Shown here piece by piece: positions 1 to 64,000 of a DNA stretch of 64,000 nt. The first letter of the stretch is position 1; every line of letters starts with the position of its first letter. The position numbers and the translations under genes were made by a program. The notes under the pieces were generated by a model. The model saw only the letters and a program-made list of their open reading frames with translations. It had not been told where the DNA came from and made no database searches. This stretch comes from Actinomycetota bacterium (lineage in GTDB: Bacteria; Actinomycetota; Acidimicrobiia; Acidimicrobiales; JAJPHE01). The stretch lies in contig DAHUYE010000049.1 in assembly GCA_027315345.1 (NCBI GenBank), positions 23,249-87,248 on the forward strand, in the 5' to 3' direction.

Positions 1-129
1 GGCCTGGGCGCCGAAGGCGAAGTTGAACACCCCGGTGGCCTGGTAGGTGAGCACCAGCCCGACCGCGAAGAGGGCGTAGGTGCAGCCGAACGGGATGCCC
101 GGGATGACGAATCCCGCCAACTGCTCCAC
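1..129 (-). CDS. Branched-chain amino acid ABC transporter permease (LivH family), N-terminal fragment running off the left edge
   Basis: Reverse complement from a GTG at 129 reads MEQLAGFVIPGIPFGCTYALFAVGLVLTYQATGVFNFAFGAQA, a typical LivH N-terminus. Confidence 0.8.
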   Translation of the reverse strand, partial: MEQLAGFVIPGIPFGCTYALFAVGLVLTYQATGVFNFAFGAQA

Positions 130-173
130 GGCCGGCTAGTGGTAAGTCATTGGACGGGTGGCCCTCAGGGCGC

Positions 174-1532
174 TCACGCCCCGGGCGTGCCCGGTGGAGG
201 GGTGACCGTGGCCGGCTTGGCCACATCGGCGCCGAAGCACACGAAGGCCTGATCGTTGTGATCGAAGGCGGGTACGAACCTGTCGCCCTTCACAGCGATG
301 AAGGCGTTGCAGTAGGGCGGCGTTACATCGGCGACGTTGTGGAGCTGGGTCCAGTTGACCGGAGTGGTCAGGCCTCCGGCGGTGAAGTCGGTGATCTTGT
401 TGGTGACGGCCACCACGTTGGCCTGGGTCAGGTCCGCGCCGGCCAGCTTCACACCCTGGGCGAAGAGAGCCGCTGACTCCCAGCCCTGAATGGCCACCTC
501 GTCATACACCCACTGCGGCTCGTACTTCTTCATGGCGGCCAGGTAGGCCGCCAGGCCGGGGTACCTGGACGGCGCCGTGGTCCCATAGGAGAAGGGGACG
601 TGGGCGATGCTGAACCAGACGTTCTGCATCAGGCTCTGGTACTGGTTCAGCGTAGGCTGGTCGTCTCCGTTGAGCCACAGCTGCTTGACCCCCGTGTAGC
701 CGTACTGCTGGATGGCCCGGGCCATGGAGATGTTGTCCGTGACGTCCATGCACGTGATGATGGCGTTCACCCCTGCTCGCTGCATGCGCTGGACGTCGGG
801 GTCCAAGTTGCCCCCGTAGGCCACGTTGTAGTCGGTGTATCCGACCTTGATCCCGGCCTGGGCCAGGCCCTTCCCGAAGGCTTCACAAGAAGCGTTGGAG
901 GAGGTCACCCCCAGGGCGACCAGGCCGACATTGGTGGCGTGGACCTGCTGGGCCCACCAGTTGACCGATGGCTCCCCGTCGGCATAAACCTGCACCGATC
1001 CTCCCGCCGCGAAGAGGTTCTGGCCCGGGGACCAGTTGCCCGTGACGTTGTACCCGTAGACCGGGGTACCCGTCTCCAGGAAGATGTTCGGGGAGAAGAA
1101 AGCGGTGGCCACCCCCACCACCGCGAAGACGTGGTCCTGGTTGATCAGGGTGTTGGCCAGCTGGTTGAACTGGCTCGGGTTTCCGCCGTCATCAAGACTG
1201 TGGGCCAGGACCAGCTTGCGGCCGTTGACCCCGCCCTGGGCGTCCAAGTAGTCGAAGTAGGCCTGGACCCCGGGGACGAGGCTCTCGAAGTTGGACGCGA
1301 TGGGACCCGTGAGGGTGGAGATGGCGCCGACGTCGATGGCGGTAGGGGTCACCCCCGGAGCAGTCGATGAGCCGGCGCTGGCCGCCGTCGAGCCGGCCCC
1401 GCCCGCCGAGGAGGAGGTCGAACTGGCGGTGGGGCTGGAGCTACCGCCACACGCCGCCAGGGTGGCGCCGGCCAGCACCACGATGGCGAGCCGAGCGCGC
1501 CGGATGGTGTGAAGCCGTTCCCGTGTCCGCAT
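174..1532 (-). CDS. Branched-chain amino acid/amide ABC transporter substrate-binding protein
   Basis: Lipoprotein signal (LAGATLAACGGSSS) then periplasmic-binding-protein type 1 fold pattern (AIDVGAISTLTGPIA..., YFDYLDAQGGVNGRKLVLA). Confidence 0.88.
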   Translation of the reverse strand: MRTRERLHTIRRARLAIVVLAGATLAACGGSSSPTASSTSSSAGGAGSTAASAGSSTAPGVTPTAIDVGAISTLTGPIASNFESLVPGVQAYFDYLDAQGGVNGRKLVLAHSLDDGGNPSQFNQLANTLINQDHVFAVVGVATAFFSPNIFLETGTPVYGYNVTGNWSPGQNLFAAGGSVQVYADGEPSVNWWAQQVHATNVGLVALGVTSSNASCEAFGKGLAQAGIKVGYTDYNVAYGGNLDPDVQRMQRAGVNAIITCMDVTDNISMARAIQQYGYTGVKQLWLNGDDQPTLNQYQSLMQNVWFSIAHVPFSYGTTAPSRYPGLAAYLAAMKKYEPQWVYDEVAIQGWESAALFAQGVKLAGADLTQANVVAVTNKITDFTAGGLTTPVNWTQLHNVADVTPPYCNAFIAVKGDRFVPAFDHNDQAFVCFGADVAKPATVTPPPGTPGA

Positions 1533-1624
1533 CGCCGAGGTTCTCTCCTGTCGCCGGCACCAGGGTAGAGGTCCACGCCCCCCTGGTAAATGGACGCCGG
1601 CCGGCTTGAGACGGTTTCGCCGAT

Positions 1625-2446
1625 CTATCCCACTCCGGCTATTTCCTCGGCCGCCTGATCCCCCACGCCCAGATAGGCGGCCCGGACCAGGGGGTCGCGC
1701 TGGATCTCGGCCGGCGTTCCGGCGGCCAGGATGCGCCCGAAGTCCAGGACGTATAGGCGGGAGCAGACCGACATGACCAACTCGATGTCGTGCTCGACCA
1801 ACAGCACGCCCAGGCCATCGGCGGCCAGACGGGTGAGGAGGCGGCCGAATTCTTCGGATTCGGACTCGTCCAGACCCGAGGACGGCTCGTCCAGCAACAG
1901 GAGCTTTGGAGCGGTGGCCAGGGCCCGGCCCAGTTCCACCAGCCGAGCCAAACCGGTGGGCATGGCGTCGACCTGCTCCTCGGCTCTCGCCTTGAGGCCG
2001 ACCAGGTCCAGGATGCGGTCGGCCTCGGCCGACGGGTCGGGGCCGGTCCGGGCCCAGCGGCGGTGAACCTCCGCCGCCACCAGGATGTTGTCCCGGGCGG
2101 TCATGGAGCCGAACACCTCCAGCCTCTGGAAGGTTCGGGCTATCCCCAACCGCGCCCGCTGATAGGCCTTGCGCCCGCTGATGTCACCACCGGCCAGGAG
2201 AATCCGGCCCGCCTGGGCCTCCTGCAGACCGCAGACGACGTTGAAGAAGGTGGTCTTTCCCGCCCCGTTGGGTCCGATCAGGCCCGTCACCGTGCCGGCC
2301 GGCACCGTCATGTCAACGCCCTGGAGGGCCTGCACGCCCCCGAAGCGAACGTCGACACCCGACACCTCGAGAAGCGGCGCCGGACCGGACCGGACCGGTT
2401 CCGGACTGGGGACGGTCACGCCGCCTCGGAGTCCAACGGCCGGCAC
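1625..2446 (-). CDS. livG: ABC transporter ATP-binding protein, LivG type (true start may be ~2419)
   Basis: Walker A GPNGAGKTTFFNVVCG, LLLDEPSSGLD, H-loop VEHDIELVMSVCSRLYVLDFGRILAAGTP. Confidence 0.88.
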   Translation of the reverse strand: MPAVGLRGGVTVPSPEPVRSGPAPLLEVSGVDVRFGGVQALQGVDMTVPAGTVTGLIGPNGAGKTTFFNVVCGLQEAQAGRILLAGGDISGRKAYQRARLGIARTFQRLEVFGSMTARDNILVAAEVHRRWARTGPDPSAEADRILDLVGLKARAEEQVDAMPTGLARLVELGRALATAPKLLLLDEPSSGLDESESEEFGRLLTRLAADGLGVLLVEHDIELVMSVCSRLYVLDFGRILAAGTPAEIQRDPLVRAAYLGVGDQAAEEIAGVG

Positions 2447-3030
2447 AGCCCGCAGGGCCGAAGGCCGTCCTCGGCGTTGACCCGGCGCAGATTGGCACGC
2501 CCGGCCACGGCGGCGCAGTCGGGCCGGTGCATCATCGTGCCGGTCGGGGTGGCTACCAGATTGACGGCCGATGGCCCCGCCCCAGTCGCGCTCACCGTCT
2601 GGAGAGCGCCGACCAGTCCGGCCAGAGTCTGGTTCAGGTGGTCGAGGTGGTCCCGGATCCGAGCCAGGTCGTTGCGGTCCTCGGCGGAGCGTTCCCGGTT
2701 CTCCCGGACCAGCAAGGCCATCCAGTGGCCGAAGTAGAGGAACCCGCCCAGGAAGATGAGCCCGAGTCCGAGCAGGCCGCCCGACACCAGGTACGGGATC
2801 TGGCCGGCCACCAGGACGGTGCGGGAGGTGCCCTCCCAGCCGACCAGGACGCAGAGGACACCGGCCACCGCCAGCGCCCCCCCGGCGGCGAAGAGGCTCC
2901 GCTCGGTGAAGACCAGGCGGAAACGTCCGGCCGCTCGCCCCAGGATGGTCACCATCCGCTCTTCTGGGCCCGGCGCGCCGATTGAGGCGGCGCTCGGCCG
3001 CGAGCCGACCGAAGTCGTGGTCATGGGCAT
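2416..3030 (-). CDS. Membrane protein with C-terminal HxxxC...CxxC Zn-binding-like motif
   Basis: Two TM segments; C-terminal TMMHRPDCAAVAGRANLRRVNAEDGLRPCGLCRPL resembles Ada-type metal-binding modules. Confidence 0.65.
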   Translation of the reverse strand: MPMTTTSVGSRPSAASIGAPGPEERMVTILGRAAGRFRLVFTERSLFAAGGALAVAGVLCVLVGWEGTSRTVLVAGQIPYLVSGGLLGLGLIFLGGFLYFGHWMALLVRENRERSAEDRNDLARIRDHLDHLNQTLAGLVGALQTVSATGAGPSAVNLVATPTGTMMHRPDCAAVAGRANLRRVNAEDGLRPCGLCRPLDSEAA

Positions 3031-3043
3031 ACCTCCAGGAAGA

Positions 3044-4387
3044 TCACGGCCGGCGCTGTCGGGGACAGTCGGCGACGGCGGAGCCGAACAGACCAGGGAC
3101 CAGGGGCAGCAGCAGGGCTCCCAGGACGCCTCCGAGCAGGATCATCAGCCACCATCCCGCTCCCAGCCCACCGGGCAGGCCGCCCTGGGCGGCCAGCACC
3201 CCGAGAGGACGCACGGTGGCCCCGGAGGGAGCCCGGCCGATGGCGGCGCTGACGGCGGCCCCGGGCGAGAGGGTGGCGGGCAGCGAGAGGGTGGTCGTGC
3301 CGGCGGGAGCAGCCGTGCCGGCCGAGAAGGGGCCCGGTCCGGTGGCGTCGGGCAGGGACGGGACGCCGGAAGGTACGGCGCTGCCGGCGCCGGCCGACCC
3401 CGGTGTCACCGCCATGGCCACCGCCGCTCCCCCCAGGCTGTAGGTGAAGCTGTTGGCGCTCGGGTCGTGCGGCACGCCCCAATAGAACAGGACCGATCCG
3501 GCGTAGTAGTAGGAGACCTCGCCCTCGGTGATCCGGTGGGGGTCGGTGAAGTAGATCTCCATACCGGTCCCGCTCAGGGCGGAGTCGACCGCCTGCTGCT
3601 CGGCCGGGGGGGCCGGGTGACCCGGAGTGCCGAGATGCACCCCCGACCCGTCGACATAGGCGGCTTGGCCGGCTATCTGCAGGTTCTGGAAGGTCGTCCG
3701 ACCCGACTCCACCGGGGCGGCCGCTCCCGTGGAGACAGCCGTGGCCGAGGAGCTGACCGAACCGATGGAGACCACGCCGGAGGCCAGATCGACGTTGTCG
3801 ACGTGGCTGTTGGCGGAGGCGGTAAGCGTGCCGGCGGCCGGGTCGAAGCTCAACGAGCTGTAGGTGGTGGAGTCGCCCACCGTGCCTCCGGCGCCGAAAC
3901 CGCCCCCGGCCAGGGACCCTTCGGCCGTGGCCGACTCGGCCCCGGAGGCCCCGGCGGCCACCTCGGCCCGCATCAGCGTTCCCGTCGGCGCACTCACCGT
4001 CTGCTGGGTCTGGTTGGTGCCACTGATGGCCTGGGCCCGCACCGGGTCGTTCAGTGCCCCGGCCGCGCTCGGGCCGCCCAGCACGCCGACCAGCGAGCCG
4101 GCGTTGCCAACGGCCGACCCGGGCCAGACCGTGGCGGCCAGAGCCGAGGCCGCGTCGGTGCTCATGGTGGTCACGCCGTAGCCGTATTCACCCTCGCCTT
4201 CGGGGTGGAAGGAGGAACTCGGCTCGTCCTCGGTCATCTGGGTGATGGGGGCCTGGGCGGCGGTGGTGAAGGCGAGGAAGGGGCGCGGGGCCGAGGCGGC
4301 ATCAGCCGAGGCGGCAGAACCGAAGACGCCCACCAGGACCACAGGCGCCGTCAGGGCCGCCGCCCATAGGCCGGGCCGGCGTATCAC
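3044..4387 (-). CDS. Secreted/surface protein of unknown function with C-terminal TM anchor
   Basis: 447-aa ORF with signal peptide (LTAPVVLVGVFGSAASADAASA) and C-terminal hydrophobic helix; coding-like composition. Confidence 0.6.
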   Translation of the reverse strand: MIRRPGLWAAALTAPVVLVGVFGSAASADAASAPRPFLAFTTAAQAPITQMTEDEPSSSFHPEGEGEYGYGVTTMSTDAASALAATVWPGSAVGNAGSLVGVLGGPSAAGALNDPVRAQAISGTNQTQQTVSAPTGTLMRAEVAAGASGAESATAEGSLAGGGFGAGGTVGDSTTYSSLSFDPAAGTLTASANSHVDNVDLASGVVSIGSVSSSATAVSTGAAAPVESGRTTFQNLQIAGQAAYVDGSGVHLGTPGHPAPPAEQQAVDSALSGTGMEIYFTDPHRITEGEVSYYYAGSVLFYWGVPHDPSANSFTYSLGGAAVAMAVTPGSAGAGSAVPSGVPSLPDATGPGPFSAGTAAPAGTTTLSLPATLSPGAAVSAAIGRAPSGATVRPLGVLAAQGGLPGGLGAGWWLMILLGGVLGALLLPLVPGLFGSAVADCPRQRRP

Positions 4388-5190
4388 GCCGACAACCTTC
4401 CGAGGTAGGCCTCGGACAGTGAGCCGGCCACGTCGGCGGGCTCACCCACGGTCTCGATCCGGCCCTGGCGCATGATGGCGGCGTAGTCGGCCACTCCGAG
4501 AGCGGCGGCGGCAAACTGCTCCACCAGCAGGATGGCGATGCCCGACGCCGCCAGCTGGCCCACCTTCTCGTACAGCTCTCCCACGATGATGGGCGCCAGC
4601 CCCATGGAGATCTCGTCGAGCAGGAGGATGACCGGCTCGCTGGTGAAGGCCCGGCACATCGACAGCATCTGGCGCTCCCCGCCCGAGAGCGTCCCGGCCA
4701 GCTGGGAGCGCCGCTCGGCCAGCTTGGGGAAGTGCTCGAAGGCGACCGCCTCCAGGTGACCCAGGCTGTAACTGGTGGCGTGGCTGAACACCCGCAGGTT
4801 CTCCCGGACGGTCAGGTTGGGGAAGACCCCCCTGCCTTCGGGGATACTGCAGACCCCGGCCCGGGCGAAGACCTCGGGGGCGACCCCGTTGACGTGGATG
4901 CCCGACACGTGCACGCAGCCCTGGGTGGGCTCCAGAAGGCCGGCGGCCACGTTCAGCAGCGTGGTCTTACCGGCGCCGTTGGGGCCCATCAACGCCACCA
5001 CCGCCCCCCGGGGGACGACCAGGGTCACATCGTGTAGGACCTCGACCCGGCCGTAGCCGACGCGTAGATCCATCAGCTCCAGGGCCGGGATGGCGGCCCG
5101 CCGCTCGGCGGGAGTGGTCAGGCCCTCAGTGGCTGCCGGCAAGTCGCACCGCCTCCCCGCTCGGCGCTCCGGACCGGCTCCCGGCCCCAT
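4384..5190 (-). CDS. livF: ABC transporter ATP-binding protein, LivF type (true start probably ~5145)
   Basis: GPNGAGKTTLLNVAAG, LSGGERQMLSMCRAF, LLLDEISMGLAP, LLVEQFAAAALGVADYAAIMRQGRI. Confidence 0.88.
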   Translation of the reverse strand: MGPGAGPERRAGRRCDLPAATEGLTTPAERRAAIPALELMDLRVGYGRVEVLHDVTLVVPRGAVVALMGPNGAGKTTLLNVAAGLLEPTQGCVHVSGIHVNGVAPEVFARAGVCSIPEGRGVFPNLTVRENLRVFSHATSYSLGHLEAVAFEHFPKLAERRSQLAGTLSGGERQMLSMCRAFTSEPVILLLDEISMGLAPIIVGELYEKVGQLAASGIAILLVEQFAAAALGVADYAAIMRQGRIETVGEPADVAGSLSEAYLGRLSA

Positions 5191-7051
5191 CGACGGATGA
5201 GGCGGCCGGCGCCGTTATCGGGACCCCCGCCGAGCCGGCCCGGAGCCGCAGGCGGTCGGCCACCAGCGACAGCTGGCCGGCAAAGCCACCCGGATTCCGG
5301 CCCAGGAAGATGGCTCCGGCTCCGACCGCCAGGAGCTGGAAGTTGCTGATCGGTATGTGTCTCTGGATGACCGGGGAGAAGGCGTAGAAGATGGCGGCCG
5401 CAAAGGCCCCTCCCACCGTGTCGATACCTCCCAGAGTCACCAGCAGGAGCAGGATGAGGCTGGTCAGCATCTGGAAGTCGTCCGGGCCCACCTGGCCCTG
5501 CCATCCCCCGTAGAGGGCCCCGCCCAGGCCGGCTATGCCGGCGGCCACCACGAAGACGGTGACCTTGACGGCGGTGATGTTCATCCCGATGGAGGCGCAG
5601 GCGGCCTCGCTGTCGTTGAGGGCGGCCAGACGCCGGCCGAAAGAGCCGCGGCGCAGGGCCAGGACTCCGACCCCCAGGACGGCGAAGAGAACCGACGCCT
5701 CCACCAGGAATCCCTTCTGGGACTGGGCCGCCACGCGGCCCACGGCCAGGATCCCCCCGAAGCCGAGGAAGTGGTTGAAGAACAGGTAGTCCATGGAATA
5801 GGCGAAGGCCAGCGTGGCCAGGGCCAGGTAGATCCCCCGCAACCGCAGCACGACCAGGGCCAGCAGACCTCCCACGGCGGCGGGCAGCACCACCGCTGCC
5901 ACCAGTCCCAGGAGCGAGTTCCCCCCGGCGATCTTGCCCATACAGAACGCCCCCAGCCCGGCCAGGGTCATCTGACATAGCGACACCTGGCCGCCGTAGC
6001 CGGTGAGCAGAACCAGCGACAGCATCACCACCCCGAGGACGATGCCCTGCCCGTAGGTGAGCAGGTTCCCGGGGGAGAGAACCTCACTCATCACCACGGA
6101 CAGGGCTATGAAGCCACCGGCCAGGAACAAGGAGGGCTTGAGGTCGAGCACCCGCCGGGAGCGCTGGCCCGTCAGCCGGGCCTGAGTCAGTCGTTCCTGG
6201 CGGCGGACCAGCAGGGCGATGAACAGCAGACCCATCGGGATGGCCGGCCCGATGTCGGACAGCAGGTTGGTCGGGAGATAGCCCGTGGCAAAGGACTGGA
6301 CCAGACCGAGCAGTAGCGCGCCGGCCACGGTGAGGGGAAGGCTGCGCAGGCGGCCGACCACCGCCGCCGCGTATCCCGTCACCACCAGCAGGGTCAGATT
6401 GAACTGGTCGAGGTATTGCAGGGGTGCGATCAGGATCCCGGCCAGGGCTGCCAATGAAGCACCCAGGGCCCAACTGAGCTGGGCGGTACGCACCGGACTG
6501 GCCCCGGCCCGGGCCGTCAGGTCGCGGTCGTCCACCACGGCCCGCATGGTGATGCCGACCCGGGTGTGGGTGAACAGGAACCGCAGACCGACGGCCACCG
6601 CCACCGACACCACCAGCACCATGAGCTCATAGAAGGTCACGACCACGCTGAAGACCCGGAACTGGCCGGGGAAGATGGAGGGCAGCTGACGGGTCGTGAC
6701 CGGAGGCCAGATGGCGTCGGCCAGTCCCAGCAGCAGAAGGAGCAGGCCCAGAGTGACCACCAGGGTGATGCCGAGCGAGGCGCCGTACAGGGGCCGGACG
6801 ATCAGTCGCTCGATCAGCGCCCCGGAGAGGGGGGCGAGAACCAGGACTACCAGGGCCAGGGCCAAGGGCACCGGCAGATGCCATCCCACCGCCAGCTGCC
6901 AGTAGGTGAAGGCCATGAACATGCCGATGGCCCCGTGGGCGAAGTTGAAGATCCCCGAGGTGGTGTAGGTGACCACCAGGCCGGAGGCGGTGAGGGCGTA
7001 GAGGCAGCCCAGCACCAGCCCGACCACGGCGTAGGAAAGGATGAGGTTCAC
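5126..7051 (-). CDS. Fused branched-chain amino acid ABC permease (LivH-LivM in one polypeptide)
   Basis: 641 aa; N-half LivH (MNLILSYAVVGLVLGCLYALTASGLVVTYTTSGIFNFAHGAIGM), C-half LivM (LVLLTGYGGQVSLCQMTLAGLGAF...ALNDSEAACASIGMN). Confidence 0.88.
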   Translation of the reverse strand: MNLILSYAVVGLVLGCLYALTASGLVVTYTTSGIFNFAHGAIGMFMAFTYWQLAVGWHLPVPLALALVVLVLAPLSGALIERLIVRPLYGASLGITLVVTLGLLLLLLGLADAIWPPVTTRQLPSIFPGQFRVFSVVVTFYELMVLVVSVAVAVGLRFLFTHTRVGITMRAVVDDRDLTARAGASPVRTAQLSWALGASLAALAGILIAPLQYLDQFNLTLLVVTGYAAAVVGRLRSLPLTVAGALLLGLVQSFATGYLPTNLLSDIGPAIPMGLLFIALLVRRQERLTQARLTGQRSRRVLDLKPSLFLAGGFIALSVVMSEVLSPGNLLTYGQGIVLGVVMLSLVLLTGYGGQVSLCQMTLAGLGAFCMGKIAGGNSLLGLVAAVVLPAAVGGLLALVVLRLRGIYLALATLAFAYSMDYLFFNHFLGFGGILAVGRVAAQSQKGFLVEASVLFAVLGVGVLALRRGSFGRRLAALNDSEAACASIGMNITAVKVTVFVVAAGIAGLGGALYGGWQGQVGPDDFQMLTSLILLLLVTLGGIDTVGGAFAAAIFYAFSPVIQRHIPISNFQLLAVGAGAIFLGRNPGGFAGQLSLVADRLRLRAGSAGVPITAPAASSVDGAGSRSGAPSGEAVRLAGSH

Positions 7052-7061
7052 CGTTGCGCCC

Positions 7062-8591
7062 TCATCCGGCCTTGTAATACGGATAGTTGCACAGGAACCC
7101 GGAAGGCGGATCGCCCACCTTCACGTAGCTCCCGTTCCGGATCTGGAGCATGAGGTAGCAGTTGGACGGCTTCTTGGCGCCGATGTCGGCCGGGGCCATC
7201 ATTCCGTTATCGGTGAACTGGTTGGTGGCGGCCAGAGCGGCGTCCACCGCCTTCTGGGTGAGGTGGGGACCGGCCTGGGTCAGGGCGTGCACGAACAGGG
7301 CGGCGTCGGCCCAGGAGTAGGCCGAGAACTGGTCCGGGCTGAATCCCGGGGCGGCCTTGGCCAGCCACTTGAGGTAGAGCGGGACCTCCGGGACGCTGGG
7401 GTCCCCCAGGAACAGGGCGGAGCCGACGTTCAGGTACTGGCCCTCGACGTTGGCCGCCCCACCCGACTCGGAGACGTAGCCGCCGAAGTAACAGACGGCG
7501 CAGGCCCAAAGCTCGGGATGGAACCCCTGTTGGGCGGCCTCGGAAGCGAAGATGGCCGCGTCGGGGGCGTTGAGGGCGATGAGGTAGACCATCTTGACGC
7601 CCTCGGACCGCATACGGACCACGTCGGCGGTGAAGTTCGACTGGGCCGGGTTGAAGTCGTCCTCGTAGATGACCTTGTAGCCGAGCGAGTCCATGGCCGC
7701 TTCGCTGTAATGCCACGCCTGCACCGCCGAGGCCTGGTTCCCCACCAGGGTGCCGACGGCGGTGATCGCCCCGGGGGCGACCGACTTGTAGTACTCGAAG
7801 GGCCCCAGGGTGGCCCCCTCCCCGAAGGGCGCCTCCGAGTACGAGGAGGGAAGGGCCGCCGCCTGGGGGGAGAGCTGCTCCTGTACCAGCGGGACGTCGG
7901 GATGGGCGGCCATGACCTGGGCGCCGCAGTTGTCGTCCAGCGACCAGCTGCCGACGAAGGCGAACACCGAGCTGACGAGGTTCTGGTAGTCCGCCTCGTT
8001 CTGGTTGCACTCCAGCTGATCATCGGAGCTGATCAGCTTGAGCTGGCGGCCGTAGACGCCGCCCAGGCTGTTCACGTAGTCGAAGTAGGCCTCGGTCCCA
8101 TAAGGGCCGCCCTGGAAGAGACCGGGCACCGGCCCCCCCAGGTCCGAGACGTTGCCCACCGTGATGGTGGTGGCCGTCACTCCCGTGGCGGTCGCCCCGC
8201 CGTTACCCCCGGCCGGAGCCGGGGTGGCCGCCGCCGTCAGAGAACCGCCCGACAAGGGGTTGGAGCCGGCCAGGGTGTTGGTACCGGAGGAGGAGGCGGA
8301 AGGGCCGGAGGCCGAGGCGGTCCCTCCGCTGCTGCCGACCAGGCCGCCGGTACCTCCCGGGCCCCCGAGGCCGGAACCCGCCGTCCCGTTGCCCGGCCCG
8401 CCCCCCCCGGCTAACGCCGCCGAGGACCCGCTGCCCTCGGCCTGGAGGGTGGCGGACCGGACCTGGCCCGAAGCGACGCGAAGTCCGCAGCCGGACACGG
8501 TCGCCAGGGCGACGGCCAGCCACCCCATGCGGATCGCCCCACCTCGCCCCGTACCCAGGACACCACCGGCCCCCCGCCTGGCAGTCGCCAC
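7062..8591 (-). CDS. Branched-chain amino acid ABC transporter substrate-binding protein
   Basis: Signal/lipobox-like VSGCGLRVASG; TTITVGNVSDLGGPVPGLFQGGPYGTEAYFDYVNSLGGVYGRQLKLISSDDQ. Confidence 0.83.
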   Translation of the reverse strand: MATARRGAGGVLGTGRGGAIRMGWLAVALATVSGCGLRVASGQVRSATLQAEGSGSSAALAGGGGPGNGTAGSGLGGPGGTGGLVGSSGGTASASGPSASSSGTNTLAGSNPLSGGSLTAAATPAPAGGNGGATATGVTATTITVGNVSDLGGPVPGLFQGGPYGTEAYFDYVNSLGGVYGRQLKLISSDDQLECNQNEADYQNLVSSVFAFVGSWSLDDNCGAQVMAAHPDVPLVQEQLSPQAAALPSSYSEAPFGEGATLGPFEYYKSVAPGAITAVGTLVGNQASAVQAWHYSEAAMDSLGYKVIYEDDFNPAQSNFTADVVRMRSEGVKMVYLIALNAPDAAIFASEAAQQGFHPELWACAVCYFGGYVSESGGAANVEGQYLNVGSALFLGDPSVPEVPLYLKWLAKAAPGFSPDQFSAYSWADAALFVHALTQAGPHLTQKAVDAALAATNQFTDNGMMAPADIGAKKPSNCYLMLQIRNGSYVKVGDPPSGFLCNYPYYKAG

Positions 8592-8736
8592 CTCTCCCCC
8601 GATCCGGACAGGTTCCCATCGGTCCCCCGCCCAACCTAAGGTTCGCCAAAACCTGGGTGGAGTCCTACTCCGACCTCACCGGCGGGGCCGGACGGCGTCC
8701 CACCCACCGGGACCCGGGGACCAAGGAGGATCTGAC

Positions 8737-10095
8737 ATGGCCATGACCGACCAAGCCGTTCATTCCAATACCGGGCTGGTCGATGAGCTCCAGGCCTGGC
8801 TGGAGCAGAACTGGGATCCGGACCTGACCGTGGGCGAGTGGTGGGAACGCCTGGGGATGGCCGGCTGGGCAGCGCCCATGCTGCCGGCCGACTGCTACGG
8901 ACGGGGGCTGTCCCGGGGAGACTCGCTGATCGTGGCCGCCACCATCGCCCGCTTCGGCGCCCTGGGGGCTCCGGCCGGGATGGCCATCGGACTGGCCTCG
9001 CCCACCATCACCACCCACGCCACCCGGGAGCAGATCGACCGGCTCATCCCCGATGCCGTCACGGGCAAGGTTGCCTACTGCCAGCTCTTCAGCGAACCCG
9101 GGGCCGGCTCGGACCTGGCCGGGCTCTCCACCCGGGCCGTGAAGGACGGAGAGTTGTGGCACGTGGACGGCCAGAAGGTGTGGACGTCAGGCGGGCAGTA
9201 CGCCGACATGGGGATGCTGCTGGCCCGCACCAACCCCGACGCCCCCAAGCACCAGGGCATCACCTGGTTCGCCATCGACATGCACCAGCCCGGCATAGAC
9301 GTGCGTCCCCTCAAGGAGATGACCGGCCATGCCATGTTCAACGAGGTCTTCCTCACCGCCGCCGAGGTGCCGGACGAGAACCGCATCGGGGACATACACA
9401 ACGGCTGGGCGGTGGCCAACACCACTCTCTTCCACGAGCGCTCGGGCATGGGGGCCCGCAGCGGAGGCGGAGCGGGCGGGCCCGGTGCCATGCCCGGGCG
9501 GATGGCCCGAGCCGGCACCGTGGTCGGAGATCTGGACAAGCGGGCGGGAGACTTCGCCCCACCGGCCCGCACCGTGACCGCGTCCAAGGAGCCGAGGGAG
9601 CGAACCGGGCGACGGGTGGTTTCGCCGGCTCAGGGTCACATCAGCTTGGCCCGCGAGTTGGGCAAGCTGGACGACGCCAACATCCGCCAGGGCATCGCCA
9701 AGGCCCACATTCTCGGGACCCTGGCCCAGTACAACACCGAACGTCACAAGGCGGTGCGTTCCCAGGGCGGGGACATCCCGGGCATCGCCAACTTCTCCAA
9801 GCTGCTGATGGCCGACATCATCCGTCACAACCGGGACCTGGGCATGCAGATCCTCGGAGCCCGGGGGATGATCCACTCCTATAACGACGAGGACCGCGAC
9901 GAGTTGGCTGAGCTGCCGGGAGGCGCGGCGGCGGTGGCCGTCACCGCCCAGGCCCTCGGCGCCCAGGCCCTGCCCATCTTCGGCGGGACCGACCAGATCC
10001 AACGCAACATCGTGAGCGAGCGGGCCCTCGGCCTACCCAAGGAGCCGGGCGATCTGGCCAAGGTGCCGTTCAACCAGCTGCCCAAGAACGGCTGA
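8737..10095 (+). CDS. Acyl-CoA dehydrogenase family protein
   Basis: ATG at 8737 preceded by AAGGAGG; CQLFSEPGAGSDLAGLSTRAVKDG, WHVDGQKVWTSGG, C-terminal FGGTDQIQRNIVSERALGLP. Confidence 0.92.
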   Translation: MAMTDQAVHSNTGLVDELQAWLEQNWDPDLTVGEWWERLGMAGWAAPMLPADCYGRGLSRGDSLIVAATIARFGALGAPAGMAIGLASPTITTHATREQIDRLIPDAVTGKVAYCQLFSEPGAGSDLAGLSTRAVKDGELWHVDGQKVWTSGGQYADMGMLLARTNPDAPKHQGITWFAIDMHQPGIDVRPLKEMTGHAMFNEVFLTAAEVPDENRIGDIHNGWAVANTTLFHERSGMGARSGGGAGGPGAMPGRMARAGTVVGDLDKRAGDFAPPARTVTASKEPRERTGRRVVSPAQGHISLARELGKLDDANIRQGIAKAHILGTLAQYNTERHKAVRSQGGDIPGIANFSKLLMADIIRHNRDLGMQILGARGMIHSYNDEDRDELAELPGGAAAVAVTAQALGAQALPIFGGTDQIQRNIVSERALGLPKEPGDLAKVPFNQLPKNG

Positions 10096-10117
10096 GGCCG
10101 GCCCGCGCTGAGAAGGC

Positions 10118-12670
10118 CTACAGGGAGGTCCCGTCCGGGTTGAGGTAGTCCCCGGAAAAGTTGCCGTCCTCCTCCAGAGCGGCGTACTCCTCCTGACTCA
10201 TCCCCACCAGGCCCTGGAACACCTCCCGGTTGTGTTCTCCCATCAGTGGGACGGGGCCCCAGCTCAGGGCCGGCCCGTCCCAGCGGAACAGGTGGGCGGG
10301 GTACTCATGCTGGCCCAGTTCGGCGCTGCCGTTGGTGCGGAACAGTTCCCGGGACCGGAAGTGGGGGTCGGTGTAGCACTCGGACTCGGTGAGCACCGGT
10401 CCGGCCGGCACGCCCTCGGCCTGGCAGCGGTGGAAGACGTCGTAATGATCGAGGCCTTCGGTCCAGGCCGCGATGCCGGCGTCGATCTCGTCATGACGGG
10501 CCCGGCGCCCCTCGGCCGTGGCCAGGTCCGCCCGGCCGGCCCAGTCGGGCTCTCCCATGGCCCGCACCAGGCCCGCCCACTCCTCGTCCGTGCCCACCGA
10601 GATGGCCACCCAGCGGTCCAGACCGTGAGCCCCGCCACCGCCCGCTCCGGCCGTTCCCTCCGGTGCATCCCGGCACCGGTAGATGCCCTGGGGAGCGCGA
10701 TCGGGGTCCCGGTTCCCGAGGCGGTCGTGGATCACTCCGGAGTCGGCCGCCTCGACCAGCTTCTCCCCGATGTGGTTGAGCATGTTCTCGCACTGGGAGA
10801 CCTCGACCAGCGAGCCGGTACCGGTGAGACGGCGCTGGCGCAGGGCGGCCAGGGTGGCCAGGGCGCCGGACATGCCGGTGGCGGTGTCCATGTGGAACCC
10901 GGCGTCGGTCTCGGACAGTTCCTCATCGGGATAGCCCCGGGTGGCGACCAGGCCGCAGAGAGCCTCGAAGTTGATGCCGAAGCCCAGGTAGCCGCGGTAG
11001 GGACCTTCCAGACCGACGGCGGGGAGCCGGACCATGACCAGCCCAGGGTTGCGCGCCGATACCGCATCCCAACCGATCCCGAGGCGGTCCATGAGATCGA
11101 CCGAGTTGTTCTCCACCAGCACGTCGCACTGCTCGGCCAGGCGCAGGAAGGCCTCCCGGCCCGACTCCTTCTGCAGGGCCAGGGTCACCGACTTCTTGCC
11201 CCGGGCGTGGGCGGTGAAGAGGGCGACCCGGTTCCAGGGCCGCTCACCGGCGTCGGCGTCGGGATAGCCCCCGAAGATCGGGCCCAGGGCCGGTACCAGC
11301 CCGGCCGGGGGTCGGGGGAACAGCCCCCGGGTGCTGGCCGGCCAGACCCAGGGGTTGTCGACCCTGATGACCTCGGCTCCCAGGTCGGCCAGCAGCATGG
11401 TGGCGTAAGGGCCGGCCCAGACCACGGTCATGTCCAGGATCCGGACGCCCTCCAGGGGCAGGCCCCTTTTTCCCGGCCGGACCGCTTGGATCGCCTCGGC
11501 TTTGGCCGCGGACCACCGGCGGGACAGTTCGATGATCTCGGCATGGTGCTGGTCCAACGTCGGGGCGGCGGAGACGGCCGGCATGTCCGGTAGGCGCAAC
11601 GGCGCTCCGGGTTGGGTGACCGGACCGGCCACGGGATGCTCTACGGGGCGGAAGAAACCCCGGCCCCGGAACTGGGGATCGCTCAGGACGTCAACCGGGG
11701 CGTTGATGGCCGTCACCGCCCAACCCTCCGCCTGCGCCTCGGCCATGGCCTCCTGGCGGGAACGGGTCACGCCCCAGGTGGTGACGGCGGCGTCGGCCAT
11801 CTCGGCCAGTTCGAGATCCACGGGGGAGGTCCCCTGGGCGTAGCGGTCGCTGAGCTCGGCATCTTCCAGGACCCGCAGCATCCGGGGCACCCACTGGGGC
11901 ATGGTCGAGGTCCAGACGTAGCCGTCCCCGGCCAGGCGGACCCCGGAGGGGTAGACGCCGATCTGGCTGCCCGGGCTGCGGGGGGCGTCCCGGCCCGTAT
12001 AGGCGTAATAGAGCAGATAGGTCATACGCCGGTCGATGGAGATCAGCTGTGACTCCACCAGGGCGAAATCCACCGCCACTCCCCCTCCGCCCGCCTCGGA
12101 CTGGAGCACCCCGGCCATGGCCGCCAGGGCGATGGCGCTGCCGGCCTGGTAGGCCCCGACCCGACCGGCCAGCTTCACCGGCTCCCGCCGGGCCAGGCCG
12201 GTGGCGGACATGGTGCCTCCCACGGCGTAGTGAACGATCTCCTCACCCCGGTACCCGGCGTAGGGGCCGGTGCGACCGAAGGAGCTGACGCTCACCACGG
12301 TCAGACCGGGGTTGGGCCCCAGGATGTCACCCGGGTCCAACCCCCATCCGGCCAGGCTGGAGGCGCCCTCGCCCTCCAACACCACATCGGCGGAGACGAG
12401 GAGGCGACGGAGGGCGGCGTCATCGTCGGCTCGCCCCGCTTCCGGCGCGAAGGAGCGCTTGTTGGTGTTGAGATGCAGGAAGGCGGCTCTCCTCTCGTGG
12501 GCCGGCCCGTCTCGACCGACCGCCGCTCCCCCCTGTCGGGTCCGGTCCCCTTCCGGGGGCTCGACCTTGACCACCTCGGCCCCGAGCAGAGCCAGGAGCT
12601 TTCCGGCGTAGGGCCCGGCGTAACCCTCGGTCAGCTCCACCACCCGCAGCCCGCTCAGGGGTGCCGTCAC
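10118..12670 (-). CDS. Tandem-domain CaiB/BaiF family III CoA-transferase
   Basis: Two CoA-transferase III N-terminal signatures in one 850-aa ORF: LSGLRVVELTEGYAGPYAGKLLALLGAEVVKVEPPEGD and LEGVRILDMTVVWAGPYATMLLADLGAEVIRVDNP. Confidence 0.9.
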   Translation of the reverse strand: MTAPLSGLRVVELTEGYAGPYAGKLLALLGAEVVKVEPPEGDRTRQGGAAVGRDGPAHERRAAFLHLNTNKRSFAPEAGRADDDAALRRLLVSADVVLEGEGASSLAGWGLDPGDILGPNPGLTVVSVSSFGRTGPYAGYRGEEIVHYAVGGTMSATGLARREPVKLAGRVGAYQAGSAIALAAMAGVLQSEAGGGGVAVDFALVESQLISIDRRMTYLLYYAYTGRDAPRSPGSQIGVYPSGVRLAGDGYVWTSTMPQWVPRMLRVLEDAELSDRYAQGTSPVDLELAEMADAAVTTWGVTRSRQEAMAEAQAEGWAVTAINAPVDVLSDPQFRGRGFFRPVEHPVAGPVTQPGAPLRLPDMPAVSAAPTLDQHHAEIIELSRRWSAAKAEAIQAVRPGKRGLPLEGVRILDMTVVWAGPYATMLLADLGAEVIRVDNPWVWPASTRGLFPRPPAGLVPALGPIFGGYPDADAGERPWNRVALFTAHARGKKSVTLALQKESGREAFLRLAEQCDVLVENNSVDLMDRLGIGWDAVSARNPGLVMVRLPAVGLEGPYRGYLGFGINFEALCGLVATRGYPDEELSETDAGFHMDTATGMSGALATLAALRQRRLTGTGSLVEVSQCENMLNHIGEKLVEAADSGVIHDRLGNRDPDRAPQGIYRCRDAPEGTAGAGGGGAHGLDRWVAISVGTDEEWAGLVRAMGEPDWAGRADLATAEGRRARHDEIDAGIAAWTEGLDHYDVFHRCQAEGVPAGPVLTESECYTDPHFRSRELFRTNGSAELGQHEYPAHLFRWDGPALSWGPVPLMGEHNREVFQGLVGMSQEEYAALEEDGNFSGDYLNPDGTSL

Positions 12671-12737
12671 CGGGACACCGTCGCGCCCTCCGCCCAGAGT
12701 CGCAAACCCGCCGTAGCTTCCGAGTTACGGGCTCGGC

Positions 12738-13484
12738 TCAGGCGGCCGCCCCGGCCCTGAAGCCCGAGGTCCAATGGCGCCCCCCGTCGTCTCCGACCAC
12801 CAGCGCCTCGTATCCATCGATGGCCTCGACCATCTCCAGGCCGGCCTCGGCTCCGGCCACCGCCGCTGCCGTGGCCAGGGCGTCGGCCAACCAAAGACGG
12901 GGGCCGACCACGGTGGCGGCCCGCACGCCGGCGGCCGGGAGGCCCGAAGCCGGACTTATCAAGTGAGGACCGCGCTGGTAGGTGCCCGAGGTGGCCACCG
13001 CCGGCCAGCCCTCCACCACCAGAGCGATCCGGCTGACATCGAAGGGGTCCTCCAGCCCGACCCGCCAGGCCCTCTCCGGGGAGGGCCGGCCGAAACAGGC
13101 GATATCCCCGGCCCCGTTGACCATGGCCGCCTCCGCCCCGGCCCGGCGCAGGAGGTCGGCCGCCTGCTCCGTGGCCCAGCCCTTGACCAGGCCGGTGGGG
13201 TCGTAGCCTCCCGGCAGGCGCCAGGGGTCGAACCATCCACCGGTGACTCGGAGGGCTTCCAGACACAGCCGGTTGACCTCCTGAATCGGACCGGGGGCGC
13301 TGTCGATACCCGCCTCGCCCCGGCGGATGCGGCTTATCCAGCTGTCCTTGATCCAGGTACTGAAGTCCCGGTCCACCTGATGCAGGAAGTCACAGGCGGC
13401 CTGGGTGGCCGCGGCGTCCCCGCCCTTGACGGTGAAGGAGAAGACGGTTCCCATCACCTCCTCGGCCCGGCGCTCAACGGTCAT
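12738..13484 (-). CDS. apbE: FAD:protein FMN transferase (ApbE family)
   Basis: MGTVFSFTV, DRDFSTWIKDSWISRIR, VKGWATEQAADLLRRAGAEAAMVNGAGDI, HLISPASG. Confidence 0.88.
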   Translation of the reverse strand: MTVERRAEEVMGTVFSFTVKGGDAAATQAACDFLHQVDRDFSTWIKDSWISRIRRGEAGIDSAPGPIQEVNRLCLEALRVTGGWFDPWRLPGGYDPTGLVKGWATEQAADLLRRAGAEAAMVNGAGDIACFGRPSPERAWRVGLEDPFDVSRIALVVEGWPAVATSGTYQRGPHLISPASGLPAAGVRAATVVGPRLWLADALATAAAVAGAEAGLEMVEAIDGYEALVVGDDGGRHWTSGFRAGAAA

Positions 13485-13515
13485 CAGGATCTGACATCCC
13501 CCTCATTGACTACCT

Positions 13516-13977
13516 CTAGGCCCCCTGGGCTTGGGCGGTCAGCAGCTTGTCCACGATCCGGCCCAACTCGGCCAACTCGGTGTCGTTGAGAGCGGAAAAC
13601 CACGTCGGCGGCTGGTCCAGCACCTTGCGCACCTGTACGTAGGTCTGCTCCCCCAACGGGGTCAGGGCCACCACCTTCACCCGGCGGTCGGCGGGGTGGA
13701 CCCGGCGTTCCCCCAGGCCGGCCCCCTCCAGGCCGTCCACCAGTGAAGTCACATAGGAGGGGTCGCAGCGGAAGCGGTCGGCCAACTCCTTCATGGCCAG
13801 GGGCTCGCCTTCCCCCACGGCCAGGAGGGCCTTGAGTACGGCCGGGGTCACCCCCGCCGATTCGGCCGCGTCGTAGTGGCGGCGCTGTCCTTCGCGCTCG
13901 ACCACCAGCTTGTAGACGGCCCGCCAGGCCGCCTGTGTCCGACCCCCCGGATCGGTGTCACCAATGTCACTTGACAT
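13516..13977 (-). CDS. MarR family transcriptional regulator
   Basis: Winged-helix pattern LAVGEGEPLAMKELADRFRCDPSYVTSLVDGLEGAGLGERRVHPADRRVKVVALTPLGE. Confidence 0.92.
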   Translation of the reverse strand: MSSDIGDTDPGGRTQAAWRAVYKLVVEREGQRRHYDAAESAGVTPAVLKALLAVGEGEPLAMKELADRFRCDPSYVTSLVDGLEGAGLGERRVHPADRRVKVVALTPLGEQTYVQVRKVLDQPPTWFSALNDTELAELGRIVDKLLTAQAQGA

Positions 13978-14026
13978 TACTCGACCTTTGAGTATGGTTA
14001 ACCAAGTCGTTGAGTGTTATCAACGA
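13963..14026. promoter_or_regulatory. Divergent promoter region with candidate MarR operators
   Basis: Inverted repeats AATGTCA-CT-TGACATT (13963-13978) and TCGTTGA-GTGTTA-TCAACGA (14007-14026) between marR-like and MFS genes. Confidence 0.6.
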
Positions 14027-14046
14027 TTGATAGGAGTGTAGATCTT

Positions 14047-15573
14047 GTGACAACCCTTAACAACCCCCTCTCGGCCCCGGCTGCCACCGGTCGCCCGGTC
14101 CGGCCCGGGCTGGCCCTGGTGCTCATCAGCGCCGTCCAGTTGATGGTGATCCTCGACGGCACCATCGTCAACGTGGCCCTGCCCTCCATCCAGCGGGCCC
14201 TCCACTTCTCCGCCGCCGGCCTGGAATGGGTGGTGGCCGCCTACGCCCTGACCTTCGGGGGACTGCTCCTGCTCGGGGGCCGCAGCGGTGACCTGTTCGG
14301 GAGGCGGAGGATGTTCACCATAGGGGTGGGCATCTTCGCCCTCGCCTCCCTCCTCGGGGGCCTGGCCCCGAACTCGGCCCTGCTCATCGTGGCCCGCATG
14401 CTCCAGGGCGTCGGCGGGGCCATTGCGTCGCCCACCGCCCTGGCCCTGATCCAGAACACTTTTCCGGAGGGCCGGGAGCGGGCCCGGGCCATGGGTGTGT
14501 ACGCGGCCATGTCCGGCGCCGGGGGCTCCCTCGGCCTGCTGCTCGGCGGCGTTCTGACCGATCTCGTCTCCTGGCGCTGGGTCATGTTCGTCAACGTGCC
14601 CATCGGCGTCCTGGTGGCCCTGGCCGCCCCCCGCTTCCTACCTGAGAACGAGACCCGGCCCGGGCGCCTCGATCTCCCCGGCGCCGTATCCGTGACGGCC
14701 GGGATGACCGCGGTCGTCTACGGCTTCACCCGGGCGGCCACGGCCGGGTGGTCGGACCCGCTGACCATGGCCAGCCTGGGCCTCGGCCTGGTCCTTCTCG
14801 GCGTCTTCCTGCGCATCGAGGCCACCAGCCCCCATGCCCTCATGCCGCTGCGCATCCTGGCCGACCGCACCCGTTCCGGCGCCTACCTGGTCATGCTGGG
14901 CCTGGCCGCCGGGATGTTCGGGGCCTTCTTCTTCCTGAGCCAGTACGTCCAGGACGTCCTCGGCTACAGCCCCCTCAAGGCCGGCTTCGCCTTTCTCCCC
15001 ATGACGGTCGGCATCGGCGTGACCGCCAACGTGCTGGCCCGCACCGTCGGGCGGATCGGCACCCGACGGCCCATGATCATCGGGCCGGCCCTGGGCGCCG
15101 CCGGGCTGTTCTGGCTCTCCTTCGCCCGGGTGGGCTCGGGCTACCTGTCCATCCTGGGACCGGTCGTGCTCATCGCCCTGGGCATGGGCACCACCTTCCT
15201 GCCCCTGACCCTGACCGTCATGTCCAAGGTGGAGCGCAGCGAGGCCGGCCTGGCCTCGGCACTCCTAAACGCGGCGCAGCAGATCGGCGGTTCCCTCGGG
15301 CTGTCGGTGGTGGTGACGGTGGCCGCCAGCGTCACCGCCGCCCGGCGGGTGGTCCTGACCCACGCCGCCGGCGCCCTGGCCGGACAGCCAGGGGTGGCCC
15401 GGGGCATCGCCCATCAGGCCGTCACCAGCGGTTACGACGCCGGCTTCCGGGTGGCTTCGGTCATCGCCTTGGCCGCCTTCCTGGTGGCGGCCCTGGTGAT
15501 CCGGGACCGTCGTTCTTCAGTGGAGCCCGATGAGTTGGAGCAGGCCGAGGTCGAGTTCGACTTCGCCGCCTGA
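14047..15573 (+). CDS. MFS transporter, DHA2 (EmrB/QacA) family drug exporter
   Basis: GTG at 14047 with upstream AGGAG; 14-TM pattern, LDGTIVNVALPSIQRAL, GGRSGDLFGRRRMF motif. Confidence 0.9.
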   Translation: MTTLNNPLSAPAATGRPVRPGLALVLISAVQLMVILDGTIVNVALPSIQRALHFSAAGLEWVVAAYALTFGGLLLLGGRSGDLFGRRRMFTIGVGIFALASLLGGLAPNSALLIVARMLQGVGGAIASPTALALIQNTFPEGRERARAMGVYAAMSGAGGSLGLLLGGVLTDLVSWRWVMFVNVPIGVLVALAAPRFLPENETRPGRLDLPGAVSVTAGMTAVVYGFTRAATAGWSDPLTMASLGLGLVLLGVFLRIEATSPHALMPLRILADRTRSGAYLVMLGLAAGMFGAFFFLSQYVQDVLGYSPLKAGFAFLPMTVGIGVTANVLARTVGRIGTRRPMIIGPALGAAGLFWLSFARVGSGYLSILGPVVLIALGMGTTFLPLTLTVMSKVERSEAGLASALLNAAQQIGGSLGLSVVVTVAASVTAARRVVLTHAAGALAGQPGVARGIAHQAVTSGYDAGFRVASVIALAAFLVAALVIRDRRSSVEPDELEQAEVEFDFAA

Positions 15574-15577
15574 GCCG

Positions 15578-15601
15578 GCGGGCGGGCGGGCGGGCGGTGG
15601 G
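15578..15601 (+). other. Candidate G-quadruplex motif between convergent genes
   Basis: GGCGGGCGGGCGGGCGGGCGGTGGG immediately after the MFS stop codon. Confidence 0.55.
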
Positions 15602-15609
15602 TATTGGTC

Positions 15610-16440
15610 CTAGGCGTCTCGGTGGCTCAGCACCCAGGCGCCCAGGGCCACCGCCGCCGCCGCCCACAGGCAGAACACGGCGAAGCCCGTCCAGGCCGCC
15701 AGGGTGGACGGGTCGCGCAAGACGGCGAAGACATTCCCCCCCGCCTCACTCGGTAGATACGGAACGATCCACTGCTGCCAGGACGAAGGCAGGGCGCGGG
15801 CCAGTCCCGGGAGCACCAGCAGGAGCCCGAAGAGGGTGGCGATGCCTCCGGCCGTGTTACGGATGGCGAAGCCCAGTCCGGCCGCGAAAATCCCCACCAC
15901 GGTGAGATAGAGGGCGACTCCGATCACACACCGCAGGGCATCGGGAGCAGACAGGGACACTCCGTGGGTGCCCAGCAGAGCCTGGCCGCCCAGGAATGAG
16001 GCGAAGGCCGCCACCAGGGCCGCCCCGAAGGTCACCACCGCGTAAACGCCCAGCTTGGCCCACAGCACGGGCAGCCGCTTGGGCACGGCGCCCAGGGTGG
16101 AGCGGATCATCCCGGTGCCGTATTCCCCGGTGACGGTGAGGACGCCCAGGACGCCGATGGCCAGTTGGGCCAGGAAGGCACCGGTGAGGCTCCGGTTGAC
16201 CGGGTCGAAGGTCAGCCGTTCGATGGGATCCATATGCGTCCAGCGGTTGTTGGTGGCCCAGGAGATGAGCAGCCCGATCCCGACCATCCCAGCCACTCCG
16301 GCGCCCAGGGTGATCCAGGAGGAGCGCAGGGTTCGGAACTTGATCCACTCGGATCGGATGACACGGGCCTGGGTGACACGGACGCGGGTCGGAGCCGGCT
16401 GGGGGGCCGAGACGGGGACGGAGGTGACGGCGGCGGTCAT
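15610..16440 (-). CDS. ABC transporter permease (ABC-2 type)
   Basis: RVIRSEWIKFRTLRSSWITL N-terminus, 6 TM pattern; adjacent ATPase with 4-bp overlap. Confidence 0.85.
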   Translation of the reverse strand: MTAAVTSVPVSAPQPAPTRVRVTQARVIRSEWIKFRTLRSSWITLGAGVAGMVGIGLLISWATNNRWTHMDPIERLTFDPVNRSLTGAFLAQLAIGVLGVLTVTGEYGTGMIRSTLGAVPKRLPVLWAKLGVYAVVTFGAALVAAFASFLGGQALLGTHGVSLSAPDALRCVIGVALYLTVVGIFAAGLGFAIRNTAGGIATLFGLLLVLPGLARALPSSWQQWIVPYLPSEAGGNVFAVLRDPSTLAAWTGFAVFCLWAAAAVALGAWVLSHRDA

Positions 16441-17387
16441 ACCCGGCTCCGATCCCGGGTCGGGCCGCCGGTCGAGGTGGCGGTGGCGTGGAACTCGACG
16501 TCGTCCGCGGTCATCTCCATGAAGGCCTCCTCCAGCGAGGCCTGCTGGGGCACCAGTTCATGCAGGACGATCCGCTCGGCCAGGGCGATCTCCCCGATGC
16601 GGGCCGAGGCCAGACCCTCCACCTCCAGAAGATCCGGGCCCGCCGTGGTCACCTTCACGTCCGGGCCGGCCAGGGCCGTCTGCAGCCGGGCCGCATCCGG
16701 GGTGCGCACCGTGACCCGGTTGGACGAGGCTGAGCGGATGATCTCGGCGGTCGGACTGTCGGCCAGCAGGCGGCCCCGGCCGATCACGATGACATGGTCG
16801 GCGGTCACCGCCATCTCGCTCATCAGATGGGAGGAGACGAAGACGGTGCAGCCCTGGGCGGCCTTGTACTTGAGCAGGTCCCGGACCCAGCGCACCCCCT
16901 CGGGGTCCAGGCCGTTGACCGGCTCGTCCAGCACCAGCACGGACGGCTCGCCCAGGAGGGCGGAAGCGATCCCCAGGCGCTGGCCCATGCCCAGGGAGAA
17001 TCCCCCGGCCCGCTTGGTGGCCACGTCGGTCAGGCCGACCAGATCGATCATCTCGTCCACCCTGGAGGTGGGGATGCCATGGGTGGCGGCCAGGACGCGC
17101 AGGTGGTTCCGGGCCGTGCGGGAGGTGTGGACGGCCTTGGCCTCCAGGAGGGCGCCGACCTGGCGGAGGGGGTCAGGGTGTTCGGCGTAGGGGCGGCCGT
17201 TGACCGTGACCCGTCCGGCGGTGGGCCGATCCAGGCCGATGATCATCCGCATGGTGGTCGACTTACCGGCCCCGTTGGGCCCGAGGAAGCCGGTGACCAT
17301 ACCGGGCCGCACGTCGAAGCTGAGCGAGTCGACCGCCAGTTTGGGCCCGAAGCGCTTGGTGAGTTCTCTGATCTCGATCACGGGCAA
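16437..17387 (-). CDS. ABC transporter ATP-binding protein (ABC-2 exporter type)
   Basis: GPNGAGKSTTMRMIIGLDRPTAG, LSLGMGQRLGIASALLGEPSVLVLDEPVNGLDP. Confidence 0.92.
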   Translation of the reverse strand: MPVIEIRELTKRFGPKLAVDSLSFDVRPGMVTGFLGPNGAGKSTTMRMIIGLDRPTAGRVTVNGRPYAEHPDPLRQVGALLEAKAVHTSRTARNHLRVLAATHGIPTSRVDEMIDLVGLTDVATKRAGGFSLGMGQRLGIASALLGEPSVLVLDEPVNGLDPEGVRWVRDLLKYKAAQGCTVFVSSHLMSEMAVTADHVIVIGRGRLLADSPTAEIIRSASSNRVTVRTPDAARLQTALAGPDVKVTTAGPDLLEVEGLASARIGEIALAERIVLHELVPQQASLEEAFMEMTADDVEFHATATSTGGPTRDRSRV

Positions 17388-17566
17388 CCCGCTTTCCTAA
17401 CTACAACTCCCGACAGCCTACGAGGGCCGGGGACGCCAGAGTCTGCGGCTGCGGACAGACCGCCGGGGCCGGCGCCGACCGTGCCGGCACATGACTTTGA
17501 ACACCCGGCGGTTTTTTATTACAGAGTGGTTAAGGAACGAACGGTTTTTATCGGGGGAGGCCGGCC

Positions 17567-18340
17567 TTGAGCGACGCTTCAGAGGGTCCCGGCTGGTGGA
17601 TGGCCTCGGACGGTAAGTGGTATCCGCCCCACCTCCATCCCCACCTACCTCCGCCCCCGCCCGGCCCGGCCGGCGCCGTCCCAACCGCTCCACCCCCCGA
17701 GGGCGAGCCCCTGGCTGCGCCTCCACCCCGGACCGGCTACCCGCCCGGTTACGGGCCCCCGCCCGGTTACTGGCCCCCGCCCACCTACTGGCCCCCTCCC
17801 ACGCCGTTGCCGATGGGCTGGAGCGGGCCCCGTGCCTCCACCGAACCGATCGACCCCGTCATCCACCAACCCCTGGCGCCGTGGTGGAAGCGGCTGGTGG
17901 CCTTCATGATCGACGGGCTGATGCTCGGCCTCGGCCTGTCCATCCTGAGCGCTATCGCCGGCGCCGCCCTCGGCCGCGGCGCCTCCTCCTCGGGGTACAC
18001 CAGTGGCACCCCGATCTCGCCCGGAGCCCTGGTGGGCGCCTTGGTAGTCCTCTTCTTCCTGGCCTCCGTGCCCCTGTCCTTCTATTACGGCTTCACCAAC
18101 GGCTCCAAACGGGGCCAGTCGGTGGGCAAGATGGCCGTGGGGATAGCCGTGCGGGATGCGCGCACGGGCCAGCCCATCGGCTTCTGGCGGGCCTTCGGCC
18201 GCTACTGGATCACAGTCGTCTTCGGCGTTGGCCTCTATATCCCTTACGTGCTCGACTCGCTCAGCCCGCTCTGGGACCGCCGCCGGCAGTCCTGGCACGA
18301 CAAAGTGGCCCGCTCCGTGGTCATCGACCTCCGGCCCTAA
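17567..18340 (+). CDS. RDD family membrane protein with N-terminal WW-like/DUF2510-like motif and Pro-rich linker
   Basis: TTG start after GGGGGAGG; GPGWWMASDGKWYPP, then PWWKRLVAFMIDGLMLGL...GKMAVGIAVRDARTGQPIGFWRAFGRY. Confidence 0.85.
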   Translation: MSDASEGPGWWMASDGKWYPPHLHPHLPPPPPGPAGAVPTAPPPEGEPLAAPPPRTGYPPGYGPPPGYWPPPTYWPPPTPLPMGWSGPRASTEPIDPVIHQPLAPWWKRLVAFMIDGLMLGLGLSILSAIAGAALGRGASSSGYTSGTPISPGALVGALVVLFFLASVPLSFYYGFTNGSKRGQSVGKMAVGIAVRDARTGQPIGFWRAFGRYWITVVFGVGLYIPYVLDSLSPLWDRRRQSWHDKVARSVVIDLRP

Positions 18341-18349
18341 CCGGTTTCG

Positions 18350-19276
18350 GTGAGTTCGCACACCCCGTCCGGTTCCGGCGGCTCGGCCGGCGCCGGCGCC
18401 GCGGCCAGCGCCCGGCCGGGTTGGTATCCCGACCCGTGGCGGGTGGCGCCGCACCGTTGGTGGGACGGCGGGGGGTGGACGCCCATCCTGCGGGGTCCCT
18501 ACGGGGAAGCCTGGCCGGCCGTCACCTACCCGGCCGGGCCGATCCCCCGACCCCCGTTCCAACCCAAGGGGCCCGGCATCCAGGGCGGCGGCGTGGCGGC
18601 GGTGGGAGCGGCCATCGGTTACGCGCTGAGTAGCACAGTGGCGGTCAGCTTCGCCGTGGCGTCTTCGGGGCGGGCGGACCTGAGCGACCCGTGGCTGCTG
18701 TTGACCAGTCAGACGGCGCTGTGGATCGGATTCGTCGGGGCCGTGGTGGTGGCGTCACGAAAGAACGGAAGCTCGAGTCTGGCCGCCGACTACGGCCTGT
18801 CCTGGCCCCGGCTGTCCGACCTGGGTCTCGGCCTGGGCGGAGGGGCGATCGGACGCATGATCCCGACGCTGTTGGCCTTGCTGTTGGCCCTGGCCGGCGG
18901 TCTCAGCAACGCCGGAGCCCGGACGGCTCCGACCATCCTGGGCGCCCGGCCCCGGGGTGACCTGGGCTGGGCGGTGGTGGTCGTTCTGGCCGTGGTCGGT
19001 GCGCCGCTGGTGGAAGAACTGCTGTTCCGCGGACTGATCCAGGGCGCCTTCACCCGGCGGACCGGCGCCGTACCGGCCATCTTCATCACCGCCCTCATCT
19101 TCTCCTTCGCCCACATCTTCAACGAGGGGCCGGCGGCGCCCCTTCTGATCTTTCCTTCCGGGGTGATCCTGGGCTACCTCCGCTATCGCACCGGTCGTCT
19201 GGCCGCCGGCATGATCGCCCATGCCACCTTCAACGCCAGCCTGTTCGTGGTTCTGCTCATCCCGGTTCTGCGCTGA
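18350..19276 (+). CDS. CPBP family intramembrane metalloprotease with DUF2510-like N-terminus
   Basis: RPGWYPDPWRVAPHRWWDGGGWT; VGAPLVEELLFRGLIQGAF, FSFAHIFNEG, MIAHATFNA. Confidence 0.88.
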   Translation: MSSHTPSGSGGSAGAGAAASARPGWYPDPWRVAPHRWWDGGGWTPILRGPYGEAWPAVTYPAGPIPRPPFQPKGPGIQGGGVAAVGAAIGYALSSTVAVSFAVASSGRADLSDPWLLLTSQTALWIGFVGAVVVASRKNGSSSLAADYGLSWPRLSDLGLGLGGGAIGRMIPTLLALLLALAGGLSNAGARTAPTILGARPRGDLGWAVVVVLAVVGAPLVEELLFRGLIQGAFTRRTGAVPAIFITALIFSFAHIFNEGPAAPLLIFPSGVILGYLRYRTGRLAAGMIAHATFNASLFVVLLIPVLR

Positions 19277-19311
19277 GTCGATCTTGCGCAAGGGGGCGTA
19301 GCGTCCAACCG

Positions 19312-19896
19312 GTGGCACCGAAGAAGAAGGCTCGACCGGTCGGGCTGCTGCTCGCTCCGGGCGCCGGCGCCGGGTCCGATCAACCTTCGCTGGTGGCCAT
19401 AGACCATGCCGTCACCGCCGCCGGCCTGACCGTGGCCCGCATCGACTTTCCCTACCGGCTAGCCGGCCGTTCCCGCCCCGATCAACCCGCCGTTCTGGAG
19501 CAGACCATCCGGAGCGGGGCCGGCTCGCTGGCGGAGCGCCTCGGAGTGGGCGCGGACGGACTACTGCTGGGTGGCCGGTCCATGGGCGGTCGCATCTGCT
19601 CCCAAGTGGTGGCGGCCGGCCTGCCCGCCGCCGGTCTGGTTCTGATCAGCTACCCGCTCCACCCGCCGGGACGGCCGGAGAAGCTGCGGACGGGCCACTT
19701 CGCCGGCTTGGACGTGCCCTGTCTGTTCGTCTCCGGGACCCGGGACGCCTTCGGAGCTCCTGAGGAGTTGACCGCCGCCACCTCCGCCATCCCCGGGCCG
19801 GTGACCCATGTCTGGCTCGAGGGCGGAGACCACAGCCTGCGCCGGCGGGACACCGCCGTGGCCGAGGCGGTGGTGGCGTGGCTGGACGCCGTATGA
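19312..19896 (+). CDS. Alpha/beta hydrolase family protein (dienelactone hydrolase/KANL3-like)
   Basis: LLLAPGAGAGSDQPSL, LLLGGRSMGGRICSQVVAAG, LFVSGTRDAFG, WLEGGDHSLRRRD. Confidence 0.85.
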   Translation: MAPKKKARPVGLLLAPGAGAGSDQPSLVAIDHAVTAAGLTVARIDFPYRLAGRSRPDQPAVLEQTIRSGAGSLAERLGVGADGLLLGGRSMGGRICSQVVAAGLPAAGLVLISYPLHPPGRPEKLRTGHFAGLDVPCLFVSGTRDAFGAPEELTAATSAIPGPVTHVWLEGGDHSLRRRDTAVAEAVVAWLDAV

Positions 19897-20071
19897 ACCG
19901 CAGTTCCAACGCACCCTCGGGGCCGGAGGGTATGTGGCCGCTGGCGGCCCGGCGCAGGATGGCCTCGTCGCCCTGGGACGCGGCCACCGACGCCCCGACC
20001 ACCTGGTGCCGACCGGCCAACTCCTCCAGCCTCGACTGCAGGGTGATGCCCAGATCCTTGATTGTCGTCAC
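19897..20071 (-). pseudogene. Possible truncated serine beta-lactamase/DD-peptidase-like gene (N-terminal remnant)
   Basis: MTTIKDLGITLQSRLEELAGRHQVVGASVAASQGDEAILRRAASGH resembles beta-lactamase-family N-termini but is cut by the opposing hydrolase gene. Confidence 0.45.
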
Positions 20072-20193
20072 GTCGCCCCCGTCGGTCGGTCCTGACCCAC
20101 AGGCTAAGGAGGCGGGCCTCCGCCTTCGGGGTGGAATCCGACGACGGGCCAGCGACCCCCTCGTCCATTCCTACGAACCAGCCTGTCGACCGG

Positions 20194-21090
20194 TCAAGCC
20201 TCGCTTCCGGAACCGGACAGGGGGCTGGCCAGGAAACCGGCGGTGATGAGGGCCTTGGAGAACTGCTCGGCACCCTCGGCGGAGGAGAATCCGAACTCCA
20301 CGTCGTTGGTGAGCCGCACCCGCATCGGCGAAGCCGCCCCGTGCGGTTGCACCCGTCCCAACGCCCAGTCGGCGACCACGGACCCGGAAGGGTCCAGGAG
20401 CAGCAGACGCTGGTTGGTCACCGCCGCGTTCGCGGTCAGCTTCCGGCCGGCCCCCACGTCGACCTCGGTCGCGGCGAAGGTGGTCACCAGCCACTCCTCC
20501 GCGCCCAACCAGCCTCCGGCCGGCAGGGCCACCGGCTCACGGGGCCTACCCGAAGCGCGGCCCGACCGGCGTCCTCCCGTCGCCGCAGGCGGGGTGGGTG
20601 CTCGCGGAACCCGGTCGGTCGGCGCGGGCGGAGCGGCGGGGGCCTCCGGAAGCAGGCCCGTCTCCGGAGGTGGGGACGGCGCCGGCGCTGCCCGCGGCTC
20701 GGGAGCGTCGGGGCGACCATGAAGGATCCCGGCCAGCTCGTACAAACGACGACGCGGATGGGTCTGGCGCAGGACGACCCGGCCGTTGTGATCCTCGACC
20801 TCGAGATCGGCGGTCAGGACGCCGATCCTGGCCCGGAACCGCGTGATCTCCGGATAGGGCGAGCTTATGAGTATCTCGCTCCGGTGGATGAACAAAAGCC
20901 GCTCGGTGGTGGCGGCCACCAGACCTGAACGCCCCTCGAGGAAAGCCGTGGCGGCGCAGCGGACGGTCTCGCCCGGACGCAAGACGGCCCCAAGATGACT
21001 CAGGGCCCGACGGGCCCCGGCGGCGTGGCCGAGCCCGTAGTCCTCAGTTGGCCCGGCTGGGTCCGGAATCATGCCGGACCGAACTGGCAT
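20194..21090 (-). CDS. Hypothetical protein with two PH-like (YokE/bPH-type) domains separated by a Pro/Ala linker
   Basis: Repeated pattern: LRPGETVRCAATAFLEGRSGLVAATTERLLFIHRSEI and LGAEEWLVTTFAATEVDVGAGRKLTANAAVTNQRLLLLDPSGSV. Confidence 0.6.
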   Translation of the reverse strand: MPVRSGMIPDPAGPTEDYGLGHAAGARRALSHLGAVLRPGETVRCAATAFLEGRSGLVAATTERLLFIHRSEILISSPYPEITRFRARIGVLTADLEVEDHNGRVVLRQTHPRRRLYELAGILHGRPDAPEPRAAPAPSPPPETGLLPEAPAAPPAPTDRVPRAPTPPAATGGRRSGRASGRPREPVALPAGGWLGAEEWLVTTFAATEVDVGAGRKLTANAAVTNQRLLLLDPSGSVVADWALGRVQPHGAASPMRVRLTNDVEFGFSSAEGAEQFSKALITAGFLASPLSGSGSEA

Positions 21091-21222
21091 TCACGGATGG
21101 CGCATCGGCTCATGGCTCGCTTCCAAGGCCGGCGCAGCCAGCAACTAGGCCTAGAGTGGTTCCGGATAGGCGACAGTTTCACAGAGAATCCACTGCCGCT
21201 TTGAATCGAGAGAGACAGGGCG

Positions 21223-21903
21223 ATGGGCTTCATTGGCGCTTACCTAGGGTTGGCCGTCCGCCGGCTTTTGGCCGCCTCGACCGGGGTCAAGCTGGGAGCG
21301 GTGGTCGTGGCGGTCGTCCTGACCTGCGCCGGGGTCGTCGGATTCGGAGGTTGGGGCACACCGACTGATCAATTCATCTTCCGGACCGGCACCCCCAAGA
21401 TCATCCTCCCGGCCCGGTCGGACTCGAAGCCCGCGTCTCCGCCCAACATTTCGACCCCGGCCACCGGAAGGCCCCCCTTGCCGGTGACGACCTTGGGCAG
21501 CCGCCCCCCCGCCAGGAGTTTCCTGGCCGTGGCGGGACTGCCGAGCACCAGGCCCCAGGTCATGCCACCCAAGTCGGCCAACTCAGCCGGTTCTATCCGA
21601 TCCACCCAATCCATCCAATCCACCCACCCGGCCAATTCCGGGACGTTCTCCGCCAGCTCCGGAGGCACCTTCCCCGCCAGCGCGGGCCAGGCGGGCACCC
21701 CTAGCTCCGCTCCAGCCGCCTCGCCGTCCCCGGCCCCGGCCTACTCGGGCAGCAATCCGGCGTCGGGGAGCGAGGGCGGGACCAAGACCTCCAGCAAGAC
21801 CGACGGAGACCGCCAGAGCGGTGACCACAGCAATGGCCACCACAGCAATGGCCACCACAACCAGGATGGTGGCCCTGCTGGCAAGGGCGACCACAAGGAC
21901 TGA
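21223..21903 (+). CDS. Membrane-anchored Ser/Pro-rich protein with His-rich C-terminus
   Basis: N-terminal TM (VKLGAVVVAVVLTCAGVVGFGG); C-terminal GDHSNGHHSNGHHNQDGGPAGKGDHKD. Confidence 0.6.
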   Translation: MGFIGAYLGLAVRRLLAASTGVKLGAVVVAVVLTCAGVVGFGGWGTPTDQFIFRTGTPKIILPARSDSKPASPPNISTPATGRPPLPVTTLGSRPPARSFLAVAGLPSTRPQVMPPKSANSAGSIRSTQSIQSTHPANSGTFSASSGGTFPASAGQAGTPSSAPAASPSPAPAYSGSNPASGSEGGTKTSSKTDGDRQSGDHSNGHHSNGHHNQDGGPAGKGDHKD

Positions 21904-22022
21904 TGCCGGGTTCACCTGAGCGGTGATCCTGGCAGCCCTCTGGCCTGGTGTTCGGGGGACGAGCCTCCCGGGGAGACCCCACCCAAACCTCTCGGACGCC
22001 AGCGAGGTGGGTGTCTAGGTTC

Positions 22023-22973
22023 TCAGGCCATCACCGGCCGTCGGCGGGGATGCCGAGGACGGGTGATGAACAGAACGAAACTGACCAGCAGGGCGCCCGG
22101 TATAGCAGCCTTGGCCAGCCACGAGTTGATCGGCGCGTTGTCAGCCGAATCCGGGCGGGCTCGGGAAGCGGACGCCGGCACCTCCCTGAGCGTGCTGATA
22201 CCGGCGCCCGCCGGGCTGGCGCCCGTGGCCGGTTGCGTGGTCCGGTCGCTGGGGGCCAGGGCCGGGGGGTTCGAGGAGGCGGCGGGGGCGCTCGTCACGG
22301 TGGCCCGGACTGAGCTGGAGGCGGGCGCCAGGGGACTGGAGGTTCCGACGGTTGTGCTTTTGGACACCGCCGCCGACGACGCGACGCCGGGTGCCTGGAC
22401 CGGCTCGGCTCGGAGTGCGGGTGCGGGCGCCTGGACCGCCGGCGCCCTCGCCGGGGCGGTGGTTTGGGCCGGGGCGGTGGTTCGGGCCGGGGCCGGGGCA
22501 GGGACGGGGGCTGGCAGATCCATATAGTCCTCGGTCACCCACATGACCCCGCGTGAGTCGATCTGAACGGCTACACCGATCTGGTTGTAGGAACCGTTCA
22601 CCATGTTGGCGTAGTGTTCAGGGCTATTGGTGAAGGCCTGCTGAAGGTCGGCCACGTTGGGGCCCGCCCCGACATTCTCGCCCAGGACCCGCCAGTTGGG
22701 GGGGGCTGAAGCAGCCAGATCGGGATTATGAGAGAGGGCCCCGGCCGCTTCGATCTGAACGGTCCAGCCGGCGGCGATGGAGTCGAGGGCAGAGCTTTCC
22801 GATAGGGCCCCCACTCCGACTTGAGCCCGCAGTGCGTTGATGTCGGCTATGAACTGCTCCGCCGAGGAAGGCGCCGACGCCGCGAAAGCCGGCGTCGAGT
22901 CGACCAATATCCCTAATCCACTCAATCCGACTAAAGCTGCTCCTGCCACGGCAAAACCGATTCGACTGGACAT
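22023..22973 (-). CDS. Secreted CAP-domain (SCP/PR-1-like) protein with Pro/Ala-rich linker and C-terminal TM
   Basis: Signal peptide then FIADINALRAQVGVGALSESSALDSIAAGW...LGENVG...SPEHYANMVNGSYNQIGVAV; C-terminal TM. Confidence 0.88.
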   Translation of the reverse strand: MSSRIGFAVAGAALVGLSGLGILVDSTPAFAASAPSSAEQFIADINALRAQVGVGALSESSALDSIAAGWTVQIEAAGALSHNPDLAASAPPNWRVLGENVGAGPNVADLQQAFTNSPEHYANMVNGSYNQIGVAVQIDSRGVMWVTEDYMDLPAPVPAPAPARTTAPAQTTAPARAPAVQAPAPALRAEPVQAPGVASSAAVSKSTTVGTSSPLAPASSSVRATVTSAPAASSNPPALAPSDRTTQPATGASPAGAGISTLREVPASASRARPDSADNAPINSWLAKAAIPGALLVSFVLFITRPRHPRRRPVMA

Positions 22974-23017
22974 CTCGTCTGCTCCAAGGGGGTCGCCCAC
23001 GCAGGCGGAATTCCGCC

Positions 23018-23107
23018 CCATTCGGCCGCCCGGCCGCCCTAGGTGCTGCACCCTTAGGCCCGTGACTTTGCGTCGCCCGGGTTTCCCCGGGGTTGCCCTT
23101 TCGTGGG
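23018..23107 (-). ncRNA. Cyclic di-GMP-I (GEMM) riboswitch aptamer upstream of the CAP-domain gene
   Basis: Reverse complement CCCACGAAAGGGCAACCCCGGGGAAACCCGGGCGACGCAAAGTCACGGGCCTAAGGGTGCAGCACCTAGGGCGGCCGGGCGGCCGAATGG matches the GEMM-I consensus (GGGCAAACC / GAAA loop / GACGCAAAG / GGCCUAA / UAGG..GC.GGG..CCGAUGG). Confidence 0.88.
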
Positions 23108-23242
23108 ATTGCTTGTCTCCCTCGGATTATCGGAGCGCAGGAGGCAGAGCTTGAGCAGGATTACCCCCGGCCGCCAAGGAGCAGGGCCAGGACCCGGTCC
23201 AGGCCTTGACCGGGTCGCTGGCGAGGCCGGAGACTCCTCCCG

Positions 23243-24187
23243 TCAGGCGGCCAGCAGGTCCCGGGCCTCGAAGTCCGGGGAAGCGGCCCGCAGCTTGGCC
23301 ATGGCCTTGCGCTCGATCTGGCGGACCCGCTCCCCGGTGAGGTCCATGGCCAAGCCGACCTGGCCGAGGGTCCGGGGCTCGCCCTGGTCCAGGCCGTAAC
23401 GGAGGCGCACCACATCACGTTCCTGGTCGTCCAGGATGGCCAGATACCGCTCCACCTCGGCGGGCAGGACAGCGGCGGCGGCGGCGGCGGCGGGATCAAG
23501 GGCTCCCCGGTCGGCGATCCGGTCGCCCACCGCCTCATCGGAGTCCTCGGTCAGAGGAGCGTCGAGTGCGCCCGGTTCGCCTGGGAGCCTCATCAGATCC
23601 GTTACGAGAAGGAGGGGCCAGCCGAGATCCGTCGCAAGTTCCCCCGCCGTCGGGGCCCGGCCCAACTCCGACTCGAGAGCAGTGGTGGCCTTGCGCAGGG
23701 TGTCGAGCTGGTCGACCACGTGGATGGGCAGGCGGATGGTACGGGCGGTATTGGCCACGCCCCGGCCGATGGACTGGCGGATCCACCAGGTGGCGTAGGT
23801 GGAGAATTTGAAGCCCTTGCGGTAGTCGAACTTCTCCACGGCCCGGATGAGGCCGACGTTGCCCTCCTGGACCAGGTCGAGCAGGGGCAGGCCGGACCAC
23901 TGGTAGCGCTTGGCGACGGAAACGACCAGACGGAGATTTGACTGGACGAAGGTCTCGGCGGCCTGCTCGGCAGCGCGGACAGCCCGGCGAAGGCGAGCCC
24001 GCTCCGAAGAGGACAGCCCCTTCTCCTCCAGCCGGGCCCGGGCTGCGGCGCCGTTCTCCATGATGGCCCCGAGGCGAGCCTCATCGTCTTTGGTCAGCAG
24101 CGGATAGCGGGCGATGTCATCGAGGTATAGGCGGACCAGATCCTGGTCCTCGGGGCCGTAGGCGGAGCGGGGGATGGTTCGAGCCAT
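23243..24187 (-). CDS. RNA polymerase sigma factor, sigma-70 family (RpoD/HrdB-like)
   Basis: VQSNLRLVVSVAKRYQWSGLPLLDLVQEGNVGLIRAVEKFDYRKGFKFSTYATWWIRQSIGR; region 4 LGQVGLAMDLTGERVRQIERKAMAKLR. Confidence 0.93.
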   Translation of the reverse strand: MARTIPRSAYGPEDQDLVRLYLDDIARYPLLTKDDEARLGAIMENGAAARARLEEKGLSSSERARLRRAVRAAEQAAETFVQSNLRLVVSVAKRYQWSGLPLLDLVQEGNVGLIRAVEKFDYRKGFKFSTYATWWIRQSIGRGVANTARTIRLPIHVVDQLDTLRKATTALESELGRAPTAGELATDLGWPLLLVTDLMRLPGEPGALDAPLTEDSDEAVGDRIADRGALDPAAAAAAAVLPAEVERYLAILDDQERDVVRLRYGLDQGEPRTLGQVGLAMDLTGERVRQIERKAMAKLRAASPDFEARDLLAA

Positions 24188-24215
24188 AGCAGTGGTACAA
24201 CACTTTCCAGCTCCA

Positions 24216-24298
24216 GACATTCCCGCTCCTGGCGGGGTGACATTCCCTCCTCCGGCGGAGTGACATTCCCGCTCCGGGGGGCGACGCCTCCATGGCCC
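24216..24298. repeat. Imperfect ~23-bp tandem repeat (GACATTCCC...) ending GACGCCTCCATGGCCC; intergenic
   Basis: Units at 24216-24238, 24239-24261 and 24262-24282; partly duplicated at 26979-27027. Confidence 0.75.
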
Positions 24299-24505
24299 AG
24301 TCTCGCGGCACGGAATCCGCACCTGCCGAGGGCCTGGGCAAGTGGAAGGGCGGTCCCGAACAGGCCGGGGCGGCAGCCCGGGTGGGGATCTGGGTTAAGG
24401 ACATCTAACCGACCCAGTCACCTACCTTGCTTCGGTCCGTCCGCCCATTCCGTCCATGATCCGCCAAATGTCCGAACTTCCCGGATCGCCTACAGGAGGT
24501 CGTCC

Positions 24506-24988
24506 TTGCAACCGAATACCCCGGCAGTACCCGCCGGCCTGGCTGCTTTCCTTGGCTTGGCCCTGTCCGCCGTCGGCTTCCAGCACCCGGCCTCGGCCGC
24601 CACCACCGGGCCGACCTTCGACTCGGCCGCCACCGGCTTCATCGCCTATTCAGTGGAGGCCGATCGGACCTGGGTGCATACCAGCGAGTTGCGCCTCAAC
24701 CCCCTCCTGGACCAGGTCGCGCTGACCCACGCCTACCAGATGGCCGAGGGGAACTACCTCTTCGACACCCCGGCCCTGGCCGCGGTGGTCGGACCGTTGG
24801 TGGCCGGATGGCGGGCCCTGGGGGAGAACTGCGGCAACGGGCCCACCGCCGCCGGGGTGAACTGGAGCTTCGTCCACTCCCCGTCCCACCTGGCCAACAT
24901 CCTCGGGCCCTACAACGAGTACGGGGTGGCCGCCGTCCGTAGCGGGTCGACCCTCTGGGTGGTGGAGGTCTTCGCCGATCAGGCCTGA
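24506..24988 (+). CDS. Secreted CAP-domain-like protein
   Basis: TTG start after ACAGGAGG; signal peptide, LNPLLDQVALTHAYQMAEGNYLF...WRALGENCGNGPT...SPSHLANILGPYNEYGVAAV. Confidence 0.8.
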   Translation: MQPNTPAVPAGLAAFLGLALSAVGFQHPASAATTGPTFDSAATGFIAYSVEADRTWVHTSELRLNPLLDQVALTHAYQMAEGNYLFDTPALAAVVGPLVAGWRALGENCGNGPTAAGVNWSFVHSPSHLANILGPYNEYGVAAVRSGSTLWVVEVFADQA

Positions 24989-25004
24989 GCGGGGAACGGA
25001 GCCG

Positions 25005-26900
25005 CTACCCGAGATCGCCTTCCACCTCACTGAGCACATCGTCCCCCACGGCTTGGGTGCCGCCGTAGAGGGTGCCCGTGGTGATCGCCCCCGACAGGGA
25101 CGAAAGCTCGCCCGCCACGCTGGAGGGCAGGGGCCCGCAGGGGGGCACCAGGAGCAACGGACCCCCCTTGCCCCCGGCGTCGGCGCCCCCCGCCAACGCG
25201 TCGGGGAAGGCGACGGCGGAGGCCATGCCGACGTAGTCAGGGGAGGCGAACACTTCCCTGGCCAAGTAGGCGGCGGTGGCATAACGATCCGCTCCCACCA
25301 CGGCCTTGGCGGCCGGATCCGCCGCCGCCGACGGGCCCCCGACAGCCGTGCGGGGCAGGCCGGGGTGCTCACCCAGCCACTGGGAGGTGGCCGAGGCTTG
25401 AGCGGTGCCGTCCGTCAGCAGGACAACGCCACGGGACCCAGCCGCGGCAGCGCCAGCAGCCAGCCCGTCGGGAAAGTTCAAGCCCGTGACCTCGTAGACT
25501 CCCGTGGGGTCGGGGATGGCCGTGGCCACCGCCGCGGCGGTGGCGTAGCGATCGGCTCCAGCCAGACGTTGAACCCGGTAGCCGAGGCTTTGGAGCTGGG
25601 AATCGACGGCCGGGGCCAGGGCAGCGTCTCCCCCCAGCACATCCACGGTCGCGCCTTGGGGTACGACCCGCTGGATCTCGGCGCTGACGCTCGGGGTCAA
25701 CCCCGAGGGAGGGGTCAGAAGCAACGGGCCGTGTGCAGCCACAGCCAACGGGGCCCCGGCCAGGGCATCGGGGAAGGCAGCGTTGGACGCCAGGACCACC
25801 ACCGAAGCCGAGCCCGCGGTCGGGAAGTCGCTCCGGGAGACGACTATGGCTGTCTGGTCACGGTCGGCTCCGGCCAGGCGGGTGACTTTGCCCGAGGGGC
25901 TCGGGGAGCTGGCCTGCGCGCTGCAGGATGCGGGGGGGGCGAGCAGCGAAAGGATGTTTCCGTTGGCCGAGCTCGCCGCGTCGGCCAGAGGCGGAAGGCC
26001 ATAGAGGTCCTCGATGCTTCTCAACACTCCCGCGTGGTCCACCGGGGTGGACGAGCGCGCCCCAGGCGGCACGGAGGCCGAGACCACGATGGTGGCGATG
26101 TGTCCACCGGCCGCGTCCCCGCAGCAGCCGGAGTTGGTTGTTCCCTCGTCCCAGGTGATGATGATGTAGCCACCATCCTGGTACCAGGGGGAGCTCATCA
26201 CCATGGGTAGCTGCTGGCTGAGCCAGGCGTCACCCTGCTGCACCGTCCCGTCGTGCATGTCGTGCAAGACATTGGGCGTCACCCAGATGAATGGCCGAGC
26301 CGTCCCGCCGGCCAGGTCGGAGCTCAGCTCCCCGTAGGGGACGACCTGGTCACACATGCCCGCGTTGTCGACAATGTGGGGTGCGTAGACGAACGGGTCA
26401 TGGCGCTTGACTTATGGGTAGTAACCATTGCCGGTGTAGCAGGGTGACGGCATGGACTCCATGTACCCCTTCCAGCCGATCCCGGCTGCTTGGAGTTGAT
26501 CCACCAGTTGGGTCCCATCGGCCGTGCAGGTCGCGCAGTCGGTGGTGATTCCCTGGGTCGAGCCCGACATCAGCTCCAAGTAGTTGGGCAGGCTCGGGTG
26601 GGTGGTGGCGTAAGAGGCGGTGGCCAGTCGGTAGCGGCTGGCAAGGCTGTTGAGGTAGGGCGCATCCGGGTTGCCGATGATGTCGCTGTAGCTGTGGTTC
26701 TCCATCAAGATGAGCATCACATGGGCCGGCGGGGCCGTGTACGCAACTGCGGCCGTCTGCGCGACGGTGGGCGTGTGCGCAACGACGTAGTGAGGACTCG
26801 GCGCAACCGACTCGGTGGGGGCCGAGCGCATCACCAGCAACGCAGCAAGGATCACCAGCAGCCCGGCGGGGCCGACCAGCACCATCCACCGGCGTCGCAT
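25005..26900 (-). pseudogene. Secreted phosphoesterase (acid phosphatase-like) with three CWB2 cell-wall-binding repeats; interrupted by an in-frame TAA at 26412-26414
   Basis: N-part ORF (…CYTGNGYYP*) and C-part (VKRHDPFVYAPHIVDNAGMCDQVVPYGELSSD…) are in the same frame; intact paralog at 30940-31929 spans this junction; CWB2 repeats (RLAGADRYATAAAVA...FPDALAGG). Confidence 0.8.
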
Positions 26901-26978
26901 GAGTGCGAAAGCCTGCCGAGGATGGTGCCTCCGGGTGTTTCGGGCCCGCCGGACGCAGCGGTTGTCGAACCGGCTACG

Positions 26979-27027
26979 TTCCGGCGGAGTGACATTCCCG
27001 TTCCGGGCGGTGACGCCTCCATGGCCC
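26979..27027. repeat. Second, shorter copy of the GACATTCCC/GACGCCTCCATGGCCC intergenic repeat
   Basis: TTCCGGCGGAGTGACATTCCCGTTCCGGGCGGTGACGCCTCCATGGCCC, near-identical to 24249-24298. Confidence 0.75.
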
Positions 27028-27089
27028 GGCGCCGGGGTCGTTGGCTCGCGGTGTCCACGCGAGCCCGTCGGAGGCGGAGGTGGCACCGA

Positions 27090-27944
27090 GTGAGCCTGGA
27101 GATGACCTTCAAAGGGGGCCAACGCCGCTTCGCCCTCCGGCTGGATCCCCTGCTCGTGGCCCCCTCGGACGCCGGCCTGTTCCCGGCCGGGTCGGTCATC
27201 CGCACCGTGTACGGCGACGCCAGCGCCACGCTGGGGTCGGGCCGGGCTCTGCTCCTACAGCTGGCCCACCCGGCCATTGCCGCCGGGGTGCGCGACCACT
27301 CGGATTACGAGAACCGGCCGCTGGACCGGCTCCTCGGGACTCTCTTCGCCGTCAGTGCGGTGGTCTTCGGATCCAGGGAGGAGGCCGAGCAGATCGGCTC
27401 CGCCATCCACCGGATCCACACCGGGGTGGTCGGCCCCGGCTACCGGGCCCTGGACCCCCAGCTTCTCTGCTGGGTCAACGCCACCCTGCTGGGCACCGCC
27501 GCCCTGCTCTACCAGCGGATGTACCGCCGGCTCACGCCCGAAGAGCTCGATCAGCTGGTGGCCGATTCGCGCCGAGTCGGCGAGGTTTTCGGTTGCCCGG
27601 TGTCCGAGCAGCCGGGCACCTGGGCGGAGTTCTGCACCTACTGGCACGGGGCGGTCGCAGAGCTGGAAGTAACCGATACGGCCAGGCAGGTGGCCCACTC
27701 CCTTCTGTCCGGCCGGGGCCTGCCGGCCCGGGCGATCTGGCTGCCCCCTCTGGCACTAGCCCGCGCCGTCACCGCCGCCACCCTCCCCCAGCGCATCCGG
27801 GATGGTTACGGGCTGTCGTGGAGGGCCCGGGACCGGGCCCTGGCCGCTGCCGCCCTGGGGGGATCCAAGGCTCTTCTGCCGCATGCACCGCTTCGGTGGC
27901 GCCAGCTCGGCCCCGAACTGTTCCGGGCTCCGCCCCGGCCCTGA
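27090..27944 (+). CDS. DUF2236 / MpaB-like oxygenase family protein (alternative ATG start at 27019)
   Basis: SVIRTVYGDASATLGSGRALLLQLAHPAIAAGVRDHSDYENRPLDRLLGTLFAVSAVVFG; LCWVNATLLGTAALLYQRMYRRLTPEE. Confidence 0.85.
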   Translation: MSLEMTFKGGQRRFALRLDPLLVAPSDAGLFPAGSVIRTVYGDASATLGSGRALLLQLAHPAIAAGVRDHSDYENRPLDRLLGTLFAVSAVVFGSREEAEQIGSAIHRIHTGVVGPGYRALDPQLLCWVNATLLGTAALLYQRMYRRLTPEELDQLVADSRRVGEVFGCPVSEQPGTWAEFCTYWHGAVAELEVTDTARQVAHSLLSGRGLPARAIWLPPLALARAVTAATLPQRIRDGYGLSWRARDRALAAAALGGSKALLPHAPLRWRQLGPELFRAPPRP

Positions 27945-27962
27945 AAAAGCGTTCTTGGCCTC

Positions 27963-28979
27963 TCAGGCCGACGCGGGATCCGCCAGCTGCCGGACCAGGG
28001 CGGCCAGCTCAGATGGGCGCAGGAGGGTGAAGGCCTCGGCGTAGCCCCGCCCGTGCTGGGCGTGGACCGACCGGTAGGCGGCCAGGCCGCGGGCGGCATG
28101 AACGATGTCGAAGGAGGCCAGGGCGCTGGCGTAGTGGCCTAAACCGGCCAGCTTGGCCCCGATGTGATCTGTCACGTCCACCACCACGGTCGGATAGATC
28201 GGGGTCATCACCTCGTATAGCGCGACGTGGTCGACCGAGGCCAGGCGCCCAACCGAAGTGGCCACCATGCCGGCCACGGCGGCGTGGACGGCGTGCCCGT
28301 CAGCGGGGCCGGGGCTGTAGACGAGGTCTGGCTCGAAAGCAGCCAGGGCTGCGGTCAGCGCACCTGCCCCGCTCGGCGGGGAAGCCTGGGAGGACAGGTC
28401 CTTCTCGGCCAGACGGAGGAACACCACCTGGTCGGCGCCCACGCCCACCTCGGCCAAGGCCGCCCGGGCCTCGTCCTCCCGCTGGGCCCGGGCGGGGTCT
28501 GGCCCCAGGCCGACGAAGCTGGCCGAAGCTTCCCCACTGGTCACCATGACCACCCGCACCGGGTGGCCGGCGGCCACGTGCTTGGCGATGGTCCCGCCGG
28601 CTCCCACCAGCTCATCGTCGGGGTGGGGAGCCACGACCAGCACCCGTCGTCCAGGAGGTAGGTCCACGGGGCGGGGGGCGTCGATCCCCCGGGCCAGATT
28701 GATCGCCCGCACTACCGCCGGTGGCAGACGCCGTCCAGCGGCCAGGGCGAGGCGCCGTATCGGGTCCGGGATCCGCACCTCCGGAGGATGTCCCTCTCCG
28801 CCGGGCCGGGCAAGTGGGGCCGTGCTCCGGCCGAACGGTCTCACCTGACCCTGCGCCAGGGCCCGAGCCATTTCAGCGGCTTCCCAACCCGGACCTAGTG
28901 TCATCGCTTCCATCCCGAACCGCCCCCGGCTAAAGGAGCCTCTCATGTCACTCCTCCGCTTCCCCCGGGACGTCCCCAC
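27963..28979 (-). CDS. PIG-L family deacetylase (start may be nearer 28914)
   Basis: VLVVAPHPDDELVGAGGTIAKHVAAGHPVRVVMVTSGEAS; PGPADGHAVHAAVAG. Confidence 0.88.
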   Translation of the reverse strand: MGTSRGKRRSDMRGSFSRGRFGMEAMTLGPGWEAAEMARALAQGQVRPFGRSTAPLARPGGEGHPPEVRIPDPIRRLALAAGRRLPPAVVRAINLARGIDAPRPVDLPPGRRVLVVAPHPDDELVGAGGTIAKHVAAGHPVRVVMVTSGEASASFVGLGPDPARAQREDEARAALAEVGVGADQVVFLRLAEKDLSSQASPPSGAGALTAALAAFEPDLVYSPGPADGHAVHAAVAGMVATSVGRLASVDHVALYEVMTPIYPTVVVDVTDHIGAKLAGLGHYASALASFDIVHAARGLAAYRSVHAQHGRGYAEAFTLLRPSELAALVRQLADPASA

Positions 28980-29355
28980 CCGCCTGTCCGTGGGCGCCTA
29001 CGTACTCCATGCCGGCCTCGGCAAGTGGAAGGGCGGTGCCGAGCAAGCGAAAGGCGTACATGGCATGGCAGCCGGCGCCTTTCCGTTCCTCTCTGAGATC
29101 GATCCACCCACCCTCCTGAAGGGCCTGGCCGCGGGGGAGATCGCCCTGGGAGCCGCATTGCTCACCCCGTTCATCTCCAACCGGCTGGCCGGCCTGGGCC
29201 TCACCGGCTTTGCCGGGGCCCTGGTGACCATGTACCTCCGAACCCCGGCTCTGCACAAGCCGGGCAGCGTCTGGCCGACCCAAGCCGGCACGGGCGTGAG
29301 CAAGGACGTCTGGATGCTGGGCATCGGGCTGGGCCTGCTGGCCGATGCCCCGTGA
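28945..29355 (+). CDS. DoxX-like membrane protein
   Basis: LSVGAYVLHAGLGKWKGGAEQAKGVHGMAAGAFPFL plus TM helices. Confidence 0.75.
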   Translation: MSLLRFPRDVPTRLSVGAYVLHAGLGKWKGGAEQAKGVHGMAAGAFPFLSEIDPPTLLKGLAAGEIALGAALLTPFISNRLAGLGLTGFAGALVTMYLRTPALHKPGSVWPTQAGTGVSKDVWMLGIGLGLLADAP

Positions 29356-29470
29356 ATCGAGCTCTGAGACTCTCTTGACAAGCGATGTACGGATTGGGCC
29401 TCAAGGGGGTAACCGGGACAGCTTCTGAGGGCTGCCGGATGGCGGAGGGAGGAAGCCGTGTCGCCAGCGG

Positions 29471-30808
29471 TCAGGTCGTGGCGCTGGCGACCGCAGCCAT
29501 CTGGCACCGACCCGATGATGCGGTGGGGTCGGAGTAGGTAAGAGACCAGGGCTGGCTCGCGTGGGCCGGAACGATGACCGTCACCCGGCTGGTGCCGATG
29601 GTCGTGCCCACCGAGTTGACGAAGAGACCGGATACTGAGACTTTCTTGGCCGAGGCCCCCGCGTTGGACGCCTCCCCAGTCATCTGTAGGAGCCCGCTCA
29701 GGTGCGTACAGGTGAGGAGATCCACCTGAACCGCGCCGCCATTGGCCGCCACCGGCAGAGCCGCGGTGGTCGAGGTGGTCACCCGAATAGGCACAGCTAC
29801 GCCCACCTGTGCCCTCCCCGAAGCGCTGTCCGTCATAGCGCCCAGCGGGCCGGCCACAGCTCCTGGCCGCGAAGCCAGAGCGGCCGTGCTCCGGTGGGCC
29901 AGTGCGTCCGACCCCGCTGAAGCCACCCGTGGGGTTACCGCCCGCTGGACGGACTGGGCGACCGGGCTCGCCACACGGGCCGGATTTGGCGGTGCCGTCA
30001 CAGTCGCTACTGCGGCTGTGACCATGGCTAGGCTCAACACCGCCCCGCTAACCGCCCAGGGGGCTGAACGGGGGATCGCCCGGTGCCGGCGTGAGGGTGT
30101 CTGTAGGGGGGCCAGGGGCATTGGTCTGGCCGCCTCCGCCACCGGCTCGTCGCTGGTGAGTTGGGTGCGGTCCGGCTCCCCGGGGTTCTCATCCCGAGTC
30201 TCCTCCCCGGGGTTCTCATCGGGGTTCTCATCGGCAGTCTCCTCCCCGGGCCAGGTGACCACACCGGCCCCATCGAGGATCTCGGTGTCGACAGGCAGGA
30301 CCGGACCGGCAGCCAGGGCGATGGGAGCGTCCACCACCGGTTTGGCATCGAGGCGAGCGTTGGCCTCCAGCCACCAGTGAGGAAGAATCTCCGCCGGGTC
30401 GATGCCAGCGATAACGCGCGAGCCGGACCGGCCGATGTAGGCGACCGACGCTTCCCGGAGCACCGAGCGTTGCCCGAAGGCAGCGCCCAGGACCACCGGC
30501 TGGCCCCGGACGGCGCCGACCAAGGTCAGCCCGGAGGCCCTGACGACCACGGCGGCGGTAGCCCCCTCAGGCACCTGGATCATGCCATGGGGCACCCCGA
30601 GCTCGACGCGCTCCGCGCAATCGGCGGTGCTGGCCCAACAAAGGCCCTCGTAGAGGTCGGTGAGCGAACCGCCGGCGCCGACCTCGTACTGGGCGTCGGA
30701 CGAGACTCGGACGGCCGAGGCGCCCGAAGAGCAGATCAAGGCGACGCCCGGAAGACTTGGCCGTGGCGGGCCGGAGGGGCTGCTCCTGGGATCGTGGCTG
30801 TCATTCAT
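29471..30808 (-). CDS. Hypothetical membrane-associated protein with acidic DENPGEE repeats
   Basis: Central DENPDENPGEETRDENPGEPD, a TM helix and an extracellular C-terminal domain (FVNSVGTTIGTSRVTVIVPAHASQPWSLTY). Confidence 0.6.
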   Translation of the reverse strand: MNDSHDPRSSPSGPPRPSLPGVALICSSGASAVRVSSDAQYEVGAGGSLTDLYEGLCWASTADCAERVELGVPHGMIQVPEGATAAVVVRASGLTLVGAVRGQPVVLGAAFGQRSVLREASVAYIGRSGSRVIAGIDPAEILPHWWLEANARLDAKPVVDAPIALAAGPVLPVDTEILDGAGVVTWPGEETADENPDENPGEETRDENPGEPDRTQLTSDEPVAEAARPMPLAPLQTPSRRHRAIPRSAPWAVSGAVLSLAMVTAAVATVTAPPNPARVASPVAQSVQRAVTPRVASAGSDALAHRSTAALASRPGAVAGPLGAMTDSASGRAQVGVAVPIRVTTSTTAALPVAANGGAVQVDLLTCTHLSGLLQMTGEASNAGASAKKVSVSGLFVNSVGTTIGTSRVTVIVPAHASQPWSLTYSDPTASSGRCQMAAVASATT

Positions 30809-30939
30809 CGTCGCGCCTGTCCCGGTCTCATCGGAGCTATCCATCCGAACCTGAGCCAATCGCCCCAACCGGACTCCAATCTCACCATGTGATGAACCCG
30901 CTCTGACCGCTCGAGCGGGGCCAGCCTACGCTGCGCCCG

Positions 30940-31929
30940 ATGCGACCAGGGCGAGCGGCCATGAGGGCGGCGCTGGCAGCGGTGGCCCTTGGCGGGGGCC
31001 TGGCAGGATGCGCCAGACCGACCGCCTCCCCCCATCCATCGCCTTCGGCTGAGGCGGCGCCGACGTCGACCGCTACGCATGCGAGTCTCGCCCCGCCCTC
31101 GGCCCCGTCCACGTCGGCGGCAGGCATCGTCCATCTGATGCTGATCGTGTTGGAGAACCGCGAGGCTGGTTCGGTGCTAGGTAATGCCGGCGCTCCGTAC
31201 TTCAACTCCCTGGCTCGCAATTTCGGCCTGGCCACGGCCTCCTATGCCCGGACCCATCCCAGCCTGCCCAACTACGTGGACCTGATCTCCGGCGGCACGC
31301 ACGGGATAACCTCGGACTGCACCGAGTGCGCTGTCGACGGGACCACGGTGGCCGATCAGCTCTCGGGGGCCGGGGTGTCCTGGAAGGCGTACATGGAGGG
31401 GATGCCGTCAGCGTGCTACCAGGGAGCTTCGGCCGGCGGACTCTACGTCAAGAAGCACGACCCCTTCTTGTATTTCCGCCATCTGGTTGCAACTCCCAGC
31501 CTCTGTGACCGGGTCGTGCCCTACGGGGAACTAAGCAAGGACCTCGCCTCGATGGACCCGCCCGACTTCATGTGGGTGACTCCCGACCTCTGCAACGACG
31601 GCCACGACTGCCCCAACTCGGCCATGGACCGCTGGCTGTCCCGGATGGTCCCGATGGTGATGAGATCGGCCTGGTTCGAATCCAACGGGGTGATAATCAT
31701 CACTTTCGACGAGGGCTCATCCGACGCCGGCTGCTGCGGTGTGGCCCAAGGCGGCCAGATCGCCACCGTGGTAATAACCCGTCGGGTCCGCGGGGGAAGG
31801 CGTTGGACGCACCCGGTGGACACCGCCGGTGTGCTGGCCACCGTCGAAGACCTCTATGGGCTCACCCACATCGGGGAAGCGGCCGATGGCCGGTCAGGAA
31901 ATCTGCTGTACCTGACGGGGCCGCCCTGA
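30940..31929 (+). CDS. Phosphoesterase family lipoprotein (acid phosphatase-like)
   Basis: Lipobox LAGCARPT; MLIVLENREAGSVLGNAGAPYFNSLA...THPSLPNYVDLISGGTHGITSDC; GVIIITFDEGSSDAGCCG. Confidence 0.85.
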   Translation: MRPGRAAMRAALAAVALGGGLAGCARPTASPHPSPSAEAAPTSTATHASLAPPSAPSTSAAGIVHLMLIVLENREAGSVLGNAGAPYFNSLARNFGLATASYARTHPSLPNYVDLISGGTHGITSDCTECAVDGTTVADQLSGAGVSWKAYMEGMPSACYQGASAGGLYVKKHDPFLYFRHLVATPSLCDRVVPYGELSKDLASMDPPDFMWVTPDLCNDGHDCPNSAMDRWLSRMVPMVMRSAWFESNGVIIITFDEGSSDAGCCGVAQGGQIATVVITRRVRGGRRWTHPVDTAGVLATVEDLYGLTHIGEAADGRSGNLLYLTGPP

Positions 31930-31955
31930 GCCTTGCGCTTGACGCTGCCGACTGC

Positions 31956-33110
31956 TCAGCCCTCAGGGCCACCGCGGCGGATCAGTCGGCTCCACGGGCC
32001 GGAACCGCCTTCGGACGCCGCTCCATCATCACCCGGCTCGGATCCCGGGTCGGTGCCCGTCTGCCACGAATCGGGCTTGGAGTCGGAGTGATCAGCACCG
32101 AGGTCGGCGTCTGTCGTCTCTTCCACGGGTCCCTCGCCATCGTCGTGCGAACCCCTGGGCAGCTCCCCCGAACACAGCTCGACGAGGGACTGGGACGCGC
32201 TGTCCAGGGCGGAGACCAGCCCGGCGGACCCGTCGAAAAGGCGGGCCAGGTTGCTGCGTAGCCGCTGGGTGTCGCGGTTGGCGACCATCAGTACCTCCCG
32301 GGCCCGGGTCCGCAGCTCCTCGGCCTCGGTGGAGGCCGTCTCGCGCATCCGATGCGCCTCGGCCTCGGCTTCGGCTAGGAGGGCGTCGATCATCTCGCTG
32401 GCCTCCTCCCGACCGGCAGCGACCAGGGCGGCAGCCTCCTTCTGGGCGTTGGCCAGGACCCGCTCGGAGGCCGAGCGGATGGCGTTGCCCTCGGAGCGGA
32501 TGGACAGGGCCTCATGGCGGGCCTCGTCCAGCTCCTGAAGGGCAGCAGCCCTCGTCTGTTGGACCTCGGAGCGAACGGTCTCGACCTCGGCATAGGCGTT
32601 GGCCCTCACGGCGTGGGCCTCGGCCCGCATCTCGCTGGCCTCAGCCTGGGCCGCCGATCGGATGGAGAGAGCCTCGTTCTGGACCTCGGCCAGCCGGGCC
32701 TGGGCGGCCGTCTCGGCCTCGGCCAGGCGGGCCTGGGCTTCGGCCTCGACCCGGGACCGCAACTCCATGGAGTCCCGGTGGGCCCGGTCTAGGCTCTCCT
32801 GGTAGACGCGATCGGCCTCCTGAGCCAGCTGGGTCGAGTAGGACGTCGCCTCGGTGGTGAGCTGGTTCGCCTCCACCTCGGCCGCGTTCAAGAAGCGCAC
32901 GACTCTGGCGTCTATCTCGTCCAGCGCGCCGAGGAGGCGGCCGACGGACTCGGCAACGCCTGCGGTGGTGACGCGCAACTCGGCCAGTTCCTCCCGGGTC
33001 TGGACCAGCTCTGAACCCCAGGCTCCCGGCGGTCGGGCCGCGCCTTCAGGGTGGACCGGGTCGCCCCGATCCAGACCTGTTCCAAATGCGCTCATGGGAG
33101 GCGCCTCCAT
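31956..33110 (-). CDS. Long coiled-coil (DivIVA/Scy-like) protein
   Basis: Extended Glu/Ala heptad-like sequence (AEARLAEAETAAQARLAEVQNEALSIRSAAQAEASEMRAEAHAVR...). Confidence 0.7.
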   Translation of the reverse strand: MEAPPMSAFGTGLDRGDPVHPEGAARPPGAWGSELVQTREELAELRVTTAGVAESVGRLLGALDEIDARVVRFLNAAEVEANQLTTEATSYSTQLAQEADRVYQESLDRAHRDSMELRSRVEAEAQARLAEAETAAQARLAEVQNEALSIRSAAQAEASEMRAEAHAVRANAYAEVETVRSEVQQTRAAALQELDEARHEALSIRSEGNAIRSASERVLANAQKEAAALVAAGREEASEMIDALLAEAEAEAHRMRETASTEAEELRTRAREVLMVANRDTQRLRSNLARLFDGSAGLVSALDSASQSLVELCSGELPRGSHDDGEGPVEETTDADLGADHSDSKPDSWQTGTDPGSEPGDDGAASEGGSGPWSRLIRRGGPEG

Positions 33111-33160
33111 CTCGAAGGGGCGACTGGACCGCCGACTCCCCGCGCTAAAGTATACCTGCG

Positions 33161-34915
33161 GTGCCCAATCGAATCATGGCCAGGGCCAGGCTCCGGTGGC
33201 GCCTCGTTGCTGTCATTTTGGGGGTCCTCCTCGGGGTCTGGCTGGTCATCGGGGCCGTCCAGGTTCTGGCTTCCTACCGGGACGCGAAGGCCGCCCAGGC
33301 CAGTCTGGACTCGGCCAAATCCGAGTTGGCCGGGGGCGGGATCACCTCAGGTGCCGCCCTGGGACCGCTGCGATCCGCTTCGACCAAGCTCTCCGACGCA
33401 CGTCGTCTCATCGACGGGCCGGGGGTACTCCTGATCCGCCAGCTCCCCTACCTGGGCAGGCAGGTCCGGGCCGTGGGCTCGCTGGCCGGCTCCGGCGGGC
33501 GTATCGCCTCGATCACCGCCGCCGCCGTCCGCCAAGTCAGCGCCCTCCTGAGCCACCACCCGCTGGGTGAGGCCCGCGTAGTCGAGCTGCGTCAGTTGGG
33601 CTCGATAGCCGCAAAGGCCGAGACCGAGTTGCGCGCCGTGCCGGTGGTGTCCGACTCCGGCCTCATCGGCCCGGTACGACGCCGACGCGATGAGCTGGAC
33701 TCCGAGCTGACCAAGGGATTGGCCACCCTGGACAAGGCCCGAGCGGCCGCCGGGGCCATGGCTGACCTGCTCCAAGGTCCGAGCCGTTACCTCCTCCTGG
33801 TAGCCAACAATGGAGAAATGCGGGCCGGGTCGGGGTCCTTCCTCACCGCCGGGCTGCTGGAGGGATCGGAGGGAAGCCTCACGCTCACGTCCCTGGTCTC
33901 GACGGCCAACCTTGTCCTCGGCCCTGGCGTGGTGCCGATCAGCGGGGACCTCGAGGCTCGCTGGGGATGGTTGGATCCGAGCCAGGAGTGGCGCAACCTG
34001 GGCACGACCCCGGAGTTCCCCGTAACCGCGTCCCTGGCGGCGCGCATGTGGCAGGCCTACTCGGGCCAGCCGGTGCAGGGAGTGCTGGCCGTCGACATAC
34101 CGGCCTTCCGGCTCGTACTAGGCGTCACGGGCCCGGTCACGGTGGACGGCAAGGTCTTCGACCAGGGCAACGTCGAGGAGTACCTCATGCACGACCAGTA
34201 CGCCGGCGCCAGCTTCCTCCCCGCCCAGGACGCGGCCCGTACCGCTCTGCTGCACCAGCTGGCCAGCGCCGCCCTGCACGACATCCAGTCCGGGCGGGTA
34301 TCCCTGACCAGGATGTCGAGCCAACTGGGCTCGGTCGTCTCCGGCCGGCACCTGATGGTCTGGAGCGCCGACGCCGCCCGCCAGCGGGCCTGGGTGGCGG
34401 CCGGCGTCTCGGGGTCGGTCGGAGCCGACGACATCATGCTTTCGGTGATCAACCGGGGTGGCAACAAGCTGGACCAGTACCTGCAGACCTCGGCCGTTCT
34501 GTCGACCACCTCCACGTCTTCAGGCACCGACGTCACCGTGACGGCAACCCTGCAGAACACGACGCCACCCGGACAAGCGGCCTTCATAGCCGGGCCGAAC
34601 CCCGACCTGGCCCAGATCCCCTACGGGACCTACACCGGGCTGGCAAGCCTCGACCTGCCTGCCCGGGCCCGGATGGAGTCGGTCAAGGGAGTCTCCGGCC
34701 TGGCCGCCGAGGGCCCGGACGGGCCGGGCATCCAGGTCTTCGCCGCCCCGGTCTCGATACCGGCCGGGGCCAGCACCCGGATCTCCTGGCGCTTTCGGCT
34801 CCCGAAGAGCACGACCTCCTTGGTTATCGACGCATCGGCCCGGGTAGAGCCCACCAGGTGGTCGTTCGGCGATGTCCGCTTTGAAGATTTGGTCCCTAGG
34901 ATGGTGACCTGGTAG
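33161..34915 (+). CDS. DUF4012 domain-containing membrane-anchored protein
   Basis: LLVANNGEMRAGSGSFLTAGLLEGSEGSLTL, DIPAFRLVLGVTGPVTVDGKVFDQGNVEEYLMHDQYAG. Confidence 0.82.
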   Translation: MPNRIMARARLRWRLVAVILGVLLGVWLVIGAVQVLASYRDAKAAQASLDSAKSELAGGGITSGAALGPLRSASTKLSDARRLIDGPGVLLIRQLPYLGRQVRAVGSLAGSGGRIASITAAAVRQVSALLSHHPLGEARVVELRQLGSIAAKAETELRAVPVVSDSGLIGPVRRRRDELDSELTKGLATLDKARAAAGAMADLLQGPSRYLLLVANNGEMRAGSGSFLTAGLLEGSEGSLTLTSLVSTANLVLGPGVVPISGDLEARWGWLDPSQEWRNLGTTPEFPVTASLAARMWQAYSGQPVQGVLAVDIPAFRLVLGVTGPVTVDGKVFDQGNVEEYLMHDQYAGASFLPAQDAARTALLHQLASAALHDIQSGRVSLTRMSSQLGSVVSGRHLMVWSADAARQRAWVAAGVSGSVGADDIMLSVINRGGNKLDQYLQTSAVLSTTSTSSGTDVTVTATLQNTTPPGQAAFIAGPNPDLAQIPYGTYTGLASLDLPARARMESVKGVSGLAAEGPDGPGIQVFAAPVSIPAGASTRISWRFRLPKSTTSLVIDASARVEPTRWSFGDVRFEDLVPRMVTW

Positions 34916-35162
34916 GTCCCGAGTATGGCTCTTTCCGGCTATTCGCAACTGACCCAGATTTATACTCTCCAAGCCCTTGGCTATGACCACAAACAGTGGT
35001 AATGTCTGGCCAGCGGCCACTACGAGTCACCATCTGCGCACAGCTATTCGGGCGGAGAGGGGTCTTGGGTTACCGCAGCGATCGGCCCTAGGCTGCAAAT
35101 GCACGATTCACGACCCCGGGCAGCGTGCTGGGGGACGGACAACGAAGGTGAGCACGGAGAAC

Positions 35163-35546
35163 ATGACCAAGATCCACGCCCTCCCCGGATTGGTGCTGGC
35201 CATTGGCCTGACGGCCGGCCCCCTGGCAGCTGCGGCCTGGGCCGATGATCCTGCCTACACCACCCCGAGCCCCACCTGCGCGGTGCCCGGGGGTGGCACG
35301 GCTCCGGCCGGCTCGCCCAGTTGCACCGCGGTAAAGGGAATCACCATCACCAATACACCCGTGGTCGGGACGGGAGGAGCCGCCGCCGGTGCGACTGCTC
35401 CGACTGCTCCGACTTCTCCGACGGCGTCCACCGGCTCGCTGCCCTTCACGGGTGCCGAGATCGGACTGCTGTCCACCGTAGCGGCTGGGGCCATAGGCAC
35501 CGGAGCGCTTCTGGTGGCGGCCTCCCGACGTCGTCGTGACGCCTGA
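35163..35546 (+). CDS. Small secreted protein with C-terminal LPxTG-type sorting signal
   Basis: Signal peptide; C-terminal SLPFTGAEIGLLSTVAAGAIGTGALLVAASRRRRDA. Confidence 0.75.
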   Translation: MTKIHALPGLVLAIGLTAGPLAAAAWADDPAYTTPSPTCAVPGGGTAPAGSPSCTAVKGITITNTPVVGTGGAAAGATAPTAPTSPTASTGSLPFTGAEIGLLSTVAAGAIGTGALLVAASRRRRDA

Positions 35547-35582
35547 CCTCAAGCCCGACGCTACCAGAGCCGATTTGACCAC

Positions 35583-36965
35583 ATGGCCATCCGAGTTGGT
35601 TCCCTCCCTTTATTTGGGCCCGTATCGGGCGCCAAGGTACATACCGGGCGGATCTCGGTCGGTGGTGCGGGCCGGATGGCGGGCGTCGTCCCCCTCATCA
35701 GTGACCTCACCGCTCTCGGCGTAGCCGCCGCCGTCTTCGCCCCCGGCGCCGTCACCGGGCTAGTGGCCATGGCCGCCAGCCTGGCCGGGATGCTGGTGAT
35801 CGGCCAGTACCGCGACGCCGTCGCCGCGCCTCTCCGGGGCCGGATCGGATCGCTGGTGGCCGTCGGAATGGTTCCTCCGGCCGTCCTGGGGCTGGTTCTC
35901 CACTCCAGCGCCGCCCTGACCAGGGAGGCTCTGCTTGGAACGATCCTGCTGCTGAGCATCCGCTCCGCCGGGGGAGCCTTGGTGCGGCTCCGCCGATCGA
36001 CCGGGCGCCTGCTGGTCCCTGCTGTGATCATCGGCGGCGGTCAGCTGGGACGGGACATCGCCTCCATCCTGGGCAGTCACCCCGAGTACGGCATGGTGCC
36101 GGTCGGCTTCGTGGACGACGTGGAGGACGGCGCCGACCTGCCCCTACCCCTCATGGGATCTCTGCGCTCACTGGACAAGGTCCTGCGCGAGCAGATGGTG
36201 AACGACGTGGTGGTCGCCTACGGCCCGGGCCGGGACGAGGCCCTGGTGCCCGTCCTGCGCCGCTGCCAGGCCCTCGGCGTGACCGTGCGGGTCGTGCCCC
36301 GATTCTACGAGCTCGGGGTCGAGTTGAGTTCCGAGGAGATCTGGGGCCTTCCTCTCAACACCCTGCGCCCGCCGCCCCTCAATTCGGCACCCTGGCTTGT
36401 CAAGCGCAGCCTGGACGTGGCCATCTCCGGGATCGCCCTGCTGGTTCTGTCGCCCCTGCTCGGTCTGGTCGCTGCCTTGATCAAGCTGACCAGCTCGGGA
36501 CCTGTCCTGTTCCGTCAGCCGAGGGTCGGCCTCCAGGGCCGCACCATCGCAGTCCTCAAGTTCCGCTCCATGCGGGTCAACCAGGACTCGGCCACCACCT
36601 GGAGCGTCGAGAACGACCCCAGGGTCACCCGCCTCGGGCGCTGGCTGCGCCGGACCAGCCTGGACGAGTTGCCCCAGCTGATCAACATCTTGAAAGGGGA
36701 CATGTCCCTGGTCGGGCCCCGTCCCGAGAGGCCCCACTTCGTGGAACAGTTCGGCTCGGAGATCCGCTCCTATGACGCCCGCCACCGGGTCCCGGCCGGA
36801 CTGACCGGCCTGGCCCAGGTCCACGGGCTGCGGGGCGACACGTCAATCGTGGAGCGGACGCGCTTTGACAACCGCTATATCGACAGCTGGTCGATGGGCC
36901 GGGATCTCTCGATCCTCATCCGCACGGTCGCGGCCGTGGTAAAAGACGCCCGCACCAACCGCTGA
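35583..36965 (+). CDS. Exopolysaccharide biosynthesis polyprenyl glycosylphosphotransferase (bacterial sugar transferase)
   Basis: KRSLDVAISGIALLVLSPLLGLVAALIKLTSSGPVLFRQPRVGLQGR...SLDELPQLINILKGDMSLVGPRPERPHFVEQF. Confidence 0.93.
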   Translation: MAIRVGSLPLFGPVSGAKVHTGRISVGGAGRMAGVVPLISDLTALGVAAAVFAPGAVTGLVAMAASLAGMLVIGQYRDAVAAPLRGRIGSLVAVGMVPPAVLGLVLHSSAALTREALLGTILLLSIRSAGGALVRLRRSTGRLLVPAVIIGGGQLGRDIASILGSHPEYGMVPVGFVDDVEDGADLPLPLMGSLRSLDKVLREQMVNDVVVAYGPGRDEALVPVLRRCQALGVTVRVVPRFYELGVELSSEEIWGLPLNTLRPPPLNSAPWLVKRSLDVAISGIALLVLSPLLGLVAALIKLTSSGPVLFRQPRVGLQGRTIAVLKFRSMRVNQDSATTWSVENDPRVTRLGRWLRRTSLDELPQLINILKGDMSLVGPRPERPHFVEQFGSEIRSYDARHRVPAGLTGLAQVHGLRGDTSIVERTRFDNRYIDSWSMGRDLSILIRTVAAVVKDARTNR

Positions 36966-36987
36966 CCACCGGTCCGCTAGATGCCGG

Positions 36988-38070
36988 CTACTGGCTGCCG
37001 GGGCCGTCCTGGCTGAGGGGTCTAAGTTCGGTGTACACCTCGGCCGTTGAACGCGCCGTCCGGACCCAGCTGAACTCACCGGAGCGGACCAGTCCGGCTC
37101 GGGACATCTCGGTCCGCCTGGCGGCATCAGCGCTGATCTCGGCCAGGGCAGATGCCCATTTGGCCTCATCGCCAGGTTCCACCAGGCACCCGGCACCTCC
37201 CACCACCTCCTCCAAAGGCGGGATCCGGCTGACCACGACAGGCGCCCCGCACGCCATGGCTTCCAGAGGCGGGAGCCCGAACCCCTCGTAATGGGAAGGG
37301 TAGGCAAAGATGCTGGCCGCGCCGTACAGGGCAGGCAGGTCATGGTCGGGCACGTAGCCCAGATGCTGCGCCCCGGAGGGGGGGGAGGCACCAACCGACC
37401 GGCCGGCCACGACCAGGTTGAGGCCCGCGCTCCTGCACGCGCCGGCCAGGCCGGCGACGCCCTTGCGGGGCTCGATGTTGCCCACATACAGCACGAAGGC
37501 CGCCGGCAGGCCGTACCTCTCGCGGATCTGCGCTATCTCTGCCTCATCGGAGGGGACCATGCCCGGACGAGCTGCTTCGGGGATCACCACCGAGGTGCGG
37601 CCGAAAAGGCTGTGGATACGCTCGGCGGTGAACTCCGAGACCGCCACGACCCGGTCTGCCTTTGCCAGTGACCGGCGCACCAACCACCGCTCGCCTCGAG
37701 CTCGGAGGGCGTCGAAGGTCCATGGCACGTCGAAGACCGAAAGATCATGAACAGTGGTGACCACCGGGGCCCCAGGACGAAGCGGTACGTCGACGTCGAG
37801 GCCGTGGACGATGTCGGCCGACCCCAGCGAGCGCATCCCGTCGAACGCCCGCCGGAGCCGGCTGGAGTTGGGTCGGGTCACCGCTTCGATCCCCTCGGGA
37901 ACCAGGGCCGAGGCGTCTTCTTGGACCACAGCCCGGAACTGAACCTCGGGGCAGGCCGCCGGGAGATGGATCAACATCTGACGTACATAGGTCTGCACCC
38001 CACTGCCCTGGGGGCGCAGGGCCAGGGCATTGAGAGCTATCACCGGTCGCACCGGCCCCCCGGAAGGCAT
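36988..38070 (-). CDS. Glycosyltransferase family 4
   Basis: VLYVGNIEPRKGVAGLAGACRSAGLNLVVAG...SIFAYPSHYEGFGLPPLEAMACGAPVVVS. Confidence 0.92.
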   Translation of the reverse strand: MPSGGPVRPVIALNALALRPQGSGVQTYVRQMLIHLPAACPEVQFRAVVQEDASALVPEGIEAVTRPNSSRLRRAFDGMRSLGSADIVHGLDVDVPLRPGAPVVTTVHDLSVFDVPWTFDALRARGERWLVRRSLAKADRVVAVSEFTAERIHSLFGRTSVVIPEAARPGMVPSDEAEIAQIRERYGLPAAFVLYVGNIEPRKGVAGLAGACRSAGLNLVVAGRSVGASPPSGAQHLGYVPDHDLPALYGAASIFAYPSHYEGFGLPPLEAMACGAPVVVSRIPPLEEVVGGAGCLVEPGDEAKWASALAEISADAARRTEMSRAGLVRSGEFSWVRTARSTAEVYTELRPLSQDGPGSQ

Positions 38071-38079
38071 CTCACCCGC

Positions 38080-39156
38080 TCAACGGCCCGAAGCCGAGCG
38101 GGCCGCCCGAACGAAGGACCAGTAGGCGGCTTTTGGTCGCCCGGCAGCGTCGATAAGCCCGAAGTGATCGTCATAGACATTGTCCTGCCATTCGTAGACG
38201 AACAGAGCCTTGATCCACGGCGTTCCACGGCTGAGGGTGAAAGCCTTGGCCACCTCGGCAGCCTGCTGGGCCTGGGTCACGCCGCCCGGCCCGGTGGGCG
38301 CCCCGTATTCATCCAACCATTCCGGAACGGCGGCGTGGAACGACCGGCTCACGCCACGGAGGGCGGCGGCCGTGGCGAATCCGCTGCCCGGATCGGAGAA
38401 GGTCGGCAACGCCGGAAAGGTGTAGGGGTGGTCCGAGAGGATATCGAAGCTGCCCTTGGCCCCATGGGCATACATGGATCTCAGGAAGGCCACGGCAGAC
38501 AGGTCCGTTGAACCGGTGGGTGCGTCGGCCAGGGCCCCGGCCACGATGACCGCCTGTCGATCTGCCTTCCGGATGGCCGCGCTGGCCGCCCGCAGCAACT
38601 GCGTGTACCCGACCGGGTCCGCATGACCGTTCCACCAGTTAGCGCCGACATTCGGCTCGTTCCAGATCTCGTAGTCGTGGATTCCCAGCGGGCTATATCG
38701 GGCCGCGGTGATCCCCGCAAAGGTGGCAAAGTCCCGAGCATGGTCCCGAGACCAGGCCACCGGATAGTCCAGGACGGCCAGGACACCCAGTCCGGCGTCA
38801 CGGGCCTGTTCCATCTCCCGGTCGAAGGCGCAGAAGCGATACCTCCCTGGGGCCGGTTCCGCGTCGCTCCAGAAGACGTCGAGCCTGACCATGCCGGCTC
38901 CAGCAGCCCGCATGGCCCTGAACTGATCCCCCAGGGCGGAGGCCGACATGACGGCGGTCACAGCCCCAGGAGAGATTCCGACCACCAGTCCCTGCCCGGA
39001 GGGAGGCGGGACCGAGCTGTGGATCGCGGCCGGGGGCGCGCAGTCCGTCTCTCCCGCGGCCACCGACGAAGGGGGGGTCGAGGAACCCCAGATGAGCCTT
39101 GAACTACCCACGCCGGCCATAGTCAGCACCGCTACGACTGCGATCCCGCCCACCAA
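38080..39156 (-). CDS. Glycoside hydrolase, clan GH-A-like (cellulase/GH39-like)
   Basis: VRLDVFWSDAEPAPGRYRF; HDYEIWNEPNVGANWW; PEWLDEYGAPTG. Confidence 0.82.
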   Translation of the reverse strand: MVGGIAVVAVLTMAGVGSSRLIWGSSTPPSSVAAGETDCAPPAAIHSSVPPPSGQGLVVGISPGAVTAVMSASALGDQFRAMRAAGAGMVRLDVFWSDAEPAPGRYRFCAFDREMEQARDAGLGVLAVLDYPVAWSRDHARDFATFAGITAARYSPLGIHDYEIWNEPNVGANWWNGHADPVGYTQLLRAASAAIRKADRQAVIVAGALADAPTGSTDLSAVAFLRSMYAHGAKGSFDILSDHPYTFPALPTFSDPGSGFATAAALRGVSRSFHAAVPEWLDEYGAPTGPGGVTQAQQAAEVAKAFTLSRGTPWIKALFVYEWQDNVYDDHFGLIDAAGRPKAAYWSFVRAARSASGR

Positions 39157-39373
39157 CCACCTCCGCCCGGACCGTGGCCGTGCTGGATCAGAGTCGGCAG
39201 AGTCTTCTTGCTGATCTGCCTGGGCCGTTGTGCTGATCCTTCCTGCTCAGGGCTGGCTCGGGGCGCCGCCCTCGACAGAAGGTACCGTGACTGATTGCTC
39301 TGCTGTCACAACCCGGTAGCGGCGCCGTGATGGCTGCCTCCAGGAAGGCGCGCCATCGCCTTCGTCTTGGGCT

Positions 39374-41728
39374 TTGGAGACGTCACCCGTGGCCATCGGG
39401 GTGAGCGACGGCAAAGGGCCGGTCCCCACCGGGGCAGGACTTCCCGGTGTTCTGTTGGCGCTGGCCCCCTCCGGTTCGGGCGGTGGCGCCGAGAAGGTCC
39501 TGGCCCGGGCCTTGACCGAGGCAGCCCGGCGGGGCTGGTCGGTACGCTGCCTGTGCCCCTTGGGGCCGCTGTCCGAGGGCCTAGCCCGGGACGGCATAGC
39601 GGTCACGGCCATCCCCGAGCTCCGCTTACCGGGTGGGTACAGGCCCCTCGCCTACCCCCGCCTCGTCGGCCGGTGGCTGACCGCGTCGGTCCGTCTTCGC
39701 CGGCTGCGCAAGGACGCCGACGTGGTGCTCGTCAACGGGATCATGGGTCTGCCTGCGGTGAAGCTGGCGAGGGGGTGCTGGGGCGGCCGCCCGGCAGTAG
39801 TGCTGTGGGTCCACGAGGTACTCAGCCGTCCTGACCGGATCCGCCTCACCCGCATGTTCCGCAAAGTGCCCACCACGACTGTGACGGTCTCCCGGGCTGC
39901 GGCCCAGGGCCTCGCCGCCGCCGAGGTGGACGCCAGGGTGATCCCGAACGGCACCCCGTGGCCCGTCCCCCCGGCGCCACAACCCGATGCCAGTTCCCGG
40001 GAACCGGGGACGTCCAGTGCCCCGCTCGTGATCGGCTGTGCCGCCGCACTGACACCGGGCAAGGGCCATGAGGTCTTGCTCGAGGCCCTGGCCACTCTGG
40101 AGCGGACCGACGTGGTCTTGGAGCTGGCCGGAGCCCCGCTGACCAAGGACGCCGAATTCGCCGCCCGGATAGCGACCCGGGCCGGGCAAGGGGACCTGGC
40201 CGGGCGAGTACGTCTACTCGGCCAGGTCGAAGACGTCTTGTCGGTCATGCGGCATTGGACCGTGGCTGTTCTGCCCAGCAGCGAGCCCGAGGCCAGCCCC
40301 CTGGCCGTGCTAGAAGCCATGAGCATCGGCGTGCCCGTGGTGGCCACCGACATCGGGGGCACGCCCGAGGTGCTGGGCCACGCCGGGCTGCTGGTCCCAG
40401 CCGGTGACCCCGGTGCCCTGGCCGGAGCTTTGGACCTGCTCCTGGGTGATCCGGCCCTGCGTCGACGCTGCGCCGATGCCGGTCGGGACGCCATCGGCCG
40501 CCGCCACCGCGCCGACCACGCCATCGATCAGGTGCTAGCGCTGGTAGGCGAGACCATCCGTCCTCGGTCCGGGAGCAGGGTGGTCGTAGTAGTGCCGGAC
40601 TTCGATCCGACGCTCGGAGGCACGAGCCGCCAAGCCCGCCAGCAGGCCGCCGACCTGCGACGGCGGGGGGTGGACACCCTCGTCCTCACTCGGCGCCGCC
40701 GATCAGAATGGCCTGACCGGGAGGTCCTTGCGGGCGTACCCGTCCGCCGGCTTGGCCCGACAGGCTCCAGCACCAGGGCCGACAAGATGTCGGTCCTTGC
40801 CGTGGCCTGGTGGCTGGCGGTCCGCCGGCGCCAGCTGGGCATGGTCGAGGTGATCATGTACCCCGATTACGCTTGGGCCGCCGCCGTAGCCGGGCTGGCC
40901 CGACGCACGGTGATGATATGGGCCAGCCTCGGGGATCCCAGCGAAGCTCTCGGCCCTGCTCATAGCGCCTGGCGCCGGCTGCAGCGGCGGCTGAGGTTCC
41001 GGGCCCTGGTTCCATGCCGCCACGTAGCCCTCACCGCCGCCCTGGAGGAGGAGCTCCGCTCTGTCGGCATCTACGGCGTGCAGCGGATACCCGTGCCCGT
41101 CGACACCGACCGGTTCTGCCCTCCGAGCCCTGCACAAAGGGCTGAGGCCCGAGCGGGGTTGGGACTAGCCGAGGATGAGCTGGCCATCGTTTACACCGGG
41201 CACCTCCGCCGGCTCAAGGGACTGGATCGCCTCATCGAGGCCTTCGCCGGGTTGATCGAGGAGGTTCCGATGGCCCGGTTGTACCTGGTGGGGGCCGGGT
41301 CCGGTCCCGATGCCTGCGAGGCGGATTTGCGCCGTCAAGTAGCCCGCCTCGGCGCCGCCGGGGCGGGGGTGGTCTTCACGGGGGCAGTGGACAACGTGGA
41401 GCGGTACCTGTGGGCGGCCGACATATTCGTCCTTCCGTCGCGCCGGGAGGGCCTTTCCAACAGCTTGGCTGAGGCCATGGCTTGCGGGGTCGCCTGCGTG
41501 GCGGGCCCGGAGGCCGGCGGGGACGAGGTCCTGGCCGGGGGGGCGGGCGTCATACCACGATCGAACGAGGCCCAGGACCTCATCCCCGCTCTCAGGGCCT
41601 TGGCGGCCGACCCCGAGGCCCGGCGCTCTGTAGGTCGGGCCGCGGCTGACCGGGCCGCGGACATGTCCACCGAGAAGGTGGGTTCGGCCTACATGTCCCT
41701 GTACCGGTCCCTGGCGAATGGACGGTGA
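39374..41728 (+). CDS. Tandem (two-domain) GT4-type glycosyltransferase; alternative GTG start at 39389
   Basis: Two GT-B domains in one ORF: SGGGAEKVLARALTEAARRGWSV...SSEPEASPLAVLEAMSIGVPVVAT and VVVVPDFDPTLGGTSRQARQQ...SRREGLSNSLAEAMACGVACVAG. Confidence 0.9.
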   Translation: METSPVAIGVSDGKGPVPTGAGLPGVLLALAPSGSGGGAEKVLARALTEAARRGWSVRCLCPLGPLSEGLARDGIAVTAIPELRLPGGYRPLAYPRLVGRWLTASVRLRRLRKDADVVLVNGIMGLPAVKLARGCWGGRPAVVLWVHEVLSRPDRIRLTRMFRKVPTTTVTVSRAAAQGLAAAEVDARVIPNGTPWPVPPAPQPDASSREPGTSSAPLVIGCAAALTPGKGHEVLLEALATLERTDVVLELAGAPLTKDAEFAARIATRAGQGDLAGRVRLLGQVEDVLSVMRHWTVAVLPSSEPEASPLAVLEAMSIGVPVVATDIGGTPEVLGHAGLLVPAGDPGALAGALDLLLGDPALRRRCADAGRDAIGRRHRADHAIDQVLALVGETIRPRSGSRVVVVVPDFDPTLGGTSRQARQQAADLRRRGVDTLVLTRRRRSEWPDREVLAGVPVRRLGPTGSSTRADKMSVLAVAWWLAVRRRQLGMVEVIMYPDYAWAAAVAGLARRTVMIWASLGDPSEALGPAHSAWRRLQRRLRFRALVPCRHVALTAALEEELRSVGIYGVQRIPVPVDTDRFCPPSPAQRAEARAGLGLAEDELAIVYTGHLRRLKGLDRLIEAFAGLIEEVPMARLYLVGAGSGPDACEADLRRQVARLGAAGAGVVFTGAVDNVERYLWAADIFVLPSRREGLSNSLAEAMACGVACVAGPEAGGDEVLAGGAGVIPRSNEAQDLIPALRALAADPEARRSVGRAAADRAADMSTEKVGSAYMSLYRSLANGR

Positions 41729-41738
41729 GCCCAGGGCC

Positions 41739-43199
41739 TCAGGCCGCTCGAGGACGACGCACCGATAGCTCCACCAGGTCCCCGCCTGCTCTCAGGCCGA
41801 CCAGGGCGGCGCCGTAGACCGCCACGCTCATCACGCCAGCCACCTCCCAAGGCAGGAACTCACGGGCCAGGGCCGCCGCTCCAGCCGCCGCCAGCCCCGA
41901 CAGGGCGGTCCGGACCAGGAGGGCCCAGGGCAGGCGGGCGAAGCCAGGAAGCGGGCGGGCGCTGGCCAGGAGAATCACCCCGACCACGGCCTCGGTCAGC
42001 ACCGTGACGAGGGCGGCGCCGTCGTATGACCATCGTGGGATCAGCACCAGGTTGAGCCCGACGTTCACGACCAGGCCGACCAGGCCGGCCACCGGGTACA
42101 TCAGGTTCCGCTGGGCGGCTGCAAGGGCGGTGAAGGCAAGGTTGGAGAAAAACGCTAACAGCGTGGCGCCGACCAGGGCCTCTGTGGCCAGGGTCGCTGG
42201 TTGGTAGCGGGTGCCGTAGAGCAGGCCGATAGCCGATCGGGAGAAGAAGGCGAACTCGACGACAAGGACCGCCGCCGCCATAGTCAGGACCACCACCGCC
42301 TTGCGGACAGCCAACCGAAACGCTCCTGGATCCTCGGGCCAGGCCCGGCTGAGAGTTGCCAGCAACGGCCCGCCCAGGGCCACGGGGATAAAAGACACCA
42401 GGTCGGAGAACTTGTAGCCAATGGCGTACTGGCCCACGGCACCCAGGCCGCGCAGCTTGGAGACCATCACGACATCGATGCGCACATAGATGCTGACCAT
42501 GGCCGCGCCAACCGACAGGGGAGCAGCGTCCCAGAGCCAGGCCCGCCACATCCGCAGCTCGATTCGCCGGCGGAGGCGAATGTCCTCGGGCAGTACCCTG
42601 AGACGCCAGCCGAGAGCAACCGCGTCGCAAAGCACGGCCGGCAGGACGAAAAGTACCACGCTTCGCGTACCCGCCAGGTAAAGCGCCACGGTCACGGCGA
42701 ACTGCACTCCCCGCCCCAGGACCATGGCCACTGACATCGACCGGACCCACAGACGCGCCGTGAAGAGCAGATCCAGAGCCGTCCCCAGCGACGCGAACAG
42801 CAGGCTGGCCCCGGCCACCAACGTGGCCTCCAGCACCCCCGGCGGGTAGTGAGCGGCAGCGATGGCCCCTACGGCCACCGCGTAACAGACCACCCCCAGG
42901 ATGAAGCGGAAGGTGACGTATGACCCGAGCAGCTGTTCGAGACGCGGACCGGTCGCATCGATCAGCTGGCGCATGACGATGCGGCCGAGGCGTAAGTCGG
43001 CCACCATGCCAACGATCCCGAGAACCGAGAAGATGACCGAAAATCCTCCCCATGACTGCGGTGACAACCGGTGGACGATCAGGATGGTCCCCGACCAGCC
43101 GAGTAGAGCCACCGCGTTGCGCGCCGCCACCAGGAACCAGGCGCCGCTGGCGAAGCTGGCCGCCGTCGCGGGAGAGCCCCGGCCAGCCCGGCGCCTCAT
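41739..43199 (-). CDS. Polysaccharide biosynthesis protein / flippase (Wzx/MATE-like)
   Basis: Multiple TM pattern; GAVGQYAIGYKFSDLVSFIPVALGGPLLATLSR, VGLNLVLIPRWSYDGAALVTVLTEAVVG. Confidence 0.88.
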   Translation of the reverse strand: MRRRAGRGSPATAASFASGAWFLVAARNAVALLGWSGTILIVHRLSPQSWGGFSVIFSVLGIVGMVADLRLGRIVMRQLIDATGPRLEQLLGSYVTFRFILGVVCYAVAVGAIAAAHYPPGVLEATLVAGASLLFASLGTALDLLFTARLWVRSMSVAMVLGRGVQFAVTVALYLAGTRSVVLFVLPAVLCDAVALGWRLRVLPEDIRLRRRIELRMWRAWLWDAAPLSVGAAMVSIYVRIDVVMVSKLRGLGAVGQYAIGYKFSDLVSFIPVALGGPLLATLSRAWPEDPGAFRLAVRKAVVVLTMAAAVLVVEFAFFSRSAIGLLYGTRYQPATLATEALVGATLLAFFSNLAFTALAAAQRNLMYPVAGLVGLVVNVGLNLVLIPRWSYDGAALVTVLTEAVVGVILLASARPLPGFARLPWALLVRTALSGLAAAGAAALAREFLPWEVAGVMSVAVYGAALVGLRAGGDLVELSVRRPRAA

Positions 43200-43221
43200 G
43201 GATTGCTGGGGGTCTTGACGA

Positions 43222-44265
43222 TCACGACCCCGAACGCCGCCGAGACTCGGCGGCGTTCAAGGCGGCCTGGGCGACCCGGAGTCCCAGGCGTGAGCCAGCA
43301 GCCAGGACATCCGTGGTGGAATAGGCCGAATCGGCCCATAGCTGCTTGTAGGCATCATTCCCTGGGAACAGATCGACCTCCTCGATGCCCTCCTCCCGGG
43401 CTCGGGTGAGTACAGCGCGGATGTTGAGGTGTCCCGGGGAGAAGGGTCTCGCACCCGGATGGGTTCGGTGACCCCAAAGAGCGACCGAACGACACCCCAA
43501 GAACCCGGCATGGAACGCCACCAGCTCCCCGTCGATCCAACCCAGGTAAAGCCGCAACCGGCCGGCATCGGCCGCCTCCCCCATCAGTTCGGCCGTGAAG
43601 CTGCCTTCGGAGCCCGCCATGAGGTTGCCTCGGGGATGGGCTTCCTCGGCGGCCCGGACCAGAACCGCCAGGGGGCCCAAGGCCGCCGTCACCTCGGCCC
43701 GGGTGACCGCCACCGTCAGCTGGAACGACTTACCGTCCCGGGCCAAGGCCCGGTCAGCGCGCCGGAGGATGCGGGCCAGCTTCTCCCCCGTCTCTGGGTC
43801 GGACGAGTGTGATGGGTCGATGGTGGGACACGCCTCGGCCGGCACGTGCGTCGAAGCGCCCGACAGGCACTCAAGAGGATCTCCTGGGCGCAACTCGTAT
43901 TGGAGGAGCTGGAGGAGCTGGCCTGGCCGATCGAGGACGGCGGGCCACACGGCCCGGCCCACCTCCGCCTCCCGACCGGGGGCAGCCAGGACCCGGCTCA
44001 CGGAGCCACTGGCATGTCCGAGGAAGCGGTTCACGCCGGCGGGGCCGAGGGGCCGGCGGTGCAGCGGGGCCAGTCCGATGAGTTGGCGATCCTCCCGCAC
44101 GACCACGATGTGGAGCCGGCCGTGGCCGAGCGTCCTCCACCAGGACAGGCACCACCACGGATAGCCGGGGGCCCGGGCGCCGGAGGCATCGGCCAGATCC
44201 GACCACTCGCTCCGCAGCGCTTCGGCCACCGAGAGGTCCTCGATGACCTCTGTGGTGGTTACCAC
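43222..44265 (-). CDS. BioF2/FemAB-like GNAT-fold acyltransferase
   Basis: WSDLADASGARAPGYPWWCLSWWRTLG; GRLRLYLGWIDGELVAFHAGFLGCRSVALWGHRTHPGARPFSPGHLNIRAVLTRAREEGIEEVDLFPGNDAYKQLW. Confidence 0.83.
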   Translation of the reverse strand: MVTTTEVIEDLSVAEALRSEWSDLADASGARAPGYPWWCLSWWRTLGHGRLHIVVVREDRQLIGLAPLHRRPLGPAGVNRFLGHASGSVSRVLAAPGREAEVGRAVWPAVLDRPGQLLQLLQYELRPGDPLECLSGASTHVPAEACPTIDPSHSSDPETGEKLARILRRADRALARDGKSFQLTVAVTRAEVTAALGPLAVLVRAAEEAHPRGNLMAGSEGSFTAELMGEAADAGRLRLYLGWIDGELVAFHAGFLGCRSVALWGHRTHPGARPFSPGHLNIRAVLTRAREEGIEEVDLFPGNDAYKQLWADSAYSTTDVLAAGSRLGLRVAQAALNAAESRRRSGS

Positions 44266-44266
44266 C

Positions 44267-46973
44267 TCAACCGCCCCCGCTCCCTTTCCGCAGCAGCGCC
44301 CGGGCCAGCATGAGGAGGGCCCTGGTCTTCTCCTTGCGCCCTCCGCCCAGGGCAAACAGGGCAGCCCCCAGGGCTGTGCCGGGCCAACCCAGATCGGGCG
44401 GCTGACAGTGCGCGCAGGCGGCGGGTGAATGCCCTATGAGCCGGGAGACCGCGTCCAGGAGTCCGAACTGCTCGGCACCCCGGGAGACCCGAGCCACTCG
44501 AGCCACGCGGGGCGAGGCGTTGGCGGGAGCCTCGGCCCGCTCGGCCAGCGCCAGCATCGGCAGGTCAGGGTCGTCGTCGCCAACAGCAAGGACCACCCGG
44601 CCTCCGATCTGGTCTCTGAGTGCGGACAGACCCACACCCTTGTCCAGCCCGGCTGTCACCAGGTCCGTCTGGTACCGGCGGGCCAGGACCTCGAGACCGG
44701 TCTTGGCCGGTAGGGCGTCGGCGGGTACGCCCCGGAGGCGGCCCCCCTGCAGGCTGTAGACCCGAAGGGACGAGGTGCGGGCCGGATCGCGCAGCACGTG
44801 CGGCCCGAACCGGCTGGCGACCTCCTCCAGGCGCCGGGCACCGGTGTCATCCAACAGCTTGGTATCCGACCCACCGCGCACGTGCACCACTCCTCCGTAC
44901 TCGGCCACCCCCCCGACCAAGCGGTAAGCGGCACACCGTTCGGCCACCTCAACGGCAGAGCGGCCGCTGACCAGCACAGCCCGGTAGCCGTGACGGGCCA
45001 AAGCCCTGAGGGCCAGGGCCCCGACAGGAGAAATCGTCGGCACTCCCATCCAGCGCGTCTCCAGGACGTTGTCCACGTCAATAGCGCACAGCGGGCCATC
45101 CGGAGGCTGTAGATCGGCGAAGTAGCGCGCCGAGAAGTAACTCTGAACGGCGCGAGCCATCGATGCATCGATGTCCAACAGCAAGCGGGCGCTGTCGGCG
45201 GCCGGAGCGCTCCGGTCGTTCCCGACCCGGTCCCGATGATTGAGGAGGTGAACCAGCTGATAGACCAGCCAGCGCTCGTCGTCGACGGCTTCGCCCGTGC
45301 TCTCTTGGAATCGATGACGGAGGGAATCCGGCACCTCGACCGCAGCCGGCCACCACGCCGCCCCGGCCACGTCGAACCATGGATCGAAACTGTCCAACTC
45401 GGTCTTAGAGGGGGAGTCGGAGAAGTTCACCTTGGCCAAGCCGCCCCCCCCCGTCGTGAACCAGTGGCCCGGGCCGGTGCGCCCGTCCAGAGCGGTCGGG
45501 TGGTGGGTCACCGTGAGCTGCCTCGCCAGAGCTCCGGCCAGGGGCCGGGCCAGGGGCCACCACCGACCGAAGGGCTGTTCCAGAATCCCTCCCACCGCCT
45601 CCCACACCGGCCAGCGACCGGCCAGGCGGCTGGAGCGGTCCTCCACCAGCCCCAGGCAGCCGACGCGGGCCTGCAGATAAGCAGCCATGGCCGCCACCTC
45701 CCCGGGGCCGGGAGCGAACAGTCGGCGGGACTCCTCGAGCTGGGCCCGCACGAGAATCCCCTCGACAACGCCGTAAACGGGGGGAACCCAGTCTTCCAGG
45801 AGATCTGCTGCCAGCAGCGAGTCCCGGCCTAGGTATCCCAGGCCCACGCCCTCGGCCCGGACCTGGGCCTGACCCCGCTCTCCGCCGGGACTGGTCACCG
45901 TGACGTCGAGCACCGAGTGGGCATGACCCCGCCGGGGTACGGGGCCCGATCGCAGAGCGACCTCCAAGACGACCTCGGGGCCAACGGGCATGGGACCCCG
46001 ATCGGTCAGCACTGTCCGACCCTTCAAGGCCGCGCTGACCAGAGTCTCCACCCTCGGAGAAGAAAGAAGGCCGACGGCGTGCCAGGCCGGCCACTCGAGC
46101 ACGCCGGAGCCCTCTGGAAGGTCTGGGGGAGGATCCAGCACGGCCAGGGCGCAGAGAACTCTTGCCCTGGTCGCCGCGGTCAGCTGGCCGATGGCCACCC
46201 TGAGAGCGTGGCCCGTATCGGGCGGGTCATCGACTACGACTACGGTCTGGTCACCAGCCAGCGACCGACTCAGGCTGGGATCGAGGCTGGCTCCCGGGCG
46301 GATCGTGGTCCACGGCACCGGCCGGTCCCCGGCAGCGGAAAGGTGAGCGGCCAACAGCGGTGCCAGGTAGTTGCCCGACGTGCGCAGCCCGACCACCCGC
46401 GTCGGAGGCTCCAGCGGGCCGAGTGCGCCCGCCAGGGCGGCCATGTCCTCCGGACGCTGGTCGAAACTGCGAAAGCAAGTCGGCACCCGGAGGACCTCAT
46501 CGGCCGCTGCGCCCAGGCGGGCAGGGTCCATGGCCCGAGCCATCCTCAACATCTCCTCGGGGCAGCGGCCGGAGCCGGCAACCACCCAACGGGACAGGTC
46601 GTCAGTCAGCCTCCAGGCGACCGCCGCCCAGGACCTCACGGTCGGACGGGGGATCCGGGAGCCAAGTCGCTCGGCCATTCCAGCCGCAGTCGCCATCCGC
46701 CGGCCCCCCGGTAGGCGCCCGGCGCCGGCGGCCTGGGCGATTCGGCGAGCTCGGATAATGTCGGAGTGCAGGTGGTCCTCGAGTATCTGGGACGCTCCGG
46801 CGGACAACAGGTAAGCATCCAGCACGTGAGTCCCAAAGACATCAGACGCGGCCATTTGCTCGAGTTGGCTCGTGAGCTCGGTCCAAACCGTCCGGAGGGG
46901 CAGAAGGATGCTCGGGCGCAGGACCGTTCCGGGGGGAACGTCGCCCGGCCGGAGGGTATCGACGGAGCACACG
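44267..46973 (-). CDS. Multidomain protein: N-terminal phosphoribosyltransferase-like, uncharacterised middle region, C-terminal HAD-type phosphatase
   Basis: VVGLRTSGNYLAPLLAAHL...TVVVVDDPPDTGHALRVAIGQL (PRTase-like); CAIDVDNVLETRWMG...RAVLVSGRSAVEVAERC...GLDKGVGLSALRDQIGGRVVLAVGDDDPDLPMLALAERA (HAD); GTG start at 46973. Confidence 0.75.
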
Positions 46974-46998
46974 CCGCCCGAGGATACCGAGGGACCGC

Positions 46999-49383
46999 TT
47001 GACCACCGGTGCAGAGCGACTGGCCGACCACCTGCGCGGAGCCGGCTACATGGAAGAGATAGGTGGTAGTGGTGACTTCGCGGCCGACCACGCCCGCACC
47101 GCGGACCTGGTCGGTGCCGCCACCTGGGGGCTGGGTGGGGTAACGGCGCCGGCCGTTCCCCGATGGCGACTGGACCGGGGACCGGCGCTCGAATTGGGGG
47201 CTCCGGCGTGGGCCGTCGACGCCCTGGCCCGACGCCTGGTCGGCCACGGCTTCTTCCTGGTCTACCCGGCACCCACCCAAGCGGCGGCTCCATGGCGCTT
47301 GGTACGGGTCGATCCCGACGGTATGGATGCTCTGCGCCTTTGGGCCCTTTCCCCCGGCGGGGTAGACGTCGGGCCACATCGGGCTCAGTTGCGTCCCGAG
47401 GGCTGGTGGGCGCTGGTCCTGGCCCGGGTAGCCTGGCAAGGAACCCCCCGCGGGGTCGACGTCATCGACCTGGCCGAGACCGGTTGGTTCGGGGACCAGG
47501 ACCCCCTTGAGCTCTCCCCTGACGACCTGGTCGGCCGGGTTGCACGAGCGGGACGGAGCCGAGCCCGGCGTTCCCTGGTCGGAGCGATCCTGTCGGGATC
47601 GGCCCCCGGTAGCCGGGACTCGCCCCCGGGCCGGGTCTTGATGTTCTCCGGTGGTCTGGCCGCGGACCGGCGCTGGCTGGTCCAGCGCACTCAGCTGGAT
47701 CTGGCTCGCCTGCAGTTGGACCGCGACGTAGGGGTTAGCGATGCCGGGTCGGCCACCGAGCGCCCCGTCGCCGGCGCCGGTAGGAGAGGGAGGGGACCGG
47801 ACACCATTGAAGTCCGCCTGCTGGATCCACCGGGCCAAAAATCGGAGCCGGCCCTATCGGCATCAGCCGCGGAGCGGGCCGTACACGTCGTCACCGGTGG
47901 GTGGGGCCATCACGACCGCACAGCGCTGGTGCGGGCGGCAACGGGCAACCGGGTCTCGACCGAGCAGGTCGACAGCCGGCCCCGGGGCGGGTGGCTCATG
48001 CTCTCCCCAACTGTCCCTGGGGGTCCCGTTGTTGCCGTCGACCTGGAAGCAGCCGTCGTCGAAGAGTTGCGCCGGATCCACCCCGGGGCGGTCACCGTCT
48101 CTCGAACGGCCGGCGCCCTCTCCGATCCGAACGGGCCCGGAGCCAGCACCCCCGGGGTGGTCTGGGACGGTGTCCACCTGCCCCTGCGGCCCGAATCGGC
48201 CGCCCTGGTCGTCGTAGACGCCCGACGCGCCAGCCTGGACGTTGCCGCTCGGGTGGCCCGCCAGGGGGCACCCGTGGCAGCCATCGTGGCCTCCGGCAAG
48301 CGTCACGATTACGCCCTTTACCCCCACCCCGAGGGACTGCTCTGGGTTACCCGCCGGGGCTGGCCGGTGGTGGGCGGAAATACGGCGGCCAGCCGGCTGC
48401 GCCGGTGGAGGGCGCGCAGCGCCCTCTGGCGGATGCTCGATCGGGCCGGCCTGGCCATCAGCGGAAGCGGCGGACCCTCGGTCGTCGACCTGGTGCTCGA
48501 GCAACTAGGGGCGGTCACGGGCGAGTCCTACGAGCTCAAAGGGATCATCACCCGTGGCCCCGATCAGGCGACCCTCCGGGTCGATGGCAGACGATCCACC
48601 CTTGCCCTGCGCGCCGCCCTCACCGAGCGAGGTGCCCAGCGGCTGGCCAACCTCGCCCGCGCCCAAGCCATGGTGCGAGATATGCCCGGCCCCCGTAGCT
48701 TCGTCGTTCCTAAGCCGGTGGGATCGGGCCAGGCAGTCGGGGTCGCCTGGCTGGCCGAGGAGTGGCTCGACGCCCGCCCGGGACCCGGAGGTCGGAGGTG
48801 GAGGACCAACGGCGGGCCGGGCTGGTCGGTGGGACGCGAGGTGGCGACCTTCCTGGCCGAGGGCGCCTCTACGGGCATCGCCGGACCCGGGTGGGCTAGG
48901 TCCTGGGGGGCCCTTCTCGACGACATCGGGCCGGCCGGTGAGGAGATCAGCCTGGCCCTGGCCGAGTTGGAGGCCGCCAGGGTGGTCACCGCCTGGTGCC
49001 ACGGGGACCTCTGGCCAGGCAACGTTCTCCTGGGTGGAGGCGGGGGACCGCCGGTGGTCATCGACTGGGACGCGGCCCGCCCTGATGCTCCGGCAGGTAT
49101 CGATGCCGTGCATATGGAGATCGACCGTCTCGCTTGGGAGCGCCACTGCTCCGTAGGGGTGGCAGCGGCCATCCTGGCCAGCAACGGAGCCCGCAACCTC
49201 GACGATGCGGCCGTGGGAGGCCGGAACTGGATCGACTGGAGCCCGGGCGTGCGTTCCGGTCTGGTGACGGCGGCCGTGATTCTGCGGGCCAGTCGGGGTA
49301 GCGTCGCGCCTGGAGGCCAGAACGAGCCTTGGAAGGACGAGAAGCTGCCACCCCTGGTCGCGGCTCTGCGCGCTATGCGCTAG
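46999..49383 (+). CDS. Multidomain protein: N-terminal unknown, middle methyltransferase-like, C-terminal aminoglycoside-phosphotransferase-like kinase
   Basis: VVAVDLEAAVVEELRRIHPGAVTVSR...GVVWDGVHLPLRPESAALVVVD (MTase-like); VVTAWCHGDLWPGNVLLGGGGGPPVVIDWDAARPDAPAGIDAVHMEID (APH catalytic loop and metal site). Confidence 0.75.
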   Translation: MTTGAERLADHLRGAGYMEEIGGSGDFAADHARTADLVGAATWGLGGVTAPAVPRWRLDRGPALELGAPAWAVDALARRLVGHGFFLVYPAPTQAAAPWRLVRVDPDGMDALRLWALSPGGVDVGPHRAQLRPEGWWALVLARVAWQGTPRGVDVIDLAETGWFGDQDPLELSPDDLVGRVARAGRSRARRSLVGAILSGSAPGSRDSPPGRVLMFSGGLAADRRWLVQRTQLDLARLQLDRDVGVSDAGSATERPVAGAGRRGRGPDTIEVRLLDPPGQKSEPALSASAAERAVHVVTGGWGHHDRTALVRAATGNRVSTEQVDSRPRGGWLMLSPTVPGGPVVAVDLEAAVVEELRRIHPGAVTVSRTAGALSDPNGPGASTPGVVWDGVHLPLRPESAALVVVDARRASLDVAARVARQGAPVAAIVASGKRHDYALYPHPEGLLWVTRRGWPVVGGNTAASRLRRWRARSALWRMLDRAGLAISGSGGPSVVDLVLEQLGAVTGESYELKGIITRGPDQATLRVDGRRSTLALRAALTERGAQRLANLARAQAMVRDMPGPRSFVVPKPVGSGQAVGVAWLAEEWLDARPGPGGRRWRTNGGPGWSVGREVATFLAEGASTGIAGPGWARSWGALLDDIGPAGEEISLALAELEAARVVTAWCHGDLWPGNVLLGGGGGPPVVIDWDAARPDAPAGIDAVHMEIDRLAWERHCSVGVAAAILASNGARNLDDAAVGGRNWIDWSPGVRSGLVTAAVILRASRGSVAPGGQNEPWKDEKLPPLVAALRAMR

Positions 49384-49404
49384 GCCCCTGGCTGTGAGCC
49401 TTAT

Positions 49405-50538
49405 CTACCGCTGGGCCGGCCCGGAGGGTCGGGAACCATTGCCCAGACGGCGACGGAGGGCCCGAGCGGTGGGGAAGGCTGCCAGCAGCAGCCGATCGAA
49501 AGCACCACCGAGACAGATCGCCACGTCGGTCACCGCCAGACGATCGGGGTACAGCTCATTGAGCAACTCGTTGCCCGGATCGGTGCAGGAATCCAGCAAC
49601 TCCACATCCCCAAGACCGTGAAAGCGGACCAGGGCCTCGACTTCAGCGGTCACCCCTGGGCCCAAGCTCGCGAACTTCTCATCGTAGGCAACCTTGAAGG
49701 TAAATAGGCCCGATCCTGACTGGAGGCGACAGGCCATCGCCAAGGGAGGGCCGAGCCGGGTCTCCAGCGACCAGAGGTGCAGGAGCCCCGTGCTGCGGAA
49801 CCCCTCGCACATTGCCCTGAAGAAACGGGCGTGGTCGGGCTGGCAGGCGAGCGCAGTCCCGGCCTTCCCCTTCCACCCTGATGACTCGAGAACGAGGAAG
49901 GACTCGACAGCTTCGGGCTCCGAGGAGCGATCGACGAGGCTCACCTCGCTGCCCATGATCTCGGAAAGTCGTCGCCTGCGGCGGCGCAACTCGGATCTGC
50001 GACGCGATGACAGCCCACTCAGGTAACTGTCGGCATCCGGTCGGCGCTGGACGCAGGCCCGGGAAGCCCTCCGGAGCTCCAGGACGGGCAGCCCCCGCCG
50101 CGCTGCCGCCCCTCGGAGGGCCTCACTGGCCCCTCCGTCGGGTAACTCGTCCAGGGCCAACACCCCCACGGCACGGCGGTCGGGCCCGCGCCCTTCGGCC
50201 AGACAGGCCATGATCGCATCGGCGGCGGCTTCGGCGACACCCTGGCGCAGCAGGGGAGCGCTGGAAAAGGAGTAGATATGCCGCCAGGCCTGTAGCGAGC
50301 GACGGGGGATCCCCCTCCACGACCGGCGGGCCTGCAAAGGCAGGCACGCCTCCCACCGCCCGGCGTCCTCGACCACCAACAAGCTCGTGTCCCGCCCGTC
50401 TTGCAGGTAGCGACAGGCAGCCAGGACGAAGGTCGGATGGGCGAAAGCATTCGGCTGGACCGCCAGCTGGGAGAGATCCCCCCACGCCTGAATATCGGCA
50501 GATGTAAGCCGTCCGGGATCGAGATAGCGAGCCTGCAC
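49405..50538 (-). CDS. BioF2/FemAB-like GNAT-fold acyltransferase
   Basis: QPNAFAHPTFVLAACRYLQDGRDTSLLVVEDAGRWEACLPLQ; YLSGLSSRRRSELRRRRRRLSE; ESSGWKGKAGTALACQPDHARFFRAMCEGF. Confidence 0.85.
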   Translation of the reverse strand: MQARYLDPGRLTSADIQAWGDLSQLAVQPNAFAHPTFVLAACRYLQDGRDTSLLVVEDAGRWEACLPLQARRSWRGIPRRSLQAWRHIYSFSSAPLLRQGVAEAAADAIMACLAEGRGPDRRAVGVLALDELPDGGASEALRGAAARRGLPVLELRRASRACVQRRPDADSYLSGLSSRRRSELRRRRRRLSEIMGSEVSLVDRSSEPEAVESFLVLESSGWKGKAGTALACQPDHARFFRAMCEGFRSTGLLHLWSLETRLGPPLAMACRLQSGSGLFTFKVAYDEKFASLGPGVTAEVEALVRFHGLGDVELLDSCTDPGNELLNELYPDRLAVTDVAICLGGAFDRLLLAAFPTARALRRRLGNGSRPSGPAQR

Positions 50539-50669
50539 GGCAGCCCTACCTTACCGACACCCTGCGGCAGTTGATGGCCATTCCATCGGTTGGCGACCGG
50601 CCGCCCTTCGCTTGGAAGCCAACCTATAGAGCCTGGCCTCGAGCCGGTTGAGCGCGGCCGTGGGCCGAT

Positions 50670-52166
50670 CTACTCCTGGACCGCGCCAACTCTCTCCGAG
50701 TCAGGGCGCGAATGCGGACCTGGGGATTCGGATGGCCGCTCTCCCGGGACCGTGGTGGTGGCCACGATGCTTAACAGCATCCAGGTGAAGACATCCATCG
50801 GGAATATCTCGAAAAAGGTCGCCACAGTCGAAGCCACCGCCGCCGCCAGAAGAAAGGCCGTGACCCCGCCGGCCAGCGCGCCGGCCAGCGCGCCGGCAAA
50901 GGTATCAGCCCTGTTTGGATTGGCCATCCGATTGGACTCGGCGATGGCGGACAACAGGAATAGGACCAACATCCACAAGCCGGGGATACCCAGTTCGTAG
51001 ATGGTCTTGAAGTAGTAGTTGTCGGGTTGGTAGACGGCCGCTGAGGCGCCGGTCGCTCCGGCAGCCTGGAGCTTGGCGACGAGGCTGGCAGCAGCCCCAC
51101 TGGCGCCGATGCCACTCCCCAGCGGGTGGGACAGAACCTGGGCGAGGTTGGCCTGCCAGCCCGAGGACCGTTCGGCAAGCGAGGAGCTGGACAGGGCGGT
51201 GGAGGCCAGCTTGGCCGGCAGGAACAATAGGCCCAAGCCAGCAAAAGGCAACCCGATGAGAAGGATGCGGTGCCGACGTATTCCTAGATATAGGGCCCCC
51301 GCGCCCAGGCCGAGCCAAGCCCCGCGCTCGAAAGTAAAGAACAGCGCCAACAATAAAAGCGGACTACTGACGAAAAAGATGGTGCTACGTAACCGGCGGG
51401 GTTCGACCAGGCAGGTGGCCCCTACGACCAGGAGAACGAGCATGAGGAAGTACGCAAAAGGAGATTGGTACGTGAAGCTCGAAAACGCCCGCAGATGACC
51501 GCCAGCAAAGCGGATGGTGGTGTTGTACGGAAAGCCGATGGCGTTGAGCCGGGCCGCACCGATTGCTTCCTCGGCTACACCAACAAACGCCGTGATGATC
51601 CCGGTCACCAGGAGGATGGATATCAGGCGATCTCGTTCAACTGATGAGGGAGGGCAGCGCCAGATGCTCCACGCCAGGAGGACATAAAAGAAATCGATGC
51701 GAAACCCAGCCATGGCTTGGGTCGGGCTGACCGTGGCCGACGAAACCAGGCCGATCAGCATAAGACCGGCCACGGCCGGGGCCCATCCCGGCAGGCGGCG
51801 CCCGGGCTCGGCCCTGTTGCGGGCCGGGCCGACGAAGGTCCCCGCCAGCACCACCAGGACCAGCGCCTCCTTCCACCCTCGCAGGGAGTGCGCGTGAGGG
51901 ACGATGGCCAGCAGGCCATCAAAGGGGACCAGCGCCGCCAGCACCAGAACACCTCGCTGGGGCCGCTCCAGGACGGCCAGGAGACCAGGCACGGCCACGG
52001 CCGCCACCAGGACGTCCGGCCCTAACCCGACGAGGTCCGCAACGATGAGAGCGCCAAGTCCGACGATCCCCCAGGCGGCACCGGCCGGCAGCCTTCTCGT
52101 GAGTGGGCTCGACGGAACACCGCGTGGGGGACGAGCGGCCAACCAGCCTCTCAACCTTCCGCCCAC
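50670..52166 (-). CDS. O-antigen ligase/polymerase (Wzy/WaaL-like) family membrane protein
   Basis: Multi-TM; FTFERGAWLGLGAGALYLGIRRHRILL, LAQVLSHPLGSGIGASGAAA...PDNYYFKTIYELGIPGLW. Confidence 0.85.
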   Translation of the reverse strand: MGGRLRGWLAARPPRGVPSSPLTRRLPAGAAWGIVGLGALIVADLVGLGPDVLVAAVAVPGLLAVLERPQRGVLVLAALVPFDGLLAIVPHAHSLRGWKEALVLVVLAGTFVGPARNRAEPGRRLPGWAPAVAGLMLIGLVSSATVSPTQAMAGFRIDFFYVLLAWSIWRCPPSSVERDRLISILLVTGIITAFVGVAEEAIGAARLNAIGFPYNTTIRFAGGHLRAFSSFTYQSPFAYFLMLVLLVVGATCLVEPRRLRSTIFFVSSPLLLLALFFTFERGAWLGLGAGALYLGIRRHRILLIGLPFAGLGLLFLPAKLASTALSSSSLAERSSGWQANLAQVLSHPLGSGIGASGAAASLVAKLQAAGATGASAAVYQPDNYYFKTIYELGIPGLWMLVLFLLSAIAESNRMANPNRADTFAGALAGALAGGVTAFLLAAAVASTVATFFEIFPMDVFTWMLLSIVATTTVPGERPSESPGPHSRPDSERVGAVQE

Positions 52167-52262
52167 CTTGGGTTGGTCGTCATCCTCGGGTTGTCCTGGA
52201 TGTGATTCAGGGCCGGCCCGGCCCGGCCCGGCCGAGAGCCGGACCCGTCGGTAGCCTACAGA

Positions 52263-53951
52263 TCACAGCGAGGCGACAGCACTGACCCGAACGGAGGGAC
52301 GAGCGGCAGGAGTGGCGCCGGCGGGATCGTCCCCAAAAGTCAGCTCCCGCCCATTGGCCGTGAACAGTGCATAGCCGCCCCCATCAGGAGTGGCCACCAT
52401 GCCCACGACCGGCTGGGGAGAGACCGAGCCGGATGCCGAGCCGTGGAAGGAGGCGTCACCGAAGCTGAAGACACCCCCGTCAGCGGTGACCAGCCAGTAA
52501 CCGCCCCCGTCGGGGGTGCTTGACATTCCCACCACCGGCTGGTTGAGGTGGATATCGCCCGCAGAGCCGTAGAAGGAGGCGTCGCCGAAGCTGAAGACAC
52601 CCCCGTTGGAGGCCGCCATCCAGCACCCGTGACCGTCGGGCGTGCTGGCAAGAGCTACAACGGGGGCGGCGGAGGCGACACCCCCTGAAGGGATCGGACA
52701 CGTCGGGGTGCCCATCCAGGTCACTCGGCCCGTGGAGCTCACCAGTGCCGTGGTCGGGAGACCGGCGTGGTCGATCGCTCCCGACGGAGAGGAGCTGGAT
52801 CCCGACGGGGAGAAGGTAGCCCCTGAGGCAGAAGAGGTGGCTGATGAGGCGCCGGCGGCTGAGGCTGATGAGACTTGGGCAGAGGAAGTCGTGGCCGGGG
52901 CGATCTGGCTCTCGTAGGCAGCCAGCGAGGGCTTGGGAACCCCGGCCGCGGTCAACATACCGAAGTTGTCCTGGTCGTTGGCAGGATCGCTGCCGGCGTC
53001 TTGCCAGTAGCTGAAGATCGGACCGGCCCACGGCCAGGCGGTCACGGCCTGCATGGCTTGGGAGATCATCTGGGCCTGGACCTGGAGGCTGACCGCATCC
53101 GAGGCCGTGCCGGTAGGAGCACCGTACTCGGTCAACCAGATCTTCTTGGCGCCATCCCCATGGTCGACCATGACCTGATGGAGGTGGGGCAGTTCATAGA
53201 AGGTGTTCCAGGAGTCCGCCTGGGTGGGCATGTCAGGAAAGCTCGACGGGTGAACGGACAGAGCATCGAAGTAGCCCTGACCGCCGGCCGCGTAGATCCC
53301 CTCCAGGAAGCTGAGGGGGGACATCTCGCTTAGATCAGAGGCATCTGTGGCTGGAGACAAGGCTCCGGCGACGACCGTGGCGCTGGGGTCAAAGGCCTTC
53401 ACGGCCGAGTAACCCGCTTTGAGGGTAGCTGTATAGGCCGCCGGACTCACCTGCGGGCCCCAGGACCAGGACATGTTCGGCTCGTTCCAGATCTCCCACG
53501 TATGGACCCCCATCGGGGCGAAATGACGCACCGCGGCGGCCATCATGGCGCCGTAGGCGGCGGGGTCTCCCGGGGTCTTGGTCCAATCCGGGGTGTAATC
53601 CGGCACCAAAAGGACGTGCAGGCCGTCAGCCACCGCTCCCGCGACCACCGGATCGGGCTCTGACCAATCGAATTGACCCGGGGATGGCTCGATGTTCGGC
53701 CAGAACAGATCCAGGCGGATCCACGTGGCACCCGAGGCGGCAATGCCCGCCAAGGTCTGGCTCAGGGCTGCCCCGGACTCCGTCTCGATCTGGGCCTCGG
53801 GAGTTATGCCTGCCTGCGTAGCCGGCAGCAGGGCGGCCGTGGCCGCCGCCACCGGCCTCTGGCCGAGAAGGGAGATGGCGGAAAAACCGACCAAAACGGC
53901 GGCGCCGGCCACCGTCGAGCGGGTGAGCAGGGCCACCGTGCGGAGAGACAT
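52263..53951 (-). CDS. Secreted clan GH-A-like glycoside hydrolase with C-terminal FSFGDASFYGSA beta-repeat domain
   Basis: HTWEIWNEPNMSWSWG, IWLTEYGAPTGT; C-terminal repeats GCWMAASNGGVFSFGDASFYGSAGDIHLNQPVVGMSSTPDGGGYWLVTADGG. Confidence 0.83.
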   Translation of the reverse strand: MSLRTVALLTRSTVAGAAVLVGFSAISLLGQRPVAAATAALLPATQAGITPEAQIETESGAALSQTLAGIAASGATWIRLDLFWPNIEPSPGQFDWSEPDPVVAGAVADGLHVLLVPDYTPDWTKTPGDPAAYGAMMAAAVRHFAPMGVHTWEIWNEPNMSWSWGPQVSPAAYTATLKAGYSAVKAFDPSATVVAGALSPATDASDLSEMSPLSFLEGIYAAGGQGYFDALSVHPSSFPDMPTQADSWNTFYELPHLHQVMVDHGDGAKKIWLTEYGAPTGTASDAVSLQVQAQMISQAMQAVTAWPWAGPIFSYWQDAGSDPANDQDNFGMLTAAGVPKPSLAAYESQIAPATTSSAQVSSASAAGASSATSSASGATFSPSGSSSSPSGAIDHAGLPTTALVSSTGRVTWMGTPTCPIPSGGVASAAPVVALASTPDGHGCWMAASNGGVFSFGDASFYGSAGDIHLNQPVVGMSSTPDGGGYWLVTADGGVFSFGDASFHGSASGSVSPQPVVGMVATPDGGGYALFTANGRELTFGDDPAGATPAARPSVRVSAVASL

Positions 53952-54054
53952 GTAGCACTCTCGTCACTACCAGTGGTTTTCTTAACACCTAAAGTGGTCT
54001 CGACGGAGGAGGCCTCCCAGGGAAGCAACCATGGCCTGGAGTACCCTCGGGCCA

Positions 54055-55521
54055 ATGGACCTCCGAGCCCATTTTGGCGCCATTTGGCGGCGGCGCTGGT
54101 TGGTCCTGGCTCTGGCCGTGGTGGTGGCGGTCGGCGTCTTTGGTCTGACCAAGCTGGAGGCGCCCACCTACCAGGCCCAGGCCGAGTTGAGCGTCACCCC
54201 TGCCGTGGTGGGCAGCAGTGGGCAGGGCACCTCCCAGGACCGCGCCATCTTCCTGGCCAGTACCTACGCCCAGCTGGCGTCCACTGAGCCGGTCCTTGCC
54301 CTCGCGGCCCGGGATTCGGGACTGCACATCACCGAGATTGCCGCCGCCCGCCTGTTGACGACCACCGCCTCCACCAGCCTCGGGTTTCTGACCGTGACGG
54401 CCAAAGGCCCATCGGCTGGAGCGGCCCAAGCGCTCGCCCGCGGTCTCACCCAAGCTCTGCTGACCACCGTCACCGCTCAGACGAACCAATCCCTGCAGGC
54501 CGAGCTCAATCCCGTGGAGGCCGAGATCAAGTCGGTCTCCGCTAATCTCCAGAACGCGAACCTCTCAGCGGCCGAAAGGGCCGCGCTCGAGGCCGAGTAT
54601 CAGGCTCTGGTTCAAGCGGCCACAACCCGCCAGCTTCAGCCCGCCGACCAACTCACCGTGGTGGCACCGGCCCGGGCTGATCCTTCGCCGGTGGCTCCGG
54701 GCCCGAAACGAGATGCCGTCCTCGCCTTCCTGCTGGCCCTGGTCCTGCTCTCCGAGGGGGCCGCCGCGGTGGCCGCCCTGAGCGACCGGTTCCCGGCCGA
54801 AGCCCTAGATGAGGAGGTAGGCCGAGTGACCGGCGTCCCCCTCCTGGCTCATGTGCCCGAGGGTGGAGGTGAAGACACCGTCGAGGCTTTTCGGACATTA
54901 CGTACCAATTTGTTGTTCATGGACGAGGCCTCTCAGACCCGCACGGTGGCCGTCGTCAGCGTCGACGCCGGGGCCGGCAAGTCCTTCATAGCCGTGCGCT
55001 TGGCGGCGGCCATGGCAGAGTTGGGGGTCGCCGCCGCTCTGATCGACGGGGACATGCGCCGACCGGTGGTGCATGAACGCCTGAACATCCCCCGCCAGCC
55101 CGGGTTGGGCAACTTGTTGGGCGGCGCCGAAGTCAGCGAATGCGGTCATTTGTATCCCGATGAACCGAACCTGCTCGTCATACCCGCCGGCATCCCTCTC
55201 CCCGATCCGGCCGGCTCCTTATCTCGGCATCTCACCCGGCGCGTCCTGGGCCCTCTGGCCGCGGCGCGGTTCATTGTGATCGATACCCCGGCCGAGTCTG
55301 TCTTCCCCGACGCCGCCACCATCGCCGCCAACTGCGACGGAACCATCGTGGTCATCGACGCCTCAGTGACCAAGCGGCGGGAGGCGCGCTCCATGATGGC
55401 CCGGCTCCGTCAGGTCAATGCCAATCCCATCGGAGCGGTTGTGAACCGCTCGGCCAACGCTCCCCGCTCCACCGCCTACTACAGCCAACAGGCTCCGCCC
55501 GAGCGCCCCGATTCCCCGTGA
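54055..55521 (+). CDS. Wzz-type chain-length determinant fused to BY-kinase-like ATPase
   Basis: MDLRAHFGAIWRRRWLVLALAVVVAVGVFGLTKLEAPTYQAQAELSV; VVSVDAGAGKSFIAVRLAAAMAELGVAAALIDGDMRRPVVHERL; FIVIDTPAE; C-terminal YY. Confidence 0.88.
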   Translation: MDLRAHFGAIWRRRWLVLALAVVVAVGVFGLTKLEAPTYQAQAELSVTPAVVGSSGQGTSQDRAIFLASTYAQLASTEPVLALAARDSGLHITEIAAARLLTTTASTSLGFLTVTAKGPSAGAAQALARGLTQALLTTVTAQTNQSLQAELNPVEAEIKSVSANLQNANLSAAERAALEAEYQALVQAATTRQLQPADQLTVVAPARADPSPVAPGPKRDAVLAFLLALVLLSEGAAAVAALSDRFPAEALDEEVGRVTGVPLLAHVPEGGGEDTVEAFRTLRTNLLFMDEASQTRTVAVVSVDAGAGKSFIAVRLAAAMAELGVAAALIDGDMRRPVVHERLNIPRQPGLGNLLGGAEVSECGHLYPDEPNLLVIPAGIPLPDPAGSLSRHLTRRVLGPLAAARFIVIDTPAESVFPDAATIAANCDGTIVVIDASVTKRREARSMMARLRQVNANPIGAVVNRSANAPRSTAYYSQQAPPERPDSP

Positions 55522-56621
55522 CGACGCCGAGGGTGGCGCTCGTTCACGAGCGCTTCACCGAGTTGGGCGGTTCCGAAAAAGTGGTGGAACAACTGCATTC
55601 CCTGTGGCCCGATGCTCCGGTATACGCGGCCGTGATCGCACCCGCGGGCATCCCGCCGGGACTGAGGTCGGCCGACCTGCGGCCCAGCGCCCTCCAGCGG
55701 ATCTATCGGGGCGGACCGAACTATGCACCTCTGCTGCCCCTGCTGCCTGGCGCCATGGGTCGCGTGCGGCTCGAGGACTTCGACTTGGTGGTGACCAGCC
55801 ACCATGCCTTCGCCAACCGGGTCAAGGTGGGATCCCACACCAAACTGATCTCCTATACCCATACCCCGGCCCGATGGATTTGGGACCCCGCCACCCGACG
55901 CGGTGAGGGGGGAGGACCCATAGGCCGCGGGGCACTGGCGGCCTTTGCTGCTACCCAACGCCGACCTGACCGAGCCGCGGCCCAGCGGCTGGACGCCATC
56001 TTGGTCAACTCTCGATTCGTGGCCTCCAGGGTAAAGGCGTGGTGGGGGCGGGACGCCCAGGTCATACCTCCGCCCATAGACACCGAGCGGTTCACACCCG
56101 ACAGCGAAGTGCGCAGGGAGGACTTCTTCCTGCTGGCTGGCCGACTGGTCCCTTATAAGCGCCCGGAACTGGCGATAGCCGCGGCTCGCGCCACGGGGCT
56201 GCGCCTGGTGGTAGCCGGGGAGGGCCGTTCCCGAGCCGCGCTCCAGGCCGAGGCGCCGCCCTGGGTGGAGTTCCTGGGGGCGGTCGATGACGACACATTG
56301 GTTCGGCTTTATCGCAGCTGCCGAGCCCTGGTCATGCCCGGCGTGGAGGACTTCGGCATGATCCCCGTCGAGGCGCAGGCCTGTGGCGCGGGGGTGATCG
56401 CCAGGGGCGCCGGAGGAGCCCTCGACTCGGTTGTCGATGGACTGACGGGAGTCCTTTATCCGGACGATCCTGACGAGGTGGGCGCCCTGGCCGCAGCCAT
56501 GGTCGCATTCGATCCCAGCCGTTACGACCCTCAGGAAATCCGCACCCACGCTGAGACCTATTCGGTCGCCTGCTTCCGTCGTCATTTTGAGCAGGCCGTG
56601 GTCGAGATTCTTTCAACCTGA
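55518..56621 (+). CDS. Glycosyltransferase family 4
   Basis: RVALVHERFTELGGSEKVVEQLHSLWPDAPVYAAV; DFFLLAGRLVPYKRPELAIAAA; PGVEDFGMIPVEAQACGAGVIA. Confidence 0.92.
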   Translation: MTTPRVALVHERFTELGGSEKVVEQLHSLWPDAPVYAAVIAPAGIPPGLRSADLRPSALQRIYRGGPNYAPLLPLLPGAMGRVRLEDFDLVVTSHHAFANRVKVGSHTKLISYTHTPARWIWDPATRRGEGGGPIGRGALAAFAATQRRPDRAAAQRLDAILVNSRFVASRVKAWWGRDAQVIPPPIDTERFTPDSEVRREDFFLLAGRLVPYKRPELAIAAARATGLRLVVAGEGRSRAALQAEAPPWVEFLGAVDDDTLVRLYRSCRALVMPGVEDFGMIPVEAQACGAGVIARGAGGALDSVVDGLTGVLYPDDPDEVGALAAAMVAFDPSRYDPQEIRTHAETYSVACFRRHFEQAVVEILST

Positions 56622-56759
56622 TTAGCAATTAGACCAAATCACGTGTCTCAGAAGGGCTACATACACCGCTCATGGCCCTCGCCCAGAGCGATGCGCCGCA
56701 CGGACCGAAACGCGGACGTTGATCAGGTCACGGCCTTGGCACGGGACGATAGTGCGAGT

Positions 56760-57295
56760 ATCGTCCCCACCACAAAGTATGTCGGGCCGACTTATCGAAG
56801 TCTTCGCCGGGTTGCCCGCCGCCGGGCCAGCCAAACGACTCATGTTGGTCGGAGGAGGCACGGAGGACGAGATTTCTGAGGTTGGGCGCGCCTTGGCGCA
56901 TTGGCAAGTGGAAGCAAGGGTAACTATGCCGGGGGTGGTGCCCGACGTCGAGCGGTACCTGTGGGCCAGCGACATCTTTGTCCTCCCCTCCGTCCGTGAA
57001 GGGCTGTCGAATAGTCTGGTAGCGGCCATGGCCTGCGGATTGGCCTGCGGATTGGCCTGCGTGGCCGGCGCGGAGGCCGGTGGGGATCAAGTGCTATATG
57101 GGGGGAGTTGGCGTGATACCCGCCAGTAGCAGTGTGACCGACCTGACCGAAGCACTTTGCGAGCTGAGCCTGGACAATGAACAGCGCCTGCGGCTGGGAG
57201 AACGCGCCTCGACGCGTACATCCGAGTTTACGATCGGGCGGGTGACGGAACTCTACGAGCGGCTCATCGAGACGGGCAGCCGACGGGACTCATGA
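56760..57295 (+). pseudogene. N-terminally truncated, frameshifted GT4 glycosyltransferase remnant
   Basis: RLIEVFAGLPAAGPAKRLMLVGGG...VERYLWASDIFVLPSVREGLSNSLVAAMACGLACGLACVAGAEAGGDQVLYGG, then +1 frame GVGVIPASSSVTDLTEALCEL; similar to C-terminus of 39374-41728. Confidence 0.8.
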
Positions 57296-58128
57296 GCGCC
57301 AACCTCTTGGCCAGGATGGCCGGCGCGGCCCGTTCTCTCCGGCTCACCGCGGGAGGCGAGTGCCGCGTCCCGGGAGCCGTGGTCTTCGCGTATCACGACA
57401 TCGGTAGCGATCCCGCCAATCGCACGGACTATTACGTGTCGGCAGACACCATGCGACGCCAATTGACCAGCGCTGCCGAATGGGGCATCCGCTTCATCGA
57501 TTTGGCCGAATTGTCGCGAATGGTCATCGCTGGAGAGTGCCTGGACGGTCTGGCGGCAGTCGTCTTCGACGACAGCCTGGTCGGAGTGCACCATGACGCA
57601 ATGCCTGTGTTGGTCGACCTGGGGATTCCAGCAACTGTCTTCACCGTGAGCGCGGCCTTGGGCCAGGCACCGCCCTGGTGGCCTGGAGCAGCCCGGGTCA
57701 TGACCCGAGGGGAGGTGCAGGAGGTAGTCGCGGCAGGAATACGAGTTGCGTCTCACACCCGGACACATGCGTCGCTACCGAACATAACGAGGGACGCCAT
57801 AACCAGCGAGGTAACCGGAGCCCGGTCCGAGCTGGAAGACCTGACCCAATCCAGGGTCGACCTCTTCGCATACCCTTTCGGGCACTATGACCCACGGGTT
57901 GTTGACGAGGTCAAGGAAGCTGGATATATCTGTGCGTACACTTTCCTCAATGGTCGCATCACGCCGGGATTGGACGAATTCCGATTGCCTCGGCTCAACA
58001 TGTGGAACCAGAGTCGGACCCGATTGGCGTACCACCTGAGCCGTTCGGCCGCTTCCTGGCCAGACCACCAACTCCCGCATGCGTACGGCGATCGAGGCGA
58101 GCCGAACCTCCAAAGGGACGGGCGATAG
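57292..58128 (+). CDS. Polysaccharide deacetylase family protein
   Basis: VVFAYHDIGSDPANRTDYYVSADTMRRQL; AAVVFDDSLVGVHHDAMPVLVDLGIPATVFTVS; GIRVASHTRTHASLPN; LFAYPFGHYD. Confidence 0.87.
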   Translation: MSANLLARMAGAARSLRLTAGGECRVPGAVVFAYHDIGSDPANRTDYYVSADTMRRQLTSAAEWGIRFIDLAELSRMVIAGECLDGLAAVVFDDSLVGVHHDAMPVLVDLGIPATVFTVSAALGQAPPWWPGAARVMTRGEVQEVVAAGIRVASHTRTHASLPNITRDAITSEVTGARSELEDLTQSRVDLFAYPFGHYDPRVVDEVKEAGYICAYTFLNGRITPGLDEFRLPRLNMWNQSRTRLAYHLSRSAASWPDHQLPHAYGDRGEPNLQRDGR

Positions 58129-58554
58129 CCTCTGGCCTCAGACACCGTATGGACCACTCAACCGTCCGCGCAGACCTGACCGTCCGTTGAAACGTATGAG
58201 TTGGGGGCCAGCCAGATAAAGATTAAACCAGAATCTCGATCGCTGCTGCCGCCGGCCATGGGACCCAACCCTTCACGCCAGCTGCGGCCCCAACAGCTAC
58301 CACCCCAACCAACAATGCCTTGGCCACGCCCACCAACGGAACTCCGTCCCAACCCCGCGGCCAGTGTCTCACGACCGAACGCCGGTCAACGCAAGACCCA
58401 GGAGCGAAGCCGGCATAGCGGAGGAAGATGGCCTGGACCACCGCCGATGGCTGGGCTTTGATGATGGCCGCCCTCCGCACCAGAGCGGCCGCCAGGGCTG
58501 GCCCTGGCCGCGTCGAGACGCGACGGCGCCGGAGCTGAGGCCGGGCTGCCGCCG

Positions 58555-60258
58555 CTACCGGGTGGCTCCGACGGAAGAGCGGCGGCGGCGGGCCAGGGTG
58601 AGCAGGAGTCCGGCCAGGATCAGGACCGAACCGAGACCGATGGAGAAGGCGACACTTCGGGGCGGGCGGGACCGGGGCCCGGAGCTGGCCGCCGTCACCG
58701 ACCGGCTACCTCGGCCGGCCCGGCGGGACGCCCGCTGGCGCGCCGACTTGGCCCTCACCACGGATCCAGCTCGGGCGGAAGGCAGCGTTCCCGGGGCGGC
58801 GGTGGTGTCGGCGGCCGGGGCGTAGGCCAGAGCCGGAGCCTGGCCCACCAGCCAGTAGCCCCCCGACGGGGCGGCCACCAGGGCGGCGTAGGACGCCTTG
58901 ACCTGGTCCGGGCCGACCGCATCGGGGCCGGCCCCGTGGAAGACCGCATCCCCGAAGCTGAAGACACCGCCGTCGGAGCCCGTCAACCAGTACCCGTGAC
59001 CGCTGGGGCTCGGGGTTATCCCCGCCATGGGGGCGGCCAGGGGGGAGGCGGCGGCTGAGCCGGAGAAGGTGGCTTCGCCGTAGCTGAAGACACCCCCGTC
59101 GGAGGCCACCAGCCAGTAGCCCAGCCCGTTGGGGGTGGGGGCCATCCCGACCACCGGGGCGGCCAGGGATTGGGCCCCGGCCGAGCCGTAGAAGCCGGCG
59201 TCACCGAAGCTGAAGACCCCCCCATCGGCGCCGACCAGCCAGTAGCCCCGGCCGTCGGGGGTGGCGGCCATGCCGACCACGGGGGCGGAGAGGTGCTCGG
59301 AGGCGGCCGAGCCGTAGAAGCCGGCGTCCCCGAAGCTGAAGACCCCCCCATCGGCGCCGACCAGCCAGTAGCCCCGGCCGTCGGGGGTGGCGGCCATGCC
59401 GACCACGGGGGCGGAGAGGTGCTCGGAGGCGGCCGAGCCGTAGAAGCCGGCGTCGCCCAGGCTGTACACCCCGCCGGCGGCGTCGACGGCCCACAGACCG
59501 GCGCCGTCCCCGTCAGGGGCCGCCCCGATGACCGAACCGTTCGGAGGCAGCCAGCCCCCGCCACCCAGGGTGGGTGCGCCGCCCAGTGAGGCGGAGTAGG
59601 TGCGCTCGGGGCCGTCGAACCAGGCGTCGAGCTGCTGGCGGATGAAGGTGGCCAGCAGGGCCGAACCCTCCGGCTTGAGGTGGACCTGGTCCGGATATTC
59701 GTAACCGGGGTGGGCGGCCAGGACGGCGGCCCAGTCGGCCACGGTGAGGCTGGGCCAGCGCCGGGAGGCGGCCCAGAGGGCCTGGTTCATGGCCGCCACC
59801 CCCGGCTTCCAGACCGGCATGGTCAGCCAGATGACGTGCAAGCCGCTGAGCGTCTGCATGACCTGGTCGATGACCCGCCCGAAGGACCCCCCGTCACAGC
59901 AGTCGTTGGCGCCCAACTCGATCACGGCCACCGAGCCCATGGTGGAGCGGACCTGGCGGAAAAGGGGGATGGCGGCGTAGGTGTGCAGGCCGGTGAAGCC
60001 CGTGACGGTGCCGGCCCAGCCGTCGGCCCGGAGGGTGCTGGTCACATCGGCCAGGGCCCCCACCATCACCGAGTCGCCCTGCACGTAGGCCCGCCGTTGG
60101 GGAGCCGGGGGGGCGGTGAAGGCGGAGGCGGCCGCGGCCGCCCCGGCCGGCGCGCCGGTAAGGACGGCCGGCCCTACGAGGGCTGGAACCGCCAGGGCCA
60201 GGACGACCACGATCCCCAGGGACCGGCGCCCCTTCCGCCGAAGGAGTTTGTGGCTCAA
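58555..60258 (-). CDS. Secreted SGNH/GDSL-type hydrolase with C-terminal FSFGDAGFYGSA repeat domain and terminal TM
   Basis: RRAYVQGDSVMVGALADV, VAVIELGANDCCDGG, YPDQVHLKPEGSALLATFI; 42-aa repeats; C-terminal TM and RRRRSS. Confidence 0.83.
   Translation of the reverse strand: MSHKLLRRKGRRSLGIVVVLALAVPALVGPAVLTGAPAGAAAAASAFTAPPAPQRRAYVQGDSVMVGALADVTSTLRADGWAGTVTGFTGLHTYAAIPLFRQVRSTMGSVAVIELGANDCCDGGSFGRVIDQVMQTLSGLHVIWLTMPVWKPGVAAMNQALWAASRRWPSLTVADWAAVLAAHPGYEYPDQVHLKPEGSALLATFIRQQLDAWFDGPERTYSASLGGAPTLGGGGWLPPNGSVIGAAPDGDGAGLWAVDAAGGVYSLGDAGFYGSAASEHLSAPVVGMAATPDGRGYWLVGADGGVFSFGDAGFYGSAASEHLSAPVVGMAATPDGRGYWLVGADGGVFSFGDAGFYGSAGAQSLAAPVVGMAPTPNGLGYWLVASDGGVFSYGEATFSGSAAASPLAAPMAGITPSPSGHGYWLTGSDGGVFSFGDAVFHGAGPDAVGPDQVKASYAALVAAPSGGYWLVGQAPALAYAPAADTTAAPGTLPSARAGSVVRAKSARQRASRRAGRGSRSVTAASSGPRSRPPRSVAFSIGLGSVLILAGLLLTLARRRRSSVGATR
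59181..59432 (-). repeat. Two near-identical 126-bp tandem repeats within the SGNH hydrolase gene
   Basis: CCGAGCCGTAGAAGCCGGCGTC recurs at 59181, 59307 and 59433 (period 126 bp = 42 aa). Confidence 0.9.
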
Positions 60259-60278
60259 AAGGGCAGGCGATCAGACGT

Positions 60279-60794
60279 TCAGGCGAAGACCACCCGGGTG
60301 ATCCAGTCCGCCACCAGGGCCGGCTTGTCCTCACCCTCGATCTCGACGGTCAGGGTGCGGGTGATCTGCAGGTTGTTGGGGTCCTTGAGGTCGACCGACT
60401 TGGTGACTCCGGTGGCCCGGATCCTGGACCCGACCTTGACCGGGTTGATGAAGCGGACCTTGTCGAAGCCGTAGTTGACGCCCATGACCATGCCGGTCAT
60501 GGCCCCCATGCCGCCGCCCCCTCCGCCGCCATCGCTTCCCCCGCCCGATTGGCGGATGGAGCCAGAGAGGTGGGTGAGCATGGAAAGGGTCAGAAAGCCG
60601 TGGGCGATGGGCACCTTCCAGGGCGACATCTGCGCCGCCTTCTCCGGGTCGACGTGGATGAACTGGTGGTCATGGGTGATGTCGGCGAAGGCGTTGATGG
60701 TCTCCTGGGTGACCTCGAACCACTCCCCGGTCCCCTCGGACTGGCCCTCCCGGGCCTTCATCGACTCGTAGGCGTTTTCGGCGTTGCTCGGCAT
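60279..60794 (-). CDS. MaoC family dehydratase
   Basis: FEVTQETINAFADITHDHQFIHVDPEKAAQMSPWKVPIAHGFLTLSMLTHLSG. Confidence 0.92.
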   Translation of the reverse strand: MPSNAENAYESMKAREGQSEGTGEWFEVTQETINAFADITHDHQFIHVDPEKAAQMSPWKVPIAHGFLTLSMLTHLSGSIRQSGGGSDGGGGGGGMGAMTGMVMGVNYGFDKVRFINPVKVGSRIRATGVTKSVDLKDPNNLQITRTLTVEIEGEDKPALVADWITRVVFA

Positions 60795-60825
60795 GGCCCC
60801 CGACCTTAGAGGCATCCTTGTGGGG

Positions 60826-61515
60826 ATGACCGTTCTCGACCGACCAGCGCCCGGTCCCGGCGGGGGCCCGGCCCTCGATCCGGCTGCGGTCTTCGAGCGG
60901 CTGTGGCTGGACGGAACCTCCTGGGTGGACATCGCCCGGGGCTGGCTCAACGGTGCTGACCAGGTCTTTGATGCCTTGAGGGAAGGCGTGGCCTGGCAGA
61001 CCAGCCGCCTGTTCCGCTACGACCACTGGGTCGAAGAACGCCGGATGGGCTCCCTCTGGCGCCCCGGCCTCCCCCTCCCCCACCCCGCCCTGGCCGAGGC
61101 CACCCGGGCCCTGCGCCGGCGTTACAACGCCCCGTTCGACACTTTCGGCCTCATCCTCTACCGGGACGGGCAGGACGGGCAGGCCTTCCACCGCGACACC
61201 GACATGCGCTGGCTGGACGACACCGTGGTGGCCATCCTCACCACCGGGGCCCGCCGGCCCTGGCTGCTCCGGCCCCGGGGATCCAAATATGAGGACTGGG
61301 CCGGCAAAGGGACCCGTCACGACCTCGCCCCCGGCCCCGGTGATCTCATCGTCATGGGCGGTCGGTGTCAGGCCGACTGGGAGCACTCGGTCGCCTATCA
61401 GCCGGGCCGGGCCCTGGCTCCCCGGATCTCGATCCAGTGGCGCCACGCCCGCCGGACGGGCAAGCCCTTCATCGGGGCCTCCTACCGGGCTCCCCGGGTC
61501 TACGGCCGGGGCTGA
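60826..61515 (+). CDS. AlkB-like 2-oxoglutarate/Fe(II)-dependent dioxygenase
   Basis: NAPFDTFGLILYRDGQDGQAFHRDTDMRWLDDTVVAILTTGARRPWLLRPRG; DLIVMGGRCQADWEHSV; APRISIQWRHARR. Confidence 0.85.
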   Translation: MTVLDRPAPGPGGGPALDPAAVFERLWLDGTSWVDIARGWLNGADQVFDALREGVAWQTSRLFRYDHWVEERRMGSLWRPGLPLPHPALAEATRALRRRYNAPFDTFGLILYRDGQDGQAFHRDTDMRWLDDTVVAILTTGARRPWLLRPRGSKYEDWAGKGTRHDLAPGPGDLIVMGGRCQADWEHSVAYQPGRALAPRISIQWRHARRTGKPFIGASYRAPRVYGRG

Positions 61516-61622
61516 GCCGGCTGGGCCGGCTGGGCCGGCTGGGACGCCGGAAGGGCGCGCCGTTATGATCGCCGGCGCCGCCGGTGGGGGTCGAGCGAAG
61601 ACGCCGGGCGAGGAGTTCAGAG

Positions 61623-62018
61623 ATGGCCGAACAGGTTCCGCTGGTCGAATACCTGGTGCTGGGCGATGACCCGCACCTGACGGCCCAGGAGTGCACCGGC
61701 TGCGGCGCCCGCTTCTTCGACCGCCGCAACGCCTGCGCCAGCTGTGAGGGCGACCAGTTCAAGAAGGTGCGGATCGCCAACGAGGGTGTCCTGCGGGCCT
61801 TCACGATCGTCTCGATGGCCGCCCCGGGGGTACCGGTGCCCTTCGTGGCCGGGGTCATCGACTGCGACGGCACCAGCGTGCGGGGCAACGTGGTCAACGT
61901 GGAGCCCAGCCCGGACAATGTTTCCACGGGCATGAAGGTGAGACTGACAACTTTTCCGATCGGGACCGACGACGACGGCGTCGAGGGCATCGGGTTCGGA
62001 TTCGAGCCGGTCGGCTGA
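61623..62018 (+). CDS. Zn-ribbon OB-fold (DUF35) acyl-CoA-associated protein
   Basis: LTAQECTGCGARFFDRRNACASCEGDQFKKVRIANEGVLRAFTIV. Confidence 0.9.
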   Translation: MAEQVPLVEYLVLGDDPHLTAQECTGCGARFFDRRNACASCEGDQFKKVRIANEGVLRAFTIVSMAAPGVPVPFVAGVIDCDGTSVRGNVVNVEPSPDNVSTGMKVRLTTFPIGTDDDGVEGIGFGFEPVG

Positions 62019-62047
62019 CCGGGATATAGAAGACAGGGAGAGAGCCA

Positions 62048-63253
62048 ATGGCTGAAGACGTCTGGATCCTCGGGATCACCATGACCAAGTTCGGCAAGCA
62101 CCCGGACAAGGACATGGTCGATCTGGCCGCCGAAGCGGCCCGGGGGGCCCTCTCCGACGCCGGGGTGACCATGAAGGACATGGGCATCCTGGCCGCCGGG
62201 AACCTGATGAACGCCTCGGCCGGGATCGGCCAGCAGCTCCAGAAGCAGATCGGCCAGACCGGCATCCCCGTCTACAACGTGGCCAACGCCTGTGCCACCG
62301 GGGCCACCGCCCTGCGCACCGCCGTCATGGCCATCAAGGCCGGGGAGTGCGATTACGGCCTGGCCGTGGGGGTGGAGAAGCTGTCCGGGGCCGGCCTGCT
62401 CGGCGCCGGCGGGGGCTCCCGCTCCTCGGGCACCCACTACGAGCCCTCCGGGCGCTACGGGGCGGTGGCCACCACCGACGGGCGGATCGGGACCACCACC
62501 ATGCCCGGCACCTTCGCCCAGATCGGCATGGAGTACGGCCACAAGTACGGGGGCACCAGCTTCGAGCTGTTCGCCAAGATCAGCGAGAAGAACCACGCCC
62601 ACTCCACGCTCAACCCGCTGGCCGCCTACACCAAGAAGATGTCCCTGGAGCAGATCATGGGCGACGTGATGATCGCCTACCCGAACACCCGTCCCATGTG
62701 CTCGGCCAACTGTGACGGCGCCGCCGCCGCCGTGGTCGTGAGCGACTCCAAGCTCAAGACCCTGTCGCTGGAGCAGCGCAAGCGGGCGGTCAAGATCGCC
62801 GCCTCGGTGCTGACCACCGACCCCTGGCAGGAGGCCTGCCAGATCCTTCCGGACGTCAACACCCTGACCCGCAACGCCGCCCGCCAGGCCTACGAGCAGG
62901 CCGGCGTCGGCCCCGAGGACCTGGACCTGGTCGAGCTGCACGACTGCTTCGCCACCGCCGAGCTGGTCCACTACGACAACCTCATGCTCTGCGAGGAGGG
63001 CGGCGCCGTCGACTTCTTCAACAGCGGCGCCCCCTGGCGGGACGGTAAGACACCGGTCAACGTGTCCGGGGGCCTGGAGTCCAAGGGCCATCCCATAGCC
63101 GCCACCGGCATCGCCAACATCTGGGAGGTCTGCCACCACCTGCGGGGTGAGGCCGGGGACCGCCAGATCCAGGGCGCCAAGGTCGGCCTGGCCCACGTCA
63201 TCGGCCTGGGCAGCGCCTGCGGCGTCCACATCCTGGAGAAATCCGCCGCCTGA
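62048..63253 (+). CDS. Thiolase family protein (SCP-x/lipid-transfer type acetyl-CoA acetyltransferase)
   Basis: VYNVANACATGATALRTAVMAIKAGECDYGLAVGVEKLSG; VELHDCFATAELV; NVSGGLESKGHPIAATGIANIWEVCHHLRGEAG. Confidence 0.92.
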   Translation: MAEDVWILGITMTKFGKHPDKDMVDLAAEAARGALSDAGVTMKDMGILAAGNLMNASAGIGQQLQKQIGQTGIPVYNVANACATGATALRTAVMAIKAGECDYGLAVGVEKLSGAGLLGAGGGSRSSGTHYEPSGRYGAVATTDGRIGTTTMPGTFAQIGMEYGHKYGGTSFELFAKISEKNHAHSTLNPLAAYTKKMSLEQIMGDVMIAYPNTRPMCSANCDGAAAAVVVSDSKLKTLSLEQRKRAVKIAASVLTTDPWQEACQILPDVNTLTRNAARQAYEQAGVGPEDLDLVELHDCFATAELVHYDNLMLCEEGGAVDFFNSGAPWRDGKTPVNVSGGLESKGHPIAATGIANIWEVCHHLRGEAGDRQIQGAKVGLAHVIGLGSACGVHILEKSAA

Positions 63254-63310
63254 GCCCTAGTCCAACCTCCGGCCGGACGGTGCTGAGCCCATAGTCCGAC
63301 CTCCGGCCGG
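63251..63310. repeat. Two direct ~26-bp repeats TGAGCCC(A)TAGTCCRACCTCCGGCCGG at the thiolase 3' end
   Basis: 63251-63276 and 63284-63310, 33-bp period. Confidence 0.8.
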
Positions 63311-63476
63311 GGCCGTTGGGCTCGGCGGGCCATTTCCTCGTAGCCCTCTGTGACCATGCCCTCTGGCACAACGCGCCATTTGTGCCCGATTCGGTCAAGG
63401 CCGGGCTCCACGCCCCCGAGGACAGATCTGCGGAGCTTCACGGGCTTCGCGGGTGGACTCCCGGGAGGAACAAGCG

Positions 63477-64000
63477 GTGCGCTGGTTCGGCAAGGCGATG
63501 GCGGGAGCGGTCATCGGATTCGGAAGTCTGGTGGTGTTGGCGGCTCCCTCTCTGGCCGCCGGCATCCTGCCTCCCTCCAACCCCTCCGCCAACATCCCAG
63601 CCCCGGCTTCCTTCAACTCGACCGGGCCCTGCACCGAGGTGGCCGGCGGTTACTCCTGCCCCCAGGCCCCCTGCTTCCAGGGCGTCATCCCCAACCTCCA
63701 GCAGGCCTTCACCACCCTGCAGGAGAACAGCGCCTGCGTCACTGCGGCCCTGTCCGCCATCGATTCAGCCCGGGCGGCTGAAGGGGTCGAGCCCATGGTG
63801 CTCCCCTCCAACTGGTCGAGCCTGAGCGTCCCCGAGCAGGTTTTCGTGGCCACCAACCTCGAGCGGATCGATCGGGGCGTGCCCGCTCTGGTCGGCCTGG
63901 TGGGCGTCGTGAGCTCCGATGCCCAGGCCGGCGCCGTCGCCGGTGAGGACCCCGCCCTGGCCCAGTCCTACGGTTCCATCGCCTCTTCCGCCAGCGGCGC
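63477..64000 (+). CDS. Secreted protein, possible CAP-like domain; runs off the right edge
   Basis: GTG start after GGGAGGAA; signal peptide MRWFGKAMAGAVIGFGSLVVLAAPSLAAG; LSVPEQVFVATNLERIDRGVPALVGLVGVVSSDAQAGAVAGEDPALA. Confidence 0.7.
   Translation, partial: MRWFGKAMAGAVIGFGSLVVLAAPSLAAGILPPSNPSANIPAPASFNSTGPCTEVAGGYSCPQAPCFQGVIPNLQQAFTTLQENSACVTAALSAIDSARAAEGVEPMVLPSNWSSLSVPEQVFVATNLERIDRGVPALVGLVGVVSSDAQAGAVAGEDPALAQSYGSIASSASG

Follow-up and report, generated by a model that had tools for sequence, protein, structure and literature searches.

A PRTase-X-HAD protein and its partner kinase: a conserved gene pair of Acidimicrobiales that may add ribose to surface polymers

What do two large multidomain genes, diverging from nearly the same point of an actinobacterial exopolysaccharide locus, contribute to the polymer made there? 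The pair lies in a 64,000-nucleotide stretch of contig DAHUYE010000049.1 from a member of the order Acidimicrobiales, and this whole stretch is here called the window. The original prediction saw the pair as a candidate for an undescribed system bringing kinase, phosphatase and PRPP-type chemistry to a surface polymer. By its gene content, the surrounding region can be identified as an exopolysaccharide locus:

35583-36965, plus strand: initiating bacterial sugar transferase, which marks the exopolysaccharide locus
41739-43199, minus strand: Wzx-type flippase, a separate gene in the window
43222-44355, minus strand: FemAB/BioF2-type acyltransferase (Acetyltransf_6)
44267-46972, minus strand: PRTase-X-HAD gene, core of the system (901 aa)
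46973-46998: gap of 26 bp between the divergent start codons
46999-49383, plus strand: partner kinase gene (794 aa), with a TTG start at 46999
49405-50538, minus strand: second FemAB/BioF2-type acyltransferase (Acetyltransf_6)
50670-52166, minus strand: O-antigen ligase/polymerase-type protein (Wzy_C)

The divergent arrangement and the flanking genes (two acyltransferases, flippase and Wzy_C gene) are thus as originally described. Both genes of the pair are coding by codon-position GC, and the same measure, together with relatives, best places the minus-strand start at GTG 46972, a further in-frame GTG being present upstream at 47377. Glycosyltransferases and a Wzz/tyrosine-kinase-type protein (at 54031) also belong to the locus, and FemAB/BioF2-type genes recur in the loci of genomes G349, G433 and G964. 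The product of 49405-50538 scores 99 bits over 330 residues against the NCBIfam BspF crotonyl-transferase model (cut-off 775) and is best regarded as an ordinary GNAT belonging to the polymer locus. Two glycoside-hydrolase-like, probably secreted proteins are encoded on the minus strand at 52263-53951 and 38080-39156, the former ending in repeats of the type GDASFYGSAGD..LNQPVVGM.STPDGGGYWLV. A defence system and a mobile element were considered and rejected, PADLOC giving no match to the former and a plasmid search none to the latter.

The protein encoded on the minus strand can be divided as follows:

46019-46495, minus strand: type I phosphoribosyltransferase (PRTase) domain, residues 160-318, from a profile of 11 relatives
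46211-46231, minus strand: PRPP-binding loop DDPPDTG, residues 248-254, a sequence motif
45092-46018, minus strand: domain X, residues 319-627, about 290 aa, conserved in all members
44435-45091, minus strand: HAD-IIB phosphatase domain, residues 628-846 (PF08282)
44405-44434, minus strand: C-terminal GHxPxxCxxC motif, residues 847-856, with H, P, C and C invariant

A PRTase-type loop, a middle region that could not be placed and a C-terminal HAD phosphatase had all been predicted for this protein, and all three were confirmed. The loop reads VVVVDDPPDTGHAL, its residues D, D, P, P and G being invariant in the 11 relatives (pattern DDPPx[TS]G), and a conserved P-[ST]-[CS]-F-R-S-F-D-Q precedes the domain. 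As a single sequence the protein scores under the cut-off of Pfam PF00156 (PRTase). The profile of the 11 relatives, compared with solved structures, matches PyrR best (E 1.2e-5), followed by GPT, OPRT, XPRT and HGPRT, with PRTases accounting for nearly all of its 42 structure matches; on this profile and the invariant loop we assign the domain to the type I PRTases. Domain X, in which GxGxGxxG, D496, D530, D534 and RW567-568 are conserved, has no match in PDB, Pfam or NCBIfam. Its DG...YD..FDLA pattern had suggested by eye a degenerate APH kinase, a candidate we do not uphold, as profile comparison with the partner kinases gives a probability of 0.2% and PDB and Pfam offer no match. The HAD domain exceeds the PF08282 cut-off (28.7 versus 20.9 bits) and carries D632xD634, S/T669, K778 and GD799xxxD803, of which the motifs DxD, K and GDxxxD are invariant among the 11 relatives; its best PDB matches are Cof-type HADs, with no PRP chain at E<0.1. 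The GHxPxxCxxC tail is possibly metal-binding. A HAD protein with the same tail is encoded in another actinobacterium, G534 (L023:8902-10155, minus strand), where it adjoins an acyltransferase-SGNH-like gene and neither a PRTase nor a kinase lies nearby. The minus protein lacks any transmembrane-like stretch (best 19-residue hydropathy value 1.33). Our statements on its folds rest on sequence profiles, a two-sequence AlphaFold model being unusable at a pLDDT of 33.7.

The plus-strand gene encodes two parts:

46999-48318, plus strand: N-terminal extension, about residues 1-440
48376-49380, plus strand: APH-type kinase domain, with HGDLWPGN at residues 668-675 and DW at 689-690 (PF01636)

By its third-position GC (0.74-0.84) the extension looks like coding sequence; none of the eight other partner kinases has it, and a search of 249 genomes yielded no relative. 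The middle of this protein had been thought to resemble a Rossmann methyltransferase, with methyl transfer as a possible activity. This stretch gave no match in Pfam, NCBIfam or PDB, inspection recognised no SAM-binding glycine motif in it, and the eight other partner kinases do not have it; the SAM-dependent methyltransferase was dropped on these grounds, leaving methyl transfer unsupported. The predicted C-terminal kinase, by contrast, held up, scoring 33.7 bits against PF01636 (cut-off 23.2). Its residues H, G, D, N, D and W are invariant across nine partner kinases, whose family profile matches APH-type structures. An HMM built from four stand-alone partner kinases places the window kinase (33.8 bits) at the top of the 14 APH proteins of its own genome, the 13 others scoring at most 11.4 bits, and by these comparisons we consider it a specific orthologue of the partner kinases. 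It is the most divergent of them (18-24% identity to the others), the C-terminal HVAxNLxK helix is missing from it, and its alignment has Arg at the position where the ATP-binding Lys is expected.

How far the pair extends beyond the window was judged from sampled genomes. Full-length relatives of PRTase-X-HAD occur in 9 of 398 sampled Acidimicrobiales genomes (about 2%), and relatives in 6 of the 32 genomes of one family. A sample of 398 genomes of the phylum yielded zero full-length copies outside the order and only the lone HAD with the same tail, and the sole match in a pattern scan of genome contigs reaching beyond Actinomycetota as well was L006, from an Acidimicrobiaceae MAG. Co-occurrence of the two genes, on which the original prediction had been staked, is indeed found: an APH kinase is adjacent to or near PRTase-X-HAD in 9/9 complete non-lasso loci, a count that omits the copies on incomplete contigs (L006, G909 and G977). 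The kinase gene directly follows the PRTase-X-HAD gene in G017, G349, G433 and G404, with a 4-bp overlap in G349 and G433. In G969, G933, G859 and G964 a Wzx-type flippase carries the kinase at its C-terminus; this fusion gene and the PRTase gene overlap by 4 bp in G969 and G933 and are one gene or about 2.6 kb apart in G859 and G964. In the relatives the two genes are mostly co-directional, several overlapping by 4 bp, whereas the window genes diverge. The fusions, and a neighbour found beside two of the relatives, are located as follows:

L073:5694-8096: Wzx-type flippase-APH kinase fusion
L074:6341-8734: Wzx-type flippase-APH kinase fusion
L075:1-2496: Wzx-type flippase-APH kinase fusion
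L076:4054-6855: Wzx-type flippase-APH kinase fusion
L075:7757-10207, minus strand: large, probably secreted IU_nuc_hydro protein beside PRTase-X-HAD
L076:12267-14702, minus strand: large, probably secreted IU_nuc_hydro protein beside PRTase-X-HAD

The stand-alone flippase of G404 is homologous to the kinase-fused ones (E down to 1e-42), which we read as a classical fusion link. Given 25 APH matches in the 3.84-Mb window genome, we estimate that chance would bring a kinase this close in about 1-2% of cases per locus. Pairwise distances of PRTase-X-HAD and kinase correlate (Mantel r 0.91, p 1e-4, 9 pairs), this correlation being confounded by shared species history. Judged from these genomes, PRTase-X-HAD and the kinase form a real, conserved pair.

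Most of the complete non-lasso loci are glycan loci, that of G017 not obviously so, and genes for glycosyltransferases, a PIG-L deacetylase and FemAB-type proteins are found repeatedly around the relatives. A large membrane protein is encoded between or beside PRTase-X-HAD and the flippase-kinase in G933 and G859. The nucleoside-hydrolase-like gene directly beside PRTase-X-HAD in G859 and G964, two genomes of one genus and hence a single observation, points to ribosyl chemistry. Next to the pair of G349 stand a nucleotidyltransferase-aminotransferase fusion (L014:5735-7621, plus strand) and then a weakly LicD-like gene, which together resemble a decoration pathway of the phosphonate or choline type; an ATP-grasp gene is also near.

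PRTase-X-HAD occurs in a second context as well. At three loci of G912 and G917 it is flanked by an Asn-synthase-type cyclase on one side and a P-loop HPr-kinase-like gene on the other; another gene of HPr-kinase type (PF07475 in G912) and a peptidase of the B2 type (Transglut_core3) are also present, while B1 was not identified in these loci. Precursor ORFs were found in the clusters:

L035:9922-10131, minus strand: lasso precursor ORF
L036, near position 45, plus strand: lasso precursor ORF
L037:4291-4464, minus strand: lasso precursor ORF

They encode MEHPKYEAPVLRREGSLAALTA-ANTLNSYSD... and MEHNTYEAPLLRSEGSLTALTA-GSYPSSKAD..., and both precursors fit the lasso leader, which has YxxPxL and a penultimate Thr (PMC10368454); in both, Asp would fall at core position 9. 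As the motif YxxPxL...G...T has no other occurrence in the 569 kb scanned, and by gene content, we take these to be genuine lasso-peptide clusters. HPr-type kinases are known to phosphorylate Ser of lasso peptides, a second enzyme then adding a sugar to the phosphate (PMC8498205), and one of the cores here has a C-terminal Ser; the lasso peptides of G912 and G917 are candidates for ribosylation/phosphorylation. HPr-kinase-like genes replace the APH kinase in the lasso loci, so the kinase type shifts with context while PRTase-X-HAD stays constant. Phylogenetically, the window protein clusters with the lasso-associated form (98/98), although both sit on long branches.

The best explanation, to which we give a probability of about one half, is that the pair comprises a PRPP-dependent ribosyltransferase/phosphatase and a kinase that together decorate the surface polymer. 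The PRTase domain would transfer ribose-5-phosphate from PRPP to an acceptor, in the window locus a lipid-linked sugar from the repeat unit of the exopolysaccharide; domain X would bind the acceptor or keep it between the two sites, and the HAD domain would strip the 5'-phosphate, leaving ribose. The partner kinase would modify this intermediate at the membrane, either ahead of flipping or as it takes place; its most likely target would be the acceptor (or the ribose just added), giving a phosphorylated ribosyl substituent for the Wzx-type flippase to export. In G912 and G917, PRTase-X-HAD may tailor the lasso peptide together with the HPr-type kinases. A PRPP-dependent PRTase and a HAD phosphatase are known to add Ribf to polysaccharides (PMC11127046, PMC10299916), and the two combined in one glycan-locus protein are the signature of PRPP-dependent ribofuranosyl transfer; ribosyl transfer by the minus protein would thus be the best explanation, two reservations being the different type of its PRT domain and the novelty of domain X. 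It also speaks against this explanation that the nearest solved relatives of the PRT domain, PyrR and GPT, act on bases, not sugars, as do the divergence of the window kinase, with its Arg at the expected Lys position, and the locus of G017. A role for the kinase would follow if acceptor or product carries phosphate, the closest logic being that of pseudomycoidin, where a kinase acts and a sugar is then put onto the phosphate (PMC8498205), and the flippase-kinase fusion suggests a membrane-bound intermediate as the place of this step. The domains, catalytic motifs, kinase partner, flippase fusion and glycan and lasso contexts can be read from sequence and, at the level of anatomy, give good support to the predicted combination of PRPP-type chemistry with a kinase and a phosphatase on a surface polymer. 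We infer the donor (PRPP), the product (ribose), the acceptor, the kinase substrate and the order of the biochemical steps.

More tentatively, the kinase might phosphorylate the acceptor, with PRTase-X-HAD ribosylating at or next to this phosphate and then trimming, to leave ribosyl-phosphate on exopolysaccharides and lasso peptides alike; the kinase would then be APH-type for glycans and HPr-type for lasso peptides. To our knowledge, neither such a phospho-ribosylation mark nor its enzyme class has been described.

The fusion of flippase and kinase, and the large membrane protein nearby in G933 and G859, would also suit a lipid-linked route, in which ribose-5-phosphate is put onto undecaprenyl phosphate, the HAD dephosphorylates it, undP-ribose leaves by way of the flippase(-kinase) and is used outside by a GT-C; a known three-component system indeed has a PRTase, a HAD, a MATE transporter and a GT-C (PMC11127046). 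We consider this unlikely, the known enzyme being a UbiA-type integral membrane protein whereas the minus protein has a type I PRTase and no transmembrane-like stretch, and the kinase would be left unexplained. Similarly doubtful is a small-molecule route, by which PRTase, kinase and HAD would make a nucleoside-like or sugar-phosphate precursor for another enzyme to attach to the polymer. N-glycosides are what type I PRTases normally make, and precursors of these kinds are what Ter-associated modules have been proposed to build; the ATP-grasp and nucleotidyltransferase-aminotransferase genes of G349 and the nucleoside-hydrolase-like neighbour in G859 and G964 would fit as well. However, TerD is absent from the window genome and PRTase_2 from the nine genomes with the pair, on which grounds a Ter-type module was itself rejected, and the only constant partners are the kinase and, often, the flippase. 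Less probable still is a regulatory role, with the PRTase domain sensing PRPP as PyrR/PurR do, and flipping under phosphorylation control by the kinase and the HAD. The nearest solved relative of the PRT domain is PyrR, and the flippase-kinase fusion resembles the arrangement in mycobacteria, where a MurJ-fused pseudokinase has been proposed to control flipping; yet the catalytic residues of both HAD and kinase are intact, HAD-IIB enzymes act mostly on small sugar phosphates, and control of polymer export would be ill-suited to the lasso-peptide context. That the genes are chance neighbours in a variable locus, as the divergent orientation and very divergent kinase of the window might hint, is highly improbable in view of the 9/9 complete non-lasso loci, the 4-bp overlaps, the specific orthology and the co-divergence.

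PRPP-using PRTase-phosphatase proteins have only recently been recognised as a source of ribofuranose in bacterial polysaccharides. If the ribosyltransferase/phosphatase reading is true, PRTase-X-HAD represents an independent solution that started from an ordinary nucleotide-type PRTase and became linked to a kinase, with the flippase drawn in as well, in a class of actinobacteria of which most knowledge comes from metagenomes. Its occurrence in lasso clusters predicts a new peptide modification, and the small, defined precursor peptides could also show how the glycan enzyme works.

Among known systems, the gPRT-PRP ribofuranosyltransferases of Klebsiella O4/O7 and Thermobacillus (PMC11127046, PMC11231755) likewise have a PRTase-type and a HAD domain in one protein and occur in glycan loci. 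The PRT domain of the minus protein, however, matches PyrR/GPT-type PRTases and not gPRT structures, no gPRT, CriT or Bcs3 chain appearing at E<1 in the profile search of structures (a comparison of sequence, not of fold), and the protein adds domain X, the GHxPxxCxxC tail, the constant kinase partner and the occurrence in lasso clusters. The Hib capsule polymerase Bcs3 (CriT + CrpP + CroT; PMC10299916) is a multi-enzyme protein with PRPP-dependent transfer followed by HAD dephosphorylation, as predicted for PRTase-X-HAD; its CDP-ribitol transferase and SH3b domain are not recognised in the minus protein, which has a kinase in addition, and CrpP lacks the second Asp of DxD, both Asp residues being invariant in PRTase-X-HAD. 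The three-component systems with UbiA-type PPPRS/DPPRS (PMC11127046) share a HAD phosphatase, a MATE/flippase-type exporter and the presumed use of PRPP, but rely on a membrane prenyltransferase where a soluble type I PRTase is found here. The clusters of phospho(glycosyl)ated lasso peptides (paeninodin, pseudomycoidin; PMC8498205) resemble those of G912 and G917 in combining an HPr-type kinase with a candidate sugar-adding enzyme, which is PRTase-X-HAD instead of a nucleotidyltransferase. Ter-associated modules, finally, have PRTase and HAD together. We found no description of the conserved PRTase-X-HAD/kinase module itself, and the literature, partially covered, gave nothing directly relevant on lasso clusters with a PRTase or on flippases fused to an APH kinase. 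To treat the chemistry as entirely undescribed is nevertheless too strong, as PRTase and HAD pairs adding ribofuranose are known (PMC11127046, PMC10299916); the pair would rather act like the gPRT-PRP family while standing, by the sequence tests run, outside it.
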